From a virus: DNA of 31,881 nt. The stretch spans positions 1-31,881 of the IMG/VR virus record IMGVR_UViG_3300008450_000249, one strand, 5' to 3'. Shown one piece after another: positions 1-31,881 of this stretch. The notes under the pieces are model-generated. The model did no database searches and had not been told where the DNA came from. It saw nothing but the letters and a program-made list of their open reading frames with translations. The translations under genes and the position numbers were made by a program. Each line of letters opens with the position of its first letter. Positions within the stretch are counted from its first letter, which is position 1.

Positions 1-1
1 T

Positions 2-1321
2 GCCCAACTGGCTTACTACTTGGATGACACCCGCAAACCTGTAGCTTGCAAGGTACGCTTCCCTGACAAGAGCTTCGCAATCTTGGGCGATATGTCCAAG
101 GCTACGCTCTACGGTCAGTGGCTGTGGCCTGCTGGTGGCAAGATGATAGTCGTGACGGAGGGGGAGATCGATGCTCTCACTGTGTCACAGCTTCAGCAGA
201 ACAAGTGGCCTGTAGTCAGTGTTCCCAACGGAGCACAGAGTGCAGTCAAGGCCATCAAGAAAAACCTCGACTACCTCAACTCGTTCGAGAACGTGATCTT
301 CATGTTCGACATGGACGAGCCGGGGCAAGCAGCAGCCAAACAATGTGCTGAACTGTTTGAACCGGGGAAGGCCAAGATCGCCACCCTCCCATTCAAGGAC
401 GCTAACGAGTGTCTCCAGAATGGCAAAGGCGACGAGGTTGTCAGAGCTATGTGGAACGCTTCTGTCTATCGCCCTGATGGCATCATCAACGGCGAGGACT
501 TGTGGGAGCAGATCACCGCAGTAGATAACAGCAAAACCATTCCGTACCCGTGGACCTTCTTGAACGAGAAGACACACGGCATTCGCACTGGTGAGCTTGT
601 CACTCTGACTGCTGGCTCAGGTATCGGTAAGTCTGCTGTTGTTCGCGAGATCGCCCATCATCTCATCCAACAAGGTGAGCGTGTGGGTATGCTCATGCTC
701 GAAGAGTCGGTCAAGACGACTGCTCTTGGTCTCATGGGTTTGCATCTCAACAAGCGGCTGCACATCTCGACAGAGGGTGTTAGCAAAGATGAACTTAGAG
801 AAGCATTCGACGCGACACTCGGTACGGGACAGGTCTACCTGTTTGACCACTTTGGTTCGACACAGGTTGATCACTTGTTATCTCGTGTTCGCATTCTGGC
901 TCGCAGTTTCGACTGCAAGTATATCTTCCTCGATCACCTCAGCATTGTTGTCAGTTCGATGGAAGAAGGCGGCGATGAGCGCAAGCTTATCGACCGAACG
1001 ATGACCCTCTTACGGACGCTAGTCCAAGAGACGGGTATTGCGCTCATTGTCGTGTCTCACCTGAAGAGACCTGACGGCAAGGGGCATGAAGAAGGCGCAC
1101 AAACGTCGCTAAGCCAGCTACGTGGATCACACGCCATCGCTCAGTTGAGTGACATGGTGATTGGTCTTGAACGAAACCAGCAGGGTGAACAACCCAATGA
1201 GACCATCTTCAGGGTTCTGAAGAACAGGTTCTCTGGCGAGACTGGTGAAGCTGGCTCCTTGTTTTACGACAAGGACACAGGGCGACTGACCGAAGTTCCC
1301 ACATACGATGGAGTGTTCTGA
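2..1321 (+). CDS. Primase-helicase, T7 gp4-like (5' partial)
   Basis: Bifunctional replication protein: a TOPRIM primase half makes RNA primers and a RecA-fold hexameric helicase half unwinds the fork ahead of the polymerase. The reading frame is open to the window edge, so the N-terminus (zinc-binding domain and part of the primase) lies outside; the TTG at 20 is not needed as a start. Visible are the TOPRIM motif EGEID (about 158-172), the acidic FMFDMDEPG motif, the Walker A GSGIGKS (614-634), LMLEES, the IFLDH Walker B-type strand, VVSHLKRP and the LERNQQGEQPN arginine-finger region. All match T7 gp4 in order. It ends in TGA whose last base begins the next ATG, which suggests coupling. 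Function is confident; only the true length is unknown. Confidence 0.96.
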   Translation, partial: AQLAYYLDDTRKPVACKVRFPDKSFAILGDMSKATLYGQWLWPAGGKMIVVTEGEIDALTVSQLQQNKWPVVSVPNGAQSAVKAIKKNLDYLNSFENVIFMFDMDEPGQAAAKQCAELFEPGKAKIATLPFKDANECLQNGKGDEVVRAMWNASVYRPDGIINGEDLWEQITAVDNSKTIPYPWTFLNEKTHGIRTGELVTLTAGSGIGKSAVVREIAHHLIQQGERVGMLMLEESVKTTALGLMGLHLNKRLHISTEGVSKDELREAFDATLGTGQVYLFDHFGSTQVDHLLSRVRILARSFDCKYIFLDHLSIVVSSMEEGGDERKLIDRTMTLLRTLVQETGIALIVVSHLKRPDGKGHEEGAQTSLSQLRGSHAIAQLSDMVIGLERNQQGEQPNETIFRVLKNRFSGETGEAGSLFYDKDTGRLTEVPTYDGVF

Positions 1322-1686
1322 TGTCTGAGGACTTGATGTTCCACATGGCTGACGTTGCCTGTGTTCGTGCGTGGGAAGACGAAGGTTGGGGGCCTTATCA
1401 CAAGAAGCTCCTGACTATGTGTATGAAGACTGAACAAAACGGTTGGAAAAGGAAAACTGGAATGCGTCAGGTTGACAAGATTCTGAACCACATGCGGAAG
1501 AATGGCTCGATCACTCAGCGCGAAGCTTACATCGACTATGGTGTGCAGAGCTTCCATCGCCGTCTGACTGAACTCAAGGACGAAGGTCACAAGCTCAGCA
1601 AGGTCATGAAGGTTCACCCGACTACTGGTCAGGCGTACTCCCGCTACTACCTTGAAGAAAAGAAGGGTGCACGTGCCACGGCCTAA
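1321..1686 (+). CDS. Winged helix-turn-helix protein
   Basis: A 121-residue protein. Residues about 49-112 (QVDKILNHMRKNGSIT, then a helix pair around QREAYIDYGVQSFHRRLTELKDEG and a short wing ending SRYYLEE) look like the small phage helix-turn-helix family in which a glycine-serine-isoleucine-threonine turn precedes the recognition helix (HTH_39 type). The first 45 residues are charged and unrecognised. It sits between helicase and polymerase, where T7 carries endonuclease I and lysozyme instead. The ATG overlaps the helicase stop by one base. Probable role is DNA binding, either as a regulator or a replication accessory; no catalytic residues are seen. Confidence 0.75.
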   Translation: MSEDLMFHMADVACVRAWEDEGWGPYHKKLLTMCMKTEQNGWKRKTGMRQVDKILNHMRKNGSITQREAYIDYGVQSFHRRLTELKDEGHKLSKVMKVHPTTGQAYSRYYLEEKKGARATA

Positions 1687-1924
1687 GAAACAATGGACCC
1701 CACCCTCGCAGGACTCATCGTCAGCATCGTCTTCGTCGCAGGACTCTGGTTTGCCCTCACAGGCTCCAAGCCCCACCTGTAACAACTGTGTGTACAACTC
1801 ACGACAGGTATCCGAAATCTTCCGTCAGTGCGGTTTGAAATTACCGTCTTACTTACAGGAGCACCGGAGCCTGCCTGTCGTACACATGAACGATGTCTGT
1901 AGCTTCCACAAACCAATGAGGTAA
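1673..1924 (+). CDS. Small Cys-cluster protein of unknown function
   Basis: The chosen GTG start at 1673 has AGAAGG six bases upstream (1661-1666) and gives 83 residues beginning MPRPKKQW. Residues 11-34 are Ser/Pro/Gln low complexity. The C-terminal half holds C36-x2-C39, C53 and C76 followed by His79, a pattern typical of small phage zinc-ribbon or metal-binding proteins. A second start, TTG at 1751 with AGGA seven bases upstream, would give a 57-residue protein lacking the low-complexity part. That version fits better if the membrane peptide in the other frame (1693-1782) is real. Function unknown; the Cys part is likely genuine, the N-terminus is uncertain. Confidence 0.6.
   Translation: MPRPKKQWTPPSQDSSSASSSSQDSGLPSQAPSPTCNNCVYNSRQVSEIFRQCGLKLPSYLQEHRSLPVVHMNDVCSFHKPMR
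1693..1782 (+). CDS. Putative 29-aa single-span membrane peptide, nested frame
   Basis: ATG at 1693 opens a 29-codon frame ending TAA at 1780-1782. The product starts MDPTLAG, continues with about 17 hydrophobic residues (LIVSIVFVAGLWFALTG) and ends SKPHL, so it is a single transmembrane segment with a short polar tail. It lies six bases after the stop of the winged-helix gene and could be translated by reinitiation; no strong ribosome site is seen. Its codons are rich in ATC, GTC, CTC and TTC, the forms favoured by neighbouring genes. The overlapping +1 frame in the same bases is unusual Ser-rich sequence. Too short for certainty. Confidence 0.4.
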   Translation: MDPTLAGLIVSIVFVAGLWFALTGSKPHL

Positions 1925-1927
1925 GAG

Positions 1928-3694
1928 TTGCGGCTCGTATTCGATCTTGAAGCAAATGGCTTGTACTACGATGCGAGCCGTATCCACTGCCTCGTTGCAA
2001 AGGACATAGACACTGGAGACCTCCATAAGTTTGGACCTGATAAGGTCGAGCATGGTCTCAAACTCTTGATGCAAGCGGAGCTGCTCATTGGTCACAACGT
2101 GATCGCATATGATCTCCCGCTTATATCCAAACTATACACGTGGTTCGCCATTCCTCGCGAGCGTGTTGTCGATACGCTGGTCCTGTCCCGTCTGATCTTC
2201 ACCGATCTCAGTGACAGAGATTATCAGTCGAGGGCGCAGATGGAAGGGAAGCTTATTGGCTCCCACTCTCTTCGCGCTTGGGGCTTGCGGCTCGACATAC
2301 TCAAAGGTGACTACCAAGGAGGCTTTGAGAACTTCTCGGAGGAGATGCTGGCGTACAACGTGCAGGACGTGGTTGTCACCGAAAGGCTGTATGAGACTCT
2401 CTCAAAGCATGAAGCTCTCTCTGAACGCGCTAGTGTACTAGAGCACGAAGTGGCTCACATTGTAGCGCAGCAGGAGCGGCAGGGATTCACGTTCAACGTG
2501 AAGGCTGCTGAGGAGCTTACGGCACGTTTGCAAATCAGACGTGGTGAGCTTGAGCAGAAACTACAGGACACGTTCCAACCTTGGGAAGAGGTCGTTGGCG
2601 AGTTCATCCCAAAGGTCAACAACAAGGCACGGGGTTATGTGAAGGGAGAGCCGATCTTGAAAACCAAGACGGTCGTCTTCAACCCCGGTAGCCGACACCA
2701 CATCGCCAACAGACTGAAGGCGTTCCACAACTGGGTCCCTAAGGAGTTCACTCCTGACGGTCGCGCTAAAGTGGACGAGTCAGTCCTAGAGAAGCTTCCC
2801 TACCCTGAGGCCAAACTCCTGACGGAGTACCTCATGGTGCAGAAGCGTCTCGGTATGCTGGCAGAAGGCAACAACGCTTGGCTCAAGATGGTCAAGGAGA
2901 ATGGCCGTATCCACGGAGAGGTCATCACTAACGGTGCGGTCACTGGCCGTGCCACCCATCGCAATCCAAACGTGGCGCAAGTGCCAGCAGTAGGAGCACT
3001 CTATGGAAAAGAATGTCGTAGCCTCTTTGGCACTCCCCGTGATCGCGTCCTCGTGGGCGTTGATGTCTCAGGCTTGGAGCTTAGGATGCTGGCACACTTT
3101 ATGTCGAGCTACGATGGGGGAAAGTATGGCAAAGAGGTTGTGGACGGAGATGTTCACACCGCTAACCAGAAAGCAGCGGGACTAGAAACCCGCAACCAAG
3201 CGAAGACCTTTATCTACGCCTTCCTCTACGGTGCGGGTAACGAAAAGATTGGCTCCATTGTTGGAAAGAAGGCATCACATGGAAAGGTCCTCAGAGAACG
3301 GTTCCTCGAAAGAACTCCTGCCATCGCTAGGCTCGTCCACGACGTACAGCGAGCTGCTAAACGTGGATACCTCCTCGGCTTGGACGGTCGTCGTTTGCAT
3401 ATTCGTAGCGAACACGCTGCTCTCAATACTCTGCTACAGTCTGCTGGTGCATTGGTTTGCAAACAGTGGATGGTCGAAGTTGACCGGATGCTTACTGTAA
3501 AGCAATGGTCACACCGTGTGCAGCAAGTGGCTTGGGTGCACGACGAATGTCAATTCGAGTGTGACCCTGAGATCGCTGAAGAGTTTGGCAAAGAATGCGT
3601 TGAGTGCATCGCTAAGGCTGGCGAAGCTTTCAACATCTCACTTCCGCTTACCGGAGAATACAAAATTGGCAAAAACTGGGCAGAAACCCATTAG
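1928..3694 (+). CDS. DNA polymerase, family A, T7 gp5-like
   Basis: Replicative DNA polymerase with 3'-5' proofreading, 588 residues against 704 in T7. Start is TTG at 1928, set by GAGG at 1918-1921 with six-base spacing and by the exonuclease motif beginning at once (FDLEAN, D6 and E8). Further exonuclease aspartates are D62 and D147. Polymerase motif A has D379 (GVDVSGLELR), motif B has K426 and Y430 (TRNQAKTFIYAFLYG), motif C is WVHDE with D539. Tyr at position 430 matches T7 Tyr526, the residue tied to ready dideoxynucleotide use. The stretch between the thumb helices (about 213-250), where T7 carries its thioredoxin-binding insertion, is only about half as long. The end overlaps the next gene by 29 bases. 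Confidence 0.97.
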   Translation: MRLVFDLEANGLYYDASRIHCLVAKDIDTGDLHKFGPDKVEHGLKLLMQAELLIGHNVIAYDLPLISKLYTWFAIPRERVVDTLVLSRLIFTDLSDRDYQSRAQMEGKLIGSHSLRAWGLRLDILKGDYQGGFENFSEEMLAYNVQDVVVTERLYETLSKHEALSERASVLEHEVAHIVAQQERQGFTFNVKAAEELTARLQIRRGELEQKLQDTFQPWEEVVGEFIPKVNNKARGYVKGEPILKTKTVVFNPGSRHHIANRLKAFHNWVPKEFTPDGRAKVDESVLEKLPYPEAKLLTEYLMVQKRLGMLAEGNNAWLKMVKENGRIHGEVITNGAVTGRATHRNPNVAQVPAVGALYGKECRSLFGTPRDRVLVGVDVSGLELRMLAHFMSSYDGGKYGKEVVDGDVHTANQKAAGLETRNQAKTFIYAFLYGAGNEKIGSIVGKKASHGKVLRERFLERTPAIARLVHDVQRAAKRGYLLGLDGRRLHIRSEHAALNTLLQSAGALVCKQWMVEVDRMLTVKQWSHRVQQVAWVHDECQFECDPEIAEEFGKECVECIAKAGEAFNISLPLTGEYKIGKNWAETH

Positions 3695-3923
3695 TCGGGT
3701 AATCGAACATATTGAATGGATCGACGCTGTTGCCAGCGTTGGTTGGGACCGGGGGTGTGGCGGTACTCGCCCTGCTCACATTATTTCCGTAGGTAAGCTT
3801 GTCTACGAAGACAAAGACAGCATCGTCCTTGCTGGCACGTTCAGCTATGCCGACGATGAAACCAACGGTCGCATGGCTATCCCTAAGGGATGGATCAAGA
3901 ACCGCAAGACCATCAAGCTGTGA
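3666..3923 (+). CDS. Conserved small phage protein, unknown function
   Basis: TTG at 3666 has GGAG at 3653-3656, nine bases upstream, and yields 85 residues starting MAKTGQKP; the start lies inside the polymerase end. The sequence reads as a compact beta-rich domain: IEWIDAVASVGW, IISVGKLVYEDKDSIVLAG, and MAIPKGWIKNRKTI at the C-terminus. Small proteins with this WxDA...SVG.L...D..I.LA...AIPKG.IK..R pattern are common next to replication genes in tailed phages; no activity is known to me. The longer reading of this frame upstream to 3516 is ignored because it would lie fully inside the polymerase. Confidence 0.75.
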   Translation: MAKTGQKPISRVIEHIEWIDAVASVGWDRGCGGTRPAHIISVGKLVYEDKDSIVLAGTFSYADDETNGRMAIPKGWIKNRKTIKL

Positions 3924-4063
3924 GCGATGATAGTCCTTGCATAAACGTGTGTCGGCTTGATGAGCACGGTGTGTGCGTTGGATGTAAACGGACAATCGAT
4001 GAAATCACTCAAGCTGGCATATCACGTCCTAAACGTAGTGACGTGCATAGCGATAATTCTTAA
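3920..4063 (+). CDS. DUF1289-family Cys4 mini-protein
   Basis: GTG at 3920 overlaps the preceding TGA in a four-base GTGA junction and encodes 47 residues. The sequence SPCINVCRLDEHGVCVGCKRT has four cysteines spaced C-x3-C-x7-C-x2-C, followed by IDEI, which is the signature of DUF1289, a family of small proteobacterial proteins thought to bind metal or an Fe-S cluster. The family's usual tryptophan after the EI motif is replaced (ITQAG here). The C-terminal 15 residues are charged and look disordered. Biological role is unknown; the family assignment is good because cysteine spacing and surrounding residues both match. Confidence 0.8.
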   Translation: MSDDSPCINVCRLDEHGVCVGCKRTIDEITQAGISRPKRSDVHSDNS

Positions 4064-4078
4064 CGTGTGGAGACACTG

Positions 4079-4354
4079 GTGATCACACTAGATGAATTAG
4101 ACCGAGACCCTTGGACAAGCTACCCAGTTGACAAGGCTGAACTTCGTAAGCTGATCGCATATCGTGATCTCGTGGAGAGATATGACGACATAGATCCGTG
4201 GCACGTCAAAGTTGAAGGGTACAAGGAGAACCCTGACGGCTCTGCTGACATCGAGTTCACAATGGGTCGTGAGGTTGCTCGTGCGTTTCTCAAGGAGGGC
4301 TTCTTGGCCGTCCTGACAAGGTACGCTGACGAGGTGGCAAACAATGAAGGTTGA
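4079..4354 (+). CDS. Hypothetical acidic protein
   Basis: A 91-residue acidic protein that I do not recognise. GTG at 4079 is preferred over GTG at 4067 because GGAG (4069-4072) lies six bases before it, while 4067 has no ribosome site. The sequence begins MITLDELDRDPW, has helical stretches (KAELRKLIAYRDLVERY) and a beta segment (HVKVEGYKENPDGSADIEFT), then an amphipathic helix with VARAFLKEGFLAVLTRYADEV. No signal peptide or membrane span. It sits directly before thyX and overlaps it by 11 bases, so it is likely co-translated with nucleotide-metabolism genes. Confidence 0.7.
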   Translation: MITLDELDRDPWTSYPVDKAELRKLIAYRDLVERYDDIDPWHVKVEGYKENPDGSADIEFTMGREVARAFLKEGFLAVLTRYADEVANNEG

Positions 4355-5075
4355 TCTTCTCGATTACATGGGGTCTGACCTGTCGGTCGTTAATGCTGCA
4401 CGGGTCAGCTTCGATAAGCAGAGTGATTGGGTGTACGAAGGTTGGCAGGACGGAAGAGCGAAAGGTCTACACGGCAACGACAAACGGCTCATCAACTACC
4501 TCGCCAAGCACAACCACTGGACACCCTTTGGTCACTGCTTTGCAAGCTTTCGTATCAAGGCTCCCATATTCGTCGCACGTCAGCTTGGTAAACACCAAGT
4601 CGGCTTAGTGTGGAACGAGGTAAGTCGGCGGTATGTCGATAGTGAACCTGAGTTCTACGTTCCTGAGTCATGGCGCAAACGCGCTGAGAACGTGAAGCAG
4701 GGCAGTAGCAGTGAAGAGTTTACCAACCACATAACGTGGAACGCTGTTCATGTTGATACTTTTTGGGACGAACCCAACAACCCAGATGGTATGGGATATG
4801 GACAGACCCATATCTTTGACGCTTGTCTGGATGCGTACAACGCGCTCCTAGAAGCAGGAGTTTGCCCCGAACAAGCTCGCATGGTTCTCCCGCAATCCAT
4901 GTACACCGAATGGGTTTGGTCTGGTTCGCTCGCAGCGTTTGCTCGCGTGTGTAAGCTCCGTCTTGATCCGCATACACAATACGAAACACGACAGATCGCT
5001 GCCTTCATCGACAACGATTTGAAATCCCTATTCCCCGTATCTTGGAAGGCTCTAATGAATGAAGCTGCTGATTGA
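4344..5075 (+). CDS. thyX: Flavin-dependent thymidylate synthase ThyX
   Basis: Makes dTMP from dUMP with methylenetetrahydrofolate and FADH2, supplying dTTP for phage replication; 243 residues, normal for the family. Visible are the N-terminal NAARVSF, the NHWTPFGHC segment, the flavin/substrate loop KHQ(83-85)...WNEVSRRY (90-97) and the C-terminal QARMVLPQSMYTEWVWSG and QYETRQIA motifs. The classic RHRx7S motif is altered: RHR is KHQ and the gap to the Ser is one residue longer, a form I associate with phage ThyX. The second Ser (S94) and following Arg-Arg-Tyr are kept. It overlaps the upstream gene by 11 bases and the exonuclease downstream by 17. Confidence 0.95.
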   Translation: MKVDLLDYMGSDLSVVNAARVSFDKQSDWVYEGWQDGRAKGLHGNDKRLINYLAKHNHWTPFGHCFASFRIKAPIFVARQLGKHQVGLVWNEVSRRYVDSEPEFYVPESWRKRAENVKQGSSSEEFTNHITWNAVHVDTFWDEPNNPDGMGYGQTHIFDACLDAYNALLEAGVCPEQARMVLPQSMYTEWVWSGSLAAFARVCKLRLDPHTQYETRQIAAFIDNDLKSLFPVSWKALMNEAAD

Positions 5076-5796
5076 TGCAGACATCCTGCTCTACAGAGCC
5101 GCAAGCTCGGTGGAGAATGAAGTAGAGTTTGAAGAAGACATCTGGGTTCTGTGGACTGATGAGAACGAGGCTATAGAGGCGTTCACCAACAGCGTTGCTG
5201 CTTTGCTTGAACAAGCCGATACATATGGCTACCTCCTCTGTTTCTCTGACAGCAAGAACTTCAGAAAAGACCTCCTCCCCTCTTACAAGGGCAACCGCAC
5301 TTCTCGCAAACCGATGGGTTTCAAATCCATCCGTGAGCGGGTGTTGGAGGAGTACAAACACAAGGTCATCATCAAGCCCACGCTTGAGGCTGACGACTGT
5401 ATCGGCATTCTGGCTACCCAGTCTCCTGACGAGTACGCCATCTGGTCTGCTGATAAAGACCTGAAGCAAATCCCCGGCAAGCACCTCACTGAAGAAGGTT
5501 TCGTAGCCGTCTCCCAACAGGAGGCTGACCGCTTCTTCTACCAACAGGTGCTCACTGGTGACACGGCTGACAACTACAAAGGCTGTCCCGGCATTGGTCC
5601 TGTGAAGGCTGATAAGATACTGAGCACGATGGCTGCAATCGAAGCCCCGTGGACTCATGTGGTCGATTCTTACCTTAACGCAGGACTTACGGAAGCGGAT
5701 GCTCTGGTGCAGGCACGTGTTGCCCGCATCCTCCGTGCGACCGACTGGGACTCAGAAAAACAAGAGGTGAAACTTTGGACGCCTACTACTGCGTGA
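5059..5796 (+). CDS. 5'-3' exonuclease, T7 gp6-like (FEN family)
   Basis: Flap/5'-3' exonuclease for primer removal, host DNA breakdown and recombination; 245 residues. The metal-binding acidic residues are in place: LLIDADILLYRA (D6, D8), LEADDCIG (109-116), SADKDLKQ (130-137). The helix-3-turn-helix segment GDTADNYKGCPGIGPVKA spans 167-184 and is almost identical to the T7 gp6 motif. ATG at 5059 is inside the thyX end, and the start is fixed by the MKLLIDAD motif. Order thyX-exonuclease-DUF3310 keeps it inside the replication operon. The 3' end overlaps the next gene by 22 bases. Confidence 0.95.
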   Translation: MKLLIDADILLYRAASSVENEVEFEEDIWVLWTDENEAIEAFTNSVAALLEQADTYGYLLCFSDSKNFRKDLLPSYKGNRTSRKPMGFKSIRERVLEEYKHKVIIKPTLEADDCIGILATQSPDEYAIWSADKDLKQIPGKHLTEEGFVAVSQQEADRFFYQQVLTGDTADNYKGCPGIGPVKADKILSTMAAIEAPWTHVVDSYLNAGLTEADALVQARVARILRATDWDSEKQEVKLWTPTTA

Positions 5797-6125
5797 AGAA
5801 ACCCGGAATCTGCGATGGCGGATGCGACATCTGTCCTCAGCCACAACAATACGAGTTTGCCTTTATGGCTGAACCTGTAGCTGCTGTCGGTGACAAGGTT
5901 CACAAGCCTTCTCACTACACTAAATGGCAGATCGAGCCGATCACCTACATCATGCGAAACGGCATGGAGTTCTGGAGAGGTAACATCATCAAGTATGCGT
6001 CACGCGCTGGCGCTAAGGCTTACGATGGTATGGACCTCGTTGAAAGCGAGATCACCGATCTTGAGAAGGTTCGTCGCTACGCAGAGATGCGTATCAACCA
6101 GCTTCGTGGGGAGATTGAGCTTTGA
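5775..6125 (+). CDS. DUF3310-family protein with N-terminal Cys cluster
   Basis: TTG at 5775 has GAGG (5764-5767) seven bases upstream and gives 116 residues. Residues about 41-105 match DUF3310, often annotated as nucleotide kinase-like: VHKPSHYTKWQIEPITYIMRN, then GNIIKYASRAGAK and a Leu/Arg-rich helix ITDLEKVRRYAEMRI. The first 20 residues add four cysteines (C6, C13, C17, C20) in the form of a small metal-binding knuckle, which is why the upstream TTG is preferred over ATG 5865. The biochemical function of DUF3310 is not established. The stop overlaps the next TTG by four bases (TTGA). Confidence 0.85.
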   Translation: MDAYYCVKKPGICDGGCDICPQPQQYEFAFMAEPVAAVGDKVHKPSHYTKWQIEPITYIMRNGMEFWRGNIIKYASRAGAKAYDGMDLVESEITDLEKVRRYAEMRINQLRGEIEL

Positions 6126-6337
6126 TCTCTCTTGAGAAGAACGGTGTGACCAACATCGTCACCATCCTCGATGACTCCGGTCAGGACGAGGAGCTGGTGT
6201 TTACATGGGATGAAGGGGGCGACCTCTTCTACATGTTGCAGAAGAACCATGAAGGGGATGATCCTGTGATTGCTATGACCAAACTTCAGGCAGCAGTCCT
6301 AAAGGATGTCCTCAATAACGTAATAGTGGAGCTGTGA
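6122..6337 (+). CDS. Hypothetical small acidic protein
   Basis: A 71-residue acidic protein that I cannot place. TTG at 6122 is supported by GGGGAG at 6108-6113, eight bases upstream, and by the TTGA overlap with the previous stop. The sequence alternates short beta-like stretches (NIVTILDD, ELVFTWDE, DLFYML) and ends in a helix with AAVLKDVLNNVIVEL. No cysteines, membrane span or known motif. Its stop codon shares a base with the next ATG, so it is translated together with the MazG-like gene. Confidence 0.65.
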   Translation: MISLEKNGVTNIVTILDDSGQDEELVFTWDEGGDLFYMLQKNHEGDDPVIAMTKLQAAVLKDVLNNVIVEL

Positions 6338-6654
6338 TGTTCTCGTTTGACGACTACCAAAAGTTCGCTCGCTCCACTGCCATCTACCCTCCTGACGCTG
6401 GTATCATCTATCCAGCGTTGGGCCTTGCCAGCGAGTCTGGTGAGGTAGCAGGCAAAGTGAAAAAATACATTCGCGATGGGGGCGAGTTCCCCGTCGATGA
6501 CCTGAAGAAAGAATTAGGTGACGTGCTCTGGTACGTCGCTGTGCTCGCTGCGGAGTTCAAGATCAACTTGTCCGACGTGGCTAGAGCAAACGTAGACAAA
6601 CTTATGGATAGGGCCTCGCGCAATGCGCTTGGAGGCTCAGGCGATAACCGATAA
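6337..6654 (+). CDS. MazG-like nucleotide pyrophosphohydrolase
   Basis: Small all-alpha NTP pyrophosphohydrolase of the MazG superfamily, 105 residues. The metal-binding signature is present: E33-x2-E36 (ASESGEVAGKVKK) and E59-x2-D62 (KKELGDVLWYV), followed by NVDKLMDR. ATG at 6337 is chosen over GTG 6334 because GGAG at 6328-6331 is five bases upstream and the ATG overlaps the previous TGA by one base. Members hydrolyse (d)NTPs to monophosphates and in phages are thought to shape nucleotide or alarmone pools; the real substrate here cannot be read from sequence. It sits just before the ribonucleotide reductase. Confidence 0.88.
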   Translation: MFSFDDYQKFARSTAIYPPDAGIIYPALGLASESGEVAGKVKKYIRDGGEFPVDDLKKELGDVLWYVAVLAAEFKINLSDVARANVDKLMDRASRNALGGSGDNR

Positions 6655-6670
6655 CAACAACTGAGGCAGT

Positions 6671-8350
6671 ATGACTTTTCGCTCCAACCAGAACCCGATG
6701 TTCCGTTCCTCTTTCTCGGAGACGATTTTCAAACAGAAGTATGCACACGAAGGCTGCGAGACTTGGAACGACCTCTGTCGTGTTCTGGTCGAGGATGTCT
6801 GCGGCGAGCATATGACCAAGTCGGATAAGGCCCAACTAACGAACTACATGCAGGACATGAAGTTCATTCCCGGTGGGCGTTACATCTACTACGCTGGTCG
6901 TCCTGCCAAGTTCTTCAACAACTGCTACCTCCTGCGAGCCGAAGAGGACACGCGAGAGGATTGGGCTAATCTTTCATGGAAGGCTGAATCATGCCTTATG
7001 ACTGGTGGCGGGATTGGGGTCGATTACTCTGTCTATCGGCCAGAGGGAGCACCTCTGGGCCAGACTGGCGGTACAGCGAGCGGCCCGATCCCCAAGATGA
7101 ACATGATCAACGAGATTGGACGCCGTGTGATGCAGGGCGGTTCACGACGCTCTGCGATCTATGCAAGTCTGAACTGGAAGCACGGCGACATCCGCTCATT
7201 CATTGCTTCCAAGGACTGGCATAACATGCCTGTCGGTTCCACTGGCCTTAGCTACTGGGACCTCAAGCAGCAGGACTTCAATTTCCCTGCTTCGCTCGAC
7301 ATGACCAACATCTCGGTCAACTACGACACCGAATGGCTCCTTAATTACTGGAAGACTGGTGAGGTGGGTGACGTGTTTCTCGCCAACGTGCGACAGGCGC
7401 TGTCCACCGCTGAACCCGGTTTCTCCTTCAACTTCTTCGACAAGGAAAATGAAACGCTCCGCAATGCTTGCACAGAAGTCACATCTGAAGACGATAGCGA
7501 TGTTTGTAATCTTGGCTCTGTCAATATGGGCCGTCTCGATAGCATCGAAGAGCTGGGCCACGTCATTGAGCTTGGAACACGTTTCCTGCTCTGCGGAACA
7601 CTGAAGGCACAGCTTCCCTATGCTAAGGTCTATGAGACCCGTGAGAAGAACCGACGCCTCGGCCTTGGTCTCATGGGTATGCACGAATGGCTCATCAAGC
7701 GTGGGTCTCAATACGAAGTGACGCCTGAGCTTCATCGTTGGCTCTCCGTCTACAGAGGAGTAAGCGATGAAGTTGCTCGTTCCTTTGCTGACACTCTCGG
7801 TATTAGCCGCCCTGTGGCTGTACGTGCTATTGCTCCTACCGGGACTATTGGCATTCTCGCTGGTACTACAACTGGCGTTGAGCCTCTGTTTGCTGTGGCT
7901 TACAAGAGGCGATACCTGAAAGGCACTAAGTGGCACTACCAATACGTTGTGGACTCTGCTGCACAGGAGTTGATTGATCTCTATGGCGTTGACCCTAATA
8001 GCATCGAAAGTGCGCTCGATCTGGCAGAAGATTATGAGCGTCGTATCAAGTTCCAAGCAGATGTGCAGGACTATGTGGACCAGTCTATCTCGTCTACCAT
8101 CAACCTTCCAGCTTGGGGTTCTAAACTTAACAACGAAGATACCGTTGCGGGATTTGCCAGCACTCTGGCTCGCTACGCTCATCGCTTGCGTGGGTTCACT
8201 TGTTATCCCGATGGCGCACGTGGTGGTCAGCCTCTCACGGCTATTCCTTACGCTGATGCAAAAGATGCGTTAGGGACGGAGTTCGAAGAGAGCGTCCAGA
8301 CTCACGACATCTGTGACATCACGGGCAAGGGCGGTTCCTGCGGAATCTGA
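6671..8350 (+). CDS. nrdJ: Ribonucleotide reductase, class II (cobalamin-dependent)
   Basis: Reduces ribonucleotides to deoxyribonucleotides; 559 residues, short for class II enzymes. The active-site set is visible: C85 (NNCYLL) and C279 (VCNLGSVN) as the redox pair, and C267 with E269 (NACTEV) as thiyl radical and general-base positions. APTGTIG (388-394) is the class II finger-type motif, and the C-terminal tail ends with C548 and C557 (GGSCGI), probably the reducing pair. There is no partner radical-generating subunit gene beside it, which supports adenosylcobalamin use. It works without oxygen dependence but needs host B12. It lies downstream of mazG-like and thyX genes, forming a dNTP supply block. 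ATG 6671 follows GAGG by five bases. Confidence 0.92.
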   Translation: MTFRSNQNPMFRSSFSETIFKQKYAHEGCETWNDLCRVLVEDVCGEHMTKSDKAQLTNYMQDMKFIPGGRYIYYAGRPAKFFNNCYLLRAEEDTREDWANLSWKAESCLMTGGGIGVDYSVYRPEGAPLGQTGGTASGPIPKMNMINEIGRRVMQGGSRRSAIYASLNWKHGDIRSFIASKDWHNMPVGSTGLSYWDLKQQDFNFPASLDMTNISVNYDTEWLLNYWKTGEVGDVFLANVRQALSTAEPGFSFNFFDKENETLRNACTEVTSEDDSDVCNLGSVNMGRLDSIEELGHVIELGTRFLLCGTLKAQLPYAKVYETREKNRRLGLGLMGMHEWLIKRGSQYEVTPELHRWLSVYRGVSDEVARSFADTLGISRPVAVRAIAPTGTIGILAGTTTGVEPLFAVAYKRRYLKGTKWHYQYVVDSAAQELIDLYGVDPNSIESALDLAEDYERRIKFQADVQDYVDQSISSTINLPAWGSKLNNEDTVAGFASTLARYAHRLRGFTCYPDGARGGQPLTAIPYADAKDALGTEFEESVQTHDICDITGKGGSCGI

Positions 8351-8553
8351 TGGAAGATATTAAAACACCGTTTATCGAGGATGGGCTGCTGGAGTATCTC
8401 CAGCGGCTCTACCCCGATCAAGCTCCAGAACCCAATCAGACTGAGCGGGAGATTTGGATGAACCGTGGCGCAGCGGGTGTCGTTAGACATCTCGTACGGC
8501 TCCATAAAGACCAACGTGAGAATATACTCGGAGGAGATGATGTGCACAGGTAG
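8350..8553 (+). CDS. Hypothetical small protein
   Basis: A 67-residue protein whose ATG shares a base with the ribonucleotide reductase stop. It contains LLEYLQRLYPDQAPEP followed by TEREIWMNRGAAGVVRHLVRLH, mostly helical and charged. Similar short proteins with RxYPDxxP and GxxxVVRxL patterns occur between replication and structural genes of T7-like phages, but I know no function. The end carries GGAGG, which is also the ribosome site for the next gene, so the two overlap by 14 bases. Confidence 0.7.
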   Translation: MEDIKTPFIEDGLLEYLQRLYPDQAPEPNQTEREIWMNRGAAGVVRHLVRLHKDQRENILGGDDVHR

Positions 8554-8842
8554 CTTCAATCCTCAGGGCAGTGATTATGACTATTCATCCGCAAGAGCGG
8601 CTGGGATGGGTCCCGATGGTACTGGCGAGAACGCTGGTCACTGGGGTTCTGTAGCTACTGCTCCTGAGTATGTGCGTCAAAAATACGGACTTCCCGAAGA
8701 CTCATACTTGATGCTCAAGGGCCGTAATCACCCGACGTGGGACAAAGGCGTAGCTGGTGAAATAGATCGAGGTTACAAAATACTCGAAATTGATAATCGC
8801 TATTACTCCGTTCCTCGTTCTCTTAACATTCCCATAGATTAA
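8540..8842 (+). CDS. Small Met-Cys protein, possible virion protein
   Basis: ATG at 8540 (ATG 8537 is also possible) is set by GGAGG at 8530-8534; the frame continues upstream but without a better start. The 100-residue product begins MCTGSFNPQGSDYDY, has a Gly-rich linker, then GHWGSVATAPEYVRQKYGLP, LMLKGRNHPTWDKGVAGEIDRGYKI and a C-terminal YYSVPRSLNIPID. The HPTW...GE...GY pattern is shared by small phage structural proteins of unknown role. Its place just before the polyproline protein and portal, and its Met-Cys start, suggest a minor virion or ejected protein like T7 gp6.7; that is inference only. Confidence 0.65.
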   Translation: MCTGSFNPQGSDYDYSSARAAGMGPDGTGENAGHWGSVATAPEYVRQKYGLPEDSYLMLKGRNHPTWDKGVAGEIDRGYKILEIDNRYYSVPRSLNIPID

Positions 8843-8856
8843 AGGAGACAATTAGG

Positions 8857-9075
8857 ATGTGCTCTAGCAGCCCTTCTCCGCCACCTCCGCCGCCGCCTCC
8901 GCCTCCTCCGCCTCCGGTGTTGGATCAGAGCGCCCCGGCTACGTCTGCTCCCAAGCAGGCTGAGTCGCTTGAGCGTCGTGCAGTTGGCACTAAGAAATAT
9001 CGAACCTCTGGCCTTGGCATTTCCGACAACACCGCTTCTGGTGCTGGCGGTTCCGGTCTCGGCATCACTATGTAA
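8857..9075 (+). CDS. Polyproline Met-Cys protein, T7 gp6.7/gp7.3-like
   Basis: A 72-residue protein directly before the portal. It begins MCSSSPS, then has 13 consecutive prolines (residues 8-20, bases 8878-8916), a short linker and the C-terminal AVGTKKYRTSGLGIS with GAGGSGLGITM. T7 gp6.7 also starts Met-Cys-Phe-Ser-Pro, and T7 gp7.3, immediately before the T7 portal, ends in a basic then Gly-rich tail with a terminal hydrophobic pair, so this looks like the equivalent small ejected/tail-assembly protein. AAGGAG at 8842-8847 lies nine bases before the ATG. The proline run should need elongation factor P. The homology is by position and pattern, not strong identity. Confidence 0.75.
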   Translation: MCSSSPSPPPPPPPPPPPPPVLDQSAPATSAPKQAESLERRAVGTKKYRTSGLGISDNTASGAGGSGLGITM

Positions 9076-9083
9076 GGCACTAA

Positions 9084-10697
9084 ATGGACCAGCCGCATCT
9101 GACGTGTGAAGCACGTTATGAGCGTCTAGCGTCTGATCGCCTAGTATTCTTGGATCGTGCTCGCCGTTGTAGCGAGCTTACGATTCCGACACTTGTGCCG
9201 CCAGCGGCGCACAGTAAGTCCACGATATATTATACGCCGTGGCAAGGCATTGGCGCTAGGGGTGTTAATAACCTAGCTTCTAAACTATTGCTCTCTCTGC
9301 TGCCGCCTAACAGTCCGTTCTTTCGCTTGACGATTGACGATTTCACTCGTGACGAGCTTGCAGGCCGTCAGGGTGCTAAGGCACTGGTGGACGAGGGTCT
9401 CTCAAAAATTGAGCGAGCTGTACAGAGCGAGATCGAAGGTTCAAACCTCCGCTCCTCCGTGTTCCTCGCACTAAAACATTTGATCGTGGCTGGCAACGTG
9501 CTGGTCGCTCTGCCGAAAGACGGCATACGCACATGGAAGCTCGACAGTTTTGTCGTGAAGCGCGATGTGATGGGCAATGTCCTCGACGTTATTGCTAAAG
9601 ACGAGGTTAGCCCCTACTCCCTCTCCAAAACCGAATACGAACTTTTAGACGAACAGTCCGACGCTGAACAGTCCGAAGAGGCTGAGCTGGAACGGACGGT
9701 CAAGGTGTACACACGTTGGTATCGTTGCGACGATGAGAACGAACGTGTGCACTGGAAGACCTGTCAGGAAATCAATGGCAAGATCGTCCCCGGCTCTGAA
9801 GGCCGTTTTCCAATCGATAAGCCTGACTTCATGGCTCTCCGTTGGAACTCGGTTGATGGCGAGGACTACGGTCGTGGCTACGTCGAGGAATACCTTGGCG
9901 ACCTGATCTCCCTCGAAGGCTTGTCGAAGGCAATCGTTGAAGCGTCTGCTGTGGCGGCGAAAGTCGTCTACCTTCTCAACCCGAATGGCGTGACCCGCCT
10001 GAAGGACGTGACGAAGGCTGAGAGCGGCGATGTCATCACTGGTAAAGCAGATGATGTCACCTCGCTACAGACCAACAAGCAGGCTGACATGCGTATCGCA
10101 TATGAAGCCGCTAAGACGATCTCTGAGCGCCTTTCGTTTGCGTTCCTGATGAACTCATCTGTTCAGCGTAATGCTGAGCGTGTGACGGCTGAAGAAGTCC
10201 GCTTTATGGCTTCTGAGCTTGAAGATGCCCTCGGTGGCGTCTACTCGATCCTCAGCCAAGAGTTCCAGCTTCCACTTGTGAACCGTCTCATGGATCGCAT
10301 GACGAAGCAGAAGAAGCTCCCTGCACTCCCTAAGGGTGTTGTGAAGCCTGCCATCGTCACGGGTCTCGAAGCTCTCGGTCGTGGACACGATCTCAACAAG
10401 TACCTCACCATGCTGAAGGCTCTCCAGCCACTCGGCCCTGAGGTGCTCGCACAGTATATGAACCCCGGCGACTACATTTCCCGTGTTGCCACCTCGCTCG
10501 GCATTGACCCTGCTGGTCTCGTCAAGTCTCAGGCTGAGATTGATCAGATGACACAGATGGCCCAGCAGCAGCAGATGGTGCAGATGGGTGGTGAACTCGC
10601 TGGCAAACTTGGTCCTTCAGTTGTGAAGGGCATTTCGGATCAGGCTATGCAGGCCAACGATATGGCTGCTGCCGCCCCTGCTCCCCCTCAAGGATAA
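9084..10697 (+). CDS. Portal (head-tail connector), T7 gp8-like
   Basis: Forms the dodecameric ring at the capsid vertex through which DNA is packed and ejected; 537 residues, as in T7 gp8 (536). Recognisable parts are the N-terminal TPWQGIGARGVNNLASKLLLSLLPPNSPFFRL, the ALKHLIVAGNVLVALP segment, the VHWKTCQEINGKIVPG loop and WNSVDGEDYGRGYVEEYLGDL, which is the best conserved portal block. The C-terminal AERVTAEEVRFMASELEDALGGVYS helix and Gln/Met-rich tail follow. ATG at 9084 is six bases after TAAGG. The scaffold gene follows after eight bases. Confidence 0.97.
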   Translation: MDQPHLTCEARYERLASDRLVFLDRARRCSELTIPTLVPPAAHSKSTIYYTPWQGIGARGVNNLASKLLLSLLPPNSPFFRLTIDDFTRDELAGRQGAKALVDEGLSKIERAVQSEIEGSNLRSSVFLALKHLIVAGNVLVALPKDGIRTWKLDSFVVKRDVMGNVLDVIAKDEVSPYSLSKTEYELLDEQSDAEQSEEAELERTVKVYTRWYRCDDENERVHWKTCQEINGKIVPGSEGRFPIDKPDFMALRWNSVDGEDYGRGYVEEYLGDLISLEGLSKAIVEASAVAAKVVYLLNPNGVTRLKDVTKAESGDVITGKADDVTSLQTNKQADMRIAYEAAKTISERLSFAFLMNSSVQRNAERVTAEEVRFMASELEDALGGVYSILSQEFQLPLVNRLMDRMTKQKKLPALPKGVVKPAIVTGLEALGRGHDLNKYLTMLKALQPLGPEVLAQYMNPGDYISRVATSLGIDPAGLVKSQAEIDQMTQMAQQQQMVQMGGELAGKLGPSVVKGISDQAMQANDMAAAAPAPPQG

Positions 10698-10705
10698 TTT
10701 GATTT

Positions 10706-11518
10706 ATGGGTGATACTACCGCTGTGTCTATTGACACGTCTAAGGATGTTGCACAACCGACGTTGGAAGAAGAGGCCGCTAAGTACGATAACCTCGACGC
10801 TTCTACTGACGACCGTCCAGAGTGGCTCCCCGAAAAGTTCAAGTCGCCTGAAGACCTCGCGAAGGCATATGGCGAACTAGAGAAAAAGTTCAGTTCACGC
10901 GCAAAGGAGGCTCCTGTTGAAGAGACGGATTCCACGACGGACGATGTTTCCGACAAAGGAGCCGACGATTCCAAAGAGACCGAAACGGTTGAGGAAAAAG
11001 CTCGACAGGTTACTAAGGCAGCGGGACTGGACTTTGACGAACTTAGTAATAGCTATTGGGAAAACGGAAACCTAAGCGACCAGCAGTATGAAAAGCTGGA
11101 GCAGGCTGGCATCCCAAAATCGATGGTTGATCAGTTCATCGCTGGTCAGGAAGCGATTATCAATACCACCCGCACACAAGTGTTCGACACTGTTGGCGGT
11201 GAGGAAACCTACAACGCAATGACCTCATGGGCGGCAGACAATCTGTCCGAAGGTGAAGTCAATGCGTACAACACTGCCGTAAACAGTGGCAACCCTGCTG
11301 CTGCAATGATGGCCGTTAAGGGCCTGAAGGCTCGCTTTGACGCTGAGGTTGGCTTTGAGCCTACCCGTCAGGTCAAGGGGTCTACGGCAAGAGCTGGCGC
11401 TTCAACATATCGTTCAGTTGCTGAACTCGAAGCTGACATGGCTAACCCCAAGTATTGGAACGACTCTGCTTTCCGCAAGGATGTTGAGCGCAAGCTCTCA
11501 CGTTCCGACATTTTCTAA
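10706..11518 (+). CDS. Capsid assembly scaffold protein, T7 gp9-like
   Basis: An acidic 270-residue protein between portal and capsid, the normal scaffold place. It is rich in Glu, Asp, Ser and Thr, with low-complexity residues 70-100 (EETDSTTDDVSDKGADDSKE). The block RPEWLPEKFKSPEDLAKAYGELEKKF (about 38-63) is the typical scaffold head, and the C-terminal part with TYRSVAELEADMANPKYW, followed by a basic helix ending RKLSRSDIF, is the capsid-binding end seen in T7-like scaffolds. It should direct procapsid formation and then leave the head. AAGGA lies eleven bases before the ATG, a weakly placed site. Confidence 0.93.
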   Translation: MGDTTAVSIDTSKDVAQPTLEEEAAKYDNLDASTDDRPEWLPEKFKSPEDLAKAYGELEKKFSSRAKEAPVEETDSTTDDVSDKGADDSKETETVEEKARQVTKAAGLDFDELSNSYWENGNLSDQQYEKLEQAGIPKSMVDQFIAGQEAIINTTRTQVFDTVGGEETYNAMTSWAADNLSEGEVNAYNTAVNSGNPAAAMMAVKGLKARFDAEVGFEPTRQVKGSTARAGASTYRSVAELEADMANPKYWNDSAFRKDVERKLSRSDIF

Positions 11519-11535
11519 AAAGATTTGGAGTACCT

Positions 11536-11757
11536 ATGGCTCGCGACTACGCAAAAGAGTACCGGGATTACCAAGGTACTCCAGAGCAGATCAAGAGACG
11601 TGCAGGGCGCAACAAAGCTCGCCGTCTTATGATCCAGAAGGGCAAGGTGAAGAAAGGCGATGGCAACGATGTTGACCACCGCAACAATAACACCCTTGAT
11701 AACCGCCCTTCAAATCTGCGGATCATGCCTAAGAGCAAGAACCGCTCAATTAAGTGA
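11536..11757 (+). CDS. Small basic HNH-like protein
   Basis: A very basic 73-residue protein between scaffold and capsid. The C-terminal half, DVDHRNNNTLDNRPSNLRIMPKSKNRS, has the DH..dgn...N...NLr.....N arrangement of the second half of an HNH nuclease fold; the N-terminal half is Arg/Lys-rich (KRRAGRNKARR). A true first-strand HH pair and Cys zinc ligands are not visible, so it may be a minimal or decayed nuclease or just a DNA-binding protein. Similar small DH...NNLR proteins are widespread beside structural genes in phages. GGAG lies five bases before the ATG. Confidence 0.7.
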   Translation: MARDYAKEYRDYQGTPEQIKRRAGRNKARRLMIQKGKVKKGDGNDVDHRNNNTLDNRPSNLRIMPKSKNRSIK

Positions 11758-11856
11758 CTAACGCATACCTTCTGGCCCAGCACGAGCGACTACGGTTGCA
11801 ACTGTCTCGGACAACCTGATTGGTGAGTGAGGTCATTCTAACCCTCATCATTCCAT

Positions 11857-11875
11857 TACTGCAATTATTGCGGTA
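11857..11875 (+). other. Hairpin in the capsid leader
   Basis: TACTGCAA and TTGCGGTA form an eight-base-pair stem with one G-T pair and a TTA loop. It lies in the 136-base gap (11758-11893) that is the only leader of any length in the structural block, and ends a few bases before the capsid ribosome site AGAAGGA (11877-11883). There is no T-run directly after it. It could be an mRNA processing or stabilising structure or a translation control element. No promoter consensus is convincing in this gap. Confidence 0.4.
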
Positions 11876-11893
11876 CAGAAGGACATTTTTATT

Positions 11894-12856
11894 ATGGCTA
11901 ATGCAACTCCCTCCCGTATCGGTCAGCAGCTCGGCGCTGGCGATACTCGTCACCTGTTCTTGAAGGTTTTCTCTGGCGAAGTTCTCACGACCTTCAACGC
12001 CAAGACGATCATGAAGGACAAGACGCGCACTCGTAACATCTCGTCTGGCAAGTCGGCTCAGTTCCCGGCTATCGGCAAGACGAGCGCGTCGTACCACACT
12101 CCCGGCTCTGAAATCGTCGGCAAGGTGATCCAGCAGGACGAGAAAATCATCACCATTGATGATCTGCTCATCTCGGATTCCTTCATTACTCGCATTGACG
12201 AAGCAATGTCCCACTTCGACGTTCGCTCGGAGTACTCGGTGCAGATGGGTCAGGCTCTTGCCCAGACCTACGACCGCAACCTCCTCTCGCTTGCCGTTAA
12301 GGCTGCTCGCGATCCGTCTGGCCTCGGCAACGGTGCTATCGGTCAGGGCGATGCTGAGTCGGTTGGTATCGGCGTGTCGTACACGGTGCAGAACCTTGTT
12401 GACGCTGCTTACACTGCCGCTCAGAAGTTCGATGAGAAGAACATTCCTGAAACGGATCGTTACCTCATTGTTTCCCCGGCTGTGTACTACAAGCTGGTCA
12501 ACAGCGACAAGCTGCTGAACCTGTTCTACAACCCCGGCAACAACGGCTCGTACAGCGATGGTAAGGTGCAGACGGTTGCTGGCTTCACGATTGTGAAGTC
12601 GAACAACCTCGCTATCGACCACACCGCTGCTACTGGCACGTATCCTGACTACTCCTCGAAGTACGCTGTGGATGCGTCGGCCACTGTTGGCCTGTTCATG
12701 CACCCGCAGGCGATGGGTACGGTCAAGCTCCTCGATCTCTCGTCTGAGATGGAGTACGACATCCGTCGTCAGGGTACGCTCATGGTGTCGAAGATGGCTG
12801 TCGGCCACGGCATCCTGCGTCCTGAGTGCCTGTACGAAATCAAGGCGACTGCCTAG
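11894..12856 (+). CDS. Major capsid protein, T7 gp10-like
   Basis: Builds the icosahedral head; 320 residues with the HK97-type fold expected. The N-terminus NATPSRIGQQLGAGDTRHLFLKVFSGEVLTTF is characteristic of T7-like capsids, followed by KTRTRNISSGKSAQFPAIGKTSA and the RSEYSVQMGQALAQTYDRNLL spine-helix region. The C-terminal MEYDIRRQGTLMVSKMAVGHGILRPEC is the axial-domain block. Codons here are strongly C-ending, suiting high expression, and AGAAGGA lies ten bases before ATG. A tandem hairpin terminator follows. The frame after the stop is open in the -1 frame into the next gene, but there is no slippery site, so no T7 10B-style product is proposed. Confidence 0.97.
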   Translation: MANATPSRIGQQLGAGDTRHLFLKVFSGEVLTTFNAKTIMKDKTRTRNISSGKSAQFPAIGKTSASYHTPGSEIVGKVIQQDEKIITIDDLLISDSFITRIDEAMSHFDVRSEYSVQMGQALAQTYDRNLLSLAVKAARDPSGLGNGAIGQGDAESVGIGVSYTVQNLVDAAYTAAQKFDEKNIPETDRYLIVSPAVYYKLVNSDKLLNLFYNPGNNGSYSDGKVQTVAGFTIVKSNNLAIDHTAATGTYPDYSSKYAVDASATVGLFMHPQAMGTVKLLDLSSEMEYDIRRQGTLMVSKMAVGHGILRPECLYEIKATA

Positions 12857-12864
12857 TTTCACTC

Positions 12865-12884
12865 CCGCTAGGTTTACCTAGTGG
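12865..12884 (+). other. First hairpin after the capsid gene
   Basis: CCGCTAGGT pairs with ACCTAGTGG across a two-base TT apex (nine pairs with one G-T; the closing pairs would open into a usable loop). It starts nine bases after the capsid stop and lies three bases before the terminator hairpin. It may slow transcription or act as an RNA processing site. Confidence 0.5.
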
Positions 12885-12887
12885 ACG

Positions 12888-12930
12888 GGGGAGGCTCCTT
12901 AACCGGGGTCTCCCCTTTTATCTTTTGGAG
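12888..12930 (+). terminator. Rho-independent terminator after capsid
   Basis: An 11-pair hairpin (GGGGAGGCTCC with GGGGTCTCCCC, two G-T pairs, loop TTAACC) spans 12888-12915 and is followed by TTTTATCTTTT. This equals the position of the T7 Tphi terminator just after gene 10 and would set the high capsid/low tail transcript ratio. The T-tract runs straight into the GGAGG ribosome site (12927-12931) of the next gene, so some read-through is required for the tail genes. Confidence 0.85.
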
Positions 12931-12936
12931 GTATTG

Positions 12937-13542
12937 ATGTCATTTCCTATTACCCCGTTGACCAAGCTAGATGCTGTCAACATCTGCCTGTCAACGATGG
13001 GCGAGCCTACCGTCAACACCCTAGACGGGGCTGCGGTCGATGCTCAGATGGCGTCCGACCTCGTTGACGAGACTTCGCGATCTGTGCAGGGCATGGGCTG
13101 GCACTGGAATCGCGAAAAGCATACTCTCAGCCCCAGCGTTAATTCCCAGATCATTCTCCCGGCCAACACTCTCCGTGTGGACACTATTGATGATAGTCGG
13201 TCCACAGATGTTGTGCAGCGTGGCGGCAAGCTGTTTGATGTTGAGAACTCGACCTACACGTTCACTAAGGAACTCAAGGTAGAGATTTACGTCCAGCTTT
13301 CCTTTGAAGAACTCCCATTCGCTGCCAAGCAGTTTATCACGATGAGGGCTGCTCGCCTTCTCCAACAGCGTCTGCTTGGCTCCGACACTCTCTACAAGTT
13401 TTCTGCTCAAGATGAGCAACGTGCGTGGACCGTCCTCATGCAAGAGGAAACCGAGACCGCCGATGGAAACATGCTCTACGACTCGTGGAGCACCAATAAG
13501 ATCGTTTCTCGTGGCTACTTCTCGCGTGGAGGTTTCGGCTAA
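12937..13542 (+). CDS. Tail tubular protein A, T7 gp11-like
   Basis: Gatekeeper ring joining portal to nozzle; 201 residues against 196 in T7. The family N-terminus is clear: TKLDAVNICLSTMGEPTVNTLDG, followed by VQGMGWHWNREKHTLSP and the conserved FTKELKVEIYVQLSFEELPFAAKQFITMRAARLLQQRLLGS. GGAGG lies five bases before ATG 12937; the in-frame extension upstream into the capsid end is not used. It overlaps tail tubular B by one base (TAATG). Confidence 0.95.
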   Translation: MSFPITPLTKLDAVNICLSTMGEPTVNTLDGAAVDAQMASDLVDETSRSVQGMGWHWNREKHTLSPSVNSQIILPANTLRVDTIDDSRSTDVVQRGGKLFDVENSTYTFTKELKVEIYVQLSFEELPFAAKQFITMRAARLLQQRLLGSDTLYKFSAQDEQRAWTVLMQEETETADGNMLYDSWSTNKIVSRGYFSRGGFG

Positions 13543-15908
13543 TGCCTCTAGTCTCCAGCACCATCCCTAACCTCGTTGGTGGTATCTCGCAGCAGCCTCC
13601 TGCTCTGCGACTGTCCAACACGTGTCAGGCGACGATTAACTCTTGGCCCTCAATTGTGAGCGGCTTGCAGAAGCGTCCTCCCACACGTCACATCGCAAAC
13701 GTAGGCTCGGCACTCACGAACGGTGCTTGCGGCTATTTGATTGAGCGTAACGAAAGCTATCGTTATCTGGTTGTCATGGAGAACGGTGATCTCAAGGTTC
13801 TCAACCTTGCGGACGGTACGTTCCAGACGGTGAACTTCCCTAATGGTAAGGGCTACCTCTCTGCAACCTCCCCAGTTGACGCCTTTCGCTTTGTCACGTT
13901 TGGCGACTTCACATTCATCGCTAACAGAAACGTCTCTGTTACGTCTTCAGCAGTCACTGAGGCTACCCTTGCTGCCACGCAGACAAGGCGAAACCCGACC
14001 GCTGAAGCAACCATCTACGTCACTGCCTCGGCAGCAAACACCTACTACTCCGTCTACGTAAACGGCGTCATCAAGGCTGACTTTCTAACCGGGAATGGTA
14101 CGTCAGGTACTACTGCTGTTGAATCTACCACAGTCATTGCACAGGAGCTTCAGAGCGATCTGGTTGGCAACGGCTACACGGTTGTTCGCACTGGTTCCAC
14201 ACTGACAATCACAAACTTCCCCGCTAATGGAACCCTGTCCACACAAGGCGGCACTGGCGACAAATCGCTGCGTGGTTTTATCGAAGATGTTCAATCATTC
14301 TCTGATCTTCCGCCTACGTCGCCTGAGGGTCGCATCGTGCGTGTCGCTGGTGATCTAGAAGCCCTTGGTGATGACTACTACGTCATCTACGAGAAGGGCA
14401 TCTGGCGAGAGACGGTTGGTTGGGATCAAGGCGAGAAGCTGGACGAGGCTACCATGCCTCACGTTCTGGTTCGTGAGTCTAACGGTACGTGGACGTTCAA
14501 GCGCCACACATGGGTAAACAGGGCTGTCGGTGATACCGAGAGTGCTCGTAACCCATCGTTTGAAGGAACTAAGATCAACGACATCTTTGTTTACAACAAT
14601 CGTCTCGGCATTCTGGCTGATGAAAACATCATCCTGTCTGAAGTGGACAACTACGAAAACTTCTACCGCACGACCACGGCTCAGCTCCTAGACAGCGATC
14701 CGATTGATCTGGCTGTTTTGCATAACAATGTGGACATCCTGCATCACGCTGTTGCGTACAACCGTGACCTACTGCTGATGTCAGAGCGTAATCAGTTTCG
14801 TTTTACATATCAAAACTACCTAGGGCCTAAAACAGCAAACATTCAGTTTAGCACGGCGTTTAACACGTCAACACGTGTTCGTCCTGTTAGCATGGGTAAC
14901 TCGATCTACTTTGCGGACGATAGAGAAGATTACCAATTTGCTAAGCTCTATGAGTTCTTTCCTAAAGATAGTGCTACAGTTGATGATGCCGATGAAAGCT
15001 CATCTGCCAACCCAGAGCTTATTCCTTCCAACCTTAGATTTATGGCTGGTTCTAACAGAGCAAAAGCTGTCGTTCTCTATTCAAGCGATGTAGCAAACAC
15101 GCTTTACGTCTACAAGTTCTTTTGGAATGGAGATACAAAGGCGCAGAACGCTTGGGTCAAGTGGGAGTTTCCTGACGTAGTGAAAATCTACTGGGCTGGA
15201 TTCTCTGGCACATACCTATACATACTCGCTGAGCGGACCTATGGGGTCACTCTTGAGAGAATGCGCCTCGATGAGGACGTGTTCGACACTGATTTGAACT
15301 ATGAGATCATGCTTGATCGTCGTCACCAGCTTACTGGTGGGCAGATGACGTATGACGCTGTGAACGACCGCACCACCATTACCCTGCCCTACTCGACATC
15401 AGGTACGCCTGAGGTAGTCTCGTCGGACATGGCTAACGGGGTGGTTGGTATTCGTCAGCCTGTAACCAAGCTGAACAACTCAGAACTCCGTGTTCCCGGT
15501 AATATTACTGGATATACGAACACTGTTGGCCTGCCCTACGTCATGACCCACGAGTTCTCTACCTTGTTTGCACGTCAGCAGAAGGGTGGAGGTGAGGTCG
15601 TCATGTTGGATGGTCGTACTCAAATCAGGTATCTCACTGTCGAGTACCACAACACCGCCTACTTCCAGACCAAGATTATCACCCCCGGCAGAGACGACGC
15701 AGTGTCCACATTTGTGGGCTTTGTTGTCGGTTCTAACGAGGCTGAACTCGGCAAGCAGCCGTTTGCATCTGGTAAGTACCGCATCCCAGTCATGTCGGAG
15801 AACTTGAAGGCTCGCATCATCATCACAAATGACAGCCCGTTCCCGTCAGCGTTTGGCTCTGCGGAGTGGCAAGGCATAATCGCTCCAAAATCAGTTCAAA
15901 GAATCTAA
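13542..15908 (+). CDS. Tail tubular protein B (nozzle), T7 gp12-like
   Basis: Forms the tail nozzle and fibre anchor; 788 residues, close to T7 gp12 (794). The N-terminal SSTIPNLVGGISQQPPALRLSNTCQATINSWPSIVSGLQKRPPT is the signature of the family. Later blocks include EKGIWRETVGWDQGEK, ARNPSFEGTKINDIFVYNNRLGILADENIILSE and RDLLLMSERNQFRFTYQNYLGPKTANIQ. The internal 185-260 region (Ala/Thr-rich beta segments) looks like an inserted beta domain. It begins by overlapping the tail tubular A stop and ends overlapping the gp13-like start by one base. Confidence 0.96.
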   Translation: MPLVSSTIPNLVGGISQQPPALRLSNTCQATINSWPSIVSGLQKRPPTRHIANVGSALTNGACGYLIERNESYRYLVVMENGDLKVLNLADGTFQTVNFPNGKGYLSATSPVDAFRFVTFGDFTFIANRNVSVTSSAVTEATLAATQTRRNPTAEATIYVTASAANTYYSVYVNGVIKADFLTGNGTSGTTAVESTTVIAQELQSDLVGNGYTVVRTGSTLTITNFPANGTLSTQGGTGDKSLRGFIEDVQSFSDLPPTSPEGRIVRVAGDLEALGDDYYVIYEKGIWRETVGWDQGEKLDEATMPHVLVRESNGTWTFKRHTWVNRAVGDTESARNPSFEGTKINDIFVYNNRLGILADENIILSEVDNYENFYRTTTAQLLDSDPIDLAVLHNNVDILHHAVAYNRDLLLMSERNQFRFTYQNYLGPKTANIQFSTAFNTSTRVRPVSMGNSIYFADDREDYQFAKLYEFFPKDSATVDDADESSSANPELIPSNLRFMAGSNRAKAVVLYSSDVANTLYVYKFFWNGDTKAQNAWVKWEFPDVVKIYWAGFSGTYLYILAERTYGVTLERMRLDEDVFDTDLNYEIMLDRRHQLTGGQMTYDAVNDRTTITLPYSTSGTPEVVSSDMANGVVGIRQPVTKLNNSELRVPGNITGYTNTVGLPYVMTHEFSTLFARQQKGGGEVVMLDGRTQIRYLTVEYHNTAYFQTKIITPGRDDAVSTFVGFVVGSNEAELGKQPFASGKYRIPVMSENLKARIIITNDSPFPSAFGSAEWQGIIAPKSVQRI

Positions 15909-16378
15909 TGCGATATTTGTACCGTCCTTCAACACAGGACGACATTGCCTACGTTTTACAGAACATGCGGAAAGAGGACCAAGACGAGTGCTGGGCAAGT
16001 GGCCTGTCGCCCGACTTGGCCCTCGCCACATCCCACGAAGGTTCTGAAGTCTCTTATGCACTGATTGCGCCTGACACACGTAACCCTGCTGCCATTCTCG
16101 GCATAGCTCCATCACCTTTCGGACCACGGTTTGGGGTCATATGGATGCTAGGCACTGATGACATAAGGCGGCACAAGTTTACATTTCTTAGAAACTGTAG
16201 GCCCGTTCTATCCGCTCTTTACGAAGAGACGGACAAAGAATGCTTCTACAACTACACCTATTCTAGAAACACACTCCACCATGCGTGGCTCAAGTGGATG
16301 GGATTTGTCTTCCTGAGGGAAGCGCCCATGCCTGCTACCAACGAGCCGTTCTACGAGTTTGTTCGCCTAAAAGGATAA
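15908..16378 (+). CDS. Internal virion protein, T7 gp13-like (GNAT-like fold)
   Basis: A 156-residue protein starting at ATG 15908, which overlaps the previous TAA by one base; the upstream extension is ignored. It follows the T7 gp13 pattern: RPSTQDDIAYVLQNMRKEDQDECWASG at the start, LILG-like beta strands with FGVIWMLGTDDI, a helix with FLRNCRPVLSALYEET and a C-terminal HHAWLKWMGFVFLREAPM...FYEFVR. The layout resembles the acetyltransferase (GNAT) fold, but the acetyl-CoA loop is not evident. In T7 gp13 is a core-associated protein not found in the mature virion; no enzymatic role is claimed. Confidence 0.85.
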   Translation: MRYLYRPSTQDDIAYVLQNMRKEDQDECWASGLSPDLALATSHEGSEVSYALIAPDTRNPAAILGIAPSPFGPRFGVIWMLGTDDIRRHKFTFLRNCRPVLSALYEETDKECFYNYTYSRNTLHHAWLKWMGFVFLREAPMPATNEPFYEFVRLKG

Positions 16379-16383
16379 TCTAC

Positions 16384-16926
16384 ATGTGTACACTGATGGC
16401 AGGGGTTCAAGCTGTTGGTGCTGTCGCTTCTTATGTCGGACAGCAGCAGGCTACAGATGCGTACAACGCAAATGCTGCCGCTGCACATCGTGACGCAAAG
16501 ATAGCAGCAGCTAACAAGTATTCTGACCTCCAAAGAAAATACTATTTTGAAAGCAAAGGTACGAACCAAGAGGGCTATAAGGCTGCTCTGAAGGCTCGTA
16601 GCGAACAGGGTACTCTGCAAGCCTCTGCTGGCTCGTCTGGCATTGCAGGCGGATCGTATACCCTTGATGCTCTTGAAGCACAGTCTCGACAAATTGCTGC
16701 TGAGAACGAATCTCGTGTTCAGGCGAAGCGTGACGACGCTCAGATGGCCCTAATCGGCCAGAGTGAGTCCGTCCGTGCTGAAGCTCAGCAGCGTATCAAT
16801 TCAATGCCGTTCAAAGAAGGACCTAGCCCACTTGGACTTGCAATCAACCTAGCCGCTTCTGGTATTACTGGTGGTGTGAGAGGTGGTTTCATTGATCCAA
16901 AGCTCGGCGGCATCCCCATTGCGTGA
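16384..16926 (+). CDS. Internal core/ejection protein, T7 gp14-like
   Basis: A 180-residue Ala-rich, helical protein with start MCTLMAGVQAVGAVASYVG; T7 gp14 starts MCWAAAIPIAISGAQ. Both have Cys2, a hydrophobic N-terminal helix, then a long Ala/Gln helix and the ASAGSSGIAGGSYTLDALEAQS region that in T7 reads SIRAAIGESMLEGSSMDRI. In T7 this protein is ejected and forms a channel in the outer membrane, part of the trans-envelope conduit with gp15 and gp16. AAGGA (16371-16375) lies eight bases before the ATG; the longer frame from 16285 is not used. Confidence 0.88.
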   Translation: MCTLMAGVQAVGAVASYVGQQQATDAYNANAAAAHRDAKIAAANKYSDLQRKYYFESKGTNQEGYKAALKARSEQGTLQASAGSSGIAGGSYTLDALEAQSRQIAAENESRVQAKRDDAQMALIGQSESVRAEAQQRINSMPFKEGPSPLGLAINLAASGITGGVRGGFIDPKLGGIPIA

Positions 16927-16933
16927 GGTATAA

Positions 16934-19900
16934 ATGGCTCTACTGATTAACGACCCCTACGGGGGTGGGCAAGAAGATGTCCGACTGGGTTCTTCAAAAA
17001 TTACTCCCCGTGAGACCTATGGCGTCTCCGCTGAGGGCATTCGCTCTCAATACTCTGACAAGCTTCGTAGTGTTGACTCTCTGGTATCATCGCTCTCAAC
17101 GCTGAACACTGCTCTCACTAAGGCTGACGAATCGTCTCAGCAGATTGCAAATGCGCAAGCTAGAGCAACGAAGGACCTAGACGATGTTCGCGCTGATAAA
17201 CAAACTGGTGGCATCTTTGGCTCCCTGTTTGGCTTTCTGACAGGCGAACGTGGTCCCTCTCCTACCATGCGTATTGCGCTGGATCAGGATCGAGGAACCA
17301 GACTGTATGCACAGACACTCAATGCTGACAAAGAATATCAAGAGATCATCTCCAATCCCGGCTTGATGGCTAACCGTGACGAGTTCGTTGCTCGTCTGCG
17401 TGGCGTCAATCAGCGATTGTCAGCACAGTTCTTCGAGCAGAACCCTCAGTACACGGAAAGCGTCCGTGGCGGCTGGGCTACCGCTTCGCGTAACACCGAA
17501 GAAACTCGTGATGCTCAGGCCATGACGGCCCAGATCAATGAGATCATCGCAGGCAGGCTTGAGTCTGCTGAGCGGAGATCAAACGAGTTCAATTCAGGTG
17601 CGGGCTATTGGCGTAGTCGTGCTCACACGATTGCCAAGAAAGTTGGTATCGATCCAGCCGAAGTTTCTCAGTTTATTGCGGTCGAGAACCCTCGTTGGGA
17701 CCCTAATGCGGTCTCGCCTACAGGTGTGCGTGGTCTGGCTCAGATCACCACTGACCGCTTCAACACGATCAAAGAAAACCTTGCCAAGACCAACCCTGAG
17801 TTGGCTGCACGGTTGAAAGACAGAGGTGATGGCGAAAGCTCACTGCTTGCCCTCGCTGTCGAATATCCTCGTCTCAAAAACATTGCTTCAACGATCCTTG
17901 GTCGAGAGGCCAAGACGGCTGAAACGTATCTTATCTGGAACCTCGGTGAACGAGGTGCTGCACCCCTGCTCAACGCCATCAAGAACAACAACCTTGATGT
18001 GAAGGTGGGCGAGATCGCATTCAACATCAGTGACGTGAACAAGAACGCAGGGCTGTACGGCAGGGACGGTTCACGCACTCTTCGTGAGACCCTCGGCTAC
18101 ATCAATCAGACAATGAAGGATCGTAGCTCCTACCATCAGCCCAGTACGCCTGTGCCTGCCATGAAGGCTGGTGTCATGTTCGATGAGAACACTGGCATCC
18201 CGACTGGTAGCACTGTTTACGGGTACAAATGGTCTGACTTCAAGAACAGCGGTGTGATGGGAGGCAGCGGCTTCCTAGACTCTCGTGTTGTTCAGGTGCT
18301 GGACCAAGCGTCACAGTTTCTTGGCTACAAGATCATGCCTATGTCTGGCCTCCGCACTGGCGATTATCAGGCTCAGAAGGGCATCAAGTCTGGCGCACAC
18401 GGTCCTCACACGACTGGCACTGCTCTGGACATCGCAGTCACTGATCCTGAGAAGCAGCTCAAGCTTGCTCGGTTCTTCTCCTCTCTGGGGGTGAAGGGCA
18501 TTGGTGTCTACGGTGGACACATGCACATCGACCTTGTTGACCGTGAAGCATCGTGGTCCAAGGATGGTGCAAAGGTTTCCACTGAACAGTTGCGACAGGC
18601 AATAGCCCAAGGCCGAACGGACATGGCAAACGGCGGTAGCTACCGTCCTGCTGGGTTCAACGGCACTGAACGTGATCCATATCAGTCTGAGATTGCCGAA
18701 ACGGCTCGCAGAACTGGTCTCACGCTGTCACAGGTTAAGGGCATCTACGCCGAGAACCTTCTTCAGACGGCTCGTGAAGCTGCCAACACTGGTGATTACT
18801 CCCGTGGACAGAACATCCTCAGTGATGCTGTGACCAACTACGGTGGCAACTTCACCACTGCCCAGCGTAACTCGATCTACGACACGCAGCGCAACATGAG
18901 TGAACAGTCGTTGCGAGCGTATGAGTTTAAGAAGCAGGAGCTGGCTCAGGCTGCTGAACAAGCGTTCCGCACCGAGTACGCACGTGCTCAGGAATCGTTC
19001 TCCAAGGGTCAGGCATACTTCCCTGATCAGTCCAAGTTCAACCTTGCGACCCCTGAAGGCCAAGCCGCCTACGGTAAGGCCAAAGCCATTGCTACGTTTG
19101 GTACGGCAGTTGTGGACAAGGAGGTCAGCACTGGCAACCTCGGCATCTACAAGAGCAAGTTCAACGACAAGAACTTCATGTCGGAGCTTGGCTTTGGTGA
19201 TGACAAGGAGCCTACGAAGGAGCAGTTCAGAGAAGCTGCCCTCAAGCGTTTCAGAGGCGAGCTAACGCTCAGCGATTTGAACACGCTTGTGGAAGATTAC
19301 GATAAGCATCGTACTCAGACGCCGATTGCTCGCGCAAAGGCTGAAGAGATGTCTGCCACTCAGCGAGGTACTCTACAGACCCTCCTGATGATGGATGACA
19401 AGTACACGCAGGCCATGAGCAAGCTGTATCAGAGCGCGATGGACCCTCAGACTATTCCGCAGAAGACGGCTATGCACGTCCAGATGCTCCAGAAGCAGTA
19501 TGAGAACGTGTTCAGCTACTGGTACATGCAGACAATGCAGGAGAATGGTGGGCAACCGCCGTCCGGTAAGCAGCTTCAGGACATCATGAAGATCACGATG
19601 GAAACCGTGAAGGGCGATGCTGCGTCTATGTCTCTCATGCTGTTCGCTAACTCTCAGCAGAACATGCGCGAAGGCTTCAATCCGCAGATGTGGGCAGAGC
19701 GTCAGGCTTCTATTGGTCAGATGTTTGATCCTACGGTTATCGCACAACGCTACATCGCTCCTGATGCAGCAGTTGAACAAGCTCTCAGGACGCTGCCAGA
19801 AGGGTCACGTATGATCCTGACCAGCGAGCAGAGAGACGCAACTGGTAAGGTCGTCCAGCAAGCTGGTCTGCCATCTGTTGATGCAGAGGGTAACTACTCC

Positions 19901-20503
19901 TTCCTCCTCCCGAACGGGACTAGGGTTCTGTACAACCCCGTGGCTGAAGCACAGGTTGCCTCTCCGCAGGGTGCTAGGGCTCCCTACACTGAAGGTCCTA
20001 GGTTTGGTCCTGACACTAAGGGAAGTATTCCCCGTCCTCAGGGTCAGTCCTCTACGCCTCTTCCTCCGATCCCACGTCCAGATATTAGGGACATGAGCCC
20101 TGCACAAGGAGCTGCTGAACTCAGAAAGTATAATGAGACAGTTCGCCAAACGCAGCAGGAGGAATCTAGGAGGGTATTTCGCGAGAAGCAAGATGAGCGT
20201 ATTGAGCAGAGCGTCAACACTCAGTTTGATAAAGACGTTCAGGCTTACGCTCTTAGAATGGTTCAGGAAGAGTTTAAAAACGAGATTCTCTCAGCTAAGC
20301 CGAGTGAACTCCCTGCTATTCGTGAACGATTAAAAGACCGTCAGATGCAACTCACGGAGTATTACACAACGGAACTGCGTCCTATCTATGATGCGTTTGT
20401 GCAAGCTCGCACAGCGTTGGATAACGCAACCCCTTCTCAGCGTAAAGCTGCAAAGGAAGTGTACCGTAAGGCTCTTGAAGCTTGGAAAGTGTTTAATCAA
20501 TAA
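16934..20503 (+). CDS. Ejection protein with lytic transglycosylase and M15 peptidase domains
   Basis: A 1189-residue protein in the place of T7 gp15. Residues about 225-395 resemble a soluble lytic transglycosylase: the likely catalytic Glu251 in AVENPRWDPNAVSPTGVRG, then GLAQIT, and YLIWNLGERGAAPLLNAI matching the family's His/Asn-Leu-Gly block. Residues about 445-545 resemble zinc peptidases of family M15: SGLRT, H492-x2-G-x-A-x-D499 and GHMH531-x-D533. So one virion protein carries both a glycan-cutting and a peptide-cutting domain, expected to open the cell wall during DNA ejection. The C-terminal half is Gln/Glu/Arg-rich helix and coiled coil. A hairpin terminator follows it. Confidence 0.88.
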   Translation: MALLINDPYGGGQEDVRLGSSKITPRETYGVSAEGIRSQYSDKLRSVDSLVSSLSTLNTALTKADESSQQIANAQARATKDLDDVRADKQTGGIFGSLFGFLTGERGPSPTMRIALDQDRGTRLYAQTLNADKEYQEIISNPGLMANRDEFVARLRGVNQRLSAQFFEQNPQYTESVRGGWATASRNTEETRDAQAMTAQINEIIAGRLESAERRSNEFNSGAGYWRSRAHTIAKKVGIDPAEVSQFIAVENPRWDPNAVSPTGVRGLAQITTDRFNTIKENLAKTNPELAARLKDRGDGESSLLALAVEYPRLKNIASTILGREAKTAETYLIWNLGERGAAPLLNAIKNNNLDVKVGEIAFNISDVNKNAGLYGRDGSRTLRETLGYINQTMKDRSSYHQPSTPVPAMKAGVMFDENTGIPTGSTVYGYKWSDFKNSGVMGGSGFLDSRVVQVLDQASQFLGYKIMPMSGLRTGDYQAQKGIKSGAHGPHTTGTALDIAVTDPEKQLKLARFFSSLGVKGIGVYGGHMHIDLVDREASWSKDGAKVSTEQLRQAIAQGRTDMANGGSYRPAGFNGTERDPYQSEIAETARRTGLTLSQVKGIYAENLLQTAREAANTGDYSRGQNILSDAVTNYGGNFTTAQRNSIYDTQRNMSEQSLRAYEFKKQELAQAAEQAFRTEYARAQESFSKGQAYFPDQSKFNLATPEGQAAYGKAKAIATFGTAVVDKEVSTGNLGIYKSKFNDKNFMSELGFGDDKEPTKEQFREAALKRFRGELTLSDLNTLVEDYDKHRTQTPIARAKAEEMSATQRGTLQTLLMMDDKYTQAMSKLYQSAMDPQTIPQKTAMHVQMLQKQYENVFSYWYMQTMQENGGQPPSGKQLQDIMKITMETVKGDAASMSLMLFANSQQNMREGFNPQMWAERQASIGQMFDPTVIAQRYIAPDAAVEQALRTLPEGSRMILTSEQRDATGKVVQQAGLPSVDAEGNYSFLLPNGTRVLYNPVAEAQVASPQGARAPYTEGPRFGPDTKGSIPRPQGQSSTPLPPIPRPDIRDMSPAQGAAELRKYNETVRQTQQEESRRVFREKQDERIEQSVNTQFDKDVQAYALRMVQEEFKNEILSAKPSELPAIRERLKDRQMQLTEYYTTELRPIYDAFVQARTALDNATPSQRKAAKEVYRKALEAWKVFNQ

Positions 20504-20510
20504 TATTAAA

Positions 20511-20546
20511 GCCCCGGCAGCTAAACACTGCTGGGGCATTCTCTTT
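20511..20546 (+). terminator. Hairpin terminator within the ejection genes
   Basis: GCCCCGGCAG pairs with CTGCTGGGGC (ten pairs, one G-T) around a CTAAACA loop (20511-20537), followed by ATTCTCTTT. The T-tract is broken, so termination is probably partial. It lies in the 55 bases between the two large ejection genes and would lower expression of everything downstream. Confidence 0.75.
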
Positions 20547-20558
20547 AGAAAGGTAATC

Positions 20559-23500
20559 ATGGCTGTAACTATTTTGTATCAGGGGCGAATGGTGACATTC
20601 CCTGACCTTGATGACCCTAAGGAGGCATATCGTAGTCTTCAAGGCAATGGAGGCTCTACAGGTGCCTCGGCAGCGGGTCAGACTTCTAACACGTTTAACT
20701 CTGCTAGCATTCAGGACGGCATCAAACCGCAGCTTCTTGCCAAGAACTCAGACTGGCTCTCGGCCAGCAAGATTTTATACGAGCGTACACAGGGTACTCA
20801 GTGGAAGGGCAGCAACGAACAGCTTGCCGACTGGGGCCTCGACCGTATGGCTCGGTTTAGCTACAACCTCCCCCTCATGGGTGCGGACGCTGTAGCACTC
20901 AAGAACGCGCCTGACGACCAAAAGCAGGCGTTCCTGTTCCTCTTAGACAATTTTGACAAGGTCGCCTACTCGTGGGGCGGTGTCGGCAACTTCGTTAAGT
21001 ACGCCGCTATCGATCCCACCAACTGGGTTGGCCTGTCCACTCTTGGTATCGGCACGGTTGCCGCCAAGGGTGCTCAGCTTACTACCCTGCAAGGGGTCAA
21101 GTCTGCTCTCAAGGTTGGCGCTGTGGGCGCACTTGAAGGCGCTGCCTACGGTGGTGCTTCGCAGCGTATCGAGCAGGAAGCTCGTGTCAACGCTGGTGGG
21201 CAGACTGAGGTCGATTATGGCAAGGTTGCCACTGGAGCTGCCATTGGCGGCGTGGCTGGTGGCCTTCTCGCTCCTGCCGTCACTGTAGCAGCCAATGCTA
21301 TCGGACGTAGGGGCGCTAAAGGGGTCCCAGAAGCCCCTCAGGAGGCCGTACAGCCCCAAGTCGCGCCTTTAGGTCCCCAAGTAGCCCCGCCAGTTACTGC
21401 CGCTCCTGCGCCTCCGCAGATGCCGACAGAGCAGCTCGGCCTGAACCTTGGCGACATGCTCGATCCTACACAGGCCGCACAGGTCCGCATGGATCGCATG
21501 GCCGAACAAGGGAAGAACGTCAGCGACAGCCCATTTGACGGAATGCAGACCCTCCCGTCTGCCCGTGAGGCTTATCAGGAAGTCCGTGAGCCTATGCTCC
21601 CGATGTTCATGCCTGAGGACCCCGGTCGAACGGTGAAGCCCTATGTGGACCCGTATGCAGGGGTTGACCCCAATATCCAATATCCGCCCAGCCCGTTCGC
21701 TTATGACTTCCCTCGTCAGCGTACAACCAAGGAGCCTGAGCTTCCGTTTGCTCGCAAGCGGTTCGTCGGTCTCACTGGTCCTGAAGGCGGTCTCTATGAC
21801 GGACAGGGCAACCTGTTCCGTGACAAGAATGGCTTGAACCTCCCAGAGCAGATCAACGCTGCACAGGTTGAGTACAACCGCATCGACGCTATGGGCCGCA
21901 CTGCCGACGCTTTGGAAGCAGATGGTGACAAGGCTCTCGCTGCTACCATGCGTGAACAGGCGCTAGCCGCTCGCAAGCAGCTTGACGAGATGCGTTATCA
22001 GGACGCTCTCCAGCGTGGTGCTGATCAGGCTTTCGAAGCTAACCCTAAGACGCCTGAGATGCGTAAGACGGAAGCAAACATCGAAGCTGCTGCTAAGCCT
22101 ACCCCTGATGAGCGCATTGGTCAGCCCAATGGCCCCTCCTATGGTGAGCTGCGTCAGCTCCTGAATGATCTTGCATCTGGTACGACTGATGGTGTGTTCA
22201 AGAGCCTAGAGCGTTTGCTCAAGGTGTCTGACCCTATGCGCCGCTCCCTGTCCTACCTGTCGCCCAATGAAGCACGTCAGATCACAAAGGATTTGATGAA
22301 GGCTGCATACAGCGACAAGGAACGTGAGCTGCTGCACGTGTCAATCATCCGTGCACAGAATGCTGTCGATGAGATCGCACGTAAGTACCGTGAGGACCTC
22401 AGGCTCGCACAGGGCGACTTCAAGAAGACAATTGAAGACCGTCTGAAGGAGTTTGAGAAGGTGTTCACGCCTCTGCGTGACATGGCTCGCGAGTCTAGCA
22501 GCTTTGCTGGCCGCAATCTTAACCGCTCCAAGCTCAGCAAGTACAAGGCTGAGACCAAAGACGCCAGTGTGGACGCTGTTCTCAAAGAGATGAACATCGA
22601 TCCTACCAAGGCGACTGAGGAGCAGCGGCTCGATGCCTACCTGAAGTTCCTTGATGACACTGTTGGCGATGCTCAGAAGATTCTCGAAGAGAAAGACACA
22701 CGTCTTATCGACGCTCGCCGTCGTCTCTTGGATGCTGACGTTGCAAACGACGACGTTATCCGTCTGTGGGACGAGTTGGCAGAGATCAAGAAGGACATTG
22801 AGGACGAGCGTCTCGCTGGTCTGACAAACTCACAGTTGCTCAAGGAGCGGCTCAACAACGGTGCAGCCAAAGTAGGTTACTACATGGCGGCTACGGTTCT
22901 GAGTCCCAGCTCGGTCACTGTGAACATCATGTCGAACGCCTTCCGTGTCTACACGCGCCCCTTCATGGAGTACCTTGCTCGTGGTCCGCTGGAATACAGC
23001 TCGTTCCGTGAGATGACTGCTGCCTATGGCGCTGTCTTCAGAACCTCCAAGGAAGCGTTTTCACTGGCTCGCAAGGGCTTTGAACTAAACAAATCACTGA
23101 TCACTGGCGCTGAGAATAAGTGGCTGGAACGTCAGGCATCGTCTATCGGTGCTGACAGCTCCACCATGCGCTTTATTGATCGCAACTTCGTGCAGATTTG
23201 GCTGCGCCTCCTCGGCTCGACTGACGAGTTCTTCTATAAGGTAGCCTACCAAGGCCACAATGAAGGACGAGCAGTTGCTGCCGCAATCAAGGAAGCGTCT
23301 GAGAAGGGTCTAAACGCTACAGAGCGTGAAACTTTGATCAAGACGACCTTGGAGCAGCTCAATTCTAAAATCTACAACTCCCAGATTGACACCTCCGTCA
23401 TTGGTCAGCTTCGTCAGGCTGGTATGGAGAAGGGTTTGAAGGGTGATGAGCTTCGCCTGTGGGTGAAGAGTGAACTCGATAGCAACCCGACCCTCTACCA

Positions 23501-24881
23501 GAGAGCATCTGATCAGCAAGGCATCGACTACGTTGATGACCTCCTGTTCCGCAGAGAGTTCTCAGGCGACAACGCAGCCTCCTCGTTTGCCAAGAGCTAC
23601 GAAGAGATGGTTCGCAAGTTCCCTGCCCTGCGTGTCATTGGTCAGCTCTTCTTCAGAACGCCTGTTCGCGTGTTCGAAGCTGGTATGCGTATGACTCCCG
23701 GTATGCAGCTTGCTGCTCCCAAGTACATCGCTGATCTCAAGGGCGAGAATGGTGCACTCAGACAGCTTCGTGCTCAGTCTGAAGCACTGTTTGCCTATGG
23801 CTTCGCTACGTCGGTCATGATGGGCTACGCAACTGGCAGCATCACTGGTGACGGTGGCGGCTTGGATTATCGTGAACGTCGTCGCCTTGAGGACTCTGGG
23901 TGGAAACCCTACTCCATCAAGGTTGGTGATAGTTACTTTTCGTTCCGCAACCTCGATCCGTTCTCTACTCCGATCAAGATCATGGTCAACGCAATGGAGC
24001 GTTTGCAGCGGCTTGAGTACCAACGTGCTCAGGGCGTACTCGCCAGCAAGGAAGACTACAAGTCTGTCCTGCGTGGTGTAGACGTGGCTGTTAGCTCTGT
24101 GGCTATGGCTATCCGTGACGCCAACCTGATGGCTGGTGCTGACGAGTTCATCAAGATATTCGAAGCACTGTCTGACCCTGACAAGCACGAGAGAGAACTC
24201 TTGTCCTTCTTCAGGTCGAAGGCTGAGCTTACGGTTCCGAATGTGATCCGCAAGAGTATCAAATCGTTTGGCGAAGGCCAAAACGTGCTCAACGAGCCTG
24301 CCACTGTGGATCAGGTGATGAGCAATATCCTCAACCCGTCCAGCGATCAGATCAATCATCAGTATGACGCCCTTGGCTACAAGCGAAACCTCCCTACACA
24401 GGGGATCGCAGCCTTCATGGGTATCGACATTGCTGACCTAGAAGATCGCACACGTGGCTTGTCTGAGAAGGATCGCTACACCCTGCGTGAGATTGCGAGG
24501 ATGACGTATGCCACAGGCGCACGGTTCATCCCCAACGCTAAGAGTGCGGAGTTCTACGACGACAAAGACTTACGTCAGATCGCTACTGCTGACGGAACTA
24601 GTACAATCTACAATCGGGCAATGGAAGAGTATAACCGAAACATGCCATCGTTTGCTTATCACTTCTTGAAGCAGACTGAGAACATGCCAATGGGAAGACA
24701 AGGACGTAAGGGTCCTCGCGTCGAAGAGTTTGAGAAGCTCCAGCAGAAACTGTGGAAGAACGCAGTGGCTACAGTTGCTTCACAGGACCAACAGTCCTTT
24801 ACGCTTCGCTCCCAGAGGTTCCAGAACCGCTTTGAGGTTCAGTCAGGCATGAGAGAGGTTTCTAATCCGCTATTGCAATAA
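20559..24881 (+). CDS. Large ejection protein, T7 gp16-like
   Basis: ATG 20559, five bases after AGAAAGG, gives 1440 residues; the frame upstream to 20388 overlaps the previous gene and the terminator and is not used. T7 gp16 is 1318 residues and carries a transglycosylase domain; none is seen here, its enzymatic work apparently moved to the upstream protein. Visible are AIDPTNWVGLSTLGIGTVAAKGAQ, an amphipathic Ala/Gly-rich membrane-like region (about 140-255), a Pro-rich linker (about 270-345), a long charged helical middle and a C-terminal helical half with LSPSSVTVNIMSNAFRVYTRPF, the FRTPVRVF motif and GFATSVMMGYATG. It should enter the cell with the genome and build the inner-membrane part of the channel. 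Confidence 0.88.
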   Translation: MAVTILYQGRMVTFPDLDDPKEAYRSLQGNGGSTGASAAGQTSNTFNSASIQDGIKPQLLAKNSDWLSASKILYERTQGTQWKGSNEQLADWGLDRMARFSYNLPLMGADAVALKNAPDDQKQAFLFLLDNFDKVAYSWGGVGNFVKYAAIDPTNWVGLSTLGIGTVAAKGAQLTTLQGVKSALKVGAVGALEGAAYGGASQRIEQEARVNAGGQTEVDYGKVATGAAIGGVAGGLLAPAVTVAANAIGRRGAKGVPEAPQEAVQPQVAPLGPQVAPPVTAAPAPPQMPTEQLGLNLGDMLDPTQAAQVRMDRMAEQGKNVSDSPFDGMQTLPSAREAYQEVREPMLPMFMPEDPGRTVKPYVDPYAGVDPNIQYPPSPFAYDFPRQRTTKEPELPFARKRFVGLTGPEGGLYDGQGNLFRDKNGLNLPEQINAAQVEYNRIDAMGRTADALEADGDKALAATMREQALAARKQLDEMRYQDALQRGADQAFEANPKTPEMRKTEANIEAAAKPTPDERIGQPNGPSYGELRQLLNDLASGTTDGVFKSLERLLKVSDPMRRSLSYLSPNEARQITKDLMKAAYSDKERELLHVSIIRAQNAVDEIARKYREDLRLAQGDFKKTIEDRLKEFEKVFTPLRDMARESSSFAGRNLNRSKLSKYKAETKDASVDAVLKEMNIDPTKATEEQRLDAYLKFLDDTVGDAQKILEEKDTRLIDARRRLLDADVANDDVIRLWDELAEIKKDIEDERLAGLTNSQLLKERLNNGAAKVGYYMAATVLSPSSVTVNIMSNAFRVYTRPFMEYLARGPLEYSSFREMTAAYGAVFRTSKEAFSLARKGFELNKSLITGAENKWLERQASSIGADSSTMRFIDRNFVQIWLRLLGSTDEFFYKVAYQGHNEGRAVAAAIKEASEKGLNATERETLIKTTLEQLNSKIYNSQIDTSVIGQLRQAGMEKGLKGDELRLWVKSELDSNPTLYQRASDQQGIDYVDDLLFRREFSGDNAASSFAKSYEEMVRKFPALRVIGQLFFRTPVRVFEAGMRMTPGMQLAAPKYIADLKGENGALRQLRAQSEALFAYGFATSVMMGYATGSITGDGGGLDYRERRRLEDSGWKPYSIKVGDSYFSFRNLDPFSTPIKIMVNAMERLQRLEYQRAQGVLASKEDYKSVLRGVDVAVSSVAMAIRDANLMAGADEFIKIFEALSDPDKHERELLSFFRSKAELTVPNVIRKSIKSFGEGQNVLNEPATVDQVMSNILNPSSDQINHQYDALGYKRNLPTQGIAAFMGIDIADLEDRTRGLSEKDRYTLREIARMTYATGARFIPNAKSAEFYDDKDLRQIATADGTSTIYNRAMEEYNRNMPSFAYHFLKQTENMPMGRQGRKGPRVEEFEKLQQKLWKNAVATVASQDQQSFTLRSQRFQNRFEVQSGMREVSNPLLQ

Positions 24882-24890
24882 GGATTTTCA

Positions 24891-27470
24891 ATGGCCTTTT
24901 ATAACACCTATGTAAATTATAACGGAAACGGGGCAACGACTACGTTCTCCGTGCCGTTTAGCTACTTGGACCAAGACGAGGTCGTTGTAACCTTTGCTGG
25001 TCCCGGTAGCTACACCTACGTCTTCACGTCCCCCAACGTCATTACGGTTAGCCCCGCATTGGCGGTGGGGGCATCTGTTCGCATCGAGCGTATCACTGAT
25101 CTGGCAACTGCCAAGGTCGTGTACTCAAACGGCGCACCTGTTACGGGTGGTCAGCTCAACTCGACCGTCAACCAGCTCCTGTACGGTATGCAGGAAGCTA
25201 ACGACGTTGCTGGTCGTGCTCTGTCCCCTGATGCTGCTGGTGTCTGGGATGCTGAGAACGCTCGCATCAAGAATCTCGCTACGCCTACACTGGCGACCGA
25301 TGCTGCCACTAAGGCTTATGTGGACGCTGCTGCTGTCCTTCCCGGTCCTACAGGCGCTACAGGTCCTCAAGGTCCTGTTGGCCCTGCTGGCGCTACTGGT
25401 AACACGGGTCCGCAAGGTCCTATTGGGCTTACTGGCCCTCAGGGTCCACAAGGCCCGACTGGTTCGCAAGGTCCACAAGGCACACAAGGCCCACAGGGTC
25501 TGCAAGGTCCTGCTGGTTCCACTGGTGCTACAGGTCCGCAAGGGCCTGCTGGTGTCGCTGGTTCTACTGGTCCTGCTGGCCCGACAGGCGCACAGGGCGT
25601 AGCTGGTCCTACAGGTCCGTCAGGTGCTGACTTCCAGCCCGACGCTGTTGGCCTGTTCGCTAACCGATCTACGTATAATACGCAGTCTACAGGCTTCTCG
25701 TATCTGGCAACGGATCAGGAGCAGCTCTACTTCAAACTCTCTGCTACCTCTGGCGACTGGTCGAACGGCATTACGTTTGGCGTGGGTCCGCAGGGTCCTG
25801 CTGGTCCACAAGGGCCTACAGGTCCACAGGGTGCACAGGGTCCACAAGGTTCAACAGGCCCACAGGGGCCGACAGGTGCAACTGGTGCTACGGGTCCGCA
25901 GGGGCCTGCTGGTCCACAGGGTGTACAGGGTCCACAGGGTGTTGCTGGTGCTAACGGTGCTAAGGGCAACACGTGGCGTGGTGCTTACTCTGCGGGAACG
26001 ACCTACGTTATTGATGACGTGGTTGAGTACAACGGCTCGGCTTGGATTGCTATCCTTGGCGGCACTGGTAATGCTCCTCCGACAGCTCCTGCTACGTCTA
26101 ACACGTATTGGAACCTGTTTGTCTCTGGGACGATCAATTCGTCCGTTGTGGACGTTACTGATACGTTCTCTGGCACGGGTTCGCAGACTGCTTTCACGCT
26201 GTCTTTGTCTCCTGCTGTGGCTGATCCCGTCAACGTGTTCATCGATGGCGTCTACCAGCAGTCGAGCAAATACTCGATCTCCGGCAGCACACTGACGTTC
26301 ACCACTGCTCCCCCGGCTGGCACAAGCAACATTCAGGTTCGCATTCTGTCGATTGCGGGTGTGACTGTTGGCGTTCCTACGAACAGTGTTGGTACGACTA
26401 ACATACTGAACGGGGCCGTGACTGAAGCGAAGATTGCTGATGGCTCAATTACCACTGCAAAGCTTGCTGCTGGCGCTGTTGACACTGTTGACATTGCTGA
26501 CAGTGCAGTCACGTCTGCAAAGATTGCTGATGGAACGATTGCTACTGGCGACATTGCGGACGGTGCAATCACCTCGGCAAAGATTGCTGATGCGACCATC
26601 ACAGGGACTGACATTGCTAACACCACGATTGCTGTTGGTAAGCTGTCAGCCACAGGTACGCCCTCGGCTACTACGTATCTACGTGGTGATAACTCATGGG
26701 CCACTCCTGCTGGCGGTACAATCAACGTCCAAACCTTCCCCTCGTCTGGAGTTTGGAACAAGCCTGCTGGCTATAGCGCCTCTTCTCGCGTCCTCATTCA
26801 AGCATGGGGAGGCGGCGGTAGCGGTGGCAAAAACAACGGCATGGGTGGCGGCGGTGGCGGCTACAATGAACGCTGGCTTAATCTTTCGCAGATGGGTGCG
26901 ACGGAAACCATTACCATTGGTGCTGGTGGCGTTGCCCGAACCACGAATGGTAGCGGCAACGTAGGTGGGACAACTTCGATTGGCTCTCTAGTGTATGCCT
27001 ATGGCGGTGGCGGCGGTGCTGGCGTTGGTACATCTGGTGCGTTCGGTGGTGGCGGTGGTGGGCAGTTGTCCGCTGGCTCAACTGGAATAGGTACTGGTGG
27101 TCCTACTTCTCCCGGTAAGCCATTTGTTATGGTTGATTATGATACCAGCGGGATTCGTTATTGTCAGGGTTCAGCAACGGACAGCAATAACGGTCTTTGC
27201 GATGCTTTGTTCCACGGTGGAGGCGGTGCGGGCCAGACTGTTGCTCTTGCTGGTAATTCAGTTTGGGGCGGCGGCGGTGGTGGCGGTTGTTTCACATCAA
27301 CGGCGGCTGGCACTTCCCAATACGCTGGTAACGGCGGTGCTGGTGGCAGCAGTGCAACAAGTGGAACATCAGGAACTGCACCCTCTGGTGGCGGTGGTGG
27401 CACTAACACAGGTGCAACATCAGGCGCTGGTGCTGCTGGTCAAGTCATCATTACTGTCTTCCCGGCATAA
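24891..27470 (+). CDS. Tail fibre with T7-type N-terminus, collagen-like shaft and glycine-rich tip
   Basis: An 859-residue modular host-recognition protein. Residues 1-150 match the T7 gp17 N-terminal attachment domain ([58 protein letters not shown]). Two Gly-X-Y collagen-like blocks follow (about 152-246 and 299-358), split by a 50-residue beta domain. A chitin-binding-like module (about 361-410: [26 protein letters not shown]...YWNL), a beta domain (about 436-486), an IADG-type short-repeat helix (about 501-586) and a glycine-rich tip (about 638-850) complete it. The poly-Gly tip looks like adhesin tips of other phages. AAGGA lies seven bases before the ATG. Confidence 0.93.
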
Positions 27471-27481
27471 GGATTTTTCAC

Positions 27482-27703
27482 ATGACTATTTGGGCTGTCG
27501 TGAACAACGACACTAATATGATTGAAAACGTAGTTGCGTGGAATGTTGACGTTGAGTGGAATGAACCTGAAGGGTTCTACAAGCTCGATATTGAAGGTAA
27601 GGAAGTAGGCATTGGGTTCTCATACGACCCATCTACAGGTGAGTTCACTGCTCCCCCGCCTCCTCCTGAACCTGAGCCACAACCCGAACCTACACCAATT
27701 TGA
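27482..27703 (+). CDS. Small Pro-rich fibre-associated protein
   Basis: A 73-residue protein just after the tail fibre. The core MTIWAVVNNDTNMIENVVAWNVDVEW ... EVGIGFSYDPSTGEFTAPPPPP matches the short phage proteins of the form (variable Asn/Glu/Val-rich strand)-GxxYDxxTGxFTxPPPPP that often sit behind fibre genes and are annotated as fibre-assembly or tail proteins. The Pro/Glu tail (residues 58-73) is disordered. No activity is known. AAGGA precedes the ATG, and a terminator follows its stop. Confidence 0.7.
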   Translation: MTIWAVVNNDTNMIENVVAWNVDVEWNEPEGFYKLDIEGKEVGIGFSYDPSTGEFTAPPPPPEPEPQPEPTPI

Positions 27704-27711
27704 TTTCTCTG

Positions 27712-27745
27712 AAGGGGGAGGAGCAATCCTCCCTCTTACCTTTTG
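27712..27745 (+). terminator. Hairpin terminator after the fibre genes
   Basis: AAGGGGGAGGA pairs with TCCTCCCTCTT (eleven pairs, one G-T) around a GCAA tetraloop, spanning 27712-27737. ACCTTTT follows, so the T-run is short and offset. GNRA tetraloops make very stable hairpins. It separates the fibre operon from the glycine-rich mini-gene and lysis cassette. Confidence 0.75.
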
Positions 27746-27754
27746 GGGGACTTT

Positions 27755-27883
27755 TTGACTACACAAGTTAAAACAGGAGTCATCGCTGACGGTGCAGGCA
27801 CTGGCGGTGCTTCTGGCGCTGCAAACTCCAATAACGCTACAGGCGGTGTTGGTGGTCTCGTCTACGTAGAATGGATTGAATAA
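27755..27883 (+). CDS. Glycine/alanine-rich mini-protein (fibre-tip-like)
   Basis: TTG at 27755, four bases after GGGGGA (27745-27750), opens a 42-codon frame with TAA at 27881-27883. The product begins MTTQVKTGVIADGAGTGG, continues Gly/Ala/Asn-rich and closes with VGGLVYVEWIE. That pattern, glycine-rich loops then a hydrophobic strand, is like the C-terminal part of glycine-rich tail-fibre tips, such as the tail of the fibre gene upstream (VIITVFPA). It is short and TTG-started, so it may be missed by gene finders. Possible roles are a detachable fibre-tip segment or a decaying copy of one. It lies between a terminator and the endolysin gene. Confidence 0.6.
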   Translation: MTTQVKTGVIADGAGTGGASGAANSNNATGGVGGLVYVEWIE

Positions 27884-27898
27884 TCATAAGGACTACAA

Positions 27899-28282
27899 AT
27901 GCCTTTCACCCTTTCGCAGCGGTCGCTTGACCGCATGAAGGGGGTCCATCCTGACCTGATCAAGGTCGTGGAGCTTGCTATCCAGAAGACTGAAGTCGAG
28001 TTCATTGTGACTGAGGGTCTTCGCACTGTTGAGCGTCAGCGTGAGCTGGTTGCTGCTGGTGCTTCCAAAACCATGAACTCGCGACACCTGACTGGTCACG
28101 CTGTCGATCTTGCTGCCCTTGTGGGCGGTAAGGTCCGGTGGGACTGGCCGCTCTATGACAAGGCATCCCAAGCCATGAAGGCTGCTGCCTCTGAGCTGGG
28201 GGTGTCCATCGTGTGGGGCGGTGATTGGAAAAGCTTCAAGGACGGTCCCCATTTCGAACTCGACCGTAAAATATACCCATAA
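27899..28282 (+). CDS. Endolysin, M15-type peptidase
   Basis: A 127-residue zinc endopeptidase that would cut peptidoglycan stem peptides to lyse the host. Zinc ligands fit family M15: SRH63LTGHAVD70 and GPH118FEL, with E120 just after, inside the GGDWKSFKDGPHFEL block. No signal peptide, so export depends on the holin. It differs from the T7 amidase (gp3.5), so lysis has been rebuilt with an unrelated enzyme. AAGGA lies before the ATG and the holin starts nine bases after the stop. Confidence 0.93.
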   Translation: MPFTLSQRSLDRMKGVHPDLIKVVELAIQKTEVEFIVTEGLRTVERQRELVAAGASKTMNSRHLTGHAVDLAALVGGKVRWDWPLYDKASQAMKAAASELGVSIVWGGDWKSFKDGPHFELDRKIYP

Positions 28283-28291
28283 GGAATAATC

Positions 28292-28693
28292 ATGCTTGCC
28301 GCTCTCATTCCTATTCTAGGTCCAATCATCGACAAGCTGGTTGACCGTATCCCTGACCCTGCTGCTCGTGAGCGGGCAAAGCTCGAAGCTGAGGCGTCGT
28401 TGCTGACTGCTTCCATCGAACAGATGAAGGGTCAGGTTCAAATCAATACCGAAGAAGCTAAACACGCTTCTATCTTTGTTTCAGGCTGGCGTCCCGCTAT
28501 CGGCTGGTCGTGTGCCATTGCATTTGGATTTCTATATGTCGTTGCTCCTGTCGCTGTATGGCTGGGAAGCATTTACGGGGTCACTATAACCCTGCCCAAG
28601 TTCGACGCTGATGCACTCATGTCCCTCACGTTTGGCATGTTGGGCATTGCAGGCTTCCGTACATTCGAGAAAGTCAAGGGGGTCACAAAATGA
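28292..28693 (+). CDS. Holin, 3-TM gene-transfer-agent type
   Basis: A 133-residue membrane protein. Hydrophobic spans are about 2-14 (ALIPILGPIID), 68-92 (PAIGWSCAIAFGFLYVVAPVAVWL) and 106-122, with a charged helix (about 24-57) between the first two. The IDKLVDRIPDPAARERAKLEAE, WRPAIGW and GMLGIAGFRTFEKVKG blocks are those of the holin family named for gene transfer agent release in alphaproteobacteria. It should form the pores that let the endolysin out. It overlaps the next gene by four bases (ATGA). Confidence 0.9.
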   Translation: MLAALIPILGPIIDKLVDRIPDPAARERAKLEAEASLLTASIEQMKGQVQINTEEAKHASIFVSGWRPAIGWSCAIAFGFLYVVAPVAVWLGSIYGVTITLPKFDADALMSLTFGMLGIAGFRTFEKVKGVTK

Positions 28694-28914
28694 GTTCAGA
28701 CGATCCCCAAGTTAGGATCGCAGTGTTAAACACTGAGTTAGAACATATGCGAAGGGATATGGATGAGGTCAAAGCTGACCTGAAAATCATCCGTGAAACT
28801 CTGCAACAGGCCAAAGGAGGGTGGAAGACCCTCATGCTGGTCGCTGGCATCTCATCGACGGTGGGCGCATTCATCGCCAAGTTCACACCGTTCGCAGGAT
28901 TCTTACCTAAATGA
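28690..28914 (+). CDS. Coiled-coil membrane protein, lysis accessory
   Basis: A 74-residue protein whose ATG overlaps the holin stop. Residues 8-42 form an N-terminal coiled coil (VLNTELEHMRRDMDEVKADLKIIRETLQQAK), followed by GGWKTLMLVAGISSTVGAFIAKF, one membrane span near the C-terminus. The layout resembles XhlA-type lysis accessory proteins and, in position, the inner spanin region. It lacks a lipoprotein partner frame, so a classic Rz/Rz1 pair is not seen. Function is inferred from place in the lysis cassette. Confidence 0.75.
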   Translation: MSSDDPQVRIAVLNTELEHMRRDMDEVKADLKIIRETLQQAKGGWKTLMLVAGISSTVGAFIAKFTPFAGFLPK

Positions 28915-29138
28915 AGAAACGAGCATCTGAGGACATCCTCGGCTCGCTTCACGATGCAGTGGCAAATGACCTCCTCAGGCGAGTTATGTCTGGGGAGGCC
29001 AACCCTGCTGAACTGAATGCAGCCATCAAGTTCCTCCAGAACAACGGAATCGAGGCTGTAGCTACTGAAGAGAACCCTCTGGGTAAGCTCGTGGCTGCAC
29101 TGCCAACATTTGATGACGAAGAAGATCACATACATTGA
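28911..29138 (+). CDS. Small terminase subunit, T7 gp18-like
   Basis: A 75-residue helical, acidic-ended protein. SLHDAVANDLLRRVMSGEANPAELNAAIKFLQNNGIEA matches the small terminase subunits of T7-like phages, where the helix with PAELNAAIKFLxxN is conserved. It recognises DNA and guides the large subunit during packaging. ATG 28911 overlaps the previous gene by four bases, and the stop overlaps the next TTG by four (TTGA). Confidence 0.88.
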   Translation: MKKRASEDILGSLHDAVANDLLRRVMSGEANPAELNAAIKFLQNNGIEAVATEENPLGKLVAALPTFDDEEDHIH

Positions 29139-30835
29139 CAAAAGACCCTCTCAAGGAGGACTTTAGGAAGTTTCTATACGTCGTTTGGAAGCACATTGGT
29201 CTACCCGACCCTACCCCTATCCAGTATGACATTGCGTACTTCCTTCAACACGGTCCTACAAAGATCGCCATTGAGGCGTTTCGAGGCGTAGGCAAGTCGT
29301 TCATCACGTCTGCCTATGTCCTCTGGCGCTTGTATTGCAATCCGCAACTCAAGTTCCTTGTCGTGTCAGCCTCTAAGGCTCGCGCTGACGCTTTCTCGAC
29401 CTTTACGATGCGTCTCATCCAAGAGATGGACATCCTTGCCTTCCTGAGACCCAGAGATGAGCAGCGACAGTCACGTATCGAGTTCGACGTAGGCCCTGCT
29501 ACTGCCGACCAAAGCCCCTCAGTGAAGTCTGTGGGTATCACTGGTCAGCTCACTGGTAGCCGTGCCGATGAAATTATCGCTGATGACGTGGAGGTGTTGA
29601 ACAATGCCGCCACTGCTGACATGCGTGAGAAGCTGATCGAGCGTACTAAGGAGTTCTCGGCCATCCTGAAGCCTCTACCTGAGGCTAGGATCATCTACCT
29701 AGGCACTCCGCAGACTGAAGACTCGATCTATAACAAGCTCCCAGAGACGTTTGTCACGCGCATCTGGCCTGCTCTCGTTCCTAATAAGGAAGAAGCTGAT
29801 AAATATGGTGACAATCTAGCCCCCTACATCAGGAAGATGCTGGGGACCAAGCCTGAAGGGACCACTACGGACCCTCAACGCTTCTCTGACATCGATCTAG
29901 CCTCCAGACAGGCAGAATATGGGCGAGCAGGGTTCTCCTTGCAGTTCATGTTGAACACCTCGCTCTCAGATGAGGACCGTTACCCGCTCAAGATACGCGA
30001 TCTGATCATCATGGACGTGCCAAAAGACAAGGCTCCCATGAAGATCAACTGGCTACCTGACTACAAGCGGGAGCTGAAGGAGCTGCCTAATCTGGCAATG
30101 GCTGGAGACAGGTTCTATGCCCCTGCTAGCACTGATGACACGTTCGCAGAGTATACAGGGACCGTCATGTCCATTGACCCTAGTGGTCGAGGAAAGGACG
30201 AAACTGGCTACGCTGTGGTCAAGATGCTCAACGGCTATCTCTATGTGACCCGTGCTGGCGGTCTACAAGGCGGCTATGACACCCCTACCCTGCGGCAGCT
30301 CGCTCTGATCGCTAAGGAGGAGGGTGTGAACCAGATCATCATCGAAGCCAACTTTGGCGATGGCATGTATCAGGCTCTGTTCGAACCTGTGGTCAATAAG
30401 ATACACCCCTGCTCCATCGAGGAGGTCAAGCACTCTACCCAGAAGGAGAGGCGTATGATCGACACTCTGGAGCCTGTGATCAGTAGACACAAGATGATCA
30501 TTGATCGCAAGGTGATCGAGGATGATTACAGGACAGCACAGGCTTACGATGCCGACAATAAGTTCACCAAGACACTGGTCTACCAGATGACACGTGTGAA
30601 CTATGACCGTGGCGCCCTCAAACATGATGACCGACTGGACGCACTGGCAATAGCTGTGGGCTTCTGGGCCGAGAACATGTCTCAAGATGACGACAGGGGT
30701 ATCAAGGCTGAGAAGTCTGCTGCTCTGGACAAGGAGCTAGAACGGTTCATGGAACACGCTACAGGCAATAATCGTTACGCTAACGTAGGGGCTTCAAGGC
30801 TCCTGACTAGGATTACATCTAATGAACGATACTAA
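29135..30835 (+). CDS. Large terminase subunit, T7 gp19-like
   Basis: Packaging motor ATPase and nuclease, 566 residues (T7: 586). Walker A is EAFRGVGKSFIT (50-55 core), Walker B/DE is IIADDVE (147-153), and SPSVKSVGITGQLTGSRAD is near identical to T7. Nuclease aspartates are in MSIDPSGRGKDETGYAV, IIEANFGDGMY and HDDRLDAL. The start is TTG at 29135, inside the small subunit stop and shared with T7-like overlap style. The 3' end overlaps the next gene by 14 bases. Confidence 0.97.
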   Translation: MTKDPLKEDFRKFLYVVWKHIGLPDPTPIQYDIAYFLQHGPTKIAIEAFRGVGKSFITSAYVLWRLYCNPQLKFLVVSASKARADAFSTFTMRLIQEMDILAFLRPRDEQRQSRIEFDVGPATADQSPSVKSVGITGQLTGSRADEIIADDVEVLNNAATADMREKLIERTKEFSAILKPLPEARIIYLGTPQTEDSIYNKLPETFVTRIWPALVPNKEEADKYGDNLAPYIRKMLGTKPEGTTTDPQRFSDIDLASRQAEYGRAGFSLQFMLNTSLSDEDRYPLKIRDLIIMDVPKDKAPMKINWLPDYKRELKELPNLAMAGDRFYAPASTDDTFAEYTGTVMSIDPSGRGKDETGYAVVKMLNGYLYVTRAGGLQGGYDTPTLRQLALIAKEEGVNQIIIEANFGDGMYQALFEPVVNKIHPCSIEEVKHSTQKERRMIDTLEPVISRHKMIIDRKVIEDDYRTAQAYDADNKFTKTLVYQMTRVNYDRGALKHDDRLDALAIAVGFWAENMSQDDDRGIKAEKSAALDKELERFMEHATGNNRYANVGASRLLTRITSNERY

Positions 30836-31232
30836 CGCATACATTTGGGGCTACCACGCCTCCATTGACATGGCTGGCTGTAATCAAAAGGCCATCACTG
30901 ATCGACAGACGGTCCTCAACTTCTGCAAGGAGCTGGTGGAGGCTATCGATATGAAGGCTTATGGGGAGCCGCAGCTTGAGCACTTTGCTGAACACGATGC
31001 TGGCAAGGCTGGCTTTACGCTGTCCCAGTTAATCGAGACCTCCAACATCTGTGCACACTTTGTGGACGCTACTGGGGAGGTCTATCTGGACATCTTCTCG
31101 TGTAAGCCGTTCGACCCTGAGGTCGCTGCTGACGTGGCTGGCCGCTACTTCAGCCCCCAGTACGGGGAGATATTCTTCAGGGAACGAGGTGTTAGCCTGT
31201 TGGACACTGTGGACACCGATGTGGCCCATTAG
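30822..31232 (+). CDS. speD: S-adenosylmethionine decarboxylase (SpeD) homologue
   Basis: A 136-residue protein matching the pyruvoyl-dependent AdoMet decarboxylase proenzymes, which make decarboxylated SAM for spermidine synthesis. Conserved are GYHASIDMAGC at the N-terminus, FTLSQLIETSNICAHF, YLDIFSCKPFDP and the RYFSPQYGEIFFRERG end. Ser74, His79 and Cys94 have the +5 and +20 spacing of T. maritima Ser63, His68 and Cys83. The residue before the cleavage Ser is Thr (usually Glu) and the one after is Asn (usually His), so processing or substrate may differ. ATG 30822 overlaps the terminase end. No other polyamine gene is in the window. Homologues with changed substrates (ornithine or arginine) exist in this family, so the reaction is not certain. 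Confidence 0.85.
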   Translation: MNDTNAYIWGYHASIDMAGCNQKAITDRQTVLNFCKELVEAIDMKAYGEPQLEHFAEHDAGKAGFTLSQLIETSNICAHFVDATGEVYLDIFSCKPFDPEVAADVAGRYFSPQYGEIFFRERGVSLLDTVDTDVAH

Positions 31233-31240
31233 ATAGGGTC

Positions 31241-31260
31241 TAGGAAGCTCTAGGAAGCTC
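31241..31260 (+). repeat. Perfect tandem repeat TAGGAAGCTC
   Basis: Two adjacent identical ten-base copies (31241-31250 and 31251-31260) begin eight bases after the SpeD stop. A shortened inverted copy, GCTTCCTA, lies at 31325-31332. TAGGGT (31234-31239) and ACCCTA (31292-31297) give another inverted pair around them. Confidence 0.85.
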
Positions 31261-31341
31261 CGTGGCGGCATTTGTTAGCATGGGTGGTACTACCCTAGCC
31301 AAAACACATGATGGCCGTCTACGGGCTTCCTATTAGGCCCT

Positions 31342-31361
31342 AGATTTTGCTACAAAAATCT
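31342..31361 (+). other. Small hairpin in the right-end region
   Basis: AGATTTT pairs with AAAATCT around a six-base GCTACA loop. It has no following T-tract on the + strand. Because SpeD is more than 100 bases upstream, it may close its transcript or be part of end processing. Confidence 0.4.
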
Positions 31362-31536
31362 GAGACCCCAACGCTAAAGACCTTGTTGGCCGATCCCCCA
31401 TATGGGTGCTCTTGTGCACCAATGTAACACGATGTGAGACAAATGGCCGATTTCTTGTCACGTGCCACGGCACAATGGGCCTAAGATATTGATATTGCTA
31501 GGGAATAATCGGATTGCATATGCGATTTGCAGACAA

Positions 31537-31583
31537 GTGCAACACATTGTGCAACAAAGGTAACATGATCTGCACGTGCAAGG
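31537..31583 (+). repeat. GTGCAA direct repeats (iteron-like)
   Basis: GTGCAACA occurs at 31537-31544 and again at 31549-31556, a 12-base step, and GTGCAAGG at 31576-31583. The last overlaps a perfect ten-base palindrome TGCACGTGCA at 31571-31580. GTAACA words lie at 31424, 31560 and 31587, with an inverted copy at 31647. Such spaced words are often protein-binding sites. Confidence 0.5.
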
Positions 31584-31800
31584 AATGTAACAGGGTTTGA
31601 TACCTTGCTTGCGTGTCTTGTGCGGTATTTTTTCTTTTCAATATGCGTTACATACGCTGCACACAAAGCTAAACAAGAAAGCTTGCAAGTGACTACCAAG
31701 CCACATGGCCCTAGGATCGCATTAGAAGGCCACTGGCAGGCTTTATCGTTCTAAGCTACCTACCTAGCCGACACTTCAATGTTCTACATTCGTTCTCATG

Positions 31801-31809
31801 TTATCCACA
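31801..31809 (+). other. DnaA-box sequence TTATCCACA
   Basis: A perfect match to the strongest DnaA-box consensus, in an AT-rich stretch next to TATAAC (31825-31830) and TTGACA (31831-31836). A single box in this 649-base region is suggestive but may be chance. No second perfect box was noticed in the region. Confidence 0.4.
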
Positions 31810-31830
31810 ATCATTAGACTAAAGTATAAC

Positions 31831-31859
31831 TTGACAAGCCACTAACTATCACATAACGC
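31831..31859 (+). promoter_or_regulatory. Candidate host sigma-70 promoter, rightward
   Basis: A perfect -35 TTGACA (31831-31836) is followed by CATAAC (31852-31857, spacing 15) or TAACGC (spacing 17) as -10 options. A (CG)4 run (31857-31864) lies right after, a GC-rich discriminator. It would fire out of the right edge, which suits early transcription if the sequence joins the left genome end. The -10 match is imperfect, so this is a candidate only. Confidence 0.4.
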
Positions 31860-31881
31860 GCGCGCCCGTTCATCATACGCC

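Follow-up and report, generated by a model that had tools for sequence, protein, structure and literature searches.

The gene behind the terminase large subunit gene (terL) of this viral DNA raises the question of what its product, a homologue of S-adenosylmethionine (SAM) decarboxylase (SpeD), decarboxylates, and at what stage of infection. We analysed the window, that is, the whole stretch of 31,881 nucleotides of the record IMGVR_UViG_3300008450_000249. The first-pass annotation had described a SpeD homologue overlapping the terminase by 14 bases, and the reading frame, the family and the overlap were all confirmed (Table 1). The protein, here called the speDC product, matched Pfam AdoMet_dc with 66.5 bits, where the cut-off is 25, and an E value of 3.1e-18, and PHROG_3125 with an E value of 5.6e-23. 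Considering both matches, together with the Ser/His/Cys spacing in 164 relatives that come mostly from IMG/VR, were chosen by this spacing itself and include some contigs counted twice, we conclude that the open reading frame is not due to chance. An AGGA lies 9 nt ahead of the ATG and is a plausible ribosome-binding site. When the single protein was compared with the PDB by phmmer, only OspC was returned (E 0.31), which we rejected as a chance match; a profile did find the AdoMetDC entries.

Table 1. Positions of the speDC-like gene, its neighbours and its predicted active-site codons in the window.
Feature	Position	Strand	Remarks
terL (terminase large subunit)	29135..30835	+	PHROG_38, E 8e-117; stop TAA 30833-30835; 3' end overlaps speDC start
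AGGA, plausible Shine-Dalgarno of speDC, within terL	30809..30812	+	sequence; inferred
speDC-like gene	30822..31232	+	start ATG 30822-30824, stop TAG; 136 aa, AdoMet_dc fold, predicted pyruvoyl-dependent L-ornithine decarboxylase
Gln69 codon, SpeDC signature position	31026..31028	+	sequence, alignment
Thr73 codon	31038-31040	+	
Ser74 codon, predicted self-cleavage and pyruvoyl-forming serine	31041..31043	+	aligned to T. maritima S63
Asn75 codon	31044-31046	+	
His79 codon (T. maritima H68)	31056..31058	+	Phe80, SpeDC signature position, is the next codon
Tyr88 codon	31083-31085	+	
Cys94 codon (T. maritima C83)	31101..31103	+	sequence, alignment
Conserved 84-nt near-perfect hairpin, 3' of speDC	31250..31333	+	not part of the enzyme
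Conserved A+T-rich inverted repeat, after the hairpin	31342..31363	+	AGATTTTG-N3-CAAAAATCTGA

An AlphaFold2 model built from 66 sequences, the window protein and its relatives, showed a mean pLDDT of 92.9. Among PDB entries, Foldseek matched it best to three SpeD structures from bacteria, 1vr7, 1tlu and 2iii (E about 1e-9 to 2e-8), with T. maritima SpeD 1vr7 at the top (E 1.1e-9, TM 0.75/0.86), and the SpeD core that had been expected from structure prediction is present in the model. The proposed catalytic spacing also held against T. maritima SpeD, as Ser74, His79 and Cys94 are located at 0, +5 and +20, the spacing of S63, H68 and C83 (residues per PMC10407285). T. maritima SpeD (1TLU, 1VR7) thus shares the fold and the triad spacing with the window protein, but it carries the ESH and HTWPE motifs and shows about 17% identity. 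In the alignment, the usual Glu-Ser-His (ESH) of the self-cleavage point is replaced by Thr73-Ser74-Asn75 (TSN), as had been reported, and the HTWPE motif of true AdoMetDCs becomes HFVDA with an Asp at the Pro position. Based on the domain score, the predicted fold and the catalytic residues taken together, we assign the protein to class 1b of the AdoMetDC/SpeD superfamily, and it is probably active.

The altered neighbours of the cleavage site had been taken as a feature of this gene. They are indeed present, but they are not peculiar to the window copy and represent a hallmark of the lineage, since TSN occurs in 156 of the 164 relatives. In a large clade of environmental phages, TSN is thus the usual triplet rather than an oddity. 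Likewise, Phe directly follows the catalytic His in 160/164 relatives, Gln is found five residues ahead of Ser in 158/164 and Tyr six residues ahead of Cys in 156/164. Across 66 aligned sequences, T73, S74, H79 and C94 were invariant, and Q69, N75, F80 and Y88 were nearly so. Codon comparison with relatives gave dN/dS values of 0.06-0.24, and speDC is under purifying selection. In one relative with 83% identity (L005, positions 4937-5335), the speDC copy contains two in-frame TAG codons and terL is open. Gene decay and a sequence error are candidate readings of these codons; reassignment of the stop codon was rejected, considering that the standard code leaves terL uninterrupted.

Regarding the substrate, the ornithine-decarboxylating SpeD homologues (SpeDC) are reported to be told by four residues that they conserve in the central region, Gln, Thr, Phe and Tyr, and the Pro of HTWPE is described as completely conserved in true AdoMetDCs but not conserved in SpeDA proteins (PMC10407285). 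We mapped the signature positions from the residues named in that paper, not from its logo figure. The window protein carries Q69, T73, F80 and Y88 in the same order, a match that no other conserved set in the central region offers. At these places, true AdoMetDCs (T. maritima, Aquifex, S-H9-2 and the canonical Leptospira SpeD) show V, E, T and A with few exceptions, the pelagiphage HTVC201P protein, a validated arginine decarboxylase (ADC), shows Q, T, S and Q, and the Sinorhizobium phage phiN3 protein, a validated AdoMetDC, shows Q, D, F and Y. The earlier proposal of ornithine or arginine as a changed substrate is supported. By our mapping, Thr73 is one of the four residues reported as diagnostic of SpeDC (PMC10407285). 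In addition, the window protein scored 34.2 bits with TIGR03330, the NCBIfam equivalog of true AdoMetDCs, far under its cut-off of 75.65. From these sequence features, the best reading is that the protein belongs to the phage SpeDC group, outside the true SAM decarboxylases, and that it is likely an ornithine decarboxylase (ODC) making putrescine, not a SAM decarboxylase.

Phage enzymes of this kind have been studied biochemically. ODC activity was measured for five phage homologues, with kcat/Km values of 160-240 per M per s, and phage proteins of the SpeDC type did not rescue a delta-speD strain (PMC9992855). The phage SpeDC enzymes LBP and UCP01-UCP04, which come from environmental phages, are homologues of SpeD in class 1b; they have 117-122 aa and showed ODC activity but no AdoMetDC activity (PMC9992855). 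Compared by description only, they would share a clade with the 120-aa proteins from freshwater in our set. They were reported as myovirus and unclassified Caudovirales proteins, and linkage to a terminase is absent from the text of PMC9992855. Since UCP01 decarboxylates both ornithine and arginine (PMC9992855), substrate specificity may be mixed.

The closest annotated cellular relative found was the second SpeD homologue of Leptospira interrogans, which has all four signature residues (QLIETSCISAHF...Y) and 41% identity to a member of the clade (L045). Unlike the window protein, it has 288 aa with an extra N-terminal part that weakly matches a SET domain. Its gene is located between a canonical speD (ESH...HTWPE) and speE. 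In other organisms, clusters of two SpeD genes with speE comprise one AdoMetDC and one ODC; by analogy, the speD-speD2-speE context in Leptospira supports that a SpeD of the QTFY type makes putrescine. This gene (L187, 979-1845) is itself a candidate bacterial SpeDC with an N-terminal fusion, and it shares its operon with speD and speE. Among plasmids, a search for SpeDC matched two records from Leptospira and one from Rhizobium, and a contig scan with a narrow pattern gave only three relatives (two archaeal ADC-like sequences and one Rhodospirillales fragment), none of them a validated SpeDC. As a separate observation, the archaeon nzgw56 (L171/L176) carries a 244-aa open reading frame with two tandem SpeD domains, the second of which reads ESHFSVHY.

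The main caveat to the SpeDC reading comes from phiN3, whose SpeD was validated as an AdoMetDC by complementation (PMC9992855). It is the nearest named phage homologue of the window protein (34% identity), and it shares Gln69, Phe80, Tyr88 and the missing Pro, so that at the signature only Thr differs, being Asp in phiN3. On the other hand, its cleavage site is Asp-Ser-His, and its gene lies in a 207-kb phage with another gene neighbourhood. The phylogeny bears on this point in part. In a maximum-likelihood tree of 88 rows, which has few columns and some long branches, contains AdoMetDCs and an ADC as its validated references and is used here for its main split only, the true AdoMetDCs and two phage sequences were split from the rest with support of 100/99. 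The window protein was placed in the clade of TSN phages. Leptospira SpeD2 and phiN3 lie near it, at places that the tree does not fix exactly, and the tree does not part phiN3 from this clade. The window protein could therefore be a true SAM decarboxylase whose cleavage site has diverged, and its dcSAM would go to a spermidine synthase of the host. We consider this very improbable, because the Glu before Ser is replaced by Thr, the His after Ser by Asn and HTWPE is gone, the equivalog score is far too low, and the phages lack speE: a profile search with positive controls included found no spermidine synthase (PF01564) in the window, and the same profile found no speE in four relatives of 41-44 kb. 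The absence of a spermidine synthase from the window, as first noted, was thus confirmed, but the reliance on the host for dcSAM use that had been drawn from it does not carry over: given that Thr73 belongs to the SpeDC-diagnostic set, the question of who uses dcSAM is probably moot.

A pyruvoyl-dependent ADC of the SpeDA type, or a dual arginine/ornithine enzyme, with agmatine passing to the host, has to be weighed as well. HTVC201P is, like the phage of the window, T7-like (Autographiviridae), and its validated ADC also has Thr-Ser where cleavage occurs (PMC9992855); the use of both substrates by UCP01 points in the same direction. However, HTVC201P SpeDA has His after that Ser, HSWDE from the catalytic His onward, with Ser directly after this His, and Gln in place of Tyr88, six residues before Cys, and its gene adjoins a ribonucleotide reductase gene rather than terL. 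The window protein has the Phe and Tyr of SpeDC instead. In the tree, HTVC201P and the DPANN archaeal ADC-like sequences formed a group separate from the window protein (98/94), which was not found together with known or candidate SpeDA proteins. Accordingly, an arginine-decarboxylating enzyme appears improbable. Least probable of all is a catalytically dead SpeD fold with a structural or regulatory role, resembling the degraded SpeD domains of fusion proteins. The interrupted gene of L005 would indicate that speDC may be dispensable, and the neighbours of the cleavage site are altered, but Ser, His and Cys are kept across the clade, the low dN/dS argues for a constrained protein, and phage homologues with a changed substrate are active in vitro (PMC9992855).

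The window represents most of a T7-like podovirus, and its listed genes all lie on the + strand. They encode primase-helicase, DNA polymerase A, ThyX, exonuclease, MazG, ribonucleotide reductase, connector, scaffold and capsid, followed by tail tubes, internal virion proteins, fibre, endolysin, holin, terS, terL and speDC. A small HNH_3 endonuclease-like open reading frame (11536-11757, +) is located between the scaffold and major capsid genes and is kept in the relative G005. A single-subunit RNA polymerase is encoded by the four relatives of 41-44 kb. By TerL, the closest cultured phages are the Roseobacter phages CRP-804, CRP-118 and others (60-62% identity), and this nearness suggests an alphaproteobacterial host. 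G005 (L182-L184, 43,312 bases) has the terL-speDC order of the window. It also contains a tyrosine integrase (reverse-complement 32365-33393; PF00589, E 3e-18) near the RNA polymerase gene, and some members of the lineage may be temperate.

Among contigs with enough sequence past terL, speDC was the next gene in all 21 whose TerL was at least 79% identical, L005 with its two TAG codons being counted among them, and it was absent behind terL in all four with TerL identity of 62% or less. Behind terL, speDC is missing from the cultured roseophages CRP-804 and CRP-118. In the 21 contigs, the two genes either overlap by 8-17 bp or lie up to about 30 bp apart. Because of this 21/21 linkage and the dN/dS of 0.06-0.24, we conclude that speDC is a selected and fixed part of the lineage, not passing cargo. 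Enzymes of this type had already been reported in 2023, and the new detail is the fixed coupling of terL and speDC. From its place in the gene order, speDC would be expressed late, and the conserved terL-speDC order strengthens this expectation. No repeated phage promoters were found in the intergenic regions of the window and G005.

Downstream of speDC, the hairpin of Table 1 was also found in L002, L003, L004, L006-L011, L013-L018 and L022. The match in L022 is weaker and is located about 0.8-0.9 kb past the speDC end, and the same probably holds for L020 and L021. In these three more distant relatives, a PhoH-like gene, as read from the sequence, stands right after speDC instead of the hairpin. 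At the thresholds used, CRP-804 and CRP-118 gave no hairpin match, and Rfam gave none either. Folded singly, four relatives showed hairpins 5-9 standard deviations better than shuffles (z -5 to -9). The structure was taken from one fold of the + strand; paired cells reached 75.6%, above all slid controls (at most 50.9%), and compensatory changes were present. The covariation measures were only moderately above shuffles, and two of five were not above them. G-U pairs outnumbered A-C mismatches by 36 to 4, in a count that leans towards G-U, and the + strand folded better in every sequence. Based on this G-U bias and the strand preference, an RNA in the late transcript is favoured, and the hairpin could be an RNase III processing site, an mRNA 3' end or a concatemer-processing element. 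For the A+T-rich inverted repeat behind it, 0.01 occurrences are expected by chance in the window, and a DNA pattern scan matched the known relatives and five further contigs.

Returning to the ornithine decarboxylase reading, we propose that the product is a class 1b proenzyme with the SpeD fold that would cleave itself between Thr73 and Ser74. Ser74 would thereby be converted into a pyruvoyl group acting as a built-in cofactor, and the pyruvoyl enzyme would decarboxylate L-ornithine to putrescine. Translated from its overlapping start at the terL end of the late operon, speDC would provide putrescine during virion assembly. Putrescine, or spermidine made by the host, could then serve translation or neutralise the packaged DNA. 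That this pyruvoyl ODC is a fixed late gene whose putrescine is the counter-ion at packaging, and not an early supply for translation or replication, is a tentative idea that we regard as rather unlikely in this specific form.

In summary, our analysis would extend the phage pyruvoyl ODCs to a lineage of T7-like podoviruses; judged by terminase, its closest relatives in culture are roseobacter phages. Wherever a related contig allows the check, speDC is joined to the packaging gene. For many environmental phage genes, the name 'S-adenosylmethionine decarboxylase' given by automatic annotation is probably wrong. Should the enzyme be made late, this lineage would allow a simple genetic test of the idea that phages produce polyamines of their own to package DNA.
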